From Flavobacterium sp. WC2421 (GTDB lineage Bacteria; Bacteroidota; Bacteroidia; Flavobacteriales; Flavobacteriaceae): a stretch of DNA of 64,000 nt. The notes beneath the pieces are model-generated. The model was not told where the DNA came from. It worked only from the letters and a program-made list of their open reading frames with translations, and did no database searches. Made by a program: the position numbers and the translations under genes. The stretch is taken from assembly GCF_040822115.1 (NCBI RefSeq), contig NZ_CP162004.1, positions 3,519,001 through 3,583,000 on the forward strand, given 5' to 3'. Each line of letters begins with the position of its first letter. The stretch's first letter is position 1. Of this stretch, positions 1 to 64,000 are shown one piece after another.

Positions 1-308
1 TCATTAGTATTATACAATACTAAATTGATAGCCGTGAACAATAAAACACTCATTAGAAAATACGTTTTGGAAGCAAAATAGCTAAAAAACCTTCTTTCTA
101 ATGGAAAGAAACTGGCAATTCCAACATAATATAAAACGATGGAGAATTGGATATCAGTAGGATCCAGACCGTAATAACTGGCAGCACTATTAATTCCTCC
201 AATGTAACCTGCTAACATGGATACCGCTGGCAGAATTACTAAAAAAATAACCGCTTTAATTAACCATTTGGGAACCCAACTTTTAAATATGTTTGATGAC
301 TGATCCAT
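1..308 (-). CDS. MFS drug efflux transporter, N-terminal part (runs off the window)
   Basis: The reading frame starts at the ATG complementary to 306-308 and continues past base 1, so only about 102 N-terminal residues are visible. They read as a short basic N-terminus (KSWVPKWLIK), a first membrane helix (AVIFLVILPAVSMLAGYIGG), a loop with YYGLDPTDIQFS, and a second helix ending in FFPLERRFF, then the beginning of a third. This matches the start of 14-TM DHA2/EmrB-like MFS transporters of Bacteroidota. It lies 8 bp downstream of the HlyD gene and after TolC, the usual order of a tripartite efflux operon, in which it would be the inner-membrane proton-driven pump. The family call rests mainly on context and on the helix pattern. 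Confidence 0.7.
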   Translation of the reverse strand, partial: MDQSSNIFKSWVPKWLIKAVIFLVILPAVSMLAGYIGGINSAASYYGLDPTDIQFSIVLYYVGIASFFPLERRFFSYFASKTYFLMSVLLFTAINLVLYNTN

Positions 309-316
309 GTAAACTA

Positions 317-1378
317 TTATAATTTAGGAATCAATACCTCAGCATTCATCCCTGCACGTAGATTATTTGTTTTAGCAACAGCATCTGTCAAAAGAATTCG
401 AACTGGAAATCGTTGAATAATTTTTACAAAATTTCCCGTAGCATTGTCTGGTGGTAAAAGCGAGAAACGAGATCCTGTAGCTGGCGCAAGCGACTGTATT
501 TTACCATGATAGGTTTCATCTGAATAAGCATCAACTTTAATCACTACTTCCTGCCCTTCTTTCATATTGGCAATTTGGGTTTCTTTAAAATTAGCTACAA
601 TCCATTTTCCCTGGTCTTGATCTACAATGAATCCTAAAGTTTGTCCTTTTTGAATTAATTGTCCTACCTGCAAGGTTTTGTCACCCATAATTCCATCTGC
701 GGGAGCCGTAATAACAGCATAAGTCAAATTGAGTTTTATATTCTCGACTATAGCTTCTCTCTGCTGTACATTTGCTTTAGCAACGGCCAATTGAGAATCG
801 ACATCATTTATTCTCCCCCTGGCTGTTTTATAGGTATTTTGAACTGCTTTGTACTCTGATTTTGCAATTTCAAAACTCGTTTTTATGGCTTCAAAATGCT
901 GTTGTGTAACCGCTTCCTCATCCAATAGTTTTTTATATCTATTAAATTCTTGCTCTTGCTGCCACAATTTAGCTCTAGATGCAGCAATACTTGCCTCACT
1001 TACTGAGGCACTACTAGTTGTTGTTACAGCATTACTTTCTAATACTAATAATGAAGCTTTTGCTGAACTCAATATGGCTTCGGCTTCTTGTAATTGCATT
1101 AGCGTTTCATTTTTATCTATCACAAACAAGGTATCTCCTTTATGAACTCTTTGATGATCTCTAAATTTAATTTCCTGCACAAAACCTGTTGTACGGCTCA
1201 ATATAGGATTTATATATTCTTCTACTTGTGCATCATTAGTTTCTTCATATCGATACATTTTTACCAGTGTATAACCACCATAAACTAACAATAAAATTAA
1301 TACTATAGAGGCAATGCTATAGGTAATCTTAACCGTTATCCTGTCAATACGTTCGTGTTTTTCTGTTATTGTAGCCAT
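317..1378 (-). CDS. HlyD/EmrA family membrane fusion (periplasmic adaptor) protein
   Basis: 353 residues. A single N-terminal membrane helix (about 17-37, IASIVLILLLVYGGYTL) is followed by the first half of a lipoyl-like beta domain (about 45-80, with RTTGFVQEIKFRDHQRVHKGD), a long alpha-helical coiled-coil hairpin (about 80-215) and the second lipoyl half plus beta-barrel (APADGIMGDKTLQVGQLI, then the region with VVIKVDAYSDETYHGKI). This is the adaptor that links an inner-membrane pump to an outer-membrane channel. It sits 1 bp after the TolC gene and 8 bp before the MFS gene, so all three are one operon. Length is normal for the EmrA type. Substrate cannot be read from the sequence. Confidence 0.93.
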   Translation of the reverse strand: MATITEKHERIDRITVKITYSIASIVLILLLVYGGYTLVKMYRYEETNDAQVEEYINPILSRTTGFVQEIKFRDHQRVHKGDTLFVIDKNETLMQLQEAEAILSSAKASLLVLESNAVTTTSSASVSEASIAASRAKLWQQEQEFNRYKKLLDEEAVTQQHFEAIKTSFEIAKSEYKAVQNTYKTARGRINDVDSQLAVAKANVQQREAIVENIKLNLTYAVITAPADGIMGDKTLQVGQLIQKGQTLGFIVDQDQGKWIVANFKETQIANMKEGQEVVIKVDAYSDETYHGKIQSLAPATGSRFSLLPPDNATGNFVKIIQRFPVRILLTDAVAKTNNLRAGMNAEVLIPKL

Positions 1379-1379
1379 A

Positions 1380-2714
1380 TTATAGGTCTCCTGTATTTTT
1401 TAAAAGTTCGTAATAATGTAATTGTTCTGATATTTTGGCTGAAATGAGCTCGAATTGGGCTTGTAACAATTGAGTATCTGCATCCAATAAATCAGTAATT
1501 AAAGACAATTGGTTAAAATAAGTTTGATTGAGAATTCGGTAATTCTCTGTCGCTTGTTTTATATTCAATTGTAGTTCTTCAATTTTTTCTTGATCCTCTA
1601 TATAATGTTTGTAGGCTTTATTGATATCCTTACGCAAATTATCTTGCACATTTTCTTGTGCTATTTTTTGCTCTTCATATACTATTTTAGCTTCTTCTTC
1701 CTTATGAACATCATTATAAATCGATGAAATAGTATAAGATAATTTCACTCCTACTACACCTAATAAGTAAGGTGCATTTTCATAGGGATATAACTTAATT
1801 TGTGGATACGAATAATTATAATCCCCAAACAACCCTATTCTTGGCAATTTATCTGCTTTTAACCCTTCAACATTTAATTTGCTTAGTGCTACTTTTTGCT
1901 TTGCAATCTTCTGTAATGGTGATTTGTTTATGGCACTGTCAATATAATCATCGTAGCTCAATAATTTTTGATTTTCCTGAAGACCTATATTATCTGTGGG
2001 TTTTAAATTTTGCTCATCTGGTTCCCCCATGAAAATATTTAATTCCTGCATGGCTAATTGTGCATTATTACGAATAGCCGTTAATGCCGTTTTCTGTTTG
2101 GACAATTGCAGTTGCGCTCGAAGTAAATCACTTTTTAAAACCACTCCTCCAGTATGCAGTTTCTCGATTAAATTTAAGCGTTCTTCATTTTGATAAATAT
2201 TTTTCTTTACTAATTTTTCTAATTGCAAATACAGTTGTAATTTCAAATACGCTTGAGCCACTTGATAGTGAATAGACTCAATCGTTTCCTCTTCTATATA
2301 TTGGGATAACTCTTGCTTCACCACTTCTTTTTGGATGTTTGTTTTAAGCTTATGTCCATTATAAATATCAAAATAAGCATCTATAGTAGCACCATAAATG
2401 GAATGATCTTCTAATGGTATATAATCTGGATGGTGTAAAACTCCGTTATTAAAAATTGGAATATTAGCTAATTTACCATAATTGGCATTAAAGCCTATTT
2501 CTGGCAATTGTTTGCTTTTTGCATTTTTTACAGCTTCCCCTCCCGACTCGGTATGCAAATGGTGCATTTTAATCTCTTTGCTGTTTGTGGACACTTTTTC
2601 CCAAACTTTTTCTAATGATATAGGAATGCTATCTTTACTAACTTCCTGTGCTTTTAGTGATACCAGTGTGAACAAGAATACAGGTACTACTATTTTGTAA
2701 CAATTAAAGTGCAT
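1380..2714 (-). CDS. TolC family outer-membrane efflux channel
   Basis: 444 residues with a signal peptide (hydrophobic stretch VVPVFLFTLVSLKAQE near the N-terminus, cleavage likely after KAQ). The rest is the two-fold repeated alpha-helical and beta organisation of outer-membrane efflux proteins: QAYLKLQLYLQLEKLVKKN and LLRAQLQLSKQKTAL in the first half, DADTQLLQAQFELISAKIS in the second. It is the first gene of the minus-strand operon with the HlyD adaptor and the MFS pump, divergent from an AraC-type regulator whose start is about 100 bp away, which is the likely controller. It forms the outer-membrane duct of the efflux complex. Confidence 0.93.
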   Translation of the reverse strand: MHFNCYKIVVPVFLFTLVSLKAQEVSKDSIPISLEKVWEKVSTNSKEIKMHHLHTESGGEAVKNAKSKQLPEIGFNANYGKLANIPIFNNGVLHHPDYIPLEDHSIYGATIDAYFDIYNGHKLKTNIQKEVVKQELSQYIEEETIESIHYQVAQAYLKLQLYLQLEKLVKKNIYQNEERLNLIEKLHTGGVVLKSDLLRAQLQLSKQKTALTAIRNNAQLAMQELNIFMGEPDEQNLKPTDNIGLQENQKLLSYDDYIDSAINKSPLQKIAKQKVALSKLNVEGLKADKLPRIGLFGDYNYSYPQIKLYPYENAPYLLGVVGVKLSYTISSIYNDVHKEEEAKIVYEEQKIAQENVQDNLRKDINKAYKHYIEDQEKIEELQLNIKQATENYRILNQTYFNQLSLITDLLDADTQLLQAQFELISAKISEQLHYYELLKNTGDL

Positions 2715-2818
2715 AATTAGTTCTTAAATTAAAATGCAAAATTGCGACATAATTTCAAGTCTTATTTTGTCAATTAAGCCATTTATTTGTTAATTTGAGC
2801 CAAATTAATATTTATCAA

Positions 2819-3631
2819 ATGATACCGACAAAAGAGCTAGGATTTTTACAGAAAGTGAATCAATATCCTAAGACCACTTACATATACCACACTAAGATTG
2901 AAGAGCGTCTCGACATGCATAGTCATAACAAGCATCAACTTACCTATGTAGAAGGGGGTGCGGCCTTCTTAAAAACAAACAACAATTCCTATTTTTTACC
3001 CGCCCGACATTATGTATGGATTCCCGCAGGGATGGAACATTTCATTGAATTAAAAACATCTGTAAGTATGATTCGAAATATTTATATTCCAACTCATATC
3101 CTTACTAACAATGAATTTTATTCGAAAATGGGAATTTACCCTGCTTCCAATTTAATTTTGGAGATGATACTATATACTGAAAACTGGAGTGAGAATATTT
3201 TTGAAAAAGAAAAAAGTAAATACCAATACATAAAAACTCTAGGTACTATTATTGCTGAAATCAGTAAAAACCCACTGCCTGTTGTTATTCCTACTACTAC
3301 AAATGTACGATTGAGTCCCATTTTAAAACACATTCATTTTCACGTTGACCAACCATTACTATTAAAAGATGTTGCAAAATTATTTGGTTTTAGTAGCCGT
3401 AGTCTTTCCCGTTTATTTAGAGATACTTTGGACATATCCTTTCTACAATATGTAAAACTCACCCGAATTATTCTCAGTATGGAAAAACTGTTACAAACTG
3501 AATTGTCTATTAGCGAAATTGCCTATGCATCTGGATATAATAGTTTAGCCACTTTTAGTAATACTTTTTATAATTTGGCTAAAATAAGACCCGTTGACTT
3601 TAGAAAAACGAACCGAGAGATTTCTAAATAA
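2819..3631 (+). CDS. AraC family transcriptional regulator (cupin plus HTH)
   Basis: 270 residues from the ATG at 2819; the frame is open upstream to a TTG at 2795, but ATG is strongly preferred in this genome. N-terminal cupin-like sensing domain with metal/ligand-type histidines (DMHSHNKHQLTYVEGG, PAGMEHF; about 35-90) and a C-terminal AraC double helix-turn-helix (about 170-265; LLKDVAKLFGFSSRSLSRLF and the second helix ISEIAYASGYNSLATFSNTF). It is transcribed divergently from the TolC-HlyD-MFS operon and is its probable regulator, presumably responding to a compound exported by the pump (inference from position). Confidence 0.92.
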   Translation: MIPTKELGFLQKVNQYPKTTYIYHTKIEERLDMHSHNKHQLTYVEGGAAFLKTNNNSYFLPARHYVWIPAGMEHFIELKTSVSMIRNIYIPTHILTNNEFYSKMGIYPASNLILEMILYTENWSENIFEKEKSKYQYIKTLGTIIAEISKNPLPVVIPTTTNVRLSPILKHIHFHVDQPLLLKDVAKLFGFSSRSLSRLFRDTLDISFLQYVKLTRIILSMEKLLQTELSISEIAYASGYNSLATFSNTFYNLAKIRPVDFRKTNREISK

Positions 3632-3769
3632 TTAAAACAACTATTTCTTAAAAAGAATAGCTATTCCTTTTAATAGAACTAATCCATAGCTAAAGTTTCA
3701 ATTCTTATATGAAATAAATAAGCTATTGAAATAAAACCTTTTATACTTATTTATCATGTAAAAATTGAT

Positions 3770-3777
3770 TAAATTTG
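3770..3777 (+). promoter_or_regulatory. Bacteroidota-type -7 promoter element (TAAATTTG) before the DnaJ-like gene
   Basis: TAAATTTG matches the TAnnTTTG consensus of the housekeeping sigma factor of Bacteroidota. It would give a leader of about 85 nt before the ATG at 3866. No clear TTTG -33 box was found at the usual spacing. Confidence 0.5.
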
Positions 3778-3865
3778 AAAGAAGCAATTTCTCTTTGCTC
3801 GGTAAACCTTTATACCATAAATCCATAAAGACTTATAATTAGTAATTCTAAAAAAACAAAGTAAA

Positions 3866-4765
3866 ATGGCATTTATAGACTATTACAAAGTATTAGAAAT
3901 AGATAAAAAAGCAACGGAGACGGAAATAAAGAAAGCCTACCGGAAAATGGCTCGTAAATACCATCCTGACCTAAATCCCAACGACAAACAAGCCGAAATA
4001 AAATTTAAAGAAGTCAATGAAGCCAATGAAGTATTAAGCAATCCTGAAAATCGTAAAAAGTATGATGAATATGGTGAAAATTGGCAACATGCCGAAGAAT
4101 TTGAGAAATCAAAAAGACAGCAACAACACTATCAAGGAAGCGGGCAACAAGGCGGCTTTGCTGGTTTTGAAGGAGGTGATTATTCTGATTTTTTTGAATC
4201 CATGTTTGGCGGTAGAGGGGCTAGAGGTAGTGGACGAGGTAGCGCACAATTTAAAGGACAAGATTTTAATGCCGAATTACATTTAGATCTTAAAGAGGTT
4301 TACACCACACACAAACGTACGTTAACTATTAGTGGTAAAAACATCCGACTCACAATACCTGCTGGAGTAGAAAATGGCCAAGTCATAAAAATCACTGGAC
4401 ATGGTGGCGATGGCGCAGGTGGTGGACCAAAAGGTGATTTATATATCACCTTCTCGATATCAAACCATACTGATTTTAAACGCGACAAGGACAATCTATA
4501 TTCTACTGTGGATTTAGACCTTTATAGTGCCATTTTAGGAGGTGAAATTACTGTAAATACATTTGACGGAAAAGTAAAACTAAAAGTAGCGCCTGGAACT
4601 CAAAATGGTACTACAGTAAAACTTAAAGGAAAAGGTTTTCCTGTTTATAAAAAGGAAGGACAATTTGGAGACCTATACATCAACTACCAAATTGTAGTTC
4701 CAACCAACCTGACGGATAAAGAAAAAGAATTATTCACAGAACTTGCTAAGCTAAAAAAACCATGA
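3866..4765 (+). CDS. cbpA: CbpA-like DnaJ co-chaperone (J domain plus C-terminal substrate domains, no zinc finger)
   Basis: 299 residues. J domain at 1-70 with the HPD motif (MARKYHPDLNPND) that stimulates DnaK ATPase; a glycine-rich linker at about 95-135 (GGRGARGSGRGS); then the two beta-sandwich substrate-binding domains CTD I and CTD II (LTIPAGVENGQVIKI and VKLKVAPGTQNGTTVKLKGKG). The four-motif cysteine zinc finger of true DnaJ is absent, which is the hallmark of CbpA. The next gene overlaps by 4 bp and looks like a CbpM-type modulator, the partner that holds the J domain in check. The pair opens a co-oriented block of stress-related genes. Confidence 0.93.
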   Translation: MAFIDYYKVLEIDKKATETEIKKAYRKMARKYHPDLNPNDKQAEIKFKEVNEANEVLSNPENRKKYDEYGENWQHAEEFEKSKRQQQHYQGSGQQGGFAGFEGGDYSDFFESMFGGRGARGSGRGSAQFKGQDFNAELHLDLKEVYTTHKRTLTISGKNIRLTIPAGVENGQVIKITGHGGDGAGGGPKGDLYITFSISNHTDFKRDKDNLYSTVDLDLYSAILGGEITVNTFDGKVKLKVAPGTQNGTTVKLKGKGFPVYKKEGQFGDLYINYQIVVPTNLTDKEKELFTELAKLKKP

Positions 4766-5055
4766 GTATAGAAAATTTTATCCCCGTAAATACCCTATGT
4801 ATTCATTATAAAATGGAGCAAAGCTTCTTTGGTACTTTAAGTGAAATGGGGCTTATTGAAATCCAAATTATTGATAAAACACCCTACATCCATCAAGATT
4901 CATTATATGAAGTGGAAAAAATGATTCGGATGCATAAGGATTTAGAAGTAAATCTTGAAGGAATCGATGTTGTTCTCAACTTATTACAAAAGATAGATTC
5001 CTTAAAAAAAGAAATTCATACGGTTAGAAACCGCTTGCGATTGTACGAAAACTAA
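4762..5055 (+). CDS. CbpM-like chaperone modulator (MerR-type helical protein)
   Basis: 97 residues, starting inside the stop of the DnaJ-like gene (ATGA overlap), so translation is coupled. The pattern is that of small MerR-like chaperone modulators: an N-terminal winged-helix-like part with FIPVNTLCIHYKMEQSFF and GLIEIQIIDKTPYIHQDSL, followed by a long charged helix (EVEKMIRMHKDLEVNLEGID, then a leucine-rich C-terminal coiled coil). By analogy with E. coli CbpM it should bind the J domain of its neighbour and inhibit co-chaperone activity. Overall similarity to CbpM is weak; the call relies on size, pattern and the coupled position. Confidence 0.8.
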   Translation: MSIENFIPVNTLCIHYKMEQSFFGTLSEMGLIEIQIIDKTPYIHQDSLYEVEKMIRMHKDLEVNLEGIDVVLNLLQKIDSLKKEIHTVRNRLRLYEN

Positions 5056-5117
5056 TAATAGCACCCCTTCTCTATTTTCTATTACCTATAAATAACAAAT
5101 TTAAAATTTTAGAAAAC

Positions 5118-5192
5118 ATGATAAAAATAATGCATGATTTACCAGATCAAGTTCTAGGTATTTCTGGAGAAGGAAAAATTACTGGAAACTAA
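5118..5192 (+). pseudogene. Truncated start of a possible SpoIIAA-like (STAS/SEC14) gene
   Basis: A 24-codon frame whose residues MIKIMHDLPDQVLGISGEGK resemble the N-terminus of SpoIIAA-like STAS/SEC14-domain proteins (about 120 residues when intact), which commonly open with a similar LPD-VL-GK-TG pattern. It runs into a stop right after KITGN, and no continuation was found in any frame. I read it as the left edge of a deletion whose right edge is the ATPase gamma fragment at 5322-5606. Assignment from so few residues is tentative. Confidence 0.4.
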
Positions 5193-5321
5193 AAAAAATT
5201 ATGCATAGCAAGATACCAAAGAATTTAATATTTTTCAATATCAATCAAAAACAAGTACTTACTATACGACAGTCGTGCAATGGCTCCGTCCATTGAATCA
5301 AAAATGACGCGACAACTTTAA
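5193..5321 (+). other. Degenerate junction sequence between two gene remnants
   Basis: About 130 bp without a usable frame; the frame of the downstream ATPase fragment is closed by a stop at 5319-5321 and the sequence before it is not recognisable as gamma subunit. It is probably the scar of a deletion or insertion/excision. Confidence 0.4.
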
Positions 5322-5606
5322 AGAAATGCCTTGGCCCACCACAAAATACCGCAGGTTTTAGGAAGGTTGGAAACTACTTTATCGGCGCTAATACGTGAAT
5401 ATCTTTTTGTATCTTTATTCAAATCTTGTACTGAATCACTAGCTACTGAAAATGCTAGAAGCTTGAGTGCTATGCAAAGAGCCGAAAAAAATATTTCAGA
5501 ATTATTGGATACGCTCCATCATAAATACCATCGGTTAAGACAAAGTTCCATTGATGAAGAATTATTCGATGTAGTATCCGGATTTGAAGCATTAAAAAAC
5601 AAATAG
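5322..5606 (+). pseudogene. atpG: 3' remnant of an N-type (alternate) F1Fo-ATPase gamma subunit gene
   Basis: About 94 residues in an open frame that has no proper start; a gamma subunit is normally near 290 residues. The visible part is the C-terminal helix: LIREYLFVSLFKSCTESLA, then TENARSLSAMQRAEKNISEL, LRQSSIDEEL and DVVSGFEAL. In standard F1 gamma the end reads SEHAARM...RARQAAITQEI.EIVGGA; the LRQ...EL.DVVSG.EAL version is the one I know from the sodium-type N-ATPase operons. In those operons gamma is the last gene, so a single deletion removing all upstream subunits would leave exactly this 3' end. It is almost surely not functional. Confidence 0.75.
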
Positions 5607-5763
5607 CATTCCATTTTTTTATTTAGACAAATGGCAAAAATTCAGGCCCATTGACAGCTACTTCTTTAAAATTTATTGTTTGTTTATGTCTTTTCAATTA
5701 TGGAGAGATTCATTTTTATTTTTAGAATTGTCTGGTTTTAATTAAAATTTAATAATCACTAAA

Positions 5764-7266
5764 ATGAAAACTGCATTTAACACTTTAAAACTTGTTTATC
5801 TTGGCATTGATACCCAAAAAGAAAATGTTGTCTTCATGCGTAAAGATTGTCATATCTGTAAATCTGAGGGATTTGAAGCACATAACAGAATTTTAGTTAC
5901 TGCAAATAACCATTCAATAATTGCTACTTTATTTATAATCACCAATGGAATTATAAAAGATGGAACTGCAGGTCTTTCTGATAGTGCTTATGAAGATTTA
6001 AACGCTAAAGAAGGTGATGAACTTAGTTTTTCTCATGTGCAACCAGTTGCCTCCATGCGAAGTATACGATCTAAAATGTATGGAAAAGAATTAAATGATA
6101 ATGACTTACAAAACATTATTGATGACATTGTGAAAGGACAATATTCTAACATAGAAATTGCCGCTTTTATTACTGCCTGTGCTGGCGATAATCTTAATAT
6201 TCATGAAATTATTGGGCTTACGAAAGCAATGGTCAACTCTGGTAAAAAACTTTCTTGGAATAAACCAATAGTAGTCGACAAACATTGCGTAGGCGGGCTA
6301 CCTGGAAACCGTACAACGCCTATTGTTGTAGCTATAATTACTCAATATGGGCTTACAATTCCTAAAACATCTTCCCGGGCCATCACTTCTCCAGCAGGTA
6401 CAGCGGACACATTGGAAACAATAACAGAGGTCAATTTGGATATTAATCAAATTAAAAAAGTAGTCGAAAAAGAAAATGGTTGTTTTGTATGGGGTGGCTC
6501 TATAAAACTTAGTCCTGCTGATGATATTTTAATTCGTATTGAAAGAGCACTTGATGTCGATAGCGAAGGTCAAATGATAGCCTCAGTTTTGTCCAAAAAA
6601 ATCGCTGCAGGCTCTACCCATGTAGTTATTGATATTCCAATTGGAAAAACGGCCAAGGTAAGAACTGAAGAAGATGCTGAAAAACTACGGTATTATTTTC
6701 ATGTTGTTGGAAAGTCAATGGGTATAGAAGTAAAAGTACTTTTCACAGATGGATCACAACCTATAGGTAGAGGAATTGGGCCATCATTGGAGGCTATGGA
6801 TGTGCTAAGTGTGTTACGAAATGAAAAAGAAGCTCCTCAAGACTTGAGAAACAAAGCGTTATATATTGCTGGTGCCATTATAGATTTGGCAAATACACAA
6901 TCAAAAGAAAATGGATTTAATACAGCCGAAAAAATTCTTTCTTCCGGTAAAGCTTATGAAAAATTCACTGCCATTTGTAAAGCCCAAGGTGGATTTAAAG
7001 AACCTGAATATGCAATTTATAAAAAAGACATTTATGCTGATAAATCAGGAATTGTAACCGAAATTAACAATCGTAAACTTGCTAAAGTAGCAAAACTTGC
7101 AGGTGCACCACATGATTCTAAAGCAGGAGTAATGCTTCAAACTCCATTAAATACTCCATTAAATAAGGGAGATTTACTATTTTCTATCTACGCTGAAACT
7201 GAGGGAGAATTAAAATATGCAGTTGAATATTTAAAAACGGAACCAAATATTATTTTGATACATTAA
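5764..7266 (+). CDS. Thymidine/AMP phosphorylase family protein (archaeal AMP-phosphorylase type)
   Basis: 500 residues, about 60 longer than E. coli DeoA because of an N-terminal beta-rich domain (1-85) characteristic of archaeal AMP phosphorylase (DeoA-arch). The catalytic region has VDKHCVGGLPGNRTTP and PKTSSRAITSPAGTADTLE, the AMP-phosphorylase form of the KHSTGGVGD phosphate loop of thymidine phosphorylase; the C-terminal domain has AKLAGAPHDSKAG. The reaction would be phosphorolysis of a nucleoside or of a nucleoside 5'-monophosphate to the base and (5-phospho)ribose 1-phosphate. A PRPP-synthetase-like gene follows 6 bp after the stop, indicating a joint role in nucleotide salvage. Which nucleotide is used cannot be decided from sequence alone. 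Confidence 0.88.
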   Translation: MKTAFNTLKLVYLGIDTQKENVVFMRKDCHICKSEGFEAHNRILVTANNHSIIATLFIITNGIIKDGTAGLSDSAYEDLNAKEGDELSFSHVQPVASMRSIRSKMYGKELNDNDLQNIIDDIVKGQYSNIEIAAFITACAGDNLNIHEIIGLTKAMVNSGKKLSWNKPIVVDKHCVGGLPGNRTTPIVVAIITQYGLTIPKTSSRAITSPAGTADTLETITEVNLDINQIKKVVEKENGCFVWGGSIKLSPADDILIRIERALDVDSEGQMIASVLSKKIAAGSTHVVIDIPIGKTAKVRTEEDAEKLRYYFHVVGKSMGIEVKVLFTDGSQPIGRGIGPSLEAMDVLSVLRNEKEAPQDLRNKALYIAGAIIDLANTQSKENGFNTAEKILSSGKAYEKFTAICKAQGGFKEPEYAIYKKDIYADKSGIVTEINNRKLAKVAKLAGAPHDSKAGVMLQTPLNTPLNKGDLLFSIYAETEGELKYAVEYLKTEPNIILIH

Positions 7267-7272
7267 AATGTT

Positions 7273-8139
7273 ATGAAAAAAATATTTTTTGCTTTACCTG
7301 AAAATGAGAAACTTACACTTCAACTAATTCAAAAAGAACAGGGAGAAAATGGTCAGGTCGAAATTCGTAAATTTCCAGACGGTGAAACTTATATTCGAAT
7401 ATTATCGGATGTAAGGGACAAAGAGGTATTTCTTGTTTGTACTCTTCACCAACCTGACAATAAAATAGTACCTCTATTTTTCTTGGCAAAAACGGCTAAA
7501 GAAATGGGGGCCAAAAGCGTTAGTCTTATTGCTCCCTATCTAGCTTATATGCGACAAGACACTATTTTTAACCCTGGAGAAGGAGTTACTTCTACCTATT
7601 TTGCTAGTTTTATTTCCAGTTTTGTAAACCGCTTAATCACAATCGACCCGCACTTACACCGCCGTAGTACCTTGGCTGAAATATATTCAATCCCAACAAA
7701 AATGAGACATGCAGCAGCTCTTATTTCTTTATATATAAAAAACAATATTAAAAAACCTCTATTGATTGGGCCAGACATGGAAAGTGAACAATGGGTATCT
7801 GAGGTGGCAAAAAATGCCAATGCGCCTTATATCACATTAACAAAAATTCGCCATGGAGATCGAAATGTAAACGTCTCTATTCCTCAAGTAGAACAATACA
7901 ATAATCATACTCCCGTCTTGGTAGATGATATTATCTCGACTGGAAGAACACTTATTGAGACCATTCTACATTTGAAAAAAGCAGGAATGCAACCTCCTAT
8001 TTGCATTGGTGTTCATGCCGTCTTTGCAGGAAATGCCTATCAAGAAATTTTAAAATCAGGAGCCAAAGAAGTTATTACTTGCAATACTATTCCACATCAA
8101 AGCAATAAAATTGACATCAGTGATTTACTATTGTCATAA
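7273..8139 (+). CDS. Ribose-phosphate pyrophosphokinase-like protein (PRPP synthetase family)
   Basis: 288 residues, shorter than housekeeping Prs (about 310). Motifs are present but diverged: KFPDGETYIRI near the N-terminus, YMRQDTIFNPGEGVTSTYFA (ATP-binding region), IDPHLHR in place of the usual DLHAGQ, KIRHGDRN as the flexible catalytic loop, and VLVDDIISTGRTL as the PRPP loop. It is therefore a paralogue type rather than the canonical enzyme. Co-transcribed with the AMP-phosphorylase-like gene (6 bp apart). Expected activity is pyrophosphoryl transfer from ATP to a ribose phosphate; the pairing leaves open that ribose 1,5-bisphosphate chemistry is involved. Confidence 0.87.
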   Translation: MKKIFFALPENEKLTLQLIQKEQGENGQVEIRKFPDGETYIRILSDVRDKEVFLVCTLHQPDNKIVPLFFLAKTAKEMGAKSVSLIAPYLAYMRQDTIFNPGEGVTSTYFASFISSFVNRLITIDPHLHRRSTLAEIYSIPTKMRHAAALISLYIKNNIKKPLLIGPDMESEQWVSEVAKNANAPYITLTKIRHGDRNVNVSIPQVEQYNNHTPVLVDDIISTGRTLIETILHLKKAGMQPPICIGVHAVFAGNAYQEILKSGAKEVITCNTIPHQSNKIDISDLLLS

Positions 8140-8243
8140 ATAAAAACGCTTCTTCTTCTTAGTATTATCCTTATCTCTCTTTTATAGGAATGTATTTACT
8201 AAATACTATAATTTAGAATTATAAATCATTTATTATCGATTAA

Positions 8244-8301
8244 ACGACTAATAATCAGGCTAACAAACAATTAAAAAGCCTGATAATCAGCATAATAGTC
8301 G
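8244..8301. promoter_or_regulatory. Nested dyad symmetry upstream of the MlaE-like operon
   Basis: ACGACTA at 8244-8250 pairs with TAGTCGT at 8295-8301, and inside it ATCAGGCT at 8254-8261 pairs with AGCCTGAT at 8277-8284. The structure abuts the -7 element at 8302. It could be an operator for a dimeric regulator or a hairpin ending the upstream transcript, though no T-run follows. Confidence 0.45.
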
Positions 8302-8309
8302 TATATTTG
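8302..8309 (+). promoter_or_regulatory. -7 promoter element (TATATTTG) of the lipid-transport operon
   Basis: TATATTTG matches TAnnTTTG and lies 29 bp before the ATG at 8339, directly next to the dyad at 8244-8301. It indicates a transcript separate from the phosphorylase genes. Confidence 0.55.
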
Positions 8310-8338
8310 AGTAGCCCTTTCTTGTTAAAAATTAATTC

Positions 8339-9130
8339 ATGATGCTTATGAATGCTATTTTTAAAATAATAAAATTGATTAATTCTTTTTTACTTGAAAT
8401 TGGCGAACTCTCCTTTTTTGCTGGTCGCTTTTTCAAAGAATGCTTCAAACGCCCATCGGAGTTTAAAGAATTCCTTCGGCAATGTTACAATATGGGAAAC
8501 AGATCATTGTTGCTTGTTTCAGTAACAGGTTTTATTATTGGGCTGGTTTTTACTTTACAGTCAAGACCAACTTTACAAGAATTTGGTGCTGTTTCATGGA
8601 TGCCTTCTATGGTAAGCATTTCGATTATTAGAGAGATAGGTCCAATCATCACGGCATTAATATGTGCAGGACGAATCGGTTCTGGTATTGGAGCTGAATT
8701 GGGATCTATGAGAGTAACGGAACAAATAGATGCAATGGAGGTTTCGGGTACAAATCCATTTAAATACCTAGTTGTCACACGAATACTAGCCACGACCTTC
8801 ATGCTTCCTGTTTTAGTTTTCTTTGGCGATGCCATTGCTATTTTTGGTTCCTACTTGGTTGAAAACATAAAGGGTCATGTTTCCTTTTTGTTGTACTACA
8901 ATCAAGTTTTTAATGCTTTAGAATTTGGCGATCTTGTACCAGCCACAATCAAAAGTTTCTTCTTTGGTTTTGCAATTGGCTTAGTAGGTTGTTTTAAAGG
9001 CTATAATTGTAAAAAAGGAACCGCAGGAGTTGGTATTGCAGCAAACTCAGCTGTAGTTTTTACCTCCATGCTACTTTTTATAATTGATTTTATAGCTGTT
9101 TTTGTCACTGATATATTTTATGATTTATAA
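8339..9130 (+). CDS. MlaE family ABC transporter permease
   Basis: 263 residues, with five or so membrane segments (for example SLLLVSVTGFIIGLVFTLQ, ILATTFMLPVLVFFGDAIAIFGSYL, FFFGFAIGLVGCF, VFTSMLLFIIDFIAVFV) and the MlaE signature region REIGPIITALICAGRIGSGIGAELG plus VTEQIDAMEVSG, where the permease contacts its ATPase. MlaE is the membrane subunit of the system that moves phospholipids between inner and outer membranes. The ATPase and the MCE (MlaD) subunits follow immediately, so the complex is complete at its inner-membrane core. No MlaB/MlaC genes are visible nearby. Confidence 0.93.
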   Translation: MMLMNAIFKIIKLINSFLLEIGELSFFAGRFFKECFKRPSEFKEFLRQCYNMGNRSLLLVSVTGFIIGLVFTLQSRPTLQEFGAVSWMPSMVSISIIREIGPIITALICAGRIGSGIGAELGSMRVTEQIDAMEVSGTNPFKYLVVTRILATTFMLPVLVFFGDAIAIFGSYLVENIKGHVSFLLYYNQVFNALEFGDLVPATIKSFFFGFAIGLVGCFKGYNCKKGTAGVGIAANSAVVFTSMLLFIIDFIAVFVTDIFYDL

Positions 9131-9136
9131 TTGTAT

Positions 9137-9889
9137 ATGAACGCTCTATCCAAAAATATAAAACCCATTATAGAAATCAAAGACTTAAAAAAAAGCTATG
9201 GTGACAACCATGTGCTGAATGGTTTCAATATGGTTTTGAACGAAGGAGAAAATTTGGTTATTATGGGAAAATCCGGATCTGGGAAGTCCGTAATGATAAA
9301 ATGCCTAATTGGATTAGAAAAACCTGATAGTGGTTCTATTACGGTAATGGGAGAAAATATTAGTGAATTAAATCAATCCACACTAGACGACCTCCGTACC
9401 GAAATTGGATTCCTATTCCAGGGTAGTGCGCTGTATGATTCTATGACCGTTCGAGAAAATCTAGAATTCCCATTAAGACGACACACTAAAAAATTTGGCG
9501 TACTAAAAGACACCACCCCATTAGTCATGGAAGCCCTAGAAAATGTAGGCTTAGCACACACTTTGAATTTAATGCCTGCAGAATTATCAGGTGGAATGAA
9601 GCGTAGAATTGCATTAGCTAGGACCCTAATTCTTCAACCAAAAATAATCCTTTATGATGAGCCTACAACAGGACTAGACCCAATAACGGCAAAAGAAATT
9701 TTATTGCTCATGAAATCCATTCAGGAAAAATACAATACCTCAGCTATTATTATAACGCATGACGTTGATTGTGCCAGAGTAATATCTAACAGGATGATTT
9801 TATTAGTAGATGGAATTAATTATACCGAAGGAATATTTGAAGAATTATCAAAATCTATTGATCCTAAAATTCAAGCTTTCTTTAAATAA
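9137..9889 (+). CDS. ABC transporter ATP-binding protein (MlaF-type)
   Basis: 250 residues from the ATG at 9137, 6 bp after the permease stop (the frame also opens with a TTG at 9131). Contains Walker A (MGKSGSGKSVMIKCL), Q-loop (GFLFQGSALYDSMTVREN), signature motif LSGGMKRRIALAR, Walker B (IILYDEPTTGLDP) and the switch histidine (IIITHDVD). The signature with GGMKRR and the Q-loop with FQGSALYDS are typical of MlaF. It energises the MlaE permease encoded just before it. Confidence 0.94.
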   Translation: MNALSKNIKPIIEIKDLKKSYGDNHVLNGFNMVLNEGENLVIMGKSGSGKSVMIKCLIGLEKPDSGSITVMGENISELNQSTLDDLRTEIGFLFQGSALYDSMTVRENLEFPLRRHTKKFGVLKDTTPLVMEALENVGLAHTLNLMPAELSGGMKRRIALARTLILQPKIILYDEPTTGLDPITAKEILLLMKSIQEKYNTSAIIITHDVDCARVISNRMILLVDGINYTEGIFEELSKSIDPKIQAFFK

Positions 9890-9897
9890 AATATAAT

Positions 9898-10872
9898 ATG
9901 GAAAAAACAACTTCACAAAAAATACGTCTTGGTCTATTTGTAATTATAGGGCTTATACTTTTTGTTTTGGCCATCTATTTCATTGGCGACAAGCAAAAGA
10001 TGTTTGGAAAAACAAATCATTTAGAAACTATTTTTACTAATGTAAACGGACTGCAATTAGGTAATAATGTTCGTTTTTCAGGTGTAAATGTAGGTACAGT
10101 ACGTGGCATTGAAATGGTTAATGATTCTAACATTAAGGTCGATATGATTATTGACAAAACTATTTTTAGACACATTAAAAAAGACGCAATTGCTACTATA
10201 GGTTCGGATGGATTAGTAGGAAGCATGGTTATTAATATATTACCCGGCAAAGGGAAACTACCACCTGTAGTGCCTGGGGATGTGATTGAATCCTTGAACC
10301 GCATTAGAACCGATGATCTTTTAAATACTTTTAGTAAAACCAATAAGAATGCAGCACTACTCACCGAAAATTTACTGGAAATCACAACCGAAATTAATAA
10401 AGGAAAAGGAACCGTAGGATTATTAATAAATGATATTGAAGTAGCAAATGACTTGAAGGAAACTATTCATTATTTAAAAATATCAGGTAAACAAACTTCA
10501 GAATCGATAACAAATTTAAACAAAATCATTACTTCATTAAATAATAAGAATAATGTTATCGGGGTTTTAAAAGATACAGCTGTCGCCAATAATATAAAAA
10601 CGATTATCAATAATTTAGACCAGTCCAGCAGTGAAATTAATAAAGTAGTGGACAATCTCAATAAAACCATTTTGAATATCAAAGACGGAAAAGGGGCTAT
10701 AAACTACCTTTCGAATGACCCAAGATTGGTAAAAAAAATTGATTCGACTATGACAAATATAAATGACGCCAGCATCCGCCTAAATGAGAATTTAGAAGCA
10801 TTAAAACACAATTTTTTATTTAGAGGATACTTTAGAAAACAGGAAAGAAATAAATTGAAGAGAGACAAATAA
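9898..10872 (+). CDS. MCE/MlaD family substrate-binding protein
   Basis: 324 residues. Basic N-terminus, one membrane helix (about 9-28, IRLGLFVIIGLILFVLAIYFIG), then the MCE domain (about 38-115; FTNVNGLQLGNNVRFSGVNVGTVRGIEM and IGSDGLVGSMVINILPG). The rest is a helical, asparagine- and lysine-rich stretch (about 140-310) that should form the oligomeric tube or coiled coil seen in longer MCE proteins. Anchored in the inner membrane and facing the periplasm, it binds lipid for the MlaE/MlaF pair upstream (8 bp gap). Confidence 0.92.
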   Translation: MEKTTSQKIRLGLFVIIGLILFVLAIYFIGDKQKMFGKTNHLETIFTNVNGLQLGNNVRFSGVNVGTVRGIEMVNDSNIKVDMIIDKTIFRHIKKDAIATIGSDGLVGSMVINILPGKGKLPPVVPGDVIESLNRIRTDDLLNTFSKTNKNAALLTENLLEITTEINKGKGTVGLLINDIEVANDLKETIHYLKISGKQTSESITNLNKIITSLNNKNNVIGVLKDTAVANNIKTIINNLDQSSSEINKVVDNLNKTILNIKDGKGAINYLSNDPRLVKKIDSTMTNINDASIRLNENLEALKHNFLFRGYFRKQERNKLKRDK

Positions 10873-10918
10873 TACAATACTTAAAAAGATTACAACATAA
10901 TCAACACCATTTTATGTT

Positions 10919-11956
10919 ATGCTTACAATCGAAAAACTAGGCATTATTTTAAGTCCTACAGACAACGAATTTGAAAATAACGGGGTTTTAAATCCTGGTA
11001 TTTATCAAGAAGGGAATACCCTGCATATTTTATATAGAGCAGTCCAAGAAGGAAATTATTCGACCATAGGATATGCGAAGACGGATGGTCCTATGAAAGT
11101 AACAGAAAGGCTAGATAAACCTTTAATAACTAAGGAGTTAGATTATGAAAAGCAAGGAATCGAAGATCCAAGAATTGTGAAAATTGAGGGGATTTACTAT
11201 ATTACTTATACCGCCTATGATGGAGTTAATACCCTAGGAGCACTTACTACCTCTACTGATTTAATTCATTTCGAAAAAAAAGGAATAATAACCCCTCAAG
11301 TGAATTATCAACAATATGAAAGTCATGTTAATTCTTGCAACCCATCCAAACTCAACCCTAAATACCATCAATATTACAATCTTTTTGAACAAATAGGTCT
11401 CGTTAATGACGAAACAAGACTGCTTCGCGATAAAGATGTTGTTTTATTTCCTAGAAAAATTAATGGTCAATTTGTATTCCTCCATCGAATTTGGCCTGGA
11501 ATTCAAATTGTAAAATTCGACCGATGGGAGGATTTAACTTTAAAATTTTGGGAAGATTATTTGACAAATCTTACTGATTATATTATTCTGGATCCAAAGG
11601 ACCCTTATGAAATGAATTATATTGGAGCAGGCTGCCCACCTATTGAAACTCCAGAAGGCTGGGTACTAATTTACCATGGTGTCCATGAAACTACTACAGG
11701 AAAAATATACCATGCCAAAGTAGCACTATTACATTTAGACCAACCTGAGATGGAGATTTCTAGGCTACCCTATCCCCTTTTCTCTCCAACAAAACAGTGG
11801 GAAATAGAAGGTGTTGTTAGCCATACCGTTTTTCCTACCGGTGTTGCTCTATTTAATAATGATCTTTACATCTACTATGGTGCTGCAGACAAGCATATTG
11901 CAGTAGCCAAAGTCTCACTTAAAGAACTAGTACTGGAGTTAAGAAAACAACCTTAA
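10919..11956 (+). CDS. Glycoside hydrolase family 130 protein (mannoside phosphorylase type)
   Basis: 345 residues with no signal peptide, so cytoplasmic. GH130 five-bladed propeller features: NNGVLNPGIYQEGNTLHILYRAV near the N-terminus, GIEDPRIVKIEG with the conserved Asp at the catalytic position, and GAGCPPIETPEGWVLIYHGV in the second half. Characterised members phosphorolyse beta-1,4- or beta-1,2-mannosides to mannose 1-phosphate; some are simple hydrolases. It is 11 bp ahead of a large glycosyltransferase, so both probably act on the same sugar polymer or disaccharide. Exact linkage cannot be assigned here. Confidence 0.88.
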   Translation: MLTIEKLGIILSPTDNEFENNGVLNPGIYQEGNTLHILYRAVQEGNYSTIGYAKTDGPMKVTERLDKPLITKELDYEKQGIEDPRIVKIEGIYYITYTAYDGVNTLGALTTSTDLIHFEKKGIITPQVNYQQYESHVNSCNPSKLNPKYHQYYNLFEQIGLVNDETRLLRDKDVVLFPRKINGQFVFLHRIWPGIQIVKFDRWEDLTLKFWEDYLTNLTDYIILDPKDPYEMNYIGAGCPPIETPEGWVLIYHGVHETTTGKIYHAKVALLHLDQPEMEISRLPYPLFSPTKQWEIEGVVSHTVFPTGVALFNNDLYIYYGAADKHIAVAKVSLKELVLELRKQP

Positions 11957-11967
11957 AAACACCAAAA

Positions 11968-14196
11968 ATGAAATTGGATAAAGGAATAAAAATGTTGATT
12001 GTTAGCTCATATCCGCCTCGTGAATGTGGCCTAGCTACTTTTTCAAATGACATTATCAATGCTGTTAAAACTGTATTTGGTAGTACCCTTCCTATTGAAG
12101 TTTGTGCCTTACAAAATGAGGAAAACGAGGTCACTTATAATTCCGAGGTCACTTTTACATTATTGACATCAAAACTTGATCAATACCCGTTGACAGCTGA
12201 AAAAATCAATGAACGCAAGGACATAGGGTTGGTTTGCATTCAGCATGAGTTTGGTCTATATGGTGGTGAGTATGGCGACTATATACTTGCTTTTATTTTA
12301 GCTCTTAATAAACCTATTGTAACGATATTCCATACTGTATTGCCTAACCCTAATGAAAAAAGAAAAAAAATAGTGCAAGCCATTATTGATTTGTCTGATA
12401 AGATTATTGTCCTTACAAAAAAATCAGAAGAAATTTTAATTACAAACTATGAAACTCCAATTTCAAAAATCAAAATCATTCCTCACGGAAATCACAATGT
12501 ATTATGGGAACAAAAACAATCTCTTAAAAATAAATATCATTTTTCAGATAAAACAGTCCTTTCCACTTTTGGATTAATCAGTGAAAATAAAAATATAGAA
12601 ACCACTCTCTTTGCTTTACCTGAAATCATTACGAATCACCCAGAATTAATTTATTTAATTATTGGAAAAACACATCCTGAAATTATTAAAACCGAAGGGG
12701 AAAAATACCGAAAAAAATTAGAATTCATTGTCAAAGAACTTTATTTAGATTCTCATGTGATTTTTATAAATGAATACTTAGAACTAAAACAACTATTAGA
12801 ATATTTAACCTTATCCGATATTTATTTATTTTCCTCCAAAGATCCGAACCAAGCCGTAAGTGGCACTTTTACGTATGCGATGAGTTGTGGTTGCGCTGTG
12901 ATTTCCACTCCCATTCCACATGCAGTAGAATCAATAGTAGATGGAACTGGAATATTATTAACGGAATTTGAAAATCCAGAAGAATTCCGAAATGCTATCA
13001 TGTCACTACTTGAAGATGAAGAAAAAAGAATTAATATGGGTAAAAAAGCATTCTCACTAGCTCATATTACGTCTTGGGAAAATATTGCCATTCAGTACCG
13101 ATTGTTATTTGATTTATTAACAAACAAAGAAGAGGATCTAAAATTCAGTTTGCCTCCAATAAAATTAGACCATATAAAAAAACTCACAACCAATTTTGGA
13201 ATTCTCCAATTTTCAAAATTTAGCCAACCTGATCCTGAATCTGGTTATACATTGGATGATAATGCAAGAGCGTTAATAAATATGGTTATGTATCATAGCC
13301 AATTTCCCGATGAAGAAGTTTTAGAGCTAGCAAATACTTATCTCAATTATATTGAAGGAATACAACGAGAAAATGGCTGGTTTGATAATTATAAAGACTT
13401 TAATCATCAATTGACAAAACAAAATACTGAAGTCAATCTTGAAGATGCAAATGGAAGAGCACTATGGAGTTTAGGGACTGTCATTGCATATAAACAAACT
13501 TTACCCATTGAATTTGTAGTAAGAGCTAAAAAGTGTTGGGACAAAGCTATAGTGAGAATTGAAGACATTAGTTCACCTAGAGCTATTGCCTATGCTTTAA
13601 AGGGACTTTATAACTATTATTCTATTTATAAAGAAGAAGCGACCGAAATGCAGATTGAAAAGTTAGCTGATGAATTGTTACGCCATTATCATATCAATTC
13701 AGAAGCAAACTGGTGTTGGTATGAAGATTATATGACTTACGCCAATAATGTATTACCAGAAGCTATGATGTACAGTTACTTAGTTACAGGGAAGCAGAAA
13801 TATAAAAAAATTGCTATTGTTACCTTTGATTTCCTACTTTCTCATTATTTTATGAAAGGACAAATAAAAGTAATTTCGAACCGAGGATGGTTTAAAAAAG
13901 AAAATGAAAGAGTTTTTTATGGAGAACAACCCATTGAAGTGGCAACCACAATTATTACGTTGGATTTATTTAATGATGTAACTAAGAATTCAAAATACAA
14001 AGACCAACTTAAACTTGCTTTCATCTGGTTTTTAGGCAATAATCATCTCAAACAAATTATGTATAACCCAGAAAACGGAGCTTCTTATGACGGACTAGAA
14101 GACAAACATATCAATATTAATCAAGGAGCCGAATCTACATTGTGTTTTTTTAAAGCCCGATTAATAATGGAAAAATATAAAAACCACAGCCACTGA
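11968..14196 (+). CDS. GT4 glycosyltransferase fused to a C-terminal alpha-toroid (glycosidase-like) domain
   Basis: 742 residues. Residues 1-390 form a GT-B glycosyltransferase of family 4: MLIVSSYPPRECGLATFSND at the N-terminus, the central STFGLISENKNIETTLFALP, and KDPNQAVSGTFTYAMSCGCAVIST as the nucleotide-sugar binding part. Residues about 395-740 are a helix-rich region with repeated aromatic motifs (DDNARALINMVMY, EDANGRALWSLG, SSPRAIAYALKGLYNYY, EDYMTYANNVLPEAMMYSYL) that look like an (alpha/alpha)6 toroid as in glucoamylase-like or unsaturated glycosidase folds. The fusion suggests a synthase with its own trimming or binding domain. It follows the GH130 gene by 11 bp. Confidence 0.85.
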   Translation: MKLDKGIKMLIVSSYPPRECGLATFSNDIINAVKTVFGSTLPIEVCALQNEENEVTYNSEVTFTLLTSKLDQYPLTAEKINERKDIGLVCIQHEFGLYGGEYGDYILAFILALNKPIVTIFHTVLPNPNEKRKKIVQAIIDLSDKIIVLTKKSEEILITNYETPISKIKIIPHGNHNVLWEQKQSLKNKYHFSDKTVLSTFGLISENKNIETTLFALPEIITNHPELIYLIIGKTHPEIIKTEGEKYRKKLEFIVKELYLDSHVIFINEYLELKQLLEYLTLSDIYLFSSKDPNQAVSGTFTYAMSCGCAVISTPIPHAVESIVDGTGILLTEFENPEEFRNAIMSLLEDEEKRINMGKKAFSLAHITSWENIAIQYRLLFDLLTNKEEDLKFSLPPIKLDHIKKLTTNFGILQFSKFSQPDPESGYTLDDNARALINMVMYHSQFPDEEVLELANTYLNYIEGIQRENGWFDNYKDFNHQLTKQNTEVNLEDANGRALWSLGTVIAYKQTLPIEFVVRAKKCWDKAIVRIEDISSPRAIAYALKGLYNYYSIYKEEATEMQIEKLADELLRHYHINSEANWCWYEDYMTYANNVLPEAMMYSYLVTGKQKYKKIAIVTFDFLLSHYFMKGQIKVISNRGWFKKENERVFYGEQPIEVATTIITLDLFNDVTKNSKYKDQLKLAFIWFLGNNHLKQIMYNPENGASYDGLEDKHININQGAESTLCFFKARLIMEKYKNHSH

Positions 14197-14247
14197 ATTA
14201 ATATGAGATAAATTAGCCACTTTACTTACAGTTGGTTATGATATAAA

Positions 14248-14275
14248 AACAATAATAAATTGTGTTTTTATTGTT
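14248..14275. other. AT-rich hairpin between the glycosyltransferase and the antiporter
   Basis: AACAATAA (14248-14255) can pair with TTATTGTT (14268-14275) across a 12-nt loop. No GC in the stem core and no clear T-run after it, so a terminator role is weak. Confidence 0.25.
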
Positions 14276-14377
14276 AGAAATCAAAAATATTTATGTTTTA
14301 ACAACCAAAAGTACTATATTACACCGTGTACTAGCCCTATTTTACATTAGTACCTATTCAAAAACAATTTATTTTAT

Positions 14378-15601
14378 ATGACCATTATAATTTCACTTTG
14401 TCTGTTGTTGCTAGTAGCTTATTTATTTGACCTAACTGCCTCATTGACTAAAATACCTTCAGTAATCTTATTACTCCTTTTGGGTTGGGTAGTGCGAGAA
14501 GCAACTTTTCTATTCAGTATAGAAGTTCCAGACCTAACTTCAACTTTACCTATATTAGGGACTATTGGACTTATCCTTATTGTATTAGAAGGCTCATTAG
14601 AGCTTGAGCTTAATAAATCTAAGATAGGACTTATTAAAAAATCCTCTTTAGGAGCGTTTCTTCCTTTGATTGTGCTGGCTTTTTCACTTGCTTATTTATT
14701 GTATTATTATGGCGGTTATTCTTTTAAAGATAGTCTTACTAATGCAATTCCTTTTTGCGTTATAAGCAGCGCTATTGCTATTCCAAGTGTTCGGAATTTA
14801 TCTAGCAGCCAAAAAGAATTTATCATCTATGAAAGTAGTTTATCTGATATATTTGGGGTAGTTTTTTTTAATTTCATCGCTTTCAACACTAGTTTTGGCA
14901 TAGAGACATTTGGTTATTTTTGTCTGGAAATTTTGTTTATAATCGTGATTTCTTTTGTAGCAACCATACTACTTTCTTTTTTATTGAATAAAATCGATCA
15001 TCATATTAAATTTGTTCCAATCGTTTTACTGATTATTTTGATCTATGAAATTTCAAAAATATTCCATTTACCAGCACTTATTTTTATCTTGGTGTTTGGT
15101 TTGTCAATTGGAAATTTAGATGAATTAAGGCATTACAAATGGACACGTCAATTCAAACTTGACCTTCTAAACAAAGAGGTTTCGAAGTTTAAAGAATTAA
15201 TAATTGAAGCTACATTTTTAGTTAGAGCCTTATTCTTTCTCTTATTTGGTTATTTAATTAAAACGGCTGAAATTATAAATACCGATACCCTAATATGGGC
15301 AATAGGAATTGTTGTTATTCTTTTTATTCTACGATTTATTCAGCTTAAAATATCTAAAATGCCTTTATTCCCATTGCTTTTTGTAGCACCAAGAGGTTTA
15401 ATTACCATTTTACTATTTCTTTCTATTACTCCAGAGCACACTATCGTTTTAGTCAATAAGTCATTAATTATTCAAGTTATCTTACTGACTGCTTTTATTA
15501 TGATGTTAGGATTAATGATAACTGCTAAACAAAGAGAAACCATTTTAGAGGAAAGAAGGAAAGCAAAGGCAAAAGCACTAAAAGAAACAGAAAAAATTTA
15601 A
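14378..15601 (+). CDS. Cation/proton antiporter (CPA1/NhaP-like)
   Basis: 407 residues, almost entirely hydrophobic with about 11-13 membrane helices. The N-terminus (LLLLVAYLFDLTASLTKIPSVILLLLLGWVVRE) and GTIGLILIVLEGSLELEL match the sodium/hydrogen exchanger fold; VISSAIAIPSVRNLS and YESSLSDIFGVVFFNF cover the region with the ion-binding acidic residue. The C-terminus is a short charged tail (EERRKAKAKALKET). It is the last gene of the plus-strand block and is closed by a strong terminator at 15612. In an island that once carried a sodium-type ATPase, a cation antiporter fits an ion-homeostasis theme. Confidence 0.88.
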   Translation: MTIIISLCLLLLVAYLFDLTASLTKIPSVILLLLLGWVVREATFLFSIEVPDLTSTLPILGTIGLILIVLEGSLELELNKSKIGLIKKSSLGAFLPLIVLAFSLAYLLYYYGGYSFKDSLTNAIPFCVISSAIAIPSVRNLSSSQKEFIIYESSLSDIFGVVFFNFIAFNTSFGIETFGYFCLEILFIIVISFVATILLSFLLNKIDHHIKFVPIVLLIILIYEISKIFHLPALIFILVFGLSIGNLDELRHYKWTRQFKLDLLNKEVSKFKELIIEATFLVRALFFLLFGYLIKTAEIINTDTLIWAIGIVVILFILRFIQLKISKMPLFPLLFVAPRGLITILLFLSITPEHTIVLVNKSLIIQVILLTAFIMMLGLMITAKQRETILEERRKAKAKALKETEKI

Positions 15602-15611
15602 ATTATTTTAT

Positions 15612-15640
15612 AAAAAAATCCGCTAAGCGGATTTTTTTTT
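15612..15640. terminator. Bidirectional intrinsic terminator
   Basis: AAAATCCGC, loop TAA, GCGGATTTT with flanking A and T runs; serves the antiporter gene (plus) and the cysteine desulfurase gene (minus, whose stop is at 15639). Confidence 0.85.
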
Positions 15641-16766
15641 ATTTCATACTTTTCAAACCAGCAATTAATAAATCGACATCTTCCAAAGAATTATAATGAC
15701 TGAAAGAAATACGTAAACTCGGTTTTTTCAAATCTTCATCAGAAAGTATTTCTGCCAATACATGTGATGGCCTTATACTACCACTCTGACAAGCACTGCC
15801 TCGAGAAACAGCAATCCCTTTCATATCTAAATGAAACAAAATCATTGCCGTCTTATCAGCCGAAAAAGGCAATAAAACATTTAATATATTATAAAAATCA
15901 TCTAAATTACCATTAATTTTAAAACCCGGAAATTCCTTTTCTAATTGTTCAATTAGATAGAATTTCAATGCAGAAATATGCTTTTTCTCCTCTTCTAAAT
16001 TAGAATAAGAAAGGTCCAACGCTTTAGCCATTCCGGCAATTTGATGCACCGCTTCTGTACCCGGACGTAGTCCTTTTTCCTGTTCTCCACCATAAAACAA
16101 AGGTTGAAGTCCAGAGTTTTTTCTAACAAAAGCAAATCCAACCCCTTTAGGACCATGAAACTTATGAGCACTTGCAACTAGAAAGTCAATAGACAACTCT
16201 TGTAAATCTACATTCGTTTTGCCAATCGATTGTACTGTATCCGAGTGAAATAACACATTATGTTCCTTACATATAACCGAAACTCTTTTAAGGTCTAGAA
16301 CAGTCCCCGTTTCATTATTAACATGCATCAAGCTCACTAACGTCTTCCTATCTTGCGCTAACAAATCCGTTAAATCTGTTAAATCGATTGCACCATTGGG
16401 TTTAACCCTTACATAATCAACTTGAATATTATATTCTTGTTGTAACGCCATAATAGTATGCAAAACAGCATGATGCTCTATTTTACTTGTGATAATACGC
16501 TTTACTTTTAAATCTTTAACGGCTGAACGCAGGATCCAATTATTAGCTTCTGTCCCGCAGGAAGTAAAAATAATTTCTTGTGCTGTTGCATTGATATGCT
16601 TAGCAATCGATTTTCTGGAAAGTTCCAAAATACTTTTGGCATTGCGACCAAAACTGTGCGTAGACGAAGGGTTTCCGTAATCTTGAGCCATGATTTGAGC
16701 CATTTCTTGAATGACTTCAGTTCTAATAGCTGTTGTTGATGCGTTATCGAGATATACTTTTTTCAT
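15639..16766 (-). CDS. Cysteine desulfurase (NifS/IscS family)
   Basis: 375 residues from the ATG at 16766; a longer frame begins with TTG at 16811, but the promoter at 16772-16779 lies inside that extension and excludes it. Class V PLP enzyme: YLDNASTTA at the N-terminus, SSCGTEANNW-like region, HVNNETGTV, the PLP lysine in SAHKFHGPKGVGF, and the active-site cysteine in SRGSACQSGS. It takes sulfur from L-cysteine as an enzyme persulfide for Fe-S clusters and thio-modified tRNA. The short loop around the cysteine places it with group I (NifS/IscS) enzymes. It stands alone; no iscU or other Fe-S genes are adjacent. Confidence 0.93.
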   Translation of the reverse strand: MKKVYLDNASTTAIRTEVIQEMAQIMAQDYGNPSSTHSFGRNAKSILELSRKSIAKHINATAQEIIFTSCGTEANNWILRSAVKDLKVKRIITSKIEHHAVLHTIMALQQEYNIQVDYVRVKPNGAIDLTDLTDLLAQDRKTLVSLMHVNNETGTVLDLKRVSVICKEHNVLFHSDTVQSIGKTNVDLQELSIDFLVASAHKFHGPKGVGFAFVRKNSGLQPLFYGGEQEKGLRPGTEAVHQIAGMAKALDLSYSNLEEEKKHISALKFYLIEQLEKEFPGFKINGNLDDFYNILNVLLPFSADKTAMILFHLDMKGIAVSRGSACQSGSIRPSHVLAEILSDEDLKKPSLRISFSHYNSLEDVDLLIAGLKSMK

Positions 16767-16771
16767 TGCTG

Positions 16772-16779
16772 CAAAGTTA
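16772..16779 (-). promoter_or_regulatory. -7 promoter element (TAACTTTG) 5 nt before the cysteine desulfurase start codon
   Basis: On the minus strand TAACTTTG is followed by only CAGCA and then ATG (16766). A TTG lies 23 bp further upstream. A transcript started here would be leaderless or nearly so. Confidence 0.6.
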
Positions 16780-16827
16780 TGAAATATCAATTGTCTATTA
16801 TCCAATATCAATTATCATTTTTTTCGC

Positions 16828-16835
16828 TATTTTTG
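16828..16835 (+). promoter_or_regulatory. -7 promoter element (TATTTTTG) of the duplicated-domain lipoprotein
   Basis: Matches TAnnTTTG, 17 bp before the ATG at 16853; divergent from the cysteine desulfurase promoter. Confidence 0.55.
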
Positions 16836-16852
16836 CAGAAATAAATTTTTCA

Positions 16853-17812
16853 ATGAAAAAAGTTCTAAGCCTATTGGTTTTTGCATTTGTATTAAATGGC
16901 TGTGATGACGGTAATTTAACGCAAGAAGATATTAATTTTGAAACTGCTACAATGCAAAGTTGTAGTACAAATAATATTATTTACAAGTTAAAAGACAAAG
17001 AAGCACTGCTAGTTGAGATTCCAGCAGCTTCATTCACAACGGAGCCGTCATTGACCGATACCCCAACAGTTCTTGACATTAGCACTACTAATCGAGTGGT
17101 ATATCGTTTTTATGGTGGTACAGTATCTGCTGATAATATTTGCGAGACAATACCACCTGCAACGCCTATCGTAACGGATCAATGGAATGCAACTGACGGT
17201 AAAATACAAATATTTACTACAGCAGTTAAAACAACAAACACTACTACTAATAGTACTAGAATTACTGGATACAATCATAATATTGTTTTCAAGAACATCA
17301 CTTTTGCAAAAAATAGCGGCACCCAAGTTTATGAAACATTCCCTTTTGGTGATTATGTAACTACTGCGACAACACTCCCTTTTCTTTTTGATCAAACTGT
17401 AGAAAAATGTTCTGCTTCTAATCAAATATATAACTACACCAGTAGTGAGGCTTTAATGTTAACAATAGACCCCAATTTAATTGTTAATGAAGTAACACCA
17501 TTAAATACACCTCGAACTGGAATTATTGGAACTACAACAAATGTTCTTACGTACCGTTTATTTTCAGGACTACTTACCCCAGCTTATTTTTGTAATACAA
17601 CCACACCAACTACTCCAGCTTTAAGCCAAGAATGGACAGGTGTAGAGGGTGTAGCAGGAACAAGCGGTATTGTAGAAGTGACTACAACGACGAATGGCCC
17701 TGGAAGTTTCAAGCATACAATTGTCCTTAAAAAGGTCACTTTAAAGAAAGGAAATAATGATTTTTTATTGGGTGATAATTTCATTTACGGAGACTTATTA
17801 ACCACTAATTAA
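16853..17812 (+). CDS. Hypothetical lipoprotein with two copies of one domain
   Basis: 319 residues from ATG 16853 (the longer frame upstream overlaps the divergent promoters). N-terminal lipoprotein signal with lipobox VLNGC, cysteine about residue 18. The mature part holds two copies of a roughly 140-residue domain: copy 1 from CSTNNIIYKLKDKEALLVEI to ETFPFGDYVT, copy 2 from CSASNQIYNYTSSEALMLTI to NFIYGDLLT. Each has a first Cys in CS-N-IY, a second Cys (DNICET / AYFCNT), an acidic-aromatic QW or EW motif, and H-I-V-K. The two cysteines per copy probably form a disulfide. Function unknown; attached to a membrane facing the periplasm or the surface. Confidence 0.8.
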   Translation: MKKVLSLLVFAFVLNGCDDGNLTQEDINFETATMQSCSTNNIIYKLKDKEALLVEIPAASFTTEPSLTDTPTVLDISTTNRVVYRFYGGTVSADNICETIPPATPIVTDQWNATDGKIQIFTTAVKTTNTTTNSTRITGYNHNIVFKNITFAKNSGTQVYETFPFGDYVTTATTLPFLFDQTVEKCSASNQIYNYTSSEALMLTIDPNLIVNEVTPLNTPRTGIIGTTTNVLTYRLFSGLLTPAYFCNTTTPTTPALSQEWTGVEGVAGTSGIVEVTTTTNGPGSFKHTIVLKKVTLKKGNNDFLLGDNFIYGDLLTTN

Positions 17813-17840
17813 TCCCCCATTATTTTCCGAAATTAGGAAC

Positions 17841-17881
17841 AAAAAAAGGTCCCGTTTGCAATTGCAAACGGGACCTTTTTT
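17841..17881. terminator. Bidirectional intrinsic terminator
   Basis: Long perfect stem (GGTCCCGTTTGCAATT and its complement) flanked by A7 and T7; ends the lipoprotein gene and, on the other strand, the Smr gene. Confidence 0.9.
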
Positions 17882-17898
17882 CATAAAAATCAAATCCT

Positions 17899-18450
17899 TT
17901 ATTTACTGTTTTGTTTTATAAAAACCTCCGTTGCTCCTTGTCCGTATTTTTGATAATTACCTTCTTGAAAAGCAATATTATCATAGCGTCCCAATAAAAA
18001 ATCCAACTCTGCTTTTAGAACTCCTTCACCAACACCATGAATAAAAACTATTTTCGGAATGCGATTTCTAATCGCAAATTCGATATGCCTTTTAGCTGTT
18101 TCTGATTGTAAAGTTAGAATATCATAATTTGACATTCCGCGTTTATTAGGAACTAATTTTTCAATGTGTAAATCAAACTCAGGAGCCGAAATTTCGTTCT
18201 TATCTTTGCGTTCTTTTACAAAACTCCTTGCTTTTGGGATTGCTTTTTCCTTAGCAATTTCATCTACATTGATTCTTTTAATAGAATCCATTAAGTTACT
18301 GGAATTGTTTACTTTAATCAACTCGTTGACAAAAAATGTCATCATAAATCCATCCTCAGTTTCAATAGTAATCTCTTTTTCTTTGGTTGAAACAACAACT
18401 CCGTTTATTGCTTCATCAAGTACTGAAACTTTATCTCCTTTATTAAACAT
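17899..18450 (-). CDS. Smr domain protein (MutS2 C-terminal type, Bacteroidota short form)
   Basis: 183 residues starting MFNKGDKVSVLDEA at 18450; the frame is open further upstream but only through lysine-rich sequence that belongs to the previous gene. An N-terminal beta domain (about 1-60; VSVLDEAINGVVVSTKEKEITIETEDG) precedes a linker and the C-terminal Smr domain (about 100-180; EFDLHIEKL, ETAKRHIEFAIRNRIPKIVFIHGVGEGVLKAEL). HGVGEG is the conserved Smr loop associated with nuclease or nucleic-acid binding activity. The start overlaps the end of the small membrane protein gene by 8 bp. Confidence 0.88.
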   Translation of the reverse strand: MFNKGDKVSVLDEAINGVVVSTKEKEITIETEDGFMMTFFVNELIKVNNSSNLMDSIKRINVDEIAKEKAIPKARSFVKERKDKNEISAPEFDLHIEKLVPNKRGMSNYDILTLQSETAKRHIEFAIRNRIPKIVFIHGVGEGVLKAELDFLLGRYDNIAFQEGNYQKYGQGATEVFIKQNSK

Positions 18451-18625
18451 CTTTATCTTCTTTTTCTTGATTTTTACTCGGCGTTTTAGCACTCAATTGC
18501 ATCATCCCAAACATAAAAACAACTATTGCAACAACAGTGATATAAACATTTTTCTCAGCACTTACCTGCTCAAAAAAAGCTACCAGTATAGCAATAATCA
18601 TTATTGGAATTATTAATTTTTTCAT
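18443..18625 (-). CDS. Small two-helix membrane protein, unknown function
   Basis: 60 residues: MKKLIIPIMIIAILVAFFEQ (helix 1), VYITVVAIVVFMFGMMQLSA (helix 2), and a charged tail (KTPSKNQEKEDKD). A consensus promoter lies 18 bp before the ATG, and the Smr gene overlaps its end by 8 bp, so it is the first gene of a two-gene operon. No known family recognised. Confidence 0.7.
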   Translation of the reverse strand: MKKLIIPIMIIAILVAFFEQVSAEKNVYITVVAIVVFMFGMMQLSAKTPSKNQEKEDKDV

Positions 18626-18643
18626 ATTTTAAATTTCAGATAA

Positions 18644-18651
18644 CAAAAGTA
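18644..18651 (-). promoter_or_regulatory. -7 promoter element (TACTTTTG) for the small membrane protein/Smr operon
   Basis: Minus-strand TACTTTTG, matching TAnnTTTG, 18 bp before the ATG at 18625. Confidence 0.5.
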
Positions 18652-18860
18652 AGAAATAAAAAAAGAGCACTCCTTTTAATAAAAAACTTTCTTTATGCTT
18701 AAAAAATAACAACTATAAAAAGCAACAGTTTTAAACCAAAAACAACAGTTAGAAAAGGACCACTATTTCCAACAAATTTAAAGCTATTTTTCTCGCTTTT
18801 TATTCTATAAAATTGTGCCTATTTTTTCAATTTGGAGTTTGTGAAAACAAGATTTTTATT

Positions 18861-19568
18861 TTAAATTTCTTTTGAAATTCTACTTAAAATATCATTCATC
18901 ATCTCAATTTGAATTTTCTGAATTTCTATTAATTCTTCTTGTTGATGCCGAATTAAATGATCTAACTTTTCATGTAGCATTCTTATTTCTAATTCAGATT
19001 TTAAATTAATCATATAATCTTTTCTTGCTCGGTCTCGGTCTTTTTCTTCCTGACGATTTTGACTCATCATAATTACCGGAGCTTGAAGTGCAGCAAGACA
19101 AGATAAAATTAAATTCAATAAAATGAATGGATAAGGATCAAACCCTTTATTCAAGAGAATATAAATATTAGCCAAAATCCAAAGCACAATAAATATCCCG
19201 AATAAAATAATAAATCGCCAACTACCTCCAAAATCGGCTACTTTATCAGCTACAATTTGCCCAACGGTTCGAACTTCAATTTCATCTTCCACCTTACTTA
19301 CTACAGAGTCGTAACCATCCAGTTCTCCAATAACTTTAGATTCGATTTTTGACAACTCCCCTATTTCATTTGACAAATAATTGGAGATGTATTTTTCTCT
19401 ATATAAATTAAGCTCTTTTATTGATAAAAACTGATCGCTTTTGAAATTAGGAAAATCTGCTTTCATTAATTCCAAAATTGGATTCCGAATTAATTTTCCA
19501 GAAACTTTATCCGTCAATGGAAATTCTTTTTTGGAAAGATCACTTATAAAAGTATTAATTGGTTTCAT
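18861..19568 (-). CDS. DUF1003 membrane protein
   Basis: 235 residues. The N-terminal half is soluble (LSKKEFPLTDKVSGKLIRNP, probable cytoplasmic recognition part). The DUF1003 core is at about 125-215: VADKVADFGGSWRFIILFGIFI, a second helix YPFILLNLILSCLAALQAPV, then the typical IMMSQNRQEEKDRDRARKDY with the charged helix LKSELEIRMLHEKLDHL. Two membrane helices. Function of the family is unknown. Single-gene unit. Confidence 0.88.
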   Translation of the reverse strand: MKPINTFISDLSKKEFPLTDKVSGKLIRNPILELMKADFPNFKSDQFLSIKELNLYREKYISNYLSNEIGELSKIESKVIGELDGYDSVVSKVEDEIEVRTVGQIVADKVADFGGSWRFIILFGIFIVLWILANIYILLNKGFDPYPFILLNLILSCLAALQAPVIMMSQNRQEEKDRDRARKDYMINLKSELEIRMLHEKLDHLIRHQQEELIEIQKIQIEMMNDILSRISKEI

Positions 19569-19718
19569 TGTAGCGTTTTTTACTAGGCTAATTTACATAT
19601 TAAAAAAACACTTTGATATTAAAATAATTATCAGCCCATCAATTCACTTTTATTAAAAAAAAGCACCTGCTTTTGTTAGACTGTGCTACATCTTACAACA
19701 TAATCCAAAATAGTTCAA

Positions 19719-19726
19719 TATATTTG
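19719..19726 (+). promoter_or_regulatory. -7 promoter element (TATATTTG) of the cys leader-cysE-cysM transcript
   Basis: TATATTTG, a full TAnnTTTG match. Transcription would begin near 19730, giving about 25-30 nt before the leader-peptide ATG (19758) and about 150 nt before cysE. Confidence 0.6.
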
Positions 19727-19757
19727 TTTCGTTTTTATTTAAGGAAACCGTTTCGTT

Positions 19758-19832
19758 ATGAACTACAAACAAATCATTTTTCTTTATAACATTCCAATTT
19801 CATCAAAATGGAGTTGTTGTTGCTGTTTCTAA
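19758..19832 (+). CDS. Candidate cysteine leader peptide (24 codons, four consecutive Cys codons)
   Basis: A short frame opening with MNYKQIIFLYNIP and ending SKWSCCCCF, stop TAA at 19830-19832. The cysteine codons are TGT TGT TGC TGT at 19815-19826. It starts 31 bp after a consensus -7 element and ends 47 bp before the start of the serine acetyltransferase gene, which is followed by cysteine synthase. A run of four codons for the end product of the pathway directly upstream of its genes is the classic signature of control by ribosome stalling. Sequence AGTTGTT (19812-19818), overlapping the Ser-Cys-Cys codons, can pair with AACAACT (19836-19842), which is followed by TTT. The frame is too short for ordinary gene finders. 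Confidence 0.75.
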   Translation: MNYKQIIFLYNIPISSKWSCCCCF

Positions 19833-19845
19833 ATAAACAACTTTT
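19812..19845 (+). promoter_or_regulatory. Possible attenuator hairpin over the leader Cys codons
   Basis: AGTTGTT (19812-19818) complements AACAACT (19836-19842), extended by two possible G-U pairs, with a short U run at 19842-19845. The 5' arm covers Cys codons, so a ribosome paused there would prevent folding. The stem is short and AT-rich, so its stability is uncertain. Confidence 0.35.
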
Positions 19846-19879
19846 AACCCATTCTATTAACAATTCACCCCCCATAATC

Positions 19880-20671
19880 ATGACAAAAGATCTGATTATT
19901 AATACTATTGCCTCATTAAAGAGTCATTTTTCCATTAATTATGGAATCAAAACAAAAACAGAAACTTTTACTGAAAAGCTGTTTTATACCTTATTTGATA
20001 AAAATGCTCCATTGAGCGAAAGCATTGATGAACTTGAAAAGTTATTTAAAGACATTTCAGCAATTGCTTGTAAAAAGCCCCATGCCTTATGCGACTCCAT
20101 GTGGGATAAATACCTGGAAAAATTACCGTCAGTACTTGAAAAACTAAATCAAGATGCAGCTTACATTTTAGAAAATGACCCTGCCTCAAATAGTATTGAA
20201 GAAGTGTACCTCGCCTATCCTGGATTTTATGCCATTGCCATCTATCGTTTAAGCCACGAATTATATGCTTTGGACCTATTGCTGTTTTCTCGATTAATGA
20301 GTGAATACGCGCATCGTATTACAGGAACAGACATACATGCAGGTGCAAGTATCGAATCTCCTTTTTTTATTGACCACGCTACCGGAATTGTAATTGGAGA
20401 AACAGCAGTTATCGAAAAGAATGTAAAAATATATCAAGGAGTAACTTTGGGCGCACTGAGCGTAAGCAAAGACATGAAAAATGCCAAAAGACATCCTACT
20501 GTAGAGAAAAATGTATGCATTTATGCTAATGCAACTATTCTTGGAGGAGAAACCATCGTAGGAAAAGGAAGTATTATTGGAGGAAACACTTGGGTGACCA
20601 AATCAATTCCAGCCCAATCAATAGTTACAAATACAACAACAACCGAAGTAAAAGTAAAAGAGTTAAGATAG
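19880..20671 (+). CDS. cysE: Serine O-acetyltransferase
   Basis: 263 residues from the ATG at 19880 (MTKDLIINTIASLKSHF). An in-frame ATG exists at 19808, but it lies inside the leader peptide's Cys codons and would add an unlikely MELLLLFLNK tail. Helical N-terminal domain (about 1-140), then a left-handed beta-helix of hexapeptide repeats (about 155-255): TGTDIHAGASIESPFFIDHATGIVIGE with the catalytic His/Asp region, VTLGALSV, VCIYANATILGGETIVGKGS. It acetylates L-serine with acetyl-CoA, the first committed step of cysteine synthesis, in the cytoplasm. The cysteine synthase gene begins 1 nt after its stop. Confidence 0.93.
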   Translation: MTKDLIINTIASLKSHFSINYGIKTKTETFTEKLFYTLFDKNAPLSESIDELEKLFKDISAIACKKPHALCDSMWDKYLEKLPSVLEKLNQDAAYILENDPASNSIEEVYLAYPGFYAIAIYRLSHELYALDLLLFSRLMSEYAHRITGTDIHAGASIESPFFIDHATGIVIGETAVIEKNVKIYQGVTLGALSVSKDMKNAKRHPTVEKNVCIYANATILGGETIVGKGSIIGGNTWVTKSIPAQSIVTNTTTTEVKVKELR

Positions 20672-20672
20672 T

Positions 20673-21560
20673 ATGGAGCCAAAAAAATTATTAGATCTAA
20701 TTGGGAACACTCCATTAGTAGAAACGGTTAATTTGATCAAGAATAAAAATGTAAAACTCTTATTAAAACTGGAAGGGAATAACCCTGGAGGCAGTGTAAA
20801 AGATAGAGCCGCATACAACATGATTGCATCTGCCCTTGAAAGAGGAGATATAAAAAAAGGAGATAAACTGATTGAAGCTACCAGCGGAAACACTGGAATT
20901 GCATTAGCGATGATTGCACAGTTATTCAATATAGAAATAGAACTAGTGCTTCCCGAAGATTCAACCAAAGAACGTACACAAACCATGCGTGCTTATGGCG
21001 CAACCGTAATCCTTACATCAGCCAAAGAAGGGATTTTAGGCTCTAGAGATTATGCGGATAAAAAAGTGGCTGAAGGTGGTTATATTATGCTCAATCAGTT
21101 TGCTAATGAAGACAACTGGAAAGCCCATTACAAAACAACTGGTCCTGAGATTTGGAATGACACTAACGGTACCGTAACCCATTTTGTTTCGGCAATGGGA
21201 ACTACCGGAACTATTATGGGAACTTCTACTTATTTAAAAGAAAAAAACTCAGATATTCAAATTATTGGAGCGCAACCCAGTGATGGTTCTCAAATTCCAG
21301 GAATTAGAAAATGGCCGCTAGAATATTTACCAAAGATTTTTGATGCCTCAAAAGTGGATAGGATTGTAGAAGTGAGTGAACAAGAAGCTCGAGATATGAC
21401 TAAAAAATTAACTCTGGAAGAAGGTGTTTTTGCTGGAATGAGTAGTGGTGGTTCAGTTGCTACTGCCATAAAAATAGCCGAAGAACTAGAATCAGGCGTT
21501 ATCGTAGCTATTATTTGCGACCGTGGTGATCGTTATTTATCTTCTGATTTATTTGATTAA
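20673..21560 (+). CDS. cysM: Cysteine synthase B
   Basis: 295 residues, fold type II PLP enzyme. PLP lysine in NPGGSVKDRAAY, TSGNTGIALA binds the substrate carboxylate, GTTGT anchors the PLP phosphate, and SSGGSVA follows. Length and the sequence KWPLEYLPKIFDASKVD fit CysM more than CysK. It replaces the acetate of O-acetylserine by sulfide (or thiosulfate) to give cysteine. It shares a transcript with cysE, only 1 nt apart, so the two consecutive steps of the pathway are co-expressed under the putative cysteine leader. Confidence 0.94.
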   Translation: MEPKKLLDLIGNTPLVETVNLIKNKNVKLLLKLEGNNPGGSVKDRAAYNMIASALERGDIKKGDKLIEATSGNTGIALAMIAQLFNIEIELVLPEDSTKERTQTMRAYGATVILTSAKEGILGSRDYADKKVAEGGYIMLNQFANEDNWKAHYKTTGPEIWNDTNGTVTHFVSAMGTTGTIMGTSTYLKEKNSDIQIIGAQPSDGSQIPGIRKWPLEYLPKIFDASKVDRIVEVSEQEARDMTKKLTLEEGVFAGMSSGGSVATAIKIAEELESGVIVAIICDRGDRYLSSDLFD

Positions 21561-21569
21561 ACATTTCAT

Positions 21570-22019
21570 ATGATTAAAATAATTAGAACCACTCCAGAAA
21601 ACATAGATTTTATCAGCTTGATAAATAAACTTGATAGAGACATCAAACTAAGGGATGGGGACGAACACACTTTCTTTGCACAGTTTAATAAAACGGATAG
21701 TATCAAGAATGCGATTGTGGTTTATGATGAGTTACAAGCGGTAGGTTGTGGTGCTTTTAAATTCTATGAAGAAGGTGTTGCCGAAATAAAAAGAATGTAT
21801 GTAAATCCAGAAGCTCGTGGCAAAGGAATTGCTTCTAAAGTTTTAACCGAATTAGAATTTTGGGCAAAAGAAGAAAACTACACCAGTTGCATCCTTGAAA
21901 CTGGTAAAAAATATCCAGAAGCTATTGCACTTTATAAAAAAAATGGATTTGTTGTAATCCCTAATTATGGTCAATATGAAGATATAGAAGACAGCATTTG
22001 TTTTCAAAAAACACTTTAA
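21570..22019 (+). CDS. GNAT family N-acetyltransferase
   Basis: 149 residues. Acetyl-CoA pyrophosphate-binding motif A is VNPEARGKGIASKVLTELE (R-G-x-G-x-A) at about 87-105, preceded by beta 4 GVAEIKRMY and followed by CILETGKKYPEAIALYKKNGF. The start is 9 bp after cysM, so it may belong to the same transcript, but its substrate is unknown; a link to cysteine metabolism is only positional. Confidence 0.9.
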   Translation: MIKIIRTTPENIDFISLINKLDRDIKLRDGDEHTFFAQFNKTDSIKNAIVVYDELQAVGCGAFKFYEEGVAEIKRMYVNPEARGKGIASKVLTELEFWAKEENYTSCILETGKKYPEAIALYKKNGFVVIPNYGQYEDIEDSICFQKTL

Positions 22020-22080
22020 ATACATTATTGTTACTTATAAAAGTCACTGCTTATTTTCAATTAACGAATCGGAATTTTTA

Positions 22081-22770
22081 ATGAAAGCATATCGTTTATT
22101 TTTCGGATTATTTCTTTCATCATTTCTTATGGGACAAAAACTGCAGGCACAAGACTGGCCAAATTTAAATAAATATCAAAAAGATAACCTTCGTTTACAA
22201 AACGAACCTACTACTTCGAATAGCGTCGTTTTCATGGGCGATTCTATAACCGAGTTTTGGAGCAATGTAGCGCCACAATATTTTCAAACTCATAATTACA
22301 TCAATCGTGGAATTAGTGGTCAAACAACGCCACAAATGCTGATTCGTTTTAGAGCTGATGTTATTGCTTTAAAACCTAGCATTGTAGTTATTCTTGCGGG
22401 TGTAAATGATATCGCTGAAAATACTGGACCTGCAACCTTAGAAATGATTACAAATAATATTTTTTCTATGATTGAGTTGGCGAAAGCCCACAATATTAAA
22501 GTGATTCTTTGTTCTGTTTTACCTGCTTTTGATTTTCCTTGGAACCCCAATCAAAACCCAGCTACTAAAATCATGGCTTTAAACAACTTATTAATAAATT
22601 ATGCCGACGTTAATGCCATTACTTTTGTTGATTACTATTCGGCAATGGTTGATGACCGCAACGGACTACCCTTAATTTATTCAGCAGATGGCGTCCATCC
22701 AAACAAAACTGGATATGAAGTAATGGCTCGATTAGTACAACAAGCCATTCAATTGAACTCGACTAAATAA
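22081..22770 (+). CDS. Secreted SGNH/GDSL-type hydrolase
   Basis: 229 residues with a signal peptide (AYRLFFGLFLSSFLMGQKLQAQ). SGNH blocks are all present: VFMGDSITEFW (catalytic Ser, block I), GISGQTTPQM (Gly, block II), LAGVNDIAENTG (Asn, block III) and SADGVHPNKTGYE (Asp-x-x-His, block V). Such enzymes are periplasmic or secreted esterases or platelet-activating-factor acetylhydrolase-like proteins acting on acyl or acetyl esters, often on carbohydrates. Stand-alone position between GNAT and aldo/keto reductase genes gives no substrate clue. Confidence 0.92.
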   Translation: MKAYRLFFGLFLSSFLMGQKLQAQDWPNLNKYQKDNLRLQNEPTTSNSVVFMGDSITEFWSNVAPQYFQTHNYINRGISGQTTPQMLIRFRADVIALKPSIVVILAGVNDIAENTGPATLEMITNNIFSMIELAKAHNIKVILCSVLPAFDFPWNPNQNPATKIMALNNLLINYADVNAITFVDYYSAMVDDRNGLPLIYSADGVHPNKTGYEVMARLVQQAIQLNSTK

Positions 22771-22793
22771 CTTGATCTAAAAATTGCAACAAA

Positions 22794-23780
22794 ATGAAAT
22801 ATAGAACACTAGGAAAAACTAATTTTGAAATCTCCGAAATAGCACTTGGAACATGGCAAGTTGGAGGAAAATGGGGTTCCCCTTTTAATGATAAAACAGC
22901 TGACGAATTAATAAATACAGCAATAGACAATGGTGTAAACTTTATTGATACCGCAGATGTTTATGAAAATGGATTAAGTGAAACTGCAGTAGGTAGAGTG
23001 GTTCGTTCGCGTTCAGAACGAATTTATGTCGCTACAAAATGTGGCCGCCAAATTAATCCTCATACCAGCGAAGGATATCAACCTAAAGTGCTTCAAAAAT
23101 TTGTAGAAGACAGTTTAAAAAGAACAGGGTTGGAAACATTGGACCTTATTCAGTTGCATTGTCCTCCTAATCCAGTTTACTATCGTCCTGAGATTTTTGA
23201 AATGTTTGATCGGTTAAAAGACCAAGGTAAAATTTTAAACCTTGGAGTTAGTGTCGAAAAAGTGGAAGAAGCCATAAAAGCAATTGAATATCCCAACGTA
23301 AATACCGTTCAGATTATTTTTAATCTTTTCCGTCAGCGTCCTTCGGAGCTTTTTTTCAAAGAAGCCAAAAAGAAAGATATAGGAATCATTGCAAGAGTTC
23401 CTTTAGCTAGCGGACTCCTTACTGGACTTTTCAATTCCGAAACCAAATTTGAATCACAAGATCATAGAAATTTTAACCGAAATGGGGAAGCTTTTGATAA
23501 AGGAGAAACGTTTGCTGGCATCAATTACGAATTGGGTTTAAAAGCCGTTGAAGCATTAAAAGCATTATTCCCAAACACAACAAACTTAGCGCCTATCGCT
23601 TTGCAATGGATTTTGAGTTTTAATGAAATTAGTTGTATTATTCCAGGCGCTTCTAAAGTAAGTCATGTGGAATCCAACTTATCTGTTTATGATTTACCCG
23701 AGTTAACACCCGAAAAAATCAAGGCTATGAATGAAATTTATGAGCAATATATTAAACCCGAAGTACATCAGGTTTGGTAA
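22794..23780 (+). CDS. Aldo/keto reductase
   Basis: 328 residues, TIM-barrel NADPH oxidoreductase. Catalytic tetrad visible: Asp in NFIDTADVYENGLSE (with Tyr), Lys in YVATKCGRQ, His in LDLIQLHCPP. The cofactor region at the C-terminal side contains IIPGASKVSHVESNL. The sequence resembles the YghZ/MocA-like plant-potassium-channel-beta group. Substrate unknown. Followed by a bidirectional terminator. Confidence 0.92.
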   Translation: MKYRTLGKTNFEISEIALGTWQVGGKWGSPFNDKTADELINTAIDNGVNFIDTADVYENGLSETAVGRVVRSRSERIYVATKCGRQINPHTSEGYQPKVLQKFVEDSLKRTGLETLDLIQLHCPPNPVYYRPEIFEMFDRLKDQGKILNLGVSVEKVEEAIKAIEYPNVNTVQIIFNLFRQRPSELFFKEAKKKDIGIIARVPLASGLLTGLFNSETKFESQDHRNFNRNGEAFDKGETFAGINYELGLKAVEALKALFPNTTNLAPIALQWILSFNEISCIIPGASKVSHVESNLSVYDLPELTPEKIKAMNEIYEQYIKPEVHQVW

Positions 23781-23801
23781 ATACATCAATTCTAATTTTA
23801 T

Positions 23802-23839
23802 AAAAAAAAGGTCTCAATTATAATTGAGACCTTTTTTTG
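23802..23839. terminator. Bidirectional intrinsic terminator
   Basis: Stem AAAGGTCTCAATTA / TAATTGAGACCTTT with flanking A and T runs between the converging aldo/keto reductase and OsmC genes. Confidence 0.9.
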
Positions 23840-23854
23840 TACTTATTCTATTTC

Positions 23855-24265
23855 TTAAACCAAATTGGCTTCCGATACAATTTCTGAATTCAACAATTTA
23901 GAAATCGGACAATTTTTCTCTGCCTTAGTGACTAACTCTTGAAATTTTTCATTCGAAATTCCAGCTATTTTAGCTGCAACAGTTAAATGGGAACTTAGTA
24001 TTGTTCCCTCAACCAAATTAATAATACATTTGGTCTCAATACTTTCTATTTCAAAACCTTCTTCGGTAACATAAGCAGAAAGTTGCATAGTAAAACAGCC
24101 TGAATGTGCTGCTGCTACTAATTCTTCAGGATTAGTCCCTACGCCTTCTTCAAAACGAGATTTAAATGAATATTGTGTATTTTCTAATGTTTTACTTTGC
24201 GTTGTTAATACACCAGCTCCCTCTTTAAGAGATCCTTTCCAAATAGCGGTTGCATTTCTTTTCAT
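23855..24265 (-). CDS. OsmC family peroxiredoxin-like protein
   Basis: 136 residues. The two conserved redox cysteines are in AAAHSGCFTMQLS and AEKNCPISKLL, and the N-terminal RFEEGVGTNPEELVAAA is typical of OsmC (rather than Ohr). It reduces organic hydroperoxides and is commonly induced by osmotic or oxidative stress. A consensus promoter lies 22 bp upstream of its ATG; single-gene unit. Confidence 0.92.
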   Translation of the reverse strand: MKRNATAIWKGSLKEGAGVLTTQSKTLENTQYSFKSRFEEGVGTNPEELVAAAHSGCFTMQLSAYVTEEGFEIESIETKCIINLVEGTILSSHLTVAAKIAGISNEKFQELVTKAEKNCPISKLLNSEIVSEANLV

Positions 24266-24287
24266 AATTTTAACTTTTTAGTTCTCT

Positions 24288-24295
24288 CAAATTTA
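24288..24295 (-). promoter_or_regulatory. -7 promoter element (TAAATTTG) of the OsmC gene
   Basis: Minus-strand TAAATTTG, 22 bp before the ATG at 24265. Confidence 0.55.
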
Positions 24296-24376
24296 GCTTT
24301 TTAAAATGTAAGAATTTTGATTATTATATTATTTAACGAAAATTTAAAATATGTTTACTATTTGTAATTAAATCTA

Positions 24377-24410
24377 AAAAAACCAGCCCAAATTAAATTG
24401 GGCTGGTTTT
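24377..24410 (-). terminator. Intrinsic terminator of the giant repeat-protein gene
   Basis: AAAACCAGCCCAAATT pairs with AATTGGGCTGGTTTT; on the minus strand it lies 30 bp after the stop of the repeat-protein gene and is followed by a T-run. Confidence 0.88.
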
Positions 24411-24439
24411 CTCTAAGTTCATAGTATCACCCAATTATT

Positions 24440-27400
24440 TTATTTTTTAATAACATTAATTGCTTTTTGGTTGCTTCCTTGTCTAATTAACAATAGATAT
24501 TCTCCAGAAGGCAATTCTTCTCCTAATAAAACATTTTGCGCATTTGGTTTTTCTATTCTTTTAATCATTCTTGCAAGCATATCGTAAACATAAATTTCCA
24601 CTTTTTCTTCAGTACCTTGAATCGCTATAGTAAATTGATGGTTTGATGGATTAGGATAGGCTTTTACATCAAATTCAGCTAAATCAATTATTTCTTGTTT
24701 CCCTATTACAAGAGGTCTATGTGCAATAGGTGCTTCACATTTCGCATTACAAGGTCCTAAGAAATCTCCATGTGCTAAATGTGCCGCTACTGCCGATTCA
24801 TCTACACAAATTTCATTACAACTATTATTAGTTTTGTGGCAAATTTTAACTTTTGCATTACCACTTTTTCCAGCAAAACAACGAACATCTTCAGCCCAAA
24901 CTTGAGTTGTTGTTATAAAACTACAACCAAATCGATCAGTAATTGTTGCTGTTATAATCGCGTCTTTCATTAATTTTACAGTTAATGCATAAGTACCTGT
25001 TGAAATAACAGTTGAAGTTACAGATGGAATACCTGTAGCACTACAAATGTTATTCATATTTAAACTTGAATTAGTTTTTGTTGCTTCTCCAGTAAAAGTT
25101 TCATTTCCTCCATTCACATTACATTCCATAGGTCGATTCAACTCATATTTAATGGTGTATGGACCAGTTCCCCCTGCTGGCAATGTAGTGATTGTTGCAA
25201 TTTGATCTGTTGATAAACCAAAATACAATTGTTTATTATTTATAGATGTCGTAGCACTTAAAGAACTAGTAATGTTTACCTTAAAACTACAACTAGCAGA
25301 GTTCCCACTAGTATCTGTAGCTGTCCAAGTAACTATCGTCTCTCCCTTATTAAAAACTACTCCATCAAGGCTATTACCACTACCTATAGTAACTCCAGTA
25401 AGTTGATAAGTTACACTACTTAACGCATAATTATCTGTTGCAGTTGCATTCCAAACTGTTCCTTGTTTAGTATAAGTACATAAATTACTATTTACTTCAA
25501 GTTCCATATTCGATATGCAACTAATTATTGGTTTTTGAGTATCTGTTATGATTCCTGTTGTATTATTAATATAATTAATACTGTAGTTTAAACCGCCGTT
25601 GCCGTCACTAATTGTCAAGCCTGAAGCAGTCATTACTTTATTTGTACCTACATTTTTGTTATCATAAACTTGTAGTGGTATTGTAATAATTACATCTGGA
25701 GAAATAATTCCTGATATCGTAGGAACCGCTAATGAGCTAGTATAACCATCGTATTCTTTAGTGTCAGTTATTGCTGTGACTGTAACCTCTTTTTTACTAA
25801 TATTTGCTATAGTTGTATTCAAAGAAATTAAATTGTAGTTATCCTTAGCAGGACCTGAAAGTGTAGCCCCAATTAAAGTCACTGTCTTATCTGTTCCAAC
25901 ATGTTTTGTATCAAAAGTACCTGAACCTCCCTCTAAACTCACATTTGTAAGATCTGTTGTCAGTACTCCAATCAATGAGCGACTAGTAACAGTAGCAGTA
26001 TTATTCCCATCATAAATTTTATTACTGGCAGTGAATGAACCTTCCAAAGCTTTTGTAGTAATTACAAATGATGCTGTGTTATAAGTAATGTCATAATTAC
26101 TTAATACTGAAGCTGGATTTAAAACAGCACTAATTATATATGGACTGCCTAAAACAGTTTCACCCGCAGTTCTACTGTATGAAGCCGTAACTACATCTGA
26201 AGAAAGAAACCCAACTAAATTACCGCTCAATATAGGATCTATCGAACCGTAAACTTTAGTATTTACTATTGGTGAAACACTCGCAACTTTTCGCAAAATC
26301 GTAAATGCTTCACTGTCTGAACTTGACCCGTGATTTGCATCTCCTGCATAAGTATAACTTGCTGAAGCGGTATTCACTCCTGCATCAATGTTATTGGTAT
26401 AATTCGCAGTTGGAGTTAAACTCAATCCTCCTGCTCCGGTTACGGTAACCGAAGCCGGCTCAATTGCCGAACCGGTATAAGTAAATGGTGCGCCTGTGAT
26501 TGTAACTGTGGTTACAGAAGCGGCTTTACCTATTGTAAAGGTTTTATTGTCTGAACTTGACTCGTGATTTGCATCTCCTGCATAAGTATAACTTGCTGAA
26601 GCGGTATCAACACCTGCATCAATGTTAGTTGCATAATTCGCAGTTGGAGTTAAACTCAATCCTCCTGCTCCGGTTACGGTAACCGAAGCCGGCTCAATTG
26701 CCGAACCGGTATAAGTAAATGGTGCGCCTGTGATTGTAACTGTGGTTACCGAAGCGGCTTTACCTATTGTAAAGGTTTTGTTGTCTGAACTTGACTCGTG
26801 ATTTGCATCTCCTGCATAAGTATAACTTGCTGAAGCGGTATTCACTCCTGCATCAATGTTAGTTGCATAATTCGCAGTTGGAGTTAAACTCAATCCTCCT
26901 GCTCCTGTTACGGTAACCGAAGCCGGCTCAATTGCCGAACTGGTATAAGTAAATGGTGCGCCTGTGATTGTAACTGTGGTTACAGAAGCGGCTTTACCAA
27001 TTGTAAAGGTTTTGCTGTCTGAACTTGACTCGTGATTTGCATCTCCTGCATAAGTATAACTTGCTGAAGCGGTATTCACTCCTGCATCAATGTTAGTTGC
27101 ATAATTCGCAGTTGGAGTTAAACTCAATCCTCCTGCTCCGGTTACGGTAACCGAAGCTGGCTCAATTGCCGAACCGGTATAAGTAAATGGTGCGCCTGTG
27201 ATTGTAACTGTGGTTACAGAAGCGGCTTTACCAATTGTAAAGGTTTTGCTGTCTGAACTTGACTCGTGATTTGCATCTCCTGCATAAGTATAACTTGCTG
27301 AAGCGGTATTCACTCCTGCATCAATGTTAGTTGCATAATTCGCAGTTGGAGTTAAACTCAATCCTCCTGCTCCGGTTACGGTAACCGAAGCTGGCTCAAT

Positions 27401-30400
27401 TGCCGAACCGGTATAAGTAAATGGTGCGCCTGTGATTGTAACTGTGGTTACAGAAGCGGCTTTACCAATTGTAAAGGTTTTGCTGTCTGAACTTGACTCG
27501 TGATTTGCATCTCCTGCATAAGTATAACTTGCTGAAGCGGTATTCACTCCTGCATCAATGTTAGTTGCATAATTCGCAGTTGGAGTTAAACTCAATCCTC
27601 CTGCTCCGGTTACGGTAACCGAAGCTGGCTCAATTGCCGAACCGGTATAAGTAAATGGTGCGCCTGTGATTGTAACTGTGGTTACAGAAGCGGCTTTACC
27701 AATTGTAAAGGTTTTATTGTCTGAACTTGACTCGTGATTTGCATCTCCTGCATAAGTATAACTTGCTGAAGCGGTATTCACTCCTGCATCAATGTTAGTT
27801 GCATAATTCGCAGTTGGAGTTAAACTCAATCCTCCTGCTCCTGTTACGGTAACCGAAGCCGGCTCAATTGCCGAACCGGTATAAGTAAATGGTGCGCCTG
27901 TGATTGTAACTGTGGTTACAGAAGCGGCTTTACCTATTGTAAAGGTTTTATTGTCTGAACTTGACTCGTGATTTGCATCTCCTGCATAAGTATAACTTGC
28001 TGAAGCGGTATTCACTCCTGCATCAATGTTAGTTGCATAATTCGCAGTTGGAGTTAAACTCAATCCTCCTGCTCCTGTTACGGTAACCGAAGCTGGCTCA
28101 ATTGCCGAACCGGTATAAGTAAATGGTGCGCCTGTGATTGTAACTGTGGTTACAGAAGCGGCTTTACCAATTGTAAAGGTTTTATTGTCTGAACTTGACT
28201 CGTGATTTGCATCTCCTGCATAAGTATAACTTGCTGAAGCGGTATTCACTCCTGCATCAATGTTAGTTGCATAATTCGCAGTTGGAGTTAAACTCAATCC
28301 TCCTGCTCCTGTTACGGTAACCGAAGCCGGCTCAATTGCCGAACCGGTATAAGTAAATGGTGCGCCTGTGATTGTAACTGTGGTTACAGAAGCGGCTTTA
28401 CCTATTGTAAAGGTTTTATTGTCTGAACTTGACTCGTGATTTGCATCTCCTGCATAAGTATAACTTGCTGAAGCGGTATTCACTCCTGCATCAATGTTAG
28501 TTGCATAATTCGCAGTTGGAGTTAAACTCAATCCTCCTGCTCCTGTTACGGTAACCGAAGCTGGCTCAATTGCCGAACCGGTATAAGTAAATGGTGCGCC
28601 TGTGATCGTAACTGTGGTTACCGAAGCGGCTTTACCTATTGTAAAGGTTTTATTGTCTGAACTTGACTCGTGATTTGCATCTCCTGCATAAGTATAACTT
28701 GCTGAAGCGGTATTCACTCCTGCATCAATGTTAGTTGCATAATTCGCAGTTGGAGTTAAACTCAATCCTCCTGCTCCTGTTACGGTAACCGAAGCCGGCT
28801 CAATTGCCGAACCGGTATAAGTAAATGGTGCGCCTGTGATTGTAACTGTGGTTACAGAAGCGGCTTTACCTATTGTAAAGGTTTTATTGTCTGAACTTGA
28901 CTCGTGATTTGCATCTCCTGCATAAGTATAACTTGCTGAAGCGGTATTCACTCCTGCATCAATGTTAGTTGCATAATTCGCAGTTGGAGTTAAACTCAAT
29001 CCTCCTGCTCCTGTTACGGTAACCGAAGCTGGCTCAATTGCCGAACCGGTATAAGTAAATGGTGCGCCTGTGATTGTAACTGTGGTTACAGAAGCGGCTT
29101 TACCAATTGTAAAGGTTTTATTGTCTGAACTTGACTCGTGATTTGCATCTCCTGCATAAGTATAACTTGCTGAAGCGGTATTCACTCCTGCATCAATGTT
29201 AGTTGCATAATTCGCAGTTGGAGTTAAACTCAATCCTCCTGCTCCTGTTACGGTAACCGAAGCCGGCTCAATTGCCGAACCGGTATAAGTAAATGGTGCG
29301 CCTGTGATTGTAACTGTGGTTACAGAAGCGGCTTTACCTATTGTAAAGGTTTTATTGTCTGAACTTGACTCGTGATTTGCATCTCCTGCATAAGTATAAC
29401 TTGCTGAAGCGGTATTCACTCCTGCATCAATGTTAGTTGCATAATTCGCAGTTGGAGTTAAACTCAATCCTCCTGCTCCTGTTACGGTAACCGAAGCTGG
29501 CTCAATTGCCGAACCGGTATAAGTAAATGGTGCGCCTGTGATCGTAACTGTGGTTACCGAAGCGGCTTTACCTATTGTAAAGGTTTTATTGTCTGAACTT
29601 GACTCGTGATTTGCATCTCCTGCATAAGTATAACTTGCTGAAGCGGTATTCACTCCTGCATCAATGTTAGTTGCATAATTCGCAGTTGGAGTTAAACTCA
29701 ATCCTCCTGCTCCTGTTACGGTAACCGAAGCCGGCTCAATTGCCGAACCGGTATAAGTAAATGGTGCGCCTGTGATTGTAACTGTGGTTACAGAAGCGGC
29801 TTTACCTATTGTAAAGGTTTTATTGTCTGAACTTGACTCGTGATTTGCATCTCCTGCATAAGTATAACTTGCTGAAGCGGTATTCACTCCTGCATCAATG
29901 TTAGTTGCATAATTCGCAGTTGGAGTTAAACTCAATCCTCCTGCTCCGGTTACGGTAACCGAAGCCGGCTCAATTGCCGAACCGGTATAAGTAAATGGTG
30001 CGCCTGTGATTGTAACTGTGGTTACAGAAGCGGCTTTACCTATTGTAAAGGTTTTATTGTCTGAACTTGACTCGTGATTTGCATCTCCTGCATAAGTATA
30101 ACTTGCTGAAGCGGTATTCACTCCTGCATCAATGTTAGTTGCATAATTCGCAGTTGGAGTTAAACTCAATCCTCCTGCTCCTGTTACGGTAACCGAAGCC
30201 GGCTCAATTGCCGAACCGGTATAAGTAAATGGTGCGCCTGTGATTGTAACTGTGGTTACAGAAGCGGCTTTACCTATTGTAAAGGTTTTATTGTCTGAAC
30301 TTGACTCGTGATTTGCATCTCCTGCATAAGTATAACTTGCTGAAGCGGTATTCACTCCTGCATCAATGTTAGTTGCATAATTCGCAGTTGGAGTTAAACT

Positions 30401-32179
30401 CAATCCTCCTGCTCCTGTTACGGTAACCGAAGCCGGCTCAATTGCCGAACTGGTATAAGTAAATGGTGCGCCTGTGATTGTAACTGTGGTTACAGAAGCG
30501 GCTTTACCAATTGTAAAGGTTTTGCTGTCTGAACTTGACTCGTGATTTGCATCTCCTGCATAAGTATAACTTGCTGAAGCGGTATTCACTCCTGCATCAA
30601 TGTTAGTTGCATAATTCGCAGTTGGAGTTAAACTCAATCCTCCTGCTCCGGTTACGGTAACCGAAGCTGGCTCAATTGCCGAACCGGTATAAGTAAATGG
30701 TGCGCCTGTGATTGTAACTGTGGTTACAGAAGCGGCTTTACCTATTGTAAAGGTTTTGCTGTCTGAACTTGACTCGTGATTTGCATCTCCTGCATAAGTA
30801 TAACTTGCTGAAGCGGTATTCACTCCTGCATCAATGTTAGTTGCATAATTCGCAGTTGGAGTTAAACTCAATCCTCCTGCTCCTGTTACGGTAACCGAAG
30901 CCGGCTCAATTGCCGAACCGGTATAAGTAAATGGTGCGCCTGTGATTGTAACTGTGGTTACCGAAGCGGCTTTACCAATAACAAAATTACCCGCAGACAA
31001 ACCTGTTAAACTATTATAGTTTGCTGAATCGGTAGGCATGAAGCTAGCCGTAACTGCATATGTACTTGCATTGGTTTGAGTAGCCACTCCTCCAGTAAGG
31101 ATACTATTGACATTTCCTGGAACAGAACTACTTGATACTGAAACTGTAGCCGATTTCCCTGTTCCATCATATGTAAGTGGAGAATTATTTACTGCTAGAG
31201 TTGCTGTTGGGGTAGCTTTGCTTATTGAAAAAGCAGTAGCAAGAGAACTAGCAGAATTGTAATTCCCATTTGCTCCAACTGTTGCAATCACCGTGTAATT
31301 TCCAGCATTTGTTGGTTGTATTGAACTTTGTGGATATGTAGTTGGACTTACCCCAACATAACTGTAGGTATAACTTGTTCCTGTTCCTGTATTAGTTGCC
31401 GAATTTGGCCCCTGAGGAGAACCATTATACACATAAGATCCTACTATTGGAGTAACGGTTGGAGTTATTTTTCCGCCCACAACCAAAGTCGCGGTTGTCG
31501 TTCTAGTGTTGACAGGATTATTATCGTCAGAACCAGATATATTTAAGGTGTAGGAGCCCGTGGGCGTAGCTACCGTTGTAGTAACTGTCAAGGTTGCATC
31601 TGAAGACCCATTTGGGCTTACAACAGATGGTGCAGTGGCACCTGTTGGAAGACCACTTGTTACACTATAAGTGACTTTAGGTTTTCCTCCATTATTTACT
31701 AATCCTGCAGTCATTAAAAATGAAACGCTACCAGCAGTTCCAGAGGTAAGAGAACCTGTTTGAGCTCCAGCTGATATTGATGATAAAGTTTGTTGAGCAT
31801 CTGTAAACGTCCACTCTGCATGTAGTAAAGATGTCGCTCCATCCGCAGTCAAAAGTAAAGTGGCTCCAAGAGCATCACCTTGCGCAACTGTGGGTACATA
31901 CCATGAGGAAGTAAACGAACCTAAACCATCTGCGACAACTGTCCAAGGCTGATGATACTGTGGATCTGTTCCTGCAGGTTCTTCACCTGCATGCTCCACT
32001 AATAGTGTAACAGTTTCACCAGCCTGAAATCCAGAACCAGTAATAATAGCTGTTGATCCTGGTGTATAATCAAGCAGATCAGTTGATACTGTCTGTGAAT
32101 AAACCCCACTAGCAAAAAATAAATTGGTAATTAAAAAAACAAAAATCAAAAATCTGGAATTGCGTAGAAATGTTTTCAT
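24440..32179 (-). CDS. Giant secreted protein: 20 x 78-residue MBG-like repeats, YDG and HYR domains, T9SS sorting domain
   Basis: 2579 residues. Signal peptide (RFLIFVFLITNLFFASGVYS). About 30-130: domain starting TVSTDLLDYTPGSTAIITGSG; 130-400: Ig-like and MBG-like segments. Residues 403-1963: 20 tandem 78-residue repeats beginning KAASVTTVTITGAPFTYTGS and ending DNKTFTIG or DSKTFTIG. Then an MBG domain (VNTKVYGSIDPILSG), two YDG-type domains (NKIYDGNNTATV, TKEYDGYTSSL), a HYR domain (DTQKPIISCISNMELEV, TVWNATATDNYALSSVTY, VTWTATDTSGN), a cysteine-rich motif (KICHKTNNSCNEICVDESAV then AHLAHGDFLG) and a C-terminal type A T9SS sorting domain (VKAYPNPSNHQFTIAI, YDMLARMIKRIE, SGEYLLLI). It is exported through the outer membrane by the gliding/T9SS machinery and is probably a surface adhesin or stalk. 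Confidence 0.92.
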   Translation of the reverse strand: MKTFLRNSRFLIFVFLITNLFFASGVYSQTVSTDLLDYTPGSTAIITGSGFQAGETVTLLVEHAGEEPAGTDPQYHQPWTVVADGLGSFTSSWYVPTVAQGDALGATLLLTADGATSLLHAEWTFTDAQQTLSSISAGAQTGSLTSGTAGSVSFLMTAGLVNNGGKPKVTYSVTSGLPTGATAPSVVSPNGSSDATLTVTTTVATPTGSYTLNISGSDDNNPVNTRTTTATLVVGGKITPTVTPIVGSYVYNGSPQGPNSATNTGTGTSYTYSYVGVSPTTYPQSSIQPTNAGNYTVIATVGANGNYNSASSLATAFSISKATPTATLAVNNSPLTYDGTGKSATVSVSSSSVPGNVNSILTGGVATQTNASTYAVTASFMPTDSANYNSLTGLSAGNFVIGKAASVTTVTITGAPFTYTGSAIEPASVTVTGAGGLSLTPTANYATNIDAGVNTASASYTYAGDANHESSSDSKTFTIGKAASVTTVTITGAPFTYTGSAIEPASVTVTGAGGLSLTPTANYATNIDAGVNTASASYTYAGDANHESSSDSKTFTIGKAASVTTVTITGAPFTYTSSAIEPASVTVTGAGGLSLTPTANYATNIDAGVNTASASYTYAGDANHESSSDNKTFTIGKAASVTTVTITGAPFTYTGSAIEPASVTVTGAGGLSLTPTANYATNIDAGVNTASASYTYAGDANHESSSDNKTFTIGKAASVTTVTITGAPFTYTGSAIEPASVTVTGAGGLSLTPTANYATNIDAGVNTASASYTYAGDANHESSSDNKTFTIGKAASVTTVTITGAPFTYTGSAIEPASVTVTGAGGLSLTPTANYATNIDAGVNTASASYTYAGDANHESSSDNKTFTIGKAASVTTVTITGAPFTYTGSAIEPASVTVTGAGGLSLTPTANYATNIDAGVNTASASYTYAGDANHESSSDNKTFTIGKAASVTTVTITGAPFTYTGSAIEPASVTVTGAGGLSLTPTANYATNIDAGVNTASASYTYAGDANHESSSDNKTFTIGKAASVTTVTITGAPFTYTGSAIEPASVTVTGAGGLSLTPTANYATNIDAGVNTASASYTYAGDANHESSSDNKTFTIGKAASVTTVTITGAPFTYTGSAIEPASVTVTGAGGLSLTPTANYATNIDAGVNTASASYTYAGDANHESSSDNKTFTIGKAASVTTVTITGAPFTYTGSAIEPASVTVTGAGGLSLTPTANYATNIDAGVNTASASYTYAGDANHESSSDNKTFTIGKAASVTTVTITGAPFTYTGSAIEPASVTVTGAGGLSLTPTANYATNIDAGVNTASASYTYAGDANHESSSDNKTFTIGKAASVTTVTITGAPFTYTGSAIEPASVTVTGAGGLSLTPTANYATNIDAGVNTASASYTYAGDANHESSSDNKTFTIGKAASVTTVTITGAPFTYTGSAIEPASVTVTGAGGLSLTPTANYATNIDAGVNTASASYTYAGDANHESSSDNKTFTIGKAASVTTVTITGAPFTYTGSAIEPASVTVTGAGGLSLTPTANYATNIDAGVNTASASYTYAGDANHESSSDSKTFTIGKAASVTTVTITGAPFTYTGSAIEPASVTVTGAGGLSLTPTANYATNIDAGVNTASASYTYAGDANHESSSDSKTFTIGKAASVTTVTITGAPFTYTGSAIEPASVTVTGAGGLSLTPTANYATNIDAGVNTASASYTYAGDANHESSSDSKTFTIGKAASVTTVTITGAPFTYTSSAIEPASVTVTGAGGLSLTPTANYATNIDAGVNTASASYTYAGDANHESSSDNKTFTIGKAASVTTVTITGAPFTYTGSAIEPASVTVTGAGGLSLTPTANYATNIDAGVDTASASYTYAGDANHESSSDNKTFTIGKAASVTTVTITGAPFTYTGSAIEPASVTVTGAGGLSLTPTANYTNNIDAGVNTASASYTYAGDANHGSSSDSEAFTILRKVASVSPIVNTKVYGSIDPILSGNLVGFLSSDVVTASYSRTAGETVLGSPYIISAVLNPASVLSNYDITYNTASFVITTKALEGSFTASNKIYDGNNTATVTSRSLIGVLTTDLTNVSLEGGSGTFDTKHVGTDKTVTLIGATLSGPAKDNYNLISLNTTIANISKKEVTVTAITDTKEYDGYTSSLAVPTISGIISPDVIITIPLQVYDNKNVGTNKVMTASGLTISDGNGGLNYSINYINNTTGIITDTQKPIISCISNMELEVNSNLCTYTKQGTVWNATATDNYALSSVTYQLTGVTIGSGNSLDGVVFNKGETIVTWTATDTSGNSASCSFKVNITSSLSATTSINNKQLYFGLSTDQIATITTLPAGGTGPYTIKYELNRPMECNVNGGNETFTGEATKTNSSLNMNNICSATGIPSVTSTVISTGTYALTVKLMKDAIITATITDRFGCSFITTTQVWAEDVRCFAGKSGNAKVKICHKTNNSCNEICVDESAVAAHLAHGDFLGPCNAKCEAPIAHRPLVIGKQEIIDLAEFDVKAYPNPSNHQFTIAIQGTEEKVEIYVYDMLARMIKRIEKPNAQNVLLGEELPSGEYLLLIRQGSNQKAINVIKK
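26291..30973 (-). repeat. 20 tandem 234-bp repeats inside the giant gene
   Basis: 4683 bp = 20 x 234 bp plus one extra codon in the last unit. Units are nearly identical in DNA, differing at a few sites (cctatt/ccaatt, gctccggtt/gctcctgtt, gccgg/gctgg, gattg/gatcg, acagaag/accgaag, accggt/actggt). Combinations of these variants recur at 936-bp (4 units) and 3510-bp (15 units) offsets. Confidence 0.95.
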
Positions 32180-32246
32180 ATTTATTGAATTTAAATAATA
32201 AAATAACGAACAATAAAAACTTAACTGTAGGATGGTGTTGAATCTA

Positions 32247-32264
32247 TAGAAAGGGGGCTTTCTA
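32247..32264 (-). other. Small perfect hairpin in the leader of the giant gene
   Basis: TAGAAAG and CTTTCTA around a loop of four G (CCCC on the mRNA). It lies 68 bp upstream of the start codon and is the only GC-rich spot in the leader. Confidence 0.35.
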
Positions 32265-32533
32265 ATTGGTATATCTAAAACGCTCTTAGATAAAAAAGGC
32301 TTTTTTAAGGTTAAAAAAAGCGTGGCTCAATTATCTGTATTTCTTTAACTTAAATACTAATTTAAAGTATTTTAAAAATAGAATTACCTTTTTTTTTAAT
32401 GTTTCCGATTAAAGTGTTAAAAAAAACTATAAACGACACAATAAACTGATTACAAATGAATTAAAAATAGTACAAAACAAAAATAAAACGAATTTATTAT
32501 GAATTTTTCATGAAAAAATTTACCACAAAACAA

Positions 32534-32567
32534 AATCCGCAATAAAATTGAATTTTATTACGGATTC
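32534..32567 (-). terminator. Intrinsic terminator of the histidine kinase gene
   Basis: AATCCG-CAATAAAATT pairs with AATTTTATTA-CGGATT, followed on the minus strand by TTTTGTTTTG, about 80 bp after the kinase stop. Confidence 0.75.
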
Positions 32568-32647
32568 TTAAATACACAGACTAAATAGTGTTAAACTTCT
32601 AGATTGTAGTTTTAAAGTAACTATTAAATGTGCAAAGATTTAAACTA

Positions 32648-33691
32648 TTAAAAAATAATAGTAAAAGTGGCGCCTTTGTTCTGGCCTTCACTAGTAGCTG
32701 TAAGTTGTCCATGATTTTTTTCTATTATATTTCGACACAAATACAACCCAATTCCAGTAGAGCCTTCATTTGAAGTTCCTAACTTGCTCATTTTTGTGAA
32801 TTTTTTAAATAATTCACCAATTTGATTTTGGTTGAAACCAATTCCTCTATCGGCAATACTAATTATCAATTTTGCATTTTCTGAATAGACCTTTAAATTA
32901 ACCTCGCTTTTAGAATAAGAAAATTTTATAGCATTATCGATTAAATTCACTAAAACCCGAATTAATAACTCCTCTTCAATTAAAAGTGTGGTTTCTTGAA
33001 TATCAATTGACACAATTAATTTTATCTTTTTTATGTCTAACAACTGTTTCACTTGGGTTTCAACAGCAGCAATCAGAGGTTTAAAAAGTATCGTTTTTGA
33101 ATCCGGACTTGTTTTTAAAACGGCATCTTGTTCTTTAAGTAATTTTAAAAAATTCTCAATATACATGAATTGTTGATTGGAAGATTGATAAATCAACTCC
33201 GCCAATTCTTTTATTTCTTCAGTAGGATTTGCATCTAATATCAACCTTGCCAATAATTGAGGTTGTCCTGCGAAGTTTTTTAAATCATGAGACAATAAGT
33301 AAACTAAGTCTTGCTTTTCAACAATGAATTTTTCGTGTTCCATAATCGTCTCCTGAATATTACGCATTAGAAAACCGGCTTCATCAAAATAAATAATGGG
33401 CAATTCTGGCACTTCTCTTTCTTTCTTATAATTTCTCAAAGCTCTTGAAGCCACTTCTATAGGTTTTATTAATTGTTTCAAGATAATTAGTGTAATACCA
33501 GAAGCCAATAAAGTCATTAAAAGCGCAAAAAACAAAATGGTATTTGGAGAGATGGAGAAATTTCCATATAAAACGAAAAACAACAATCCTATTAATGGAA
33601 TATGAATGCCAATAAAAGCAACAAAAAGAAATTTAAAAGCATAACTTCTACTAAGAAAACTAATTTGAGATAATTTTTTATAAAAATACAT
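32648..33691 (-). CDS. Sensor histidine kinase (orphan)
   Basis: 347 residues from the ATG at 33691 (MYFYKKLSQISFLSRSY). A more upstream ATG at 33820 would put the terminator of the preceding gene inside the coding region, so it is rejected. Two membrane helices (FKFLFVAFIGIHIPLIGLLFFVL; TILFFALLMTLLASGITLIIL) with almost no periplasmic loop, a HAMP-like linker (KQLIKPIEVASRALRNYKKE), dimerisation helix with phospho-His in VYLLSHDLKNFAGQP, and an ATPase domain with N-box NLIDNAIKFS, G1 DRGIGFN and G2 GSTGIGLYLC. No response regulator gene is next to it, so its partner is elsewhere. Confidence 0.92.
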   Translation of the reverse strand: MYFYKKLSQISFLSRSYAFKFLFVAFIGIHIPLIGLLFFVLYGNFSISPNTILFFALLMTLLASGITLIILKQLIKPIEVASRALRNYKKEREVPELPIIYFDEAGFLMRNIQETIMEHEKFIVEKQDLVYLLSHDLKNFAGQPQLLARLILDANPTEEIKELAELIYQSSNQQFMYIENFLKLLKEQDAVLKTSPDSKTILFKPLIAAVETQVKQLLDIKKIKLIVSIDIQETTLLIEEELLIRVLVNLIDNAIKFSYSKSEVNLKVYSENAKLIISIADRGIGFNQNQIGELFKKFTKMSKLGTSNEGSTGIGLYLCRNIIEKNHGQLTATSEGQNKGATFTIIF

Positions 33692-33783
33692 GAATTTACT
33701 TATTTTAAAAAAATACGTAAAAAACCGTTCCTTGGTTTTAAAGTTTACAATAAATTTAAAAATCCCTTTTAGGTGTAAACAAA

Positions 33784-33815
33784 AAAACCCAATCCTAACT
33801 TTAAGGATTGGGTTT
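33784..33815 (-). terminator. Intrinsic terminator of the CocE-type hydrolase gene
   Basis: AAACCCAATCCT pairs with AGGATTGGGTTT; on the minus strand a T7 run follows. It lies 22 bp after the hydrolase stop at 33837. Confidence 0.85.
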
Positions 33816-33836
33816 CTCATTAAATTCTTGTTTCTA

Positions 33837-35684
33837 TTATTTTAGAACCGAAAATATAATCTTAGAATCATCATACACGCGTTGTGTTTGTTTTTTAAAA
33901 TCTTCTGGTTTGGCATAAAAGATATTGTCAACATAGGTTTGCGGATTCAAATCAATAAAAGGAAACCAAGTACTTTGAATTTGAATTTGAATTTTGTGTC
34001 CTTTCTTGAACGTATGCATTATATCTTGTAATTTGATTTTCACCGCTGTTTTTTCATTAGCTACAAAAGGTTCTGGATGGATAAAGCTATTTCTAAAACG
34101 GCCACGCATTACTTCACTTCGCACCATCATATGGTAATTGCTCATTTTTAAATATGGAGCTACCTCAGGTGTTTCCGGTTCATCCTTAGGGAACACATCA
34201 ATTACTTTTACAATCCAATCGGAATCGGTTCCAGATGTGGACACTTGTAATTGTGCCAATATAGCCCCTGCTAGAGTTGTTTTCTCCGTTAATTTTTCTG
34301 TTTCAAATACTAAAACATCAGGACGTCTCGCTGCAAAACGCTGATCATCGGTCATGTATTTTCTTGGCGTTATCCCTTTTTGATAGATATCTTCGGTAAA
34401 AGGAACTGGTTTTTTTGGATCGCTGATAAATTCTTGAAATCCACCATCATTTTGTGGTACGTTCGACAACTTATTTTGAGTCAAATAATACGTTTCTTTT
34501 ACTGCATTTTTTGGTGGCCAAACATCATAGGTTTTCCAATCTTTCACCCCTGTGTCAAAAACATAGGCTTCTGGTAATTTGTTTTCGCCCTTCCCATTGT
34601 CTTTTAAAAAGTGACGAAAAAAGTTGGCTTCAATATTTTTTTGAAAAAAACCAGAAATACTATCCCCAAATTTTATATTTCCAATCACTGCAGCAGGTGT
34701 ATTTCTAGCCCAATCGCCATGACTCCACGGCCCCATAACAATCGTATTGTAATTTTTACTGCTTTTTTCGATAGCCTGATACGTATTCAAAGGACCGTAC
34801 AAATCTTCAGCATCAAACCAACCTCCAACAATCATAACTGCAGGCTTGATGTCTTTTAAATGTTGTAAAATACCTCGTTTTTGCCAAAAATCATCATAGC
34901 TACTGTGGTCTTTTAGCTGTTGCCAAAATTCATTGTCTTTCCCATAAAATTTATCTAGGTTAGTCAAGGGACCCTGATCTAGAAAAAACTGATAATCATC
35001 TTTGGTTCCCATATCTGGAAATTGATACCAAGCTTTGCTCGTTTTCTCTGATTTTTGAATTCCAAACAAAGGAGTTGCTTTCCAATAGCTCAATAAATAA
35101 GCTCCATTGTGATGAAAATCATCAAAAAAGAAATCACTAATACAAGCCTGAGGCGAAACTGCTTTCAAGGCAGGATGGTTACTCAACAACGAATACGTAG
35201 AATAAAATCCAGGGTACGAAATTCCCCAAACTCCTACATTTCCATTATTATTGCCCACGTTTTTCACCAGCCAGTCAATCGTATCATAAGTATCTGATGC
35301 TTCGTCTACTTGGGTTTTCCCTTTTTTGTTAGGAATATAAGCGCGCATGTTATCATACAAACCGTCACTCATCCAGCGCCCACGCACATCTTGATACACA
35401 ACAATATAACCTTCCTTCATCATGGTATCACTAGGGCCAATGCTCTTTTTAAACTGTGTTTCTCCATAAGGCGCACAACTGTAAGGCGTGCGCTGCATAA
35501 TGATTGGGTATTTTTTAGAATGGTCTTTTGGCGTATAAATGGCAGTAAATAAAGTTACACCATCACGCATTTTAATACTTACTTCCTTTTTAGTGTAGTA
35601 TTCTCCTACTGTACTTGGCGTTAGGTCTTGGGCAAAAACGCCAGTAGTAATTGCGAAAAATGCAATAAATAATAGTTTTTTCAT
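33837..35684 (-). CDS. CocE/NonD family (X-Pro dipeptidyl-peptidase type) serine hydrolase, secreted
   Basis: 615 residues with a signal peptide (LLFIAFFAITTGVFAQ). N-terminal alpha/beta-hydrolase fold: KYPIIMQRTPYSCAPYG, catalytic Ser in VGVWGISYPGFYS, Asp in MIVGGWFDAEDLYG, His in GPWSHGDWAR. C-terminal jelly-roll domain of the PepX/CocE type (about 390-610; TSGTDSDWIVKVIDVFPKDE, HKIQIQIQSTWFPF). Family members cleave acyl or aminoacyl bonds: glutaryl-7-ACA acylase, cocaine esterase, X-Pro peptidase. Secreted location suggests peptide or ester degradation. Confidence 0.92.
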   Translation of the reverse strand: MKKLLFIAFFAITTGVFAQDLTPSTVGEYYTKKEVSIKMRDGVTLFTAIYTPKDHSKKYPIIMQRTPYSCAPYGETQFKKSIGPSDTMMKEGYIVVYQDVRGRWMSDGLYDNMRAYIPNKKGKTQVDEASDTYDTIDWLVKNVGNNNGNVGVWGISYPGFYSTYSLLSNHPALKAVSPQACISDFFFDDFHHNGAYLLSYWKATPLFGIQKSEKTSKAWYQFPDMGTKDDYQFFLDQGPLTNLDKFYGKDNEFWQQLKDHSSYDDFWQKRGILQHLKDIKPAVMIVGGWFDAEDLYGPLNTYQAIEKSSKNYNTIVMGPWSHGDWARNTPAAVIGNIKFGDSISGFFQKNIEANFFRHFLKDNGKGENKLPEAYVFDTGVKDWKTYDVWPPKNAVKETYYLTQNKLSNVPQNDGGFQEFISDPKKPVPFTEDIYQKGITPRKYMTDDQRFAARRPDVLVFETEKLTEKTTLAGAILAQLQVSTSGTDSDWIVKVIDVFPKDEPETPEVAPYLKMSNYHMMVRSEVMRGRFRNSFIHPEPFVANEKTAVKIKLQDIMHTFKKGHKIQIQIQSTWFPFIDLNPQTYVDNIFYAKPEDFKKQTQRVYDDSKIIFSVLK

Positions 35685-35912
35685 GTAAACAATAGCTAAT
35701 TATAGAACGGTAAAGATATTTAGAATAATAGTATAATAAAACATCCAATGATAGAATTTTGATATATCATTAAAATTAGGTCTTGTGATTCTAGTTTTTT
35801 TAGTGTCAATTTACTAATGATTAAATAAAACCTAAATTCTTTTCTATTTATGCTATCTGTTAGTAACAAAACTAAGGTAACATCGTCTTATTTATAAAGC
35901 AACATAACCTAT

Positions 35913-37442
35913 ATGAAACCAAACTTCTTTACTACTTTGTTCACGTTGCTTATGATTCAACTAGGATTTGCCCAAAATATAAAAGGAAAAATAATCGATT
36001 CTACAACTGGGGAAAGTATTCCGTATGCTAATATTAAGGTAAACGAGTCGGAAAACTTGGTTTCTAATGCAGAAGGTTTTTTTACGCTATCAGAGAAAAA
36101 CAGTACTGACGAAACCTTGCTTACGGTTTCTTATTTGGGTTTCGTCAATAGGCAATTGACCGTCAGCGAATTGAAAAAATTGGATTTCAGTATTAAACTG
36201 ACGCCAGGCGTTTTTGAACTTAATGATGTTGCCGTGTCTAACATAAAACCAAATCCTTATGAGATTATGGCTAATGTTAAAGCCAACTTAAGCCGTAATT
36301 ATGCCACTGGAGAAACAGGGTCAAAAGACATGCTTTTTTATAGAAAATCAAACAATTTTAAACCCTCTTTAATTGATGTTGAAATTAATAAGTCGACAGG
36401 GTTTACAAAACAAGCTTTAAACAAAGTCAATACTGACTTAAAGGCTTTTTCTAAGCAATTAATTTCGCATCCTCCGCAGGAATTCACTGACATCCTTTGT
36501 AATTATTATTCGGTTAAAACCAAAAAAGGAGACAAATTCCTCTTCAACTCAAAACTGGATGTTCTTAAAGCCACTGTATTAAAAAACGAAGGCCGTTCTA
36601 GCGCAATGGACGATTTAGAAAAAACAGTCATGAATTTGATTTTGAAGCACTTAGACTCCACTAAATATTACCGCGCAAAAAGTGGCCTTTTTGGATCAAG
36701 AGACACGATTTCGTTACGTAAAGACTTCAATAAAAAGAAAAACAAAGGTATTGACATAGAAATAAACAGCCAGTTAACGGCCACCAAAGCCAGTTTGAAT
36801 TCCTTTCTGTCAGATGCTAATTTTCTAAGTAGTACAAAATTAGAATTTATTAAAAAGACGGATTTATATGACTATACCTACGAAGGAGTAACGTATACTA
36901 ATGAGAATGAATTTGCCTACATACTGAGTTTTAAACCTCGAAGAAGCAAGGCGAAATATCTAGGTAAATTATATATTTCTGAAACGGATTATGCCATCTT
37001 GAGAACAGATTATATCCTAGACGAAGGAGAGAAGTTGAATAATTTTAACATGAAGTTTCTATTAGGAATTAAAGCTTCAGAGAATGTCAGTAAAGGAACA
37101 ATAACCTACAAGAAAAAAGCAGAAGACGGGAGTTATTATATGCAATATGCCGCTGTTGAAAAGGGAAATTACTTTTATTTAAACCGCCCTTTAAAATTTA
37201 TTGAATTAACGAGTAGTGAAAAAGATGTGCTGGCACTTGATATAAAAATTGAAGCAAATACGAGCAATAAAATAGAGTTCCTCAATATGTCTCGATCTGA
37301 AACAACTGCAGCTGCAATTGAAAAAATAAAGGAAGCCGATTTTAAATTTAAAACTATCAAATCGTATGATCCTACCATTTGGAAAGACTACAATGCCATC
37401 GAACCCTTACAAGAAATGAAACAATTCAAAGCTATGAATTAA
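35913..37442 (+). CDS. Carboxypeptidase-like regulatory domain protein of unknown function (secreted/outer-membrane associated)
   Basis: 509 residues with a signal peptide (FFTTLFTLLMIQLGFAQ). Residues 22-105 are a CarboxypepD_reg-like beta-sandwich (IKGKIIDSTTGESIPYANIK, LVSNAEGFFTLSE, LLTVSYLGFVNRQL) as found at the N-terminus of TonB-dependent receptors. The remaining 400 residues do not form a plug or barrel; they contain a beta-rich region (YTYEGVTYTNENEFAYILSF, LYISETDYAILRTDYILDEG) that resembles outer-membrane lipoprotein-like folds. Flanking genes give no functional hint. Confidence 0.82.
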   Translation: MKPNFFTTLFTLLMIQLGFAQNIKGKIIDSTTGESIPYANIKVNESENLVSNAEGFFTLSEKNSTDETLLTVSYLGFVNRQLTVSELKKLDFSIKLTPGVFELNDVAVSNIKPNPYEIMANVKANLSRNYATGETGSKDMLFYRKSNNFKPSLIDVEINKSTGFTKQALNKVNTDLKAFSKQLISHPPQEFTDILCNYYSVKTKKGDKFLFNSKLDVLKATVLKNEGRSSAMDDLEKTVMNLILKHLDSTKYYRAKSGLFGSRDTISLRKDFNKKKNKGIDIEINSQLTATKASLNSFLSDANFLSSTKLEFIKKTDLYDYTYEGVTYTNENEFAYILSFKPRRSKAKYLGKLYISETDYAILRTDYILDEGEKLNNFNMKFLLGIKASENVSKGTITYKKKAEDGSYYMQYAAVEKGNYFYLNRPLKFIELTSSEKDVLALDIKIEANTSNKIEFLNMSRSETTAAAIEKIKEADFKFKTIKSYDPTIWKDYNAIEPLQEMKQFKAMN

Positions 37443-37495
37443 GTTAGTAAAATAGCTAATGATTAAAACATTAAGCCAAAAACTGCTAAATTAAT

Positions 37496-37503
37496 TAACT
37501 TTG
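37496..37503 (+). promoter_or_regulatory. -7 promoter element (TAACTTTG) before the MepB-like gene
   Basis: Full TAnnTTTG match, 24 bp before the ATG at 37528. It covers the alternative TTG start at 37501, which rules that start out. Confidence 0.6.
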
Positions 37504-37527
37504 AAACTCAACAGCACTTTTCAATTT

Positions 37528-38061
37528 ATGATTCTTCAACACTCCACAAGCCATAGTATTCCAAACCAATTAAAAATAATAAAAGAATTATATTACGATA
37601 AATACGGACTTCCTATTACCCAACTTAGTATTAATCCCGAGAGTAAAGAGTATGAAGCCTGTACGTTTTTATTGAATAAAAAAATGATTGTTTATCGTCA
37701 AGGGAAAATTACTCCTACTAAAGTTGGACAATTTGTAACCGTATGGAAAAGAAATAAAGCTGGTATTACAGCTCCTTTTGATACAAAAGATATCCTAGAT
37801 TTCATAATTATAACTGTAAAAACGGATACACAATTAGGTCAATTTATATTCCCGAAAGCGGTATTAATCACAAAAGGAATTCTAACTCATAATGGCAAAG
37901 AGGGGAAACGTGGCATAAGAGTTTATGCACCTTGGGACAGAGTGAGCAGCAAACAAGCAATACAAACCCAAAGTTGGCAAACTGATTATTTTTTACAGCT
38001 TGATGAAGAAAATAAAATAGATCAAATGCGCATAAAAGAATTATTAGGAAATAATAAATAA
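37528..38061 (+). CDS. MepB family protein
   Basis: 177 residues from ATG 37528; the frame opens earlier at a TTG, but that lies in the promoter. The MepB-domain pattern is clear: YEACTFLLNKKMIVYRQGKITPTKVGQFVTVWKR, FIFPKAVLITKGILT, GKRGIRVYAPWD, AIQTQSWQTDYFLQL. MepB was named from the Staphylococcus mepRAB multidrug-efflux operon but its biochemical role is unknown. Cytoplasmic. It converges with the deacetylase gene 22 bp away. Confidence 0.85.
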   Translation: MILQHSTSHSIPNQLKIIKELYYDKYGLPITQLSINPESKEYEACTFLLNKKMIVYRQGKITPTKVGQFVTVWKRNKAGITAPFDTKDILDFIIITVKTDTQLGQFIFPKAVLITKGILTHNGKEGKRGIRVYAPWDRVSSKQAIQTQSWQTDYFLQLDEENKIDQMRIKELLGNNK

Positions 38062-38083
38062 CAAAAACCAATAAGACATTTAA

Positions 38084-38878
38084 TTATTTATGTTCTTTAA
38101 TGTATTTTGCTACTTCTACCATAGGTGCAACCCAAATATCTTTTTTTCGCTTTTTTAAATATGCCAGTAATTTACGGTGCTCTTCTAAATCTACATTTAA
38201 TCCATGTTCACCACCAACACCGTGAAATAGAAAAACAATAAAAGATTGCGCCTTTTCAGCGGCTTCAACTTGAGCAATCATTTGCGCAGCGGTACTACCA
38301 TTTTGTCCAAAAGCATTCACATTGGATAGATCTACCTCTTTTATTGAAAGGAAATTAGATTCAACTCCACGAGCAGCTACAAAATCATTCTTTAAAAAAT
38401 TATAGTAAAGCGTGTCATTTACGGTAAGATCCCCACATGGATAGGCAAAAGTACGTTCCACTTTTCCATCAATCGCTTTGAGTAATGCATTTGTCACTCG
38501 TACTTCGTTTACGGCTCTTGCCACAGAATACTTGGACAAATCAGTTTCTGAAGTAACAAAACCTCTTCCGGGTAAACGACCATCACAAGGATGATTCAAG
38601 GAATGGTTTCCTAATTCATGGCCTTTCTTTGATGCGTTACGCCATTCTTCTATTCGATTTGCCACCACTGGCGAACCGCCTATTAGATAAAAAGTTCCTT
38701 TAAATTTATAGGAATTGAGCATAGGTATTACCTTATCAAGATGAATATTTAAAGCATCATCATAGGTTAATACAACCCCACATTTTTTACCATTCCAGTT
38801 TCTATTTCCTTCTTGTGCATTAATAGTAGGAACGGCCAACACAGCTAATATAAGAAGTAAGGTATTTTTTAAATTCAT
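38084..38878 (-). CDS. Secreted polysaccharide deacetylase (NodB homology, CE4)
   Basis: 264 residues with a signal peptide (NTLLLILAVLAVPTINAQ). NodB motifs: VVLTYDDALNIHLD (motif 1, catalytic and metal Asp), ELGNHSLNHPCDGRL (motif 2, the two metal histidines), RTFAYPCGDL (motif 3), and FIVFLFHGVGG (motif 5 with the catalytic His). CE4 enzymes remove acetyl groups from peptidoglycan, chitin or xylan. Periplasmic or secreted. Confidence 0.92.
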   Translation of the reverse strand: MNLKNTLLLILAVLAVPTINAQEGNRNWNGKKCGVVLTYDDALNIHLDKVIPMLNSYKFKGTFYLIGGSPVVANRIEEWRNASKKGHELGNHSLNHPCDGRLPGRGFVTSETDLSKYSVARAVNEVRVTNALLKAIDGKVERTFAYPCGDLTVNDTLYYNFLKNDFVAARGVESNFLSIKEVDLSNVNAFGQNGSTAAQMIAQVEAAEKAQSFIVFLFHGVGGEHGLNVDLEEHRKLLAYLKKRKKDIWVAPMVEVAKYIKEHK

Positions 38879-38938
38879 TTATGCTAATTTATAAAGGGTA
38901 ATGATTTATAGACAATGTATTTGAGTTGTGAATATCGC

Positions 38939-39532
38939 TTATTGATGTTTTTTCCTAAACTTAAAAAATAAGACAATAGTAATAACAATCATCAAAAGTA
39001 CAAATATAAAATGTCTTACAAATTCAAGTTCTTTTAACAAATATTCCAAACTGTTGTGAAATAACATTACGGCGGCGATATAAAGCGTTATAAAAATAAG
39101 CGTTCCAAATCCATTAACAATAAAAAAAGTACGCCATTTAACATGAAAAAGCCCTGCAAAAATGGGACTAAAAAACCTAATTTTAGGAATAAAACTCAAT
39201 AGCAATAGGGTTCTCACACTGTGTTTTTCCATTCCGTCAATATATTTTTTTTGCATCTTTTCCCCAATTTTATTTTTAAAGCGATCAATTAATTTATTCC
39301 CTGAAAAGGCCAACCAATAAAATAAATTATCAATAATAGTTAATCCACAAAAAGCGGATAATCCTGCATAATACGGATTGATTACATGATGTTGAGCAAT
39401 ATAACCTATAGATAACAAGGTAACTTCTTCTGGGATGGGAGTCAATTGATCCAGAAATAGAAACCAAATGAAAATACCAAAATAGCTTAGTGGATTATAT
39501 GAAAAGATAAGGCCATACATATTCAATTTCAT
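38939..39532 (-). CDS. DedA family membrane protein
   Basis: 197 residues. DedA/VTT features: WFLFLDQLTPIPEEVTLLSIGYIA (re-entrant loop with the conserved Glu), SFIPKIRFFSPIFAGLFHVKWRTF (the F/R-x3-R..G..M/F-x4-F region) and a C-terminal helix (FIFVLLMIVITIVLFF). DedA proteins are undecaprenyl-phosphate or phospholipid flippases/scramblases in the inner membrane. A consensus -7 element lies 8 nt upstream of its ATG. Confidence 0.87.
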   Translation of the reverse strand: MKLNMYGLIFSYNPLSYFGIFIWFLFLDQLTPIPEEVTLLSIGYIAQHHVINPYYAGLSAFCGLTIIDNLFYWLAFSGNKLIDRFKNKIGEKMQKKYIDGMEKHSVRTLLLLSFIPKIRFFSPIFAGLFHVKWRTFFIVNGFGTLIFITLYIAAVMLFHNSLEYLLKELEFVRHFIFVLLMIVITIVLFFKFRKKHQ

Positions 39533-39540
39533 TAGTTATT

Positions 39541-39548
39541 CAAATTTA
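39541..39548 (-). promoter_or_regulatory. -7 promoter element (TAAATTTG) 8 nt before the DedA start codon
   Basis: Minus-strand TAAATTTG followed by AATAACTA and the ATG at 39532; implies a leader of only a few nucleotides. Confidence 0.55.
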
Positions 39549-39630
39549 CTAAATTAGAAAAAGAAATAACCAATTCAATATCATTAAGTTATAAAAATCA
39601 GATTTTAAAATTTCAATCCATAATTTAGTC

Positions 39631-39638
39631 TAATTTTG
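39631..39638 (+). promoter_or_regulatory. -7 promoter element (TAATTTTG) of the 39667 membrane protein gene
   Basis: Full TAnnTTTG match, 28 bp before the ATG at 39667. Confidence 0.5.
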
Positions 39639-39666
39639 CTTTTCCTAAAAGTAACAACACACAATT

Positions 39667-40116
39667 ATGCTCTCAAAAGTACAGTTTAAAGAATGGTTTG
39701 ATCGCTATAAATATGCTGAGTTAGCTGCGACCTCTGCTGCTTTACTGGGTTCACAATTCAGTCTTTTTTTTAATGGTTTGACTACAGCCTACTTGATTAC
39801 GTTTACGGAGTATTTAGCTTTTTATGGAGTTATTATCACTATGGTCTATCTGCAACTTTCAAAAAAGAATGAAGCGATAGCACAACAAACTTCTCTAACT
39901 GATTTGTTACAAATTGTCAAGAACCTACTATTAGAATTTGGATATCCTGCACTTCTGGATATTGCATTTGTTCGGCCTTTTTGTATGTACTGGTTGCCTA
40001 TTGCAACAGGAAATGCCGTAACGGGAATTATGGCCGGGAAGATTTGTGCTGATGTGGTTTTTTACTTTCTCACTATTGTCAATTACGAATGGATGAAAAG
40101 GAATAATCATTACTAG
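39667..40116 (+). CDS. Conserved hypothetical membrane protein
   Basis: 149 residues, soluble N-terminus (KEWFDRYKYAELAATSAALL) and about four membrane helices (LFFNGLTTAYLITFTEYLAFYGVIITMVYLQ as two, then YPALLDIAFVRPFCMYWLPI and VTGIMAGKICADVVFYFLTIVNY). No family recognised. A -7 element lies 28 bp upstream. Confidence 0.75.
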   Translation: MLSKVQFKEWFDRYKYAELAATSAALLGSQFSLFFNGLTTAYLITFTEYLAFYGVIITMVYLQLSKKNEAIAQQTSLTDLLQIVKNLLLEFGYPALLDIAFVRPFCMYWLPIATGNAVTGIMAGKICADVVFYFLTIVNYEWMKRNNHY

Positions 40117-40141
40117 ACAAAAACCAAATTACACCTCAACT

Positions 40142-40307
40142 CCCCTGCCCCTGATTGAAGCGTAAAACCCGAAATTACCACAGCCTACAAAGCCGTGCGA
40201 GAAAAGAGCGACCGCAGGAAGCTCCTTTTATTGCCGGATATGGGCTGTGGTAAAGAGGATTTGTAGCGAAAAGCAGGATTAGGCTCAAATAAAAATCGCT
40301 CTTTTTT
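40142..40307. repeat. Structured, GC-richer intergenic element (palindromic family, member 1)
   Basis: Begins CCCCTGCCCCTGATTGAAGC and ends near AGCAGGATTAGGCTC. Pairs: TTACCACAGCC (40175-40185) with GGCTGTGGTAA (40243-40253); AAAAGAGC (40202-40209) with GCTCCTTTT (40221-40229); or AAAAGAGCGA with TCGCTCTTTT (40296-40305), which has a terminator-like T-run. Ends resemble those of the element at 54794-54875. Base composition is well above the surrounding sequence in GC. Confidence 0.6.
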
Positions 40308-40350
40308 GAAAATATTTCCCAATTTGAATTTATAAAAGTTTACAAACGCT

Positions 40351-40358
40351 TATTTTTG
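40351..40358 (+). promoter_or_regulatory. -7 promoter element (TATTTTTG) 4 nt before the rlmD start codon
   Basis: TATTTTTG, then CGCT, then ATG at 40363. A TTTG lies 24 bp further upstream (40323-40326). The mRNA should start at or within a base or two of the ATG. Confidence 0.6.
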
Positions 40359-40362
40359 CGCT

Positions 40363-41775
40363 ATGGGAAGAAAAAATACAGACAAGGTTGTCTTTCATCA
40401 AATAAAAGTCCTTGATGCAGGTGCAAAAGGCGTATCGGTAGCAAAAGCGCCGGATGGTAAAGTAGTGTTCATACCGAATGTGGTTCCGGGTGATGTGGTT
40501 GATGTACAAACTTTTAAAAAGCGTAAGTCGTTTTATGAAGGAAAAGCGGTGCATTTTCATGAGTTTTCGGAGCACCGTGTGGAACCTGTTTGCGAGCATT
40601 TTGGTGTTTGCGGAGGTTGTAAATGGCAAAATATGAACTACAACCAACAGTTGTATTATAAGCAAAATGAGGTTTTGAACCACTTGCAACGCATCGGGAA
40701 AATTGAACTTCCTGAATTTGAACCTATTTTAGGATCAGAGAAAAAGTTTTTCTACAGAAACAAAATGGAATTTTCATTTTCTAACAGCCGTTGGTTAACC
40801 GAAAAAGAAATTGACAGCACGGAAGATTTAGGAAATAGAAACGCACTAGGTTTCCATATTCCAAAAATGTGGGATAAAATCCTGGGCATCAATAAATGCC
40901 ATTTGCAAGAAGATCCATCGAATGCAATACGTAATGAAGTTCGAGATTTTGCTAATGCAAACGGACTGACATTCTTTAACCCTAGAGAACATTCTGGTTT
41001 ATTGAGAACCTTAATGCTGCGCACCGCTTCAACAGGTGAAATCATGGTTTTGATTCAATTTTTTGAAAACGACAAAGCCAACAGAGAATTGATCTTAGAC
41101 CATTTATACGAGAAATTCCCGCAAATTACTTCATTGCAATATGTAGTGAATAATAAAGCAAATGATACCTTATATGACACGGATATTAAATTGTACAAAG
41201 GTCGCGACTATATCTTAGAAGAGATGGAAGGATTGAAATTTAGCATTAATGCTAAGTCTTTTTACCAAACCAACTCCGACCAAGCCTACGAATTATACAA
41301 AATAACACGTGATTTTGCTGGATTGACAGGAAATGAAATTGTGTATGATTTATATACGGGAACGGGTACTATTGCTCAATTTGTTTCTAAAAAAGCAAAA
41401 AAAGTAATAGGTGTAGAAAGTGTTCCTGATGCCATTAAAGATGCAAAAGCGAATGCGGTACGCAATGAAATTACAAATTGTGAGTTCTTTGTAGGAGACA
41501 TGAAAGTGGTGTTCAATGATAGTTTCATTGCACAACACGGACATCCAGATGTTATTATAACAGATCCGCCTCGTGACGGAATGCATAAAGACGTGATTGA
41601 ACAAATCATGAAAATTGCTCCAGAGAAAGTGGTGTATGTAAGTTGTAATTCGGCTACACAAGCACGTGATTTAGCCTTGATGGACGAGAAATACAAAGTG
41701 ACTCGCGTGCGCCCTGTGGATATGTTTCCGCAAACACATCATGTGGAAAATGTAGTGTTACTCGAGAAAAGATAA
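40363..41775 (+). CDS. rlmD: 23S rRNA (uracil(1939)-C5)-methyltransferase
   Basis: 470 residues, RumA/RlmD family. N-terminal TRAM domain (about 8-65; VLDAGAKGVSVAKAPDGKVVF, VVPGDVVDVQ), Fe-S cluster cysteines in PVCEHFGVCGGCKWQ plus a later Cys (INKCHLQ), and the SAM-dependent methyltransferase domain (VYDLYTGTGTIAQF; ITDPPRDGMHK; catalytic Cys in YVSCNSATQARDLAL). It methylates U1939 of 23S rRNA using a 4Fe-4S-stabilised fold. The start codon nearly touches its promoter. Confidence 0.93.
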   Translation: MGRKNTDKVVFHQIKVLDAGAKGVSVAKAPDGKVVFIPNVVPGDVVDVQTFKKRKSFYEGKAVHFHEFSEHRVEPVCEHFGVCGGCKWQNMNYNQQLYYKQNEVLNHLQRIGKIELPEFEPILGSEKKFFYRNKMEFSFSNSRWLTEKEIDSTEDLGNRNALGFHIPKMWDKILGINKCHLQEDPSNAIRNEVRDFANANGLTFFNPREHSGLLRTLMLRTASTGEIMVLIQFFENDKANRELILDHLYEKFPQITSLQYVVNNKANDTLYDTDIKLYKGRDYILEEMEGLKFSINAKSFYQTNSDQAYELYKITRDFAGLTGNEIVYDLYTGTGTIAQFVSKKAKKVIGVESVPDAIKDAKANAVRNEITNCEFFVGDMKVVFNDSFIAQHGHPDVIITDPPRDGMHKDVIEQIMKIAPEKVVYVSCNSATQARDLALMDEKYKVTRVRPVDMFPQTHHVENVVLLEKR

Positions 41776-41796
41776 GATTGTTGAATAACGAATAAT

Positions 41797-41838
41797 GATT
41801 GCTAATTTTTGATTTAAAAAAATCGGGAATTAGCAATC
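41797..41838 (+). other. 18-bp hairpin between rlmD and the DUF6452 gene
   Basis: GATTGCTAATTTTTGATT (41797-41814), loop TAAAAA, AATCGGGAATTAGCAATC (41821-41838). All 18 positions pair in plus-strand RNA only if three U-G wobbles are allowed; the opposite strand would have three A-C mismatches. It lies 21 nt after rlmD and just before the next start codon. Confidence 0.5.
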
Positions 41839-41857
41839 TTCATTCAATATAATGTAT

Positions 41858-42379
41858 ATGAAAAAAATAATTCTTTTAGTATTGACTATTGCTTTCACTT
41901 TCTCCAGCTGTGAGAAAGATGATATTTGTGATGCCAATACCGTTACTACTCCTCGATTAGTGATTTCGTTTTATGACATAAACAATTCATCTGTTTTGAA
42001 AAATGTGACGAATCTAAAAATAATTGGAGAAGGAATGACGGAAGGAATTACATATAAAAGTAGTACTTTGATTAATGGAAGTACGGTTTCTATTCCGCTA
42101 AAAACAGATGCAGATGCAACTAGTTTCCGTTTTATATTGAATTATGGTAATTCAAATCCAGCGGTAGTGTATGAAGACAATCTAAAGTTTAATTATTCCC
42201 GAACTACTGTTTTTGTATCTAGAGCCTGTGGATTTAAAACTGAATTTACTTTAGATCCATTAATTCCATATGTTCATACAGCTGCAGATGTTACTGTTGA
42301 AAAATGGATTCAATATATTGCAGTAAAAAATAGCGCTATCAATAACGAAAATGAAACACACCTTGAAATATATTTTTAG
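41858..42379 (+). CDS. DUF6452 family lipoprotein
   Basis: 173 residues from the ATG at 41858 (another ATG at 41852, two codons earlier, is equally possible). Lipoprotein signal with lipobox TFSSC (ILLVLTIAFTFSSC). The mature part starts with an acidic, cysteine-containing segment (EKDDICDANTVTTPRLVISFYD), followed by a beta-rich domain and a late cysteine (RACGFKTEFTLD). A short gene pair with the next DUF6048 gene is standard in Flavobacteriaceae; its function is unknown. Confidence 0.85.
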   Translation: MKKIILLVLTIAFTFSSCEKDDICDANTVTTPRLVISFYDINNSSVLKNVTNLKIIGEGMTEGITYKSSTLINGSTVSIPLKTDADATSFRFILNYGNSNPAVVYEDNLKFNYSRTTVFVSRACGFKTEFTLDPLIPYVHTAADVTVEKWIQYIAVKNSAINNENETHLEIYF

Positions 42380-43193
42380 TATTTGCCTCATTTTTTCTTT
42401 GTTTTTAGCCGAAGCACAAGAAACTACTCCTGTTAAAAGTACTCCCGAAAATAACAAAACGGAGGAAGGTATTATTCCTGACAATTCGTTTAAAAATGCC
42501 GAAAAACTACCCCAAGAAGTAAATAATGACAGTATTCCAGTTATAAAAACAAATCGGTACGGTTTGCGTGTAGGAGTTGATTTATTTAAGCTGACACGTG
42601 CTTTATATGATAAAGATTATAAAGGAATTGAATTAGTAGGAGATTATCGAATATCAAAAAAATATTACCTAGCTGCGGAACTAGGAAATGAAAATAAAAC
42701 AACTGATGACACTCGGTTAAACTCAACCGCCAAAGGATCTTATTTAAAAGCAGGTTTTGATTACAATGCCTACGAGAATTGGCTCGATATGGAGAATATC
42801 ATTTCTATAGGGATGCGCTATGGTTTTAGTACGTTTAGTCAGCAATTAAACACCTACAAAATTTACAATGCCAATCCTTATTTTGGAGAAGTTCCAGCTC
42901 TTACCTCTGGAGAAAAATACAGTGGTCTTTCTGCCAGTTGGATCGAAGTGGTTGCAGGAGTTAAAGCTAAAGTATTCAATAATGTCTTTGTTGGATTCGG
43001 CTTTCAACTGAAAATGTTAGTTTCTAATAAAAAGCCTGATAATTTTGACAACCTATATATTCCCGGATTCAACAGAACGTATAATGGAAATTTTGGTGTA
43101 GGATTTAATTATACAGTATCGTATTTCATTCCTATTTACAAAAAGAAGGTAATACCAGTTGTTGTTACTAAGAAACAGAATCCAAAAAAATAA
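42351..43193 (+). CDS. DUF6048 family outer-membrane-type protein
   Basis: 280 residues; its ATG lies 29 bp inside the end of the DUF6452 gene, so translation is coupled. Signal peptide (YIFSICLIFSLFLAEAQE), proline- and asparagine-rich linker (about 25-60), then alternating beta strands with aromatic ends (YGLRVGVDLFKL, YYLAAELGNENK, MRYGFSTFSQQL, VFVGFGFQLKML, NFGVGFNYTVSYFIP) as in a small outer-membrane beta barrel. Function unknown. Confidence 0.85.
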   Translation: MKHTLKYIFSICLIFSLFLAEAQETTPVKSTPENNKTEEGIIPDNSFKNAEKLPQEVNNDSIPVIKTNRYGLRVGVDLFKLTRALYDKDYKGIELVGDYRISKKYYLAAELGNENKTTDDTRLNSTAKGSYLKAGFDYNAYENWLDMENIISIGMRYGFSTFSQQLNTYKIYNANPYFGEVPALTSGEKYSGLSASWIEVVAGVKAKVFNNVFVGFGFQLKMLVSNKKPDNFDNLYIPGFNRTYNGNFGVGFNYTVSYFIPIYKKKVIPVVVTKKQNPKK

Positions 43194-43209
43194 ATTCTTT
43201 TACTGAAAA

Positions 43210-43251
43210 CAAAAAGGAGCTAATTATAATCGTATAATTAGCTCCTTTTTT
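43210..43251. terminator. Bidirectional intrinsic terminator
   Basis: AAAAAGGAGCTAATTATA pairs with TATAATTAGCTCCTTTTT, between the converging DUF6048 and small membrane protein genes. Confidence 0.9.
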
Positions 43252-43268
43252 TATGTTGTCAAATCGTG

Positions 43269-43505
43269 TTATCCTATTTCCTTAACCTCTTTCATAAAAA
43301 TCCATCTCATATACAACTTCTCCCCGTCATTCGTTTTTATCGATTTGAATTTAGGTGCTAAAATTGTCCCTACCATAAAAGCAGTCATAGGAATCCAAAA
43401 TCCAGTTAAACCTGTATAACGTTCTGCCAAATAACGTACGGATATAAATAAAATGGCGAAACAACCCATTTGATATAAAAATGCTCTTACTTGTAATTTT
43501 GTCAT
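43269..43505 (-). CDS. Small membrane protein, conserved hypothetical
   Basis: 78 residues with two hydrophobic segments (FLYQMGCFAILFISVRYLA, FWIPMTAFMVGTILAP) and a basic-acidic C-terminus. It is followed by the terminator at 43210 and preceded by AT-rich sequence with short direct repeats. No family recognised. Confidence 0.75.
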   Translation of the reverse strand: MTKLQVRAFLYQMGCFAILFISVRYLAERYTGLTGFWIPMTAFMVGTILAPKFKSIKTNDGEKLYMRWIFMKEVKEIG

Positions 43506-43640
43506 GCTATTTTGTTTAAAGTTTAAGGTTTAAAAAAAGTTTAAAGTTAGATAATGTTTATCAATGATAAATTTGTACCCTTCTATTTTCTTTTTTCTTT
43601 CCTCTTTATTCTTTGCTCTTTTTTCTATATTCTTATTTCA

Positions 43641-44810
43641 CTATTCCCCTTCAGTTACCTGAAATTTTGTTCTCTTACTACCCTCGTACATTTCGTATTT
43701 TACTAAACGTGCTTCGATACTTGCATTAAAAAGTTTGATTTTTCTTGAAGGTTTTAACCCTACAAATTTCAAAGCTTCCAGGTTTCCAGTAATGAACCAA
43801 GCATTAGTTCCAGGATAATTTTTCTTTAGAGTATCTCCAATATTCTTATAGAATTCTTCCATATGAATATCCAATCGTTCATCATAAGGCGGGTTGAATA
43901 CCATGTGTAATTTTCCTTCGGTTGTTTTCTCCGTATCAAAGAAGTTTTTTTCTTCAATCGTGATGTATTCATCCAAATTGGCATTCTTGATATTATCTTT
44001 GGCTTTTTGAACTGCCGATGGTGCTTTATCGTATCCTTTTATCGTGTGATGAAACTCACGTACTCTTTTTAACAAGCTGTCCGTAATATTATCAAACAAT
44101 TCATTATCCCAATCGTGCCATTTTTCGAAAGCAAATTCTTTACGGTTAATGTTCGCCGGAATATTACAAGCAATCATAGCCGCTTCCGCTAAGAAAGTTC
44201 CTGAACCACACATTGGATCTAAAAAATCCGTTTGTCCGTCCCAACCAGAAAGTAACAAAACTCCTGCTGCCAAAACTTCGTTGATTGGCGCAATATTAGT
44301 TGCTGTTCTGTATCCACGTTGGTGTAATGAATTCCCTGAGGTATCAAGAGCAACCGAAACTTGGTCTCTATCAATATGAATGTTGATTCTTAAATCGGGA
44401 TGGATTTTATCAATGCTTGGACGTTGTCCTGTGCGCTCTCTAAATTGATCTACAATAGCATCTTTACACTTTTGAGAAACAAATTCGGAGTGATTAAAGT
44501 TATCTGAATGCACCGTAGCATCAATCACAAAAGTTTGATTGGCATTAATATATCTTGACCAGTTCACACCAGTAATTCCTTTGTATAAAGCTTGTTCGTT
44601 ATTTGCCTTAAAAAAATAAATGGGTTTTAGGATTTTTAATGCGGTACGCAACGATAAATTCGCTTTGTACATAAATCCCTTATCTCCTTTAAAACTCACC
44701 ATTCTTACACCCTGCTCCACGTCTTGCGCGCCTAACATTTGTAATTCCTTTGCTAATATTTCTTCAAAACCAAAAAAGGTTTTGGCAACCATCTTAAAAT
44801 TATTTTCCAT
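43641..44810 (-). CDS. THUMP domain rRNA/tRNA guanine-N2 methyltransferase (RlmL N-terminal type)
   Basis: 389 residues. THUMP-like RNA-binding domain at about 1-165 (TFFGFEEILAKELQMLGAQD, DLRINIHIDRDQVSVALDTSG), then the Rossmann methyltransferase domain with FLDPMCGSGTFLAEAAMIAC and the NPPY motif MVFNPPYDERL that marks N2-methylguanine enzymes. Corresponds to the first half of E. coli RlmL (G2445 of 23S rRNA); the RlmK half is absent. Divergent from the SAM methyltransferase at 44972. Confidence 0.9.
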   Translation of the reverse strand: MENNFKMVAKTFFGFEEILAKELQMLGAQDVEQGVRMVSFKGDKGFMYKANLSLRTALKILKPIYFFKANNEQALYKGITGVNWSRYINANQTFVIDATVHSDNFNHSEFVSQKCKDAIVDQFRERTGQRPSIDKIHPDLRINIHIDRDQVSVALDTSGNSLHQRGYRTATNIAPINEVLAAGVLLLSGWDGQTDFLDPMCGSGTFLAEAAMIACNIPANINRKEFAFEKWHDWDNELFDNITDSLLKRVREFHHTIKGYDKAPSAVQKAKDNIKNANLDEYITIEEKNFFDTEKTTEGKLHMVFNPPYDERLDIHMEEFYKNIGDTLKKNYPGTNAWFITGNLEALKFVGLKPSRKIKLFNASIEARLVKYEMYEGSKRTKFQVTEGE

Positions 44811-44924
44811 TTTTTTGTATCAATTAAAACAGACCTATTTCTGCTTTATATTTAACCTCTGATGAAAATCAGAGAATTCTCTACGTGAATCTCCGTCTAT
44901 CTCCTCAGAATCGTTATTTTTCAG

Positions 44925-44932
44925 CAAAAATA
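44925..44932 (-). promoter_or_regulatory. -7 promoter element (TATTTTTG) for the THUMP methyltransferase gene
   Basis: Minus-strand TATTTTTG, with only three bases between it and the plus-strand element at 44936; leader of about 115 nt. Confidence 0.45.
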
Positions 44933-44935
44933 CAC

Positions 44936-44943
44936 TAAATTTG
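44936..44943 (+). promoter_or_regulatory. -7 promoter element (TAAATTTG) for the SAM methyltransferase gene
   Basis: TAAATTTG, 28 bp before the ATG at 44972; back to back with a minus-strand -7 element. Confidence 0.5.
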
Positions 44944-44971
44944 CCGGATAGAATAAATTGAAAAAGAATAA

Positions 44972-45736
44972 ATGTCTGAAGAACAAAAATCAAACCCTAT
45001 AAATCAAGAAGAACCAGCACCAACATGGTTCAGTTCTTGGTTCGATACTCCCTATTATCACATTCTTTATAAAGAGAGAAACTATAGAGAAGCGCAGCTA
45101 TTTATGGATAACATCACCCATTACCTCAACCTTCCTGAGAAAGCAAAAGTGCTTGACTTGGCTTGCGGTAAAGGCCGTCATTCTATTTATTTGAACCAAC
45201 TGGGATTTAATGTCTTAGGCGCCGATTTGTCGGAGAATAGTATCGCTGAAGCCAACAAAAATGCCAACGACTCTTTACACTTCAAAGTACACGACATGCG
45301 TGAACCTTTTGAAGAAAAATTTGATGCAATATTTAATTTGTTCACTAGTTTTGGTTATTTCGAAAACGACGAAGACAATTTAACCACTTTAAAAGCCATC
45401 AAAGAAAGCTTGTCTGACTATGGTTTTGCCGTAATTGACTTCATGAATGTCAAACAAGTGCTCGATACATTAGTTCCTGAAGAAACAAAAACGGTTGAAG
45501 GCATCGATTTTCATCTGAAACGCTATTTAAAAGACGGACATATCTATAAAGAAATCGACTTTGAAGACAAAGGACAAAAATTTCATTATACCGAAAAAGT
45601 AAAAGCCTTAACTCTTCAAGATTTTGAAGCATTAATGGAAGAAGCAGGAATTTATCTTTTGGATATTTTTGGAGACTACAAGTTGAAAAAATTCTACAAA
45701 AATGATAGCGAACGCTTAATTATGATATTTAAGTAG
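44972..45736 (+). CDS. Class I SAM-dependent methyltransferase
   Basis: 254 residues. SAM-binding motif I is KVLDLACGKGRHSIYL (about 70-85), motif II region LGADLSENSIAEA, and NLFTSFGYFENDEDNL; an N-terminal segment rich in aromatic residues (PTWFSSWFDTPYYHILYKER). This profile is typical of Tellurite-resistance TehB/UbiE-like methyltransferases of Bacteroidota, with small molecules as likely substrates. The ZIP gene follows after 41 bp and may be in the same transcript. Confidence 0.88.
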   Translation: MSEEQKSNPINQEEPAPTWFSSWFDTPYYHILYKERNYREAQLFMDNITHYLNLPEKAKVLDLACGKGRHSIYLNQLGFNVLGADLSENSIAEANKNANDSLHFKVHDMREPFEEKFDAIFNLFTSFGYFENDEDNLTTLKAIKESLSDYGFAVIDFMNVKQVLDTLVPEETKTVEGIDFHLKRYLKDGHIYKEIDFEDKGQKFHYTEKVKALTLQDFEALMEEAGIYLLDIFGDYKLKKFYKNDSERLIMIFK

Positions 45737-45777
45737 TTGATTAATCCATTCAACAAATAAACGATTCAACAAAAAAC

Positions 45778-46449
45778 ATGAATTACCTTTTACCCTTACT
45801 TTCTGTACTGTTAGGCTATATCATTGCATCAATTTTAAAACCAAAAAACAAAACCAACCTCAAGCTATTATTGGCTTTTAGTGGGTCTTTTTTATTGTCT
45901 TTAACCGTGATGCACTTGCTTCCTGATGTTTACGAAAGCAAAGACAGCAACATAGGTATCTTTATCATGTTAGGGATTTTGTTCCAAATCATACTAGAAT
46001 TTTTCTCTAAAGGGGCAGAACATGGACACGTTCATGGACACGAAAACATGAACCATATTCCGTGGTTATTGTTCATCAGTCTTTGTATTCATGCCTTCTT
46101 AGAAGGATTCCCTGTAGGCCATCATCATGATAATCTAGCCATTGGTATCGCCATTCATCACCTGCCTATTGCCATCATCTTGACTACCTTTTTCATCAAT
46201 TCGCATTTGAATCCAAAAGCCATTTTTGCCTTCATGATCACCTTTGCCGTCATGACGCCACTAGGAACACTCGCATCCGATTATTTACCTTTTTTAAACC
46301 AATATACTACTCAAATCACAGCCGTAGTCATTGGGATATTATTCCATATTTCATCTACCATTATTTTTGAAAGTAGCGAAGGACATAAATTCAACATTGC
46401 CAAAGTTTCCATGATTATCCTAGGAATCTTACTGGCTTACTTTTTATAA
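45778..46449 (+). CDS. ZIP family metal transporter
   Basis: 223 residues, about eight membrane segments. The histidine-rich cytoplasmic loop is GAEHGHVHGHENMNHIP; the metal-binding helices are CIHAFLEGFPVGHHHD (helix IV) and IGIAIHHLPIAIILTTF (helix V). It imports divalent metal ions, most often zinc. No metal regulator is visible next to it. Confidence 0.93.
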   Translation: MNYLLPLLSVLLGYIIASILKPKNKTNLKLLLAFSGSFLLSLTVMHLLPDVYESKDSNIGIFIMLGILFQIILEFFSKGAEHGHVHGHENMNHIPWLLFISLCIHAFLEGFPVGHHHDNLAIGIAIHHLPIAIILTTFFINSHLNPKAIFAFMITFAVMTPLGTLASDYLPFLNQYTTQITAVVIGILFHISSTIIFESSEGHKFNIAKVSMIILGILLAYFL

Positions 46450-46460
46450 TAGTACCATTT

Positions 46461-46560
46461 GGGCGTGCCCCTTCGTAAAAACTTCGGGTCGGGCTATTCA
46501 CTTCAATCTTTTTATTTTTAAAGAAAAAATAAAAAGGATTTCCGCTATTATCCCTCACGC
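46461..46560. repeat. Palindromic intergenic element (member 2, minus-strand orientation)
   Basis: GGGCGTG at the left end and CACGC at the right (46463-46467 with 46556-46560), a central stem CTTTTTATTTTT / AAAAATAAAAAG, and the motifs CGGGTCGGGC and ATCCCTCACGC. The reverse complement contains GGAAATCCTTTTTAT and ATAAAAAGATTGAAG-GAATAGC, the same core as the element at 54794-54875. Similar elements are frequent in Flavobacterium intergenic regions as far as I recall. Confidence 0.65.
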
Positions 46561-46659
46561 GAATTCAACAATTTTCTATGAAATCCGTTGCCAAAATCAA
46601 TCGTATATTATCAGGACGCCAAAAAAATTACAATTTTATAAAATGAAAGAAAAATTACC

Positions 46660-46667
46660 TATATTTG
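46660..46667 (+). promoter_or_regulatory. -7 promoter element (TATATTTG) upstream of the alpha/beta hydrolase
   Basis: Full TAnnTTTG match; leader of about 105 nt before the ATG at 46778. Confidence 0.4.
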
Positions 46668-46777
46668 ATAATCAACCATGCAAAATTTTATTAGGTTCTA
46701 TCTTTTCTAAGTCAAAATCATTAATCTGACCTCGAAACACTTACCTATAATTTAGCGACCTACTTAAACCAAAAAAC

Positions 46778-47617
46778 ATGAAAATTTCCATTCCAATTTT
46801 AGTTCTTTTTTTGACATCTTCAATATGCGTAACAAATTCGCAAAACAAGTTTGACACAGATTACGGAAACAACAATGCGGTCGGGAAATATGTAGACTTA
46901 AATGGAGCAAAAATATATTATGAAGAATATGGAAAAGGGGAGCCATTACTATTAATTCATGGATGCGGAGGCGACATTAAATCAATGGAAAATCAAATTG
47001 ATTTCTTTAAAAATAAATATAGAGTTATTGTTGCAGACAATAGAGGTCAAGGAAAATCAGAATTAAAAACGGACTCATTGACTTATACTCAGATAACTAA
47101 AGATTGGGAAGGATTAGTTAATCATCTTAAATTAGATTCTATTAGCATACTTGGATGGAGTGATGGAGGTATCATAGGACTAGAAATGGGAATTAGTAAC
47201 AAAACTAAAATCAAGAAAATTATTGCAATGGGTGCCAATTTAAGACCTGACACAACCGCTGTTAATAGTTGGGCACCAGCAGAAGTACGGAAATATCAAA
47301 CCGAAGCAAAAGAAATGAAAGCAAAAGGAGATACTTCACGAAATTGGAATCTAGAACTTCAACTTTTTGGACTTTTACTAGACCAACCCAATATTAATCC
47401 GCTTGATTTAAAAAAAATAACGACTTCTGTTTTGATTATGGTTGGCGACAGAGACATTATAAAAAATGAACATGCTGTAGAGATTTACAATAATCTACCA
47501 AAAGGCCAATTATGCATTATGCCTGGCATGGGTCACAACGCTCCTCAAAATAATCCTATACTATTTAATGAAATAGCCAATCGATTTTTAACAGAACCAT
47601 TTGACTATGGTAAATAA
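46778..47617 (+). CDS. Secreted alpha/beta hydrolase
   Basis: 279 residues with a signal peptide (SIPILVLFLTSSICVTNSQ). Oxyanion-hole loop LLIHGCGGDIKS, nucleophile elbow LGWSDGGIIGLEMG (Ser), acid in MVGDRDIIKNEH and catalytic His in PGMGHNAPQNNP. Resembles the general alpha/beta-hydrolase (esterase/lyase) group of Bacteroidota; substrate unknown. Flanked by non-coding repeats on both sides, so likely a single-gene unit. Confidence 0.9.
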   Translation: MKISIPILVLFLTSSICVTNSQNKFDTDYGNNNAVGKYVDLNGAKIYYEEYGKGEPLLLIHGCGGDIKSMENQIDFFKNKYRVIVADNRGQGKSELKTDSLTYTQITKDWEGLVNHLKLDSISILGWSDGGIIGLEMGISNKTKIKKIIAMGANLRPDTTAVNSWAPAEVRKYQTEAKEMKAKGDTSRNWNLELQLFGLLLDQPNINPLDLKKITTSVLIMVGDRDIIKNEHAVEIYNNLPKGQLCIMPGMGHNAPQNNPILFNEIANRFLTEPFDYGK

Positions 47618-47628
47618 TAATTATTTAC

Positions 47629-48470
47629 CAATCCGTTTTATCCGCGTTCCATCCTAAACGATATACTTTCTATCGAGGCTTGATCCTTCCCTTTATTGTG
47701 GATACACTTAGTGTGATTGCTTCGCTCCGTGCAATGACAAAGTGCATCAAATTATAAATTCTGTAATACTTAAACCTTCTGTACTGCAATTTGCTACACA
47801 AATAAAGCAAATAGTACTATCTACAAACAAAGTCATGGCGAGGAACGAAGCCATCTTACTAAAACTCATCGACAATAAAACTAAAAAAATATGACAACGG
47901 AAATACTAGATGAGATTGATACTTTCTTCGCAATGAATTAGTTATTGCTAGAAAAAAAATACGCATAAAATCCGTTTTCATCAACGTTTTGCTTTAGCAA
48001 TCCGTTTTATCCGCGTTCTAAACTAAACGATTGACTTTCCCAATCTAATAGAAACTGTTCTTCATTGTCGAAATACTAGATGAGATTGGTACTTTCCTCG
48101 CAATGACAAAGTGCATCAAATTATAAATTCTGTAATACTTAAACCTTCTGTACTTCAATTCGCTACACAAATAAAGCAAATAGTACTATCCAAAGTCATA
48201 GCGAGGAACGAAGCTATCTCACTAAAACACATCGACAATAAAACTAAAAAAATATGACAACGGAAACACTAGATGAGATTGGTACTTTCTTCGCAATGAA
48301 TTAGTTATTGCTAGAAAAAAAATACGCATAAAATCCGTTTTCATCAACGTTTTGCTTTTGCAATCTGTTTTATCCGCGTTCTAAACTAAACGATTGACTT
48401 TCCCAATCTAATAGAAACTGTTCTTCATTGCCGAAATACCAGATGAGATAGGTACTTTCTTCGCAATGAC
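47629..48470. repeat. Tandem 363-369-bp intergenic repeats (two copies and a third partial)
   Basis: Copies begin at 47629, 47998 and 48361 with CAATCCGTTTTATCCGCG (or CAATCTG). Inside each is a 35-bp subrepeat (ACTAGATGAGATTGGTACTT) found near 47905, 48073, 48267 and 48437. Copy 1 also has an inverted pair: GTGATTGCTTCGCTCCGTGC (about 47715) and GTCATGGCGAGGAACGAAGC (about 47834), resembling widespread palindromic repeats. No frame longer than 16 codons is conserved. Confidence 0.8.
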
Positions 48471-48612
48471 ATAGCTAATGGTAAAGAACAGACAATCATG
48501 AACCCTTCTAGTACGAATTTTTAAGCCGTGTCCAGAAAGAATTTCGTCAATGAAAATCTAAAAACTGTATTGAAATTTAAAATTGCCTTGAACATTTAAT
48601 CTAACTATAGCT
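48471..48612. other. Intergenic sequence after the tandem repeats
   Basis: No gene, repeat copy or promoter recognised; it leads to the receptor-gene terminator at 48613. Confidence 0.4.
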
Positions 48613-48660
48613 AAAACAAAGTAGAAAACCATTTATAGGAATGATTTTCTACTTTGTTTT
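48613..48660 (-). terminator. Intrinsic terminator of the TonB-dependent receptor-like gene
   Basis: AAAACAAAGTAGAAAA (48613-48628) pairs perfectly with TTTTCTACTTTGTTTT (48645-48660), 28 bp after the stop on the minus strand. Confidence 0.8.
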
Positions 48661-48687
48661 AAAGACTATCTTCTAAGATATTTGGTA

Positions 48688-51075
48688 TTATCTACCTGTT
48701 CTATTTTTCTCTTCTTGATTCCCAAAATCTCTATCTTTTACATTTATTTTTTTGTTCCCAAAATTATAAACCACAGACAGACGTACAAATCGATTGCTTT
48801 CATTGTTGTTATACACTTGTTTCACTCCATTTACAACCGAAACAAAATCTTTTAAATAAGAAGTATTAAAAACATCATTAGTCAGAAACGCCACTTGAAC
48901 ACTTTTATTAAACAAATCTTGCTTAAAACCAATATTTAGACTTGACATATAACCTACTGCATATAGTCCTTGCTTATAAGGAGGAGTATAACTAAAATCA
49001 ATTTGCAATTTTGCCGTTTTACTTAATGAAAAAGTATTGTTTGTAGAAAGATCTACCTCTAAACTATTTGTTGGCGTCGCATTTATCGCATTTGTAAAAT
49101 TTGTTTTTGATCCTAAAAGATACAATGAATTTTCACTTTGCCACCAATCCATAAAATTAGCAGAATAAGTCTCTCCAATACCGTAATTCAAACCTTCAAA
49201 ATAATTCTCTCTTGTCACAATTAGCGTATTGGTTTCAGGATTTGATGTAAATAGCACACCATAGCCATCTGTAATAACATTTACGAAAACACTAGTCCGT
49301 AAAATTTCTTTGTACGAATGAGAAAATTCAAAATTATCACTGAAAGAAGGCTTCAAAAACGGGTTTCCTTCTGAATAGCTATTACTACTGATGTAAATAC
49401 GAAACGGATTCAATAAGTCAAAACGAGGTCTATTAATTCTTTTTCCGTAATTCAAACTGAAATTATTGTTCTCGTTTTCGTTATAAGAAGCATAAAATGT
49501 TGGAAATAATTTTAAATAATTATTCACTGTTTCTTGATTCAAATTTTCAGAAAAACCATTGGTTTTAGTATTCTCTAATCGCAATCCCAATTGAAAATTC
49601 CATTTTTCATTAATTTTTTTAGCTCCATTAATGTAAACTGCCTGATTATTTTCGGTGTACTTAAATCGGTTTGATTGCTGAGGATCTAATTCTGGACTAC
49701 CAGTAATGGTATTAAAATAGAACACATCGCTCTTGCTATTTGTAAAACTCATCTTTGCACCATACGATAATTTTAACGCTTGAAGCGGATGTTCCATATC
49801 TGCCTTGAAACTAAAGTTATTGATATCTTGATTAGAAATATTTCTCCCTGACTGATTTATAGCTATAAATGTCATATCTGCATCGTAGTTATTAGCAACA
49901 AACTTTCGATCAAATTTTGAATTATAATCGAAATAATCTACATCAAATGATAATTTTCGGTTAAGGGAATCCAGTTTTGTAATCAAATGCACATTATACG
50001 TTTGATTGCTAGATTCTTTGTCAGCAAAACTAGTATTGAGTATGTAATTTTGTAATTGCTTTTGTTTATTGTATCTGTCAATTCTAATATCTGATTGAAA
50101 ATCAGGATTGTTTTTGGAGTTTAAATATTGAAAACCAACCGTTGTTTTTTCTGAAAAATCATAATCTAAAGCTAATTTTCCTGATGCATTTTCGTCTTTT
50201 ACTTTTGTTCTAGCTTTCAAAATCGAAAGCCCTTCTACGAAATACACCTCAGAAACTTCATCGACATTTTTATATCCCGTTTTTCCATTTATACTTGCAG
50301 AAAAACGGAACTTATTTTTACTGAAAAAGAAATTATTTCTTAAAGAATAAATGCCATATTTATTTTGATCGTAAGAAGCTGTAGTCGTGTTTTTCCAGGA
50401 ATCACGTGCTCCCTTTTTCATGATAATATTAATTAATCCACCAGTTCCTTCCGCTTCGTATTTTGCTGGCGGATTACTGATAATTTCAATGTTTTTAATA
50501 TCACTTGCCGAAATTGATTTTAAAAAGTTGTTCAACTCCTCAGCAGTCAACTCAATCATTCTTCCGTCAATCATCACTCGAGAAGCTCCTTTTCCTAGAA
50601 TAGTGATCACATTACTTTGCACCACAACTCCTGGCGCTGTATTTATGGCACTTAATGCATCACCACCAACCGTTGTAACATTATTTTCTAGATTATAAAC
50701 CACACGATCTGTTTTCTGTTCGATGGTATTCCTTTTAGCTTGAATGACAATTTCATTCAAATTTGTTGCATTCTCTTTTAAAAGAATTGTACCTAAATCG
50801 AAATCATTTTCTATTGCAATTTCTTTTTCGTAGTCTGTAAATCCTAAAAGACTTACACCTATTTTATAAAAACCTTTTTTAATATTAATTTCAAAAGTAC
50901 CATCTTGTTTAGTTGTAGTACCGTCAATAATTTTCCCCTGTGAATTTGATATGGAAACATCAGCCCATTGTAAGGGAGTTGTTTCACTAACTATTTTTCC
51001 TTTCAATTTTAAAGGTGCTTGCGCTAAACAAAACAAAGGCAATAGTAAAAAAATAAGGAGGTTCACTTTTTTCAT
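48688..51075 (-). CDS. Outer-membrane beta-barrel receptor (TonB-dependent receptor-like, OMP_b-brl_3)
   Basis: 795 residues from the ATG at 51075; an upstream in-frame ATG at 51165 would read through the intergenic region and lacks a signal peptide. Signal peptide (VNLLIFLLLPLFCLAQA), CarboxypepD_reg-like domain (about 22-105; LKGKIVSETTPLQWADVSIS), plug domain (about 115-220; LSAINTAPGVVVQSNVITIL, ARVMIDGRMIELTAEEL, IEIISNPPAKYEAEGTGGLI) and a C-terminal beta barrel (GYFKNVDE-like strands to FVRLSVVYNFGNKK). No TonB box was identified. This family member imports or senses an unknown ligand. An AraC-type regulator is the next gene upstream. Confidence 0.9.
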   Translation of the reverse strand: MKKVNLLIFLLLPLFCLAQAPLKLKGKIVSETTPLQWADVSISNSQGKIIDGTTTKQDGTFEINIKKGFYKIGVSLLGFTDYEKEIAIENDFDLGTILLKENATNLNEIVIQAKRNTIEQKTDRVVYNLENNVTTVGGDALSAINTAPGVVVQSNVITILGKGASRVMIDGRMIELTAEELNNFLKSISASDIKNIEIISNPPAKYEAEGTGGLINIIMKKGARDSWKNTTTASYDQNKYGIYSLRNNFFFSKNKFRFSASINGKTGYKNVDEVSEVYFVEGLSILKARTKVKDENASGKLALDYDFSEKTTVGFQYLNSKNNPDFQSDIRIDRYNKQKQLQNYILNTSFADKESSNQTYNVHLITKLDSLNRKLSFDVDYFDYNSKFDRKFVANNYDADMTFIAINQSGRNISNQDINNFSFKADMEHPLQALKLSYGAKMSFTNSKSDVFYFNTITGSPELDPQQSNRFKYTENNQAVYINGAKKINEKWNFQLGLRLENTKTNGFSENLNQETVNNYLKLFPTFYASYNENENNNFSLNYGKRINRPRFDLLNPFRIYISSNSYSEGNPFLKPSFSDNFEFSHSYKEILRTSVFVNVITDGYGVLFTSNPETNTLIVTRENYFEGLNYGIGETYSANFMDWWQSENSLYLLGSKTNFTNAINATPTNSLEVDLSTNNTFSLSKTAKLQIDFSYTPPYKQGLYAVGYMSSLNIGFKQDLFNKSVQVAFLTNDVFNTSYLKDFVSVVNGVKQVYNNNESNRFVRLSVVYNFGNKKINVKDRDFGNQEEKNRTGR

Positions 51076-51147
51076 AATTTCTAATTTTAAACTTGTTCGA
51101 TTAATTTGAAGCAAAGTTCCCTTAGAAATTTTCAGAATTCGACCGAC

Positions 51148-51195
51148 AAAAAAAAGTCGAACCAATTTCTATTAAAAAAATTGGTTAGACTTTTT
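51148..51195 (-). terminator. Intrinsic terminator of the AraC-type membrane regulator gene
   Basis: AAAAAGTCGAACCAATTT and AAATTGGTTAGACTTTTT pair with one mismatch; on the minus strand a T8 run follows. A third copy of GTTCGACTTTTT lies at 51206-51217. Confidence 0.8.
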
Positions 51196-51226
51196 CAAGT
51201 ATGAAGTTCGACTTTTTACAAAACCT

Positions 51227-52372
51227 TTATAGTGAAGCGTTTCGGTAAGAGGTAGGCGTTAGATTAGTATATTTTTTAAAAGACGTATTGAAGGATGATT
51301 TTGAATTAAAACCTACTTCGTACAAAATTTCTAAAACGGTAAGCTGACTTTTGGATTGATCTTTTAAAATATGCATCGCTTTTTGAATGCGATATTCATT
51401 CACAAAATCAAAAAAGTGCTGGTTCATACGATGGTTAATCAACACTGATAAATCCCGAACTGGAATATTAATTTGATTAGAGAGTTCTTGAATTGTAAGC
51501 GACGGATCTAGATAAGGCTCCTTCTCTATCATATAATTTTTTAATGCTAAAATTTGAGAAGATACAAATTCGTCTTTATTGCTTATTATTTCTTTTGTAA
51601 CCTCATTTTCTTCAGGAAGAAAATCTTTTGTCAGTTGCAATTTAGAATTGATTCCTCTAAAAAGTTCAGGATGATTTAGAGCTTTCATTACTAACCAACA
51701 AGTAATAAATAAAGCGACACTCCCTACTACAACATTTAACCAAAGAAACAGTTGTCTGAAATCGCTGTAACGCAATACATTTTTTAATGCCACCAAGCAG
51801 TGTGCGATAAGAAAAACGGTTGTCATCTGAAAAAGATACTTGTACGTAGAAGTACTTGGATTGGTATAGTTTTCCAGATAAATCTCTCTATATTTCTTCA
51901 AAATTAAAAATGAGCTCACGATATAAAACACGTATTGCAATTCAATTAAAACCTGTATAAAGTATATTTCTGGCATTTGCTCTAGAAATTCAAAAATTTC
52001 CTTTTCAGTATCACTAGCAAGATAAAGTCTTGGAAGAAAAACTAAATTAACTAGCACAATAGGAAATAAATGCACTAAATGCTTCCATTTTAATTTAAAA
52101 TCAGAATAACAAACTGCTAACACATAAAGATAAAACAAAGGCATTGCCAACAAACAGATTGTCCATCTAAAAATCACTAAATTGACATAATCTTGAATAT
52201 AATCTAAAACAAAAAAACCACAAAGGTCAATAGCAGAGACAATAAAGAACCACGCAAATAAACGGTTAGCTAATTTATTTTCGGTTTTAACGGTCAGTAA
52301 AAAAAATGCCATCAATAAAGACACAAAAACCCCGATGCGAGCAATCCCTTGCAATAAGCTTATTCTATCCAT
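51227..52372 (-). CDS. AraC family regulator with N-terminal seven-helix membrane domain
   Basis: 381 residues. The N-terminal 230 residues carry about seven membrane helices (IARIGVFVSLLMAFFLLTV, LFAWFFIVSAIDLCGFFVL, WTICLLAMPLFYLYVLAVC, LVHLFPIVLVNLVFLPRLY, QYVFYIVSSFLILKKY, TTVFLIAHCLVALKN, LWLNVVVGSVALFITCWLV). The C-terminus (about 275-381) is an AraC-type HTH: SLTIQELSNQINIPVRDLSV, AMHILKDQSKSQLTVLEILY, EVGFNSKSSFNTSFKKYT. The protein presumably senses a membrane or extracellular signal and controls nearby genes; the outer-membrane receptor gene lies just downstream. Confidence 0.9.
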   Translation of the reverse strand: MDRISLLQGIARIGVFVSLLMAFFLLTVKTENKLANRLFAWFFIVSAIDLCGFFVLDYIQDYVNLVIFRWTICLLAMPLFYLYVLAVCYSDFKLKWKHLVHLFPIVLVNLVFLPRLYLASDTEKEIFEFLEQMPEIYFIQVLIELQYVFYIVSSFLILKKYREIYLENYTNPSTSTYKYLFQMTTVFLIAHCLVALKNVLRYSDFRQLFLWLNVVVGSVALFITCWLVMKALNHPELFRGINSKLQLTKDFLPEENEVTKEIISNKDEFVSSQILALKNYMIEKEPYLDPSLTIQELSNQINIPVRDLSVLINHRMNQHFFDFVNEYRIQKAMHILKDQSKSQLTVLEILYEVGFNSKSSFNTSFKKYTNLTPTSYRNASL

Positions 52373-52390
52373 TTATCTTTTAATATGTAA

Positions 52391-52398
52391 CAAATATA
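52391..52398 (-). promoter_or_regulatory. -7 promoter element (TATATTTG) of the membrane AraC regulator
   Basis: Minus-strand TATATTTG, 18 bp before the ATG at 52372. Confidence 0.5.
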
Positions 52399-52508
52399 AT
52401 ATTTTAGTTCTTTTAACAAGAATTCGTCAGAGCGATAATGTGAACAAAATGAGAAATTAAATGTTTGTGACTTTACGCTATAAATTTCGAGATTGCGATA
52501 AAAAAGAT

Positions 52509-52516
52509 TATTTTTG
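52509..52516 (+). promoter_or_regulatory. -7 promoter element (TATTTTTG) of murQ
   Basis: Full TAnnTTTG match, 22 bp before the ATG at 52539. Confidence 0.5.
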
Positions 52517-52538
52517 GGGAGTTCAACTATACTAAAAA

Positions 52539-53354
52539 ATGACTTTCACAAAAACTACCGAGCAATCCTCAAAATACGAGCATCTTGAAAAAATGTCCGT
52601 TCACGAATTATTGACAAATATCAATCAAGAAGACAAAACTGTTCCTCATGCTGTTGAAAAAGCATTGCCACAAATAGAAACTTTAGTCACTCAAATTGTT
52701 GCTAAAATGAAGTTGGGAGGCCGACTTTTCTACATTGGAGCAGGAACTTCGGGACGATTGGGCGTGGTAGATGCTTCAGAATGTCCGCCTACTTTTGGTG
52801 TACCCTTTGATCTCGTGGTAGGAATTATTGCAGGTGGTGATATGGCGATACGCAGAGCGGTAGAAAATGCCGAAGATAATAACACTCAAGCTTGGAAAGA
52901 TTTACAAGAACAAAATATAAATACCAATGATGTTGTAATAGGAATTGCAGCATCAGGAACAACACCTTATGTTATAGGTGGTTTGCAAGCCTGCAACGAA
53001 AACAAAATTATTACAGGTAGTATTTCATGTAATGCAGGAAGTCCACTTTCTCTTACGGCACAGTTCCCTATTGATGTAGTAGTAGGTCCAGAGTTTGTTA
53101 CTGGAAGCTCAAGAATGAAAGCAGGAACAGCTCAGAAATTAGTATTAAACATGATTTCTACAGCTACGATGATCCAACTAGGAAAAGTAAAAGGAAACAA
53201 AATGGTCGACATGCAATTGAGCAATAGTAAACTGGTTGATCGAGGTGTAAAAATGATTATGGGTGAAATCCCAGTAACCTACGAGCAAGGTGCTGAGTTA
53301 TTAAAAACATATGGCAGCGTGCGGAAAGCGGTAGACTTTTACAATAATAAGTAG
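52539..53354 (+). CDS. murQ: N-acetylmuramic acid 6-phosphate etherase
   Basis: 271 residues, one SIS sugar-isomerase domain. Substrate/phosphate loop FYIGAGTSGRLGVVDASECPPTFG, second loop GIAASGTTPYVIGGL and GSSRMKAGTAQKLVLNMIST match MurQ. It cleaves the lactyl ether of MurNAc 6-phosphate to GlcNAc 6-phosphate, a step of peptidoglycan recycling. A little shorter than E. coli MurQ (298 residues); the C-terminal helical extension is reduced. Followed by three small co-oriented genes. Confidence 0.93.
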   Translation: MTFTKTTEQSSKYEHLEKMSVHELLTNINQEDKTVPHAVEKALPQIETLVTQIVAKMKLGGRLFYIGAGTSGRLGVVDASECPPTFGVPFDLVVGIIAGGDMAIRRAVENAEDNNTQAWKDLQEQNINTNDVVIGIAASGTTPYVIGGLQACNENKIITGSISCNAGSPLSLTAQFPIDVVVGPEFVTGSSRMKAGTAQKLVLNMISTATMIQLGKVKGNKMVDMQLSNSKLVDRGVKMIMGEIPVTYEQGAELLKTYGSVRKAVDFYNNK

Positions 53355-53403
53355 TACACAGTAGACAAAGAACTTGAAACTTTAAACCTGAAACAAAAAA
53401 ATA

Positions 53404-53625
53404 ATGGCAACAAATAAAGAGATGTTATCCAAAGGAATCAAATATTTAGCATGGGCTTTGCCGTTGTTGTTTATCGGTCCGTCTTTGATTTATAATGCCT
53501 TTATGAACAAACAAAACGTTTGGCACTATTTGGTTTTGGCAATTGGAATAATGGCATGCATTGGAGCAATGTATTTGATGTTTCTAGGTTTAAAAACAAT
53601 TATGAAAGGCATATTTAACGACTAA
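53404..53625 (+). CDS. DUF6095 family small membrane protein
   Basis: 73 residues, two membrane helices (ALPLLFIGPSLIYNAFM; YLVLAIGIMACIGAMYLMFLGL). Matches DUF6095, a Flavobacteriia family of unknown function. The stop overlaps the next start (TAATG), so it is translationally coupled to the pentapeptide gene. The short TTTAAACCTGAAAC stretch upstream resembles sequence at 43515-43545. Confidence 0.8.
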   Translation: MATNKEMLSKGIKYLAWALPLLFIGPSLIYNAFMNKQNVWHYLVLAIGIMACIGAMYLMFLGLKTIMKGIFND

Positions 53626-54197
53626 TGGAAGAATTAATACACATTCAAAAAACCTTTGAAAAAGTAGTCTTTATTGACAAAAAAGTAAGTAATCGAGAAT
53701 TTGAAGATTGTACTTTTAAAAATTGTGATTTCTCAAATAGTAATTTCTCCTATAATAGTTTTCTAGATTGTGAATTCATCGATTGTAATCTATCGATGAC
53801 AAAATTATCAGGAACAAGCATGAAAAGCATTCAATTTAGAAACTGCAAACTACTCGGAATTCAATTTGAGGAATGCGACGATTTCTTGTTTAATGTTAAT
53901 TTCCAAGAATGTGTTCTCGATTATTCTTCCTTTGCCAATAAGAAAATGCCAAAAACAAAATTCAATTCTTGTTCGTTACAAGAGGTAACTTTTGTTGGTA
54001 CTAATCTGACGCAAGCCATTTTTGATGATAGTAATCTAGAAGGCGCTATTTTTAATAATACGCAACTAGCGGGAGCTGATTTTTCGAAAGCCTCTAATTT
54101 TAAAATTGATCCCGAATTCAATCCCATGAAAAAAGCCAAGTTTTCTACACAAGGAATTATTGGACTTTTGGATAAATACGATATTAAAATTCAATAA
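53625..54197 (+). CDS. Pentapeptide repeat protein (Qnr-like)
   Basis: 190 residues of A(D/N)LXX-type pentapeptide repeats in two blocks (FEDCTFKNCDFSNSNFSYNS; ECVLDYSSFANKKMP; TNLTQAIFDDSNLEGAIFNN) with the helix-like break FANKKMP, and a C-terminal tail KKAKFSTQGIIGLLDKYDIK that resembles the Qnr ending. These form a right-handed quadrilateral beta helix mimicking B-DNA. Qnr proteins protect gyrase/topoisomerase IV from quinolones; whether this one does is untested. Coupled to the DUF6095 gene (1-bp overlap). Confidence 0.85.
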   Translation: MEELIHIQKTFEKVVFIDKKVSNREFEDCTFKNCDFSNSNFSYNSFLDCEFIDCNLSMTKLSGTSMKSIQFRNCKLLGIQFEECDDFLFNVNFQECVLDYSSFANKKMPKTKFNSCSLQEVTFVGTNLTQAIFDDSNLEGAIFNNTQLAGADFSKASNFKIDPEFNPMKKAKFSTQGIIGLLDKYDIKIQ

Positions 54198-54198
54198 A

Positions 54199-54777
54199 AT
54201 GGAAACGAATCAACTGTATCTTGAAAGTGTAAAAAAGCAAATGCACTATTACAAAACAATCGGTGAGAAAGCAATCAATCAATTAGAACCGGAACAGCTA
54301 TTTATTACATCGAACGATGATTCTAATAGCATTTCGACAATTGTAAAACACCTTTCGGGAAATATGCTTTCGCGCTGGACCAATTTCCTAACGACCGATG
54401 GGGAAAAAGAATGGAGAAATAGGGATTTGGAATTTGAAAATGAACCACAAACCAAAGAAGAAGTATTAGCAATATGGAATACTGGCTGGGATTGTTTTTT
54501 TAAAGCAATTGATTCTCTGCTTCCGGAACAGCTTTTACAAATTATATACATTCGAAATGAAGGACAAACAGCAATGGATGCCATCAACAGACAATTGGCT
54601 CATTATCCGTATCATGTAGGTCAAATCGTTTTTTATGCTAAGCAATTAAAAAATACAAATTGGGATAGTTTATCCATCCCGAAAAACAATTCAAAAGAGT
54701 ATAATTCGGAGAAATTTGCTCAGGAAAAGAGCATCAAACATTTCACTGATGCCGAATTAAAAAGACTAAACAAATAA
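54199..54777 (+). CDS. DUF1572/DinB-like metal-binding helical protein
   Basis: 192 residues from the ATG at 54199 (METNQLYLESVKKQMHYYK); the frame stays open upstream into the pentapeptide gene. DinB-superfamily four-helix bundle with the His triad expected for metal binding: IVKHLSGNMLSRW and AHYPYHVGQIVFYAKQL. Function unknown; bacillithiol-transferase-like activities are known in the superfamily. It starts 1 nt after the previous stop, in an operon-like arrangement. Confidence 0.88.
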   Translation: METNQLYLESVKKQMHYYKTIGEKAINQLEPEQLFITSNDDSNSISTIVKHLSGNMLSRWTNFLTTDGEKEWRNRDLEFENEPQTKEEVLAIWNTGWDCFFKAIDSLLPEQLLQIIYIRNEGQTAMDAINRQLAHYPYHVGQIVFYAKQLKNTNWDSLSIPKNNSKEYNSEKFAQEKSIKHFTDAELKRLNK

Positions 54778-54793
54778 GGAACCGCTAATCAAC

Positions 54794-54875
54794 TAGCCCT
54801 GATAGCAGTGGAAATCCTTTTTATCCTGATTTTTTTCAGGATAAAAAGATTGAAACGAATAGCAGGAATAAGCTT
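54794..54875. repeat. Palindromic intergenic element (member 3)
   Basis: Runs from AGCCCTGATAGC to GCAGGAATAAGCTT, with a central stem CTTTTTATCCTGA (54817-54829) / TCAGGATAAAAAG (54836-54848) and flanks GGAAATC and GATTGAAACGAATAGC. The same core, inverted, is in the element at 46461-46560. It lies between the DinB-like and lipoprotein genes. Confidence 0.65.
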
Positions 54876-54885
54876 CAAAAAAAAT

Positions 54886-55260
54886 ATGAAAAAAATACTA
54901 TTACTTCCTGTACTGCTCTCTATTGTGTCCTGTTATAATGTTGAACATAACTGCAAAGACTTTAAAACAGGGAAATTCCGTTTTGAATATGAAGTCGATG
55001 GGGTAAAAAAAGTAACCCTTTTTGAGCGAAATGACAGCATTGAAATTGAAAATTTTGAAGGTAAGATTGATACCGCATCTATTCGATGGGTAAACGATTG
55101 TGAGTATATTTTGAAGAAATTGCATCCAAAAAATATGGCGGAAGAAAAATCAATCGACATGAAAATTTTGTCAACATCAGGAAACACCTATATATTCGAA
55201 TTTGGTATTGTAGGGACTGCACAAAAACAAAAAGGGACTGTTACTAAACTTAAAGACTAA
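54886..55260 (+). CDS. Lipoprotein of the flavobacterial family often mislabelled DNA topoisomerase IV
   Basis: 124 residues from the ATG at 54886; an upstream start at 54808 would place the palindromic element inside the gene and is rejected. Signal with lipobox SIVSC (LLLPVLLSIVSC). Small beta-rich domain with HNCKDFKTGKFRFEYEVDG, SIRWVNDCEYILKKLHP and FEFGIVGTAQKQKGTVTKL. As I recall, this family is often annotated as a topoisomerase IV fragment, but it is a small lipoprotein and has no topoisomerase features. Function unknown. Confidence 0.82.
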   Translation: MKKILLLPVLLSIVSCYNVEHNCKDFKTGKFRFEYEVDGVKKVTLFERNDSIEIENFEGKIDTASIRWVNDCEYILKKLHPKNMAEEKSIDMKILSTSGNTYIFEFGIVGTAQKQKGTVTKLKD

Positions 55261-55296
55261 ATACAAAGACTTTTTTATAATTCTTAACTCAATAAA

Positions 55297-56067
55297 ATGG
55301 AAGTATTTTTAAATCCTGATGCTTGGATTGCCCTGTTAACATTGACTTTTTTAGAGATTGTACTTGGAATCGATAATATTATTTTCATTTCAATTGCTAC
55401 GGGTAAACTGCCCGTTGAAAGCCGTAAAAAAGCCACCAAAATAGGAATGTTCTTGGCTATGTTCATGAGAATCGGTCTGTTGTTTGGTATTAATTTATTG
55501 ATTCAAATGAAAGAACCTTGGTTTACGATTGACCTAAGTTGGTTCTCTGCTGGAGTAACGGGACAAAGTCTTATATTACTTTTTGGTGGATTATTTCTTA
55601 TCTATAAAAGCACTAATGAAATTCGTGAAAAAGTAGATGAAAAAGGACATGAGGAAAAAGAACTGGGTAAAGCGGCTACAAAATCATTTCAGAATGTATT
55701 ACTACAAATTATTATGATTGATTTGGTTTTCTCTTTTGATAGTATTCTAACTGCTGTAGGGATGACTAATGGTGTTCATGGTGCTATATATATCATGATT
55801 ACCGCTGTTGTAATTTCGGTATTAATTATGATGCAGTTTGCCGTTCCTGTTGGGACATTTGTGAACAACCATCCTTCCATCCAGATTTTAGGACTTTCCT
55901 TTTTGATCTTAATTGGCATGATGCTACTCACTGAAAGTGCTCATTTATCGGATGCACTTATTTTTGGTAGCCATGTGACACCGGTCCCAAAAGGCTATTT
56001 GTATTTTGCCATTTCCTTCTCCCTTTTTGTAGAAGTCATCAACATGAAAGTAACTAAAAAGAAATAA
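55297..56067 (+). CDS. TerC family integral membrane protein
   Basis: 256 residues, seven or so membrane helices. TerC motifs with metal-coordinating acidic residues in helices: LTFLEIVLGIDNIIFISIATG and IMIDLVFSFDSILTAVGMT; further LLFGINLLIQM, VISVLIMMQFAVPVG, LGLSFLILIGMMLL. TerC proteins are linked to tellurite resistance and to manganese export or metalation of exoenzymes. Ends at a terminator at 56090. Stand-alone gene. Confidence 0.92.
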   Translation: MEVFLNPDAWIALLTLTFLEIVLGIDNIIFISIATGKLPVESRKKATKIGMFLAMFMRIGLLFGINLLIQMKEPWFTIDLSWFSAGVTGQSLILLFGGLFLIYKSTNEIREKVDEKGHEEKELGKAATKSFQNVLLQIIMIDLVFSFDSILTAVGMTNGVHGAIYIMITAVVISVLIMMQFAVPVGTFVNNHPSIQILGLSFLILIGMMLLTESAHLSDALIFGSHVTPVPKGYLYFAISFSLFVEVINMKVTKKK

Positions 56068-56089
56068 AAATTAGTAACTAAAAAAGCTT

Positions 56090-56114
56090 TCGTTTCGGCG
56101 GAAGCTTTTTTTTT
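56090..56114 (+). terminator. Intrinsic terminator of the TerC gene
   Basis: AAAAAGCTTTCG pairs with GGAAGCTTTTT across a small loop and is followed by a T-run. Confidence 0.75.
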
Positions 56115-56210
56115 ATGCTCATTTCTAAGAATATGATATATAAATATCAAATTTTGTTTTTTTCTTTTTATCTCTAATTTTATAAATTAACTTAGTTGCA
56201 AATTATCGTA

Positions 56211-58130
56211 ATGAAAAATACTATTTCCCATAGGGTTGCCGACTTTTTAAAAAACTTTCCCCCATTTAGTTTTTTACATCAAAGAGAAATCGAAGCCCTT
56301 TCTGAGCAAATATCAATTATATATAATGAAAAAGACAGTGTTGTATTTACTGAAAATGAAGAAACGCACAACAGTTTTTACATCGTTCACAAAGGAGCTG
56401 TAACCTTACGAAATAGTTTCAGTAACGCTGTTTTGGACATGTGTGATGAAGGTGATATTTTTGGGTTAAGACCACTTATAGCTAATGAGAACTATAAAAT
56501 GGAAGCCCGAACTCATGAAGAAAGTATTCTGTATGCTATACCGATTGCCGTTTTTAAGCCCTATGCGCTTGAAAACAAAGCAGTAGGGAACTTTTTAATT
56601 GAAAGTTTTGCTTCAAACACACGCAACCCTTATTCCAAAAGTCATAGAGGGAAATTATTTGGTGAGGCTTCAGCAACTGAAACTTTGGATGCCAATAAAA
56701 GCATATTAGACATTCAGCCCGTAAAGTATTCAAAAAAACTAGTTAGTTGTTCTGCGTCAACTACAGCAAAAGATATTGCTGAAACCATGACTAAAAAAAA
56801 CGTAGGTGCTATTCTTGTTGTCGAAAATTCACTCCCTATAGGCATTATAACTGATAAAGATTTAAGAAATAAAATTGTTACTGGAGCATTTCCCATCACC
56901 ACAACTGCCAGTGTAATAATGACAACTCCTGTTATTACCTATCCTAAAAAAATGACCGTTACACAAGCGCAAATGGCTATGATGAAAAGTAATATTAGCC
57001 ATTTATGTATTACCAAAGACGGTACTGCTAATACTAAAGCAGTGGGAATCCTATCCAAACATGATGTTATGGTGGAAATAGGTAATAATCCTGCAGTGTT
57101 AATAAAAGCAGTAAAAAGAGCTAAAAAATTCAAACAAATCAAGCCAATACGAGCTAATATAATGCAACTATTACAAGGATATTTAGATCAAAATATCCCA
57201 ATGACTTTGACTTCTAAAATAATTACCGAATTAAATGATGTTTGTATAAAGCAAGTTATTGCCATTGCGTTAAAAAAAATGAAAACCCCTCCTCCTGTAA
57301 AATTTGCATGGTTGGCCATGGGAAGTCAAGGAAGAAGTGAGCAATTGCTACATACCGATCAAGACAATGCATTAATGTATGAAGAAGTCCCAGAAGAATT
57401 AAGTGCAGAAACCAAAAGCTACTTTTTAGAATTGGCAACACATGTCAACAAAGGCCTTTTTGACATTGGTTATGATTATTGTCCTGCTGAAATGATGGCT
57501 TCAAATCCTAAATGGTGTTTGAGTTTGAGTGAATACAAAGATTTAGTGTACCATTGGATTACTAATCCTGGAAAAAATGAGGTTTTATTGTCTTTTATCT
57601 TTTTTGACTATAGCTTGTCTTATGGAGATAAGGAACTTGTAAATAACTTGTCCGATTTTATTTTTGAAAATATAAAAGCCAATCCAGTTTTTTATATTCA
57701 CTTAGTAAGTGGTGCATTGCAAAGTCCTTCCCCCACTGGATTCTTCAGACAACTTCTTGTAGAACAAGATGGAGAGCACAAAGACTTTTTTGATATAAAA
57801 AGACGTGCTTTAATGCCACTAGCCGATGCCGCTAGAGTATTAATTCTATCTCATTCTGTGAAATCCATAAGTAATAGTCCGGAGCGGTTTGAAAAATTAG
57901 CCGACTTAGAACCCCAAAACAAGGAATTGTATTTGGCTTGCTCCTATTCCTATAAAGCATTATTAAAATTCAGAACCAAACAAGGACTTTTACATCACGA
58001 TTCGGGGCAGTTTATTGCTTTAGAAGCACTAACCAAATTAGAAAAAATAAAATTAAAACGAACTTTTAAAACCATTAAGGAACTTCAAGAGCTTATTACA
58101 ATTCGGTTCAATGCTTCAAATATATTGTAA
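56211..58130 (+). CDS. Cyclic-nucleotide-binding/CBS/DUF294 nucleotidyltransferase-like regulatory protein
   Basis: 639 residues from ATG 56211 (TTG at 56196 also possible). N-terminal cNMP-binding-type beta barrel (about 15-125; VFTENEETHNSFYIVHKGAVTL, CDEGDIFGLRPLI), tandem CBS domains (about 160-290; MTKKNVGAILVVENSLPIGIITDKDLRN), then DUF294 (about 320-450; FAWLAMGSQGRSEQLLHTDQDNALMYEEV, a GlnD-like nucleotidyltransferase fold with GS and DxD) and DUF294_C (about 490-630). Probably senses energy or nucleotide state and modifies a partner protein. The stop overlaps the start of the DnaQ-like gene. Confidence 0.9.
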   Translation: MKNTISHRVADFLKNFPPFSFLHQREIEALSEQISIIYNEKDSVVFTENEETHNSFYIVHKGAVTLRNSFSNAVLDMCDEGDIFGLRPLIANENYKMEARTHEESILYAIPIAVFKPYALENKAVGNFLIESFASNTRNPYSKSHRGKLFGEASATETLDANKSILDIQPVKYSKKLVSCSASTTAKDIAETMTKKNVGAILVVENSLPIGIITDKDLRNKIVTGAFPITTTASVIMTTPVITYPKKMTVTQAQMAMMKSNISHLCITKDGTANTKAVGILSKHDVMVEIGNNPAVLIKAVKRAKKFKQIKPIRANIMQLLQGYLDQNIPMTLTSKIITELNDVCIKQVIAIALKKMKTPPPVKFAWLAMGSQGRSEQLLHTDQDNALMYEEVPEELSAETKSYFLELATHVNKGLFDIGYDYCPAEMMASNPKWCLSLSEYKDLVYHWITNPGKNEVLLSFIFFDYSLSYGDKELVNNLSDFIFENIKANPVFYIHLVSGALQSPSPTGFFRQLLVEQDGEHKDFFDIKRRALMPLADAARVLILSHSVKSISNSPERFEKLADLEPQNKELYLACSYSYKALLKFRTKQGLLHHDSGQFIALEALTKLEKIKLKRTFKTIKELQELITIRFNASNIL

Positions 58131-58792
58131 TGAAGAAATTTTTAAAAAAAGGCCAAACCGTTTTATTGAATTTTTTGGGTAAATCAGAAAACCCATATGA
58201 AGAGGAGTTGCTATCAAAAGACATTGACTCCACCCGTTTTGTAATATTGGATACGGAGACCACAGGATTCGATTATGTAAAAGATCGCATTCTTTGCATT
58301 GGAGCAGTTGTTTTACAAAATAATACAATTGCAATTCAGGACAGTTTTGAGGTTTACATACAACAGGAGCATTACGATAAATCAACAGCTAAAATTCATG
58401 GCATTTTAAAAGAATTTGCATTAGACAAACCTAATGAATTAGAAGTGTTGCAACAGTTTCTGACATTTTTAGGAGACTCCATTATCATTGCACATCATAC
58501 CGTTTTTGATGTTACGATGATTAATAAAGCACTAGAAAGAAATGGATTACCATTACTAACTAATAAGTCATTAGACACAGCGGTACTTTATAAAAAAACG
58601 CTAATTGTTTCTCACTTATTTGAGATTAAGGATACCTATAGTCTGGATGAACTTGCGGATAAATTTGATATTTCTATAAAAGACAGACACACTGCATTAG
58701 GTGACGCCTATATTACAGCTATTGCTTTTTTGAAAATTAGAAAAAAATTAGAAGCAAAAAAAATTACAACTCTAAAACAATTATTTAAATAA
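58130..58792 (+). CDS. DEDDh 3'-5' exonuclease (DnaQ-like)
   Basis: 220 residues. ExoI motif FVILDTETTGFD (Asp, Glu), ExoII region IIAHHTVFDVTMINKAL (Asp), ExoIII DRHTALGDAYITAIAF (His and Asp), all four acidic residues and the His are present. Degrades single-stranded DNA or RNA ends in the 3'-5' direction with two metal ions. The start overlaps the stop of the DUF294 gene by 1 bp (TAATG), and this gene pair is widespread, so they probably act in one process. A strong terminator follows. Confidence 0.93.
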   Translation: MKKFLKKGQTVLLNFLGKSENPYEEELLSKDIDSTRFVILDTETTGFDYVKDRILCIGAVVLQNNTIAIQDSFEVYIQQEHYDKSTAKIHGILKEFALDKPNELEVLQQFLTFLGDSIIIAHHTVFDVTMINKALERNGLPLLTNKSLDTAVLYKKTLIVSHLFEIKDTYSLDELADKFDISIKDRHTALGDAYITAIAFLKIRKKLEAKKITTLKQLFK

Positions 58793-58815
58793 GCACATTC
58801 AAAACCGTTTAAAAT

Positions 58816-58848
58816 TAAAAAGCTTCCACAGTTGTGGAAGCTTTTTTT
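58816..58848. terminator. Bidirectional intrinsic terminator
   Basis: AAAAAGCTTCCACA / TGTGGAAGCTTTTT with T7, between the converging exonuclease and parC genes. Confidence 0.9.
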
Positions 58849-58852
58849 ATAG

Positions 58853-61567
58853 TTAAAATAAAATAACTTGGCCATCATCATCAAGATGTACATCAGTATC
58901 ATCATTGTGATCATCGCTTTTAATCGGTTCCTCTTTAATTTCTACAGGAGGTTCGTAAGGTAATGATTCTAATAAGTTTACCTGTTTTAGTTTATCTGTT
59001 GTTAATTGATTTCCAAGTGCTTTAAATCCTTTGACAGCAATAAAATCTTCGATATCAATAGTTACACTTTCTTTTTGAACTCCTTTAATCTTTGGAAAAA
59101 TTAATTCGGCAACGGGACGATAATCCGTTGATACAATTTCCAATTGGGAATTTGGGTGTTCTGTAATGAAGTTTTCCTCTTTATTTTCGGTTTCCACCAA
59201 GAAACGTTTTAAGTAATAACGCTCTTTTTCACCATCAAAATAAATTGCAGATATTGGTTTCTTAGGAATCCATTTTTCCAGCACTACCATATCCGTGTCG
59301 AAATGAGTGGTTAATTCCGGAATGACTACTTTTAATTTTCCAGATTGCTGTATAATCAAGATTTTATCATTTGGTCTAAACTCACCCAATAATTCTCCTC
59401 TACCATCAACATTCAAACGTTGTACTGTATCATCAAACCAAATTTTTCTTGGTAATAACGTTGAGATTCCTTTTTCTTTAATTTCAATTTTCTTAATCGG
59501 ATATTTAGAAACCACATTTCCTTTAGAAGCACGTCCTTTTATACCAATTTTAGAAAAATCAATATCAAATTTCAGTTTTTTAATACTTCCCACCTGACGT
59601 AAAATTATAGTCACTACTTCAGCTTCTCCATTTGGATTACAGGTGAAATAAAGAATCTGTGACCCTTTGGTACCATTGGTTAAATCATATAATTTATCTC
59701 TAGTAACTCCCGAAACATTAAATCGTTTAATAAAAGAAGGCCCCGATTTTCCATCACGATAAATCACATTGTAAATAGTACGCTTGTCACTTTTGTCAAA
59801 AATAGCAATGTGAATAATGTCTTTACCCACAAAAGTTTTAGCATCTACTTTGGTCACCATCATGTTTCCGTCACGTAAAAAAACAATGACATCATCAATA
59901 TCTGAACAATCTGTAACATACTCGTCTTTTTTCAAGCTGGTTCCTACAAATCCTTCTTCTTTATTGACATATAATTTAGTGTTTCTCAATACTACTTTGG
60001 TCGCTTCAATATCATCAAAAACTCGAAGTTCAGTTTGGCGTTCTCTCCCTTTTCCGTATTTCTCTTTCAGCTTGACAAAATAAGCAATAGCAAAATCAAT
60101 TAAATGTTCTAAATCATGCTTTACTTGCTCAATATTTCCTTCTAAGGCTTCAATTTTATCTTGTGCTTTATTGCTATCAAATTTAGAAATACGCATGATT
60201 CGAATATCCAACAAACGCAGAATATCTTCTTCGGTAATTGCTCGTTTTAAATGTTTTATATGCGGTTTCAATCCATCATCAACGGCCTGAATAACATCTT
60301 CTCTAGTTGTTTTTTCCTCAATATCACGATAGATTTTGTTTTCGATAAAAATACGTTCCAAAGACAAGAAATGCCATTGTTCTTCTAGTTCGCTTAATTG
60401 AATTTCCAGTTCGCTTTTTAATAATTGAACCGTTCTGTTTGTTGAAATTTTCAACATATGGGAAACACCAATAAACAAAGGTTTGTTATCTTCAATTACA
60501 CAACCTAAAGGTGCTACCGAAGTTTCACAAGCCGTAAAGGCAAATAACGCATCAATCGTTTTATCAGGAGAAACACCAGGATACAAATGAATTAGGATTT
60601 CAACATTGGCAGCGGTATTATCCTCAATTTTTTTGATTTTGATTTTCCCTTTATCATTCGCTTTCAAAATACTATCTATTAAGGTAGTCGTATTTGTAGA
60701 AAACGGAATTTGGGTAATCACCAATGTGTTTTTATCTAGTTGCCCAATTTTGGCACGCACACGCACACGACCTCCGCGCAATCCATCATTATAATTGGAA
60801 ACATCGGCAATACCTTGAGTCATAAAATCAGGATAAATCGTAAACGGTTTACCTTTTAATATTTTTACCGAAGCATCAATTAATTCATTAAAATTATGTG
60901 GCAAAACTTTGGTCGAAAGACCTACAGCAATCCCCTCCGCTCCAGAAGCCAATAGTAATGGGAATTTTACTGGAAGATTGTTTGGTTCTGCTCTTCTTCC
61001 ATCATAAGACATTCCCCAATCGGTAATTTTTGGGCTGTATAAAACCTCCAAAGCAAACTTTGACAATCGGGCTTCAATGTAACGAGAAGCAGCAGCACTA
61101 TCACCAGTAAGGATATTCCCCCAGTTTCCCTGGCAGTCAATCAGCAGTTCCTTTTGTCCAATTTGTACCATAGCATCACCAATACTCGCATCTCCGTGAG
61201 GGTGATATTGCATGGTGTGACCTACAACATTGGCTACTTTATTATAACGACCGTCATCCAACTCTTTTAGAGAGTGCATAATACGGCGTTGCACTGGTTT
61301 AAAACCATCTTCAATAGCAGGAACGGCACGTTCTAGAATTACATAAGAAGCATAATCCAAGAACCAATCTTTGTACATTCCTGTAACTTTGGTAATGGTA
61401 TCCCCACCGTCTTCTTCGTTATCGTAAAAATGTTGTCCTTCAAAATGCTTGGCATCGACTTTGATTATTTCATCCGATTCTTCTTCTTGATTTTCATCAA
61501 TTGAATTGTCTTCTGAATTTATATCTTCATTCTCTGGATTTGTATTTTCTTCTTCCTCGTCTTTCAT
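58853..61567 (-). CDS. parC: DNA topoisomerase IV subunit A
   Basis: 904 residues. An unusual acidic N-terminal extension of about 45 residues (runs of E, D and N) precedes the winged-helix/TOPRIM-facing domain (ASYVILERAVPAIEDGFKPVQRRIMH; catalytic Tyr in AAASRYIEARLSKF; GLSTKVLPHNF). A coiled-coil region follows (LEIQLSELEEQWHFL), then a beta-pinwheel-like C-terminal domain (about 560-860) and an acidic tail (DDHNDDTDVHLDDDGQ). With ParE it decatenates daughter chromosomes. parE is 35 bp upstream on the same strand; both form one operon. Confidence 0.95.
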   Translation of the reverse strand: MKDEEEENTNPENEDINSEDNSIDENQEEESDEIIKVDAKHFEGQHFYDNEEDGGDTITKVTGMYKDWFLDYASYVILERAVPAIEDGFKPVQRRIMHSLKELDDGRYNKVANVVGHTMQYHPHGDASIGDAMVQIGQKELLIDCQGNWGNILTGDSAAASRYIEARLSKFALEVLYSPKITDWGMSYDGRRAEPNNLPVKFPLLLASGAEGIAVGLSTKVLPHNFNELIDASVKILKGKPFTIYPDFMTQGIADVSNYNDGLRGGRVRVRAKIGQLDKNTLVITQIPFSTNTTTLIDSILKANDKGKIKIKKIEDNTAANVEILIHLYPGVSPDKTIDALFAFTACETSVAPLGCVIEDNKPLFIGVSHMLKISTNRTVQLLKSELEIQLSELEEQWHFLSLERIFIENKIYRDIEEKTTREDVIQAVDDGLKPHIKHLKRAITEEDILRLLDIRIMRISKFDSNKAQDKIEALEGNIEQVKHDLEHLIDFAIAYFVKLKEKYGKGRERQTELRVFDDIEATKVVLRNTKLYVNKEEGFVGTSLKKDEYVTDCSDIDDVIVFLRDGNMMVTKVDAKTFVGKDIIHIAIFDKSDKRTIYNVIYRDGKSGPSFIKRFNVSGVTRDKLYDLTNGTKGSQILYFTCNPNGEAEVVTIILRQVGSIKKLKFDIDFSKIGIKGRASKGNVVSKYPIKKIEIKEKGISTLLPRKIWFDDTVQRLNVDGRGELLGEFRPNDKILIIQQSGKLKVVIPELTTHFDTDMVVLEKWIPKKPISAIYFDGEKERYYLKRFLVETENKEENFITEHPNSQLEIVSTDYRPVAELIFPKIKGVQKESVTIDIEDFIAVKGFKALGNQLTTDKLKQVNLLESLPYEPPVEIKEEPIKSDDHNDDTDVHLDDDGQVILF

Positions 61568-61602
61568 TAAATATATCCTATTGAATAGTAATTAATTGTA
61601 TT

Positions 61603-63465
61603 TTAAACTGTTTCAATTGCATCCAATTCCACTTTCAAGTTTTTTATGATAAACTCTTGTCGGTCTGGAGTGTTTTTACCCATATAGAAAGACAGCAATT
61701 GCTCAACTGAAGTATTTTTGTCCATCATTACAGGGTCCAATCGAATATCTTCCCCTATAAAAAACTGAAACTCATCTGGAGAAATCTCTCCCAACCCCTT
61801 AAATCGGGTGATTTCTGGTTTTGGTTTTAATTTTTCAATGGCTGCTTTTCTCTCGTCATCAGAATAACAGTAAATAGTTTCTTTCTTGTTTCGAACTCTA
61901 AAAAGTGGGGTTTGTAAAATATACAAATGCCCTTCTTTTATCAATTCAGGAAAAAACTGTAAAAAGAAAGTGATCAATAACAATCGAATGTGCATTCCGT
62001 CGACATCGGCATCAGTTGCAATTACAATGTTGTTGTAACGCAAGTTTTCCATATCATCTTCAATATCTAAGGCCGCTTGAAGCAAATTGAATTCTTCATT
62101 TTCATAAACAATTTTTTTGCTCATTCCGTACGAGTTCAATGGCTTACCACGCAAACTAAATACCGCTTGCGTATTTACATCACGCGACTTGGTAATCGAT
62201 CCAGAAGCGGAATCTCCCTCAGTAATAAACAGTGTACTTTCTAAATATCGTGGATTTTTTATATCTGGTAAATGCACGCGGCAATCACGCAGTTTTTTAT
62301 TATGCAAATTGGACTTCTTTGCTCTGTCTTTGGCTAATTTTCTAATTCCTGAAAGTTCTTTACGTTCTCTCTCCGCTTGTAGAATTTTACGTAAAAGCAA
62401 GTCGGCCGTTTCTGGATTTTTGTGTAAATAATTATCTAATTTATTTTTGATAAAATCATTTACAAAAGTACGAACCGAAGGCATGCCAGGATCAGAACCC
62501 ATATCGGTCGAACCTAATTTGGTTTTTGTTTGTGATTCAAAAACAGGTTCCATTACCTTAATACTTATCGCACTCACAATCGATTTTCTAACATCCGAAG
62601 GATCAAATCCTTTGTTGTAGAATTCCCGAATGGTTTTTACGATTGCTTCTCTAAACGCCACTAAATGTGTTCCTCCTTGTGTTGTATTTTGTCCATTTAC
62701 AAAGGAATGGTATTCCTCACTGTACTGGGATTTACTGTGTGTAATTGCTAATTCGATATCATCCCCTTTCAAATGAATGATTGGGTAAACCATATCTTCT
62801 TCGGCAATATTTTCATCTAATAAATCTTTCAATCCATTATCAGAAAAGTATTTTTCTCCATTATAGATTATTGTTAAACCCGCATTCAGGTAACAATAAT
62901 TCTTTAGCATTTTAATTACATATTCATTTCTGAATTTATAATTTTTAAAAATAGCTTCATCTGGAATAAAAGTAACCTTTGTTCCTTTTCGTTTTGTAGT
63001 ATCAATAATATCTTCTTCCAGCACCAAATTTCCCGCTGAAAATTCGGCTGCTTTTTGTTTTTCATCTCGAACGGATTCAACGCGAAAATAATTAGACAAA
63101 GCATTTACTGCCTTAGTACCCACTCCGTTTAACCCTACCGATTTTTTAAAGGCCAAAGAATCGTACTTCCCACCTGTATTCATTTTAGAAACTACGTCAA
63201 TGACTTTCCCAAGTGGGATTCCTCGTCCATAGTCACGAACCGTAACGGTCTTGTCTTTAATGGTTACTTCAATCGTTTTACCAGCACCCATTACAAATTC
63301 ATCGATACAGTTATCCAAAACTTCTTTCAGAAGAATATAAATACCATCGTCCGCAGAAGATCCATCCCCTAATTTCCCAATGTACATACCGGGACGCATA
63401 CGGATGTGTTCTTTCCAATCGAGGGAACGAATATTGTCTTCGGTATATTGATTTTGATCTGACAT
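61603..63465 (-). CDS. parE: DNA topoisomerase IV subunit B
   Basis: 620 residues. GHKL ATPase motifs: [46 protein letters not shown]. Transducer domain with [14 protein letters not shown], then TOPRIM motifs [11 protein letters not shown] and [20 protein letters not shown], ending with [12 protein letters not shown]. It is the ATPase partner of ParC. parC starts 35 bp after its stop. The upstream intergenic region (63466-63815) is shared with a divergent receptor gene. Confidence 0.95.
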
Positions 63466-63815
63466 TTTAAAATTTATCGATTTTGTGCTAATATAGGATA
63501 TCTCGATATATTTTAAAAGAGGTAACAGTCAAAGTTATTAAGAATGATATTGACAATTATTATGTAGTGTCACTTTTGGAGTACTAGATCCTTTTAAAGA
63601 AAACCAAAAAGTAACCAAAAAGTTAATTCTAATTAAATTTTGTAAGAATCAATTTGATTTTTACAATGATTTAATATCGGAAAATAAAATTAAATAACTG
63701 AAAAACAAATAGTTAATGTTAAATCTAAAATATTGAAATTATTAAAATATTAAGGAACAGTAACCTGTGATTTTTGAAATAGCTAAATAATTAGGTTTGT
63801 AAAAAAAATTAAGCC
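63466..63815. other. 350-bp AT-rich divergent intergenic region
   Basis: Very AT-rich; contains short direct repeats (CCAAAAAGTAACCAAAAAGT near 63605), palindromic GATATCTCGATATAT near the parE start, and a plus-strand -7 element at 63792. No coding frame recognised. Confidence 0.55.
63792..63799 (+). promoter_or_regulatory. -7 promoter element (TAGGTTTG) for the receptor gene at the window end
   Basis: Full TAnnTTTG match; TTTG at 63773-63776 is 15 bp upstream, a bit close for a -33 box. Confidence 0.45.
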
Positions 63816-64000
63816 GTGTGTAAAATAAGTACTTTTCGATTGTCTCTATTACTATTAATTATCCCTTTTTTCAGTATAATTTATGGGTCTGAAATAAAAG
63901 GTCGAATATTGGATAAAAACACTAATGAACCTATAATAGGGGCTACCATTTATCTAACCGCTACAACTTATGGTTATTCTGGTTTTGACGGTACTTATAT
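63816..64000 (+). CDS. TonB-dependent receptor-like protein, N-terminus only (runs off the window)
   Basis: At least 61 residues, starting at a GTG (63816) because a stop lies at 63810-63812 and no ATG is in frame. Signal peptide (CKISTFRLSLLLLIIPFFSI), then a CarboxypepD_reg-like beta domain (SEIKGRILDKNTNEPIIGAT, ATTYGYSGFDGTY) as found at the start of SusC/TonB-dependent receptors of Bacteroidota. The remainder, presumably plug and barrel, lies beyond the window. Confidence 0.75.
   Translation, partial: MCKISTFRLSLLLLIIPFFSIIYGSEIKGRILDKNTNEPIIGATIYLTATTYGYSGFDGTY

Follow-up and report, generated by a model that had tools for sequence, protein, structure and literature searches.

Upstream of the cysE-cysM operon of Flavobacterium sp. 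WC2421 lies a real, conserved poly-cysteine leader, best read from sequence comparison as a cysteine-sensing regulator of the two genes that follow it. We put the probability that this short frame encodes a leader peptide which senses cysteine and thereby controls cysE-cysM at roughly 0.8.

The leader frame and its operon

Within the window (the whole 64,000-nucleotide stretch of DNA that was analysed), the leader peptide frame (MNYKQIIFLYNIPISSKWSCCCCF, 19758..19832, forward strand) opens with an ATG and encodes 24 amino acids ending in SKWSCCCCF. Its four Cys codons, TGT TGT TGC TGT (19815..19826, forward strand), are separated from the stop by a single Phe codon, and beyond the stop a spacer of 47 nt (19833..19879, forward strand), containing 15 C and no G, leads to cysE. 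This gene (19880..20671, forward strand) encodes a serine O-acetyltransferase according to NCBIfam, where its score passes the cut-off of EpsC but not that of TIGR01172. It is followed after 1 nt by cysM (20673..21560, forward strand), a cysteine synthase B scoring above the cut-offs of both NF008735 and TIGR01138 (NCBIfam). Downstream of the leader, therefore, stands the pair of genes that turns serine into cysteine, and a small frame with a run of Cys codons placed ahead of genes for cysteine synthesis is the arrangement that characterises a cysteine-responsive poly-Cys leader. The positions originally assigned to the -7 box (TATATTTG, 19719-19726), to the frame and to the starts of cysE and cysM were all verified on the sequence.

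Conservation of the Cys codons in relatives

The key prediction made from the single sequence, that a Cys-codon frame is conserved ahead of cysE-cysM, was borne out by a comparison of 72 cysE upstream regions. These came from 60 named genome records, the window and 11 further genomes; the set took 60 of 80 loci, leaving out L097 (Dokdonia), L106 (partial) and 18 distant loci (L098, L100, L102-L105 and L107-L118). Using a strict rule, by which a leader is an ATG frame of 12-45 aa with CC and at least three Cys in its last eight residues, we found leaders on the sense strand of 17 of the 72 regions, the window included, and on the antisense strand of none of the 72. F. sp. 7A, whose frame has two Cys, is outside these 17 leader loci.

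All 17 leaders start with ATG, are 23-27 aa long and carry 3-6 Cys within their last eight residues. Every one of their 66 Cys, encoded by 44 TGT and 22 TGC codons, falls in that terminal segment, and none is found among the other 279 residues. The stop codon comes 0-2 codons after the last Cys and 46-52 nt before cysE (17/17). When the leaders were right-justified, mean pairwise identity was 0.56 over the last six residues versus about 0.14 before them, so that at these 17 of 72 loci the Cys run is conserved beyond the rest of the peptide, as is characteristic of a cysteine-responsive poly-Cys leader. The endings include KWSCCCCF (window), KWYCCCCF (F. muglaense), SWNCCCPS (F. frigoris), YWNCCCHY (F. 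degerlachei), SDSCCRCQ (F. granuli), ILCCCCC (sp. UMI-01), LYCCSCC (F. algicola), SLCDCRCCF (Flavicella marina) and PLCHCCCCC (G583), and the nearest relative of the window is only 83% identical to it in cysE DNA. In-frame Cys codons conserved in this way ahead of cysteine-making genes are best explained by selection.

A promoter upstream of the leader

The promoter box P1 (AAAATAGTTCAATATATTTG, 19707..19726, forward strand), which includes the -7 element, yields a predicted transcript start at about 19731 when the promoter consensus and the 4-5 nt spacing rule given in PMC6847099 are applied. A promoter upstream of the leader had been expected, and the comparison agrees: a P1-type element (TANNTTTG) is found at -154 to -170 in 16 of the 17 leader loci, and the wider 20-bp box could be recognised by reading in 14 of the 17. 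The predicted start lies 15-30 nt before the leader ATG in all 16 of the loci with a P1-type element, and one intact leader, that of F. gawalongense, has no recognisable P1. Leader and upstream P1 are associated (two-by-two table 17, 1, 2, 52, with sp. 7A counted as a leader and the sequences being related, not independent).

Six of the 72 loci (F. sufflavum, undicola, palustre, seoulense, flevense and one MAG) lack a leader and carry their P1 box 69-78 nt ahead of cysE, and P1 also lies upstream of damaged leaders in G019 and G528. The original prediction had named loss of the Cys run beside a retained promoter as evidence against itself; this is what is seen at these six loci and at G019 and G528, and it is not what is seen at the 16 loci where P1 accompanies an intact leader. 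Across the genome, the P1 box AAAATAGTTCAATATMTTTG is the single site below three mismatches, with 10 others at three. In the absence of a second such site the box was rejected as a site of a sulfur regulon; its 20 bp may include a site for a regulator in addition to the promoter.

RNA structure and the proposed mechanism

It had been suggested that the Cys codons lie in one arm of a hairpin followed by a U-run. The 7-bp pairing itself (19812-19818/19836-19842) is present in the window; however, it is neither conserved nor terminator-like, and the AACAAC that follows the leader stop recurs, by reading, only in L012 among the 17 leaders. Since a terminator scan also returned no terminator-like site, intrinsic termination is unlikely. 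An Rfam search of 19500-20100 gave one match, on the other strand inside cysE and below its cut-off, which was discarded. Finally, a search for a conserved RNA fold in 15 leader regions (13 of the 17 intact leaders, sp. 7A and AED) recovered a start-codon hairpin only. Thus neither the scan, the conserved fold nor Rfam revealed the terminator and alternative antiterminator hairpins of a classical transcription attenuator.

Ribosomes slow at Cys codons when charged tRNA-Cys is short. We propose that the operon is transcribed from P1, with a start placed by inference about 26 nt before the leader ATG, and that a ribosome would then translate the leader peptide. When Cys-tRNA is scarce, this ribosome would stall within the Cys run, at 0-2 codons from the stop, and cysE-cysM would be expressed more strongly; when cysteine is plentiful, it would complete the leader and depart, and expression would be attenuated. 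The most likely route would be for the stalled ribosome to mask the RNA just past the leader stop from Rho or a nuclease, the nearest alternative to masking being a change at the cysE start site. Masking fits because the frame has its Cys codons right at its end, hairpins are absent, and the spacer is G-free and C-rich. Taken alone, the Rho or masking step is a tentative proposal that we rate somewhat below even odds. The genome has a Rho gene. The excess of C over G in the spacer, striking in the window, was rejected as a sign of Rho: G makes up 24 of 830 spacer positions in leader loci versus 117 of 2640 in leaderless loci, and because leaderless loci are nearly as G-poor, this composition argues only weakly for Rho.

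The best-surviving rival is nested within the same sensor and would place control at translation, with the Cys tract or leader RNA pairing with the cysE start region and the stalled ribosome setting it free. A weak hairpin of about -4 kcal/mol (19874..19899, forward strand, partly coding) is predicted by folding to hold the cysE start codon in its stem. It is present in 17/17 leader loci on 42-nt folds, and with more upstream sequence 5 of the 17 best folds lose it. F. johnsoniae is described in PMC6847099 as lacking Shine-Dalgarno sequences and tuning initiation by structure near the start. Moreover, the Cys tract can pair with the spacer or start region in F. frigoris, F. degerlachei, FRAM bin12 and G122, and native tract/start pairs were slightly better than permuted ones, a weak signal in that 97 of 5000 permutations were as low. 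Against this, when a ribosome was placed on the Cys codons and the 17 loci were folded, the mean modelled energy of opening the cysE start was unchanged (4.9 free, 4.8 stalled, 5.0 at the stop); no compensatory pairs were found in the conserved-fold search; the tracts pair better with the start regions of leaderless loci than with those of leader loci (-8.17 vs -7.35); and the start-codon hairpin also occurs in many leaderless loci. At the six loci where P1 adjoins cysE, the hairpin is absent in four and present as a shorter version in two. On balance, translational control of this kind is a possibility to which we give about a third of the weight.

Readings without a cysteine sensor

That the frame arose by chance, or is a relic without function, would accord with the absence or damage of the leader in many relatives and with the unconserved N-terminal part of the peptide. 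A four-Cys run had, however, been judged unlikely by chance, and this was upheld by a genome-wide scan for runs of four Cys codons (TGYx4) together with 2000 shuffles. The 3.83-Mb genome holds 67 such sites, 44 on the forward and 23 on the reverse strand (10 and 11 for the reversed control), which fall in 50 distinct frames. All of these were scanned; three have an in-frame ATG, and the cysE leader is the only ATG frame of at least 20 aa among the 50. The other two are 13 and 14 aa long and lie inside stop-free stretches of 810 and 771 nt in another frame. Dinucleotide shuffles of the window's leader DNA gave an open frame with equal terminal Cys in 0 of 2000 cases, and for each of the 17 leaders the observed number of Cys was reached in 0 to 10 of 2000. 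With the shuffle, antisense and genome-wide controls all against it, and with Cys codons retained at loci at least 17% different from the window in cysE DNA, a frame without function is improbable.

The same scan revealed no second poly-Cys leader (ATG, at least 20 aa) among the other 49 TGYx4 frames of the genome. Two candidates were rejected: a frame with a TTG start (L153, ...KQCCCCLPR), which by eye lies between two ribosomal-protein-like genes, not before a sulfur gene; and a sulfate-assimilation cluster (L236), the coding strand of which has only an 11-aa frame, MECCNTSFQQL, between two genes, and in which Rfam found no match. This cluster (L236:4106-11618) contains two PAPS-reductase-family genes and, by eye, a GTPase and further genes, with no poly-Cys leader, and sits downstream of a putative regulator that looks Rrf2-like by eye.

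It is slightly less probable still that the TTG repeats serve not as codons but as a -33 region belonging to a second promoter, P2, close to cysE (-7 near TACTTTTA). Judged by eye, the spacing from the tract to the P2 -7 element downstream of it is plausible, and 45 of the 54 loci without a leader have a P2-like -7 box near cysE and no P1-type element. Yet the P2-like box is absent from 10 of the 17 leader loci, where the Cys codons are kept; 22 of the 66 Cys codons have C in the third position, breaking the TTG repeat; 17/17 leaders have the run in the same frame as an ATG and a stop; and a -33 motif is described as much less evident in F. johnsoniae promoters (PMC6847099). Clusters of 3-6 Cys might also point to a peptide that is itself the product, binding a metal or thiol. 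This is a slimmer prospect again, as little besides the terminal Cys cluster is conserved, the number and spacing of the Cys vary, and the 23-27-aa peptides always precede cysE at a near-fixed distance. Finally, in the window the leader frame overlaps a stretch over which the cysE frame is open upstream, so that a longer CysE could be read from 19808 (MELLLLF...) with this region as its N-terminus, but at the other 16 leader loci this frame, followed upstream from cysE, closes within 12-48 nt, which supports the start at 19880 and leaves the longer protein scarcely credible.

Comparison with known leader peptides

In the attenuators of the trp, his and leu operons, codons for the end product are found in a short leader frame. 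The Flavobacterium leader resembles these in carrying codons for the end product of its pathway, and differs from them in that no terminator or antiterminator hairpins were found. In E. coli, tnaC is Rho-dependent, and its stall is caused by a ligand acting on the nascent chain. The cysteine-sensing leader proposed here would resemble tnaC in that RNA is masked by a ribosome which has stalled at the leader end, whereas its stall would come from a lack of charged tRNA rather than from a nascent-chain ligand.

Poly-Cys leaders before cys operons have been predicted in Actinobacteria (Seliverstov 2005, PMC1262725); that paper cites tnaC as a model and also offers a Rho-dependent model for the mycobacterial cys leaders, a prediction its authors call rather weak. 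In M. smegmatis, poly-Cys leaders are reported to regulate downstream genes by cysteine availability (Canestrari 2020, as described in PMC9031893, PMC9094748 and PMC13236596). The actinobacterial leaders and the one described here have in common a short frame, a Cys run near the stop, a place before sulfur or cysteine genes and the lack of a terminator hairpin. The Flavobacterium leader differs in belonging to another phylum, so that convergence with the mycobacterial leaders is assumed, and in standing before cysE-cysM. Furthermore, the mycobacterial poly-Cys frames are leaderless, with the mRNA starting at the frame, whereas at all 16 loci with a P1-type element the predicted start leaves 15-30 nt of RNA before the ATG. 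One mechanism proposed in mycobacteria is occlusion of a Shine-Dalgarno sequence, and as the Flavobacterium phylum is described as lacking such sequences (PMC6847099), occlusion would not apply unchanged and the mycobacterial model is probably not simply transferable; the comparison of leader loci likewise revealed no conserved pairing of tract and start. If our reading is true, cysteine sensing by a codon run would have evolved convergently in a phylum whose mRNAs have no Shine-Dalgarno sites. The full account, in which Bacteroidota evolved a cysteine leader of their own that passes from genus to genus together with its operon and needs neither Shine-Dalgarno occlusion nor an intrinsic terminator, acting through a ribosome stalled near the stop that shields G-free RNA, is one we hold as a conjecture with rather less than an even chance.

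The initial statement that no case had been described in Bacteroidota was too strong, because leader-peptide attenuation has been claimed for other Flavobacterium operons: PMC9723704 reports strong clues for it upstream of amino-acid operons of F. psychrophilum. These candidates belong to the same genus and involve the same type of claim; they differ in that the structured elements named lie upstream of pheA, hisG and others, and cysE was not found in the main text of that paper. Among the literature matches listed, which exclude subscription papers and supplements, none reported a poly-Cys leader in Bacteroidota.

Distribution, loss and probable transfer of the leader

The leader is a lineage-restricted, minority trait, absent for example from F. 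johnsoniae strain CI04 (L069). In an even sample of the genus, a full-length CysE of this type (at least 81% identical) was found in 50 of 121 genomes, 6 of which have the leader. A pattern search of 398 genomes matched 22, which we judged to be 14 cysE leader loci (13 intact, one with its start lost) and 8 chance matches; nine of the 14 were judged by their match and by identity to loci already read, the others being read directly. With the pattern reversed as a control, 21 of the 398 genomes gave a match, and the pattern alone therefore proves nothing.

CysE was found in 170 of 299 genomes of the family, from which 66 regions of other genera were sampled. Under the strict rule none of these 66 has a sense-strand leader, although two-terminal-Cys sense frames occur in three and one antisense strand (L130) satisfies the rule. 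Likewise, none of 20 second-type cysE regions of the genus has a leader by this rule, and two-terminal-Cys frames occur in two on the sense and four on the antisense strand. Single leader cases would be unconvincing because two-Cys frames turn up in 3/66 and 2/20 controls and the L130 antisense strand passes. L269 and L277 (genus g2) share an ATG frame before cysE that ends in MGSNIRPKCCYFR; it has two Cys and is probably unrelated.

Flavicella-type genomes (L079 and L119; another genus, g3, in which one record is named Flavicella marina) carry the leader together with a CysE 81-82% identical to that of the window, whereas the CysE rows of other genera, among the matches listed, are at most 61% identical to it. 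This difference suggests that the Flavicella-type leader-cysE unit was acquired whole by horizontal transfer. In the cysE tree, rows with the leader are spread across several lineages, with at least four changes forced by well-supported branches and a minimum of six on the tree as a whole, counted over 18 leader rows including sp. 7A on a tree that cannot tell gain from loss. That loss does happen follows from the existence of damaged copies, with an internal stop in F. sp. AED, a lost start in G528, erosion in G019 and two Cys left in F. sp. 7A. Because one and the same operon is found with an intact, a damaged or no leader, nature offers comparisons for studying how the leader works, how it disappears and how a promoter closer to the gene takes its place. 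The cysE of the MAG Flavobacterium sp. NK2020 (L096:3001-3790) is frame-shifted, perhaps through a sequencing error.
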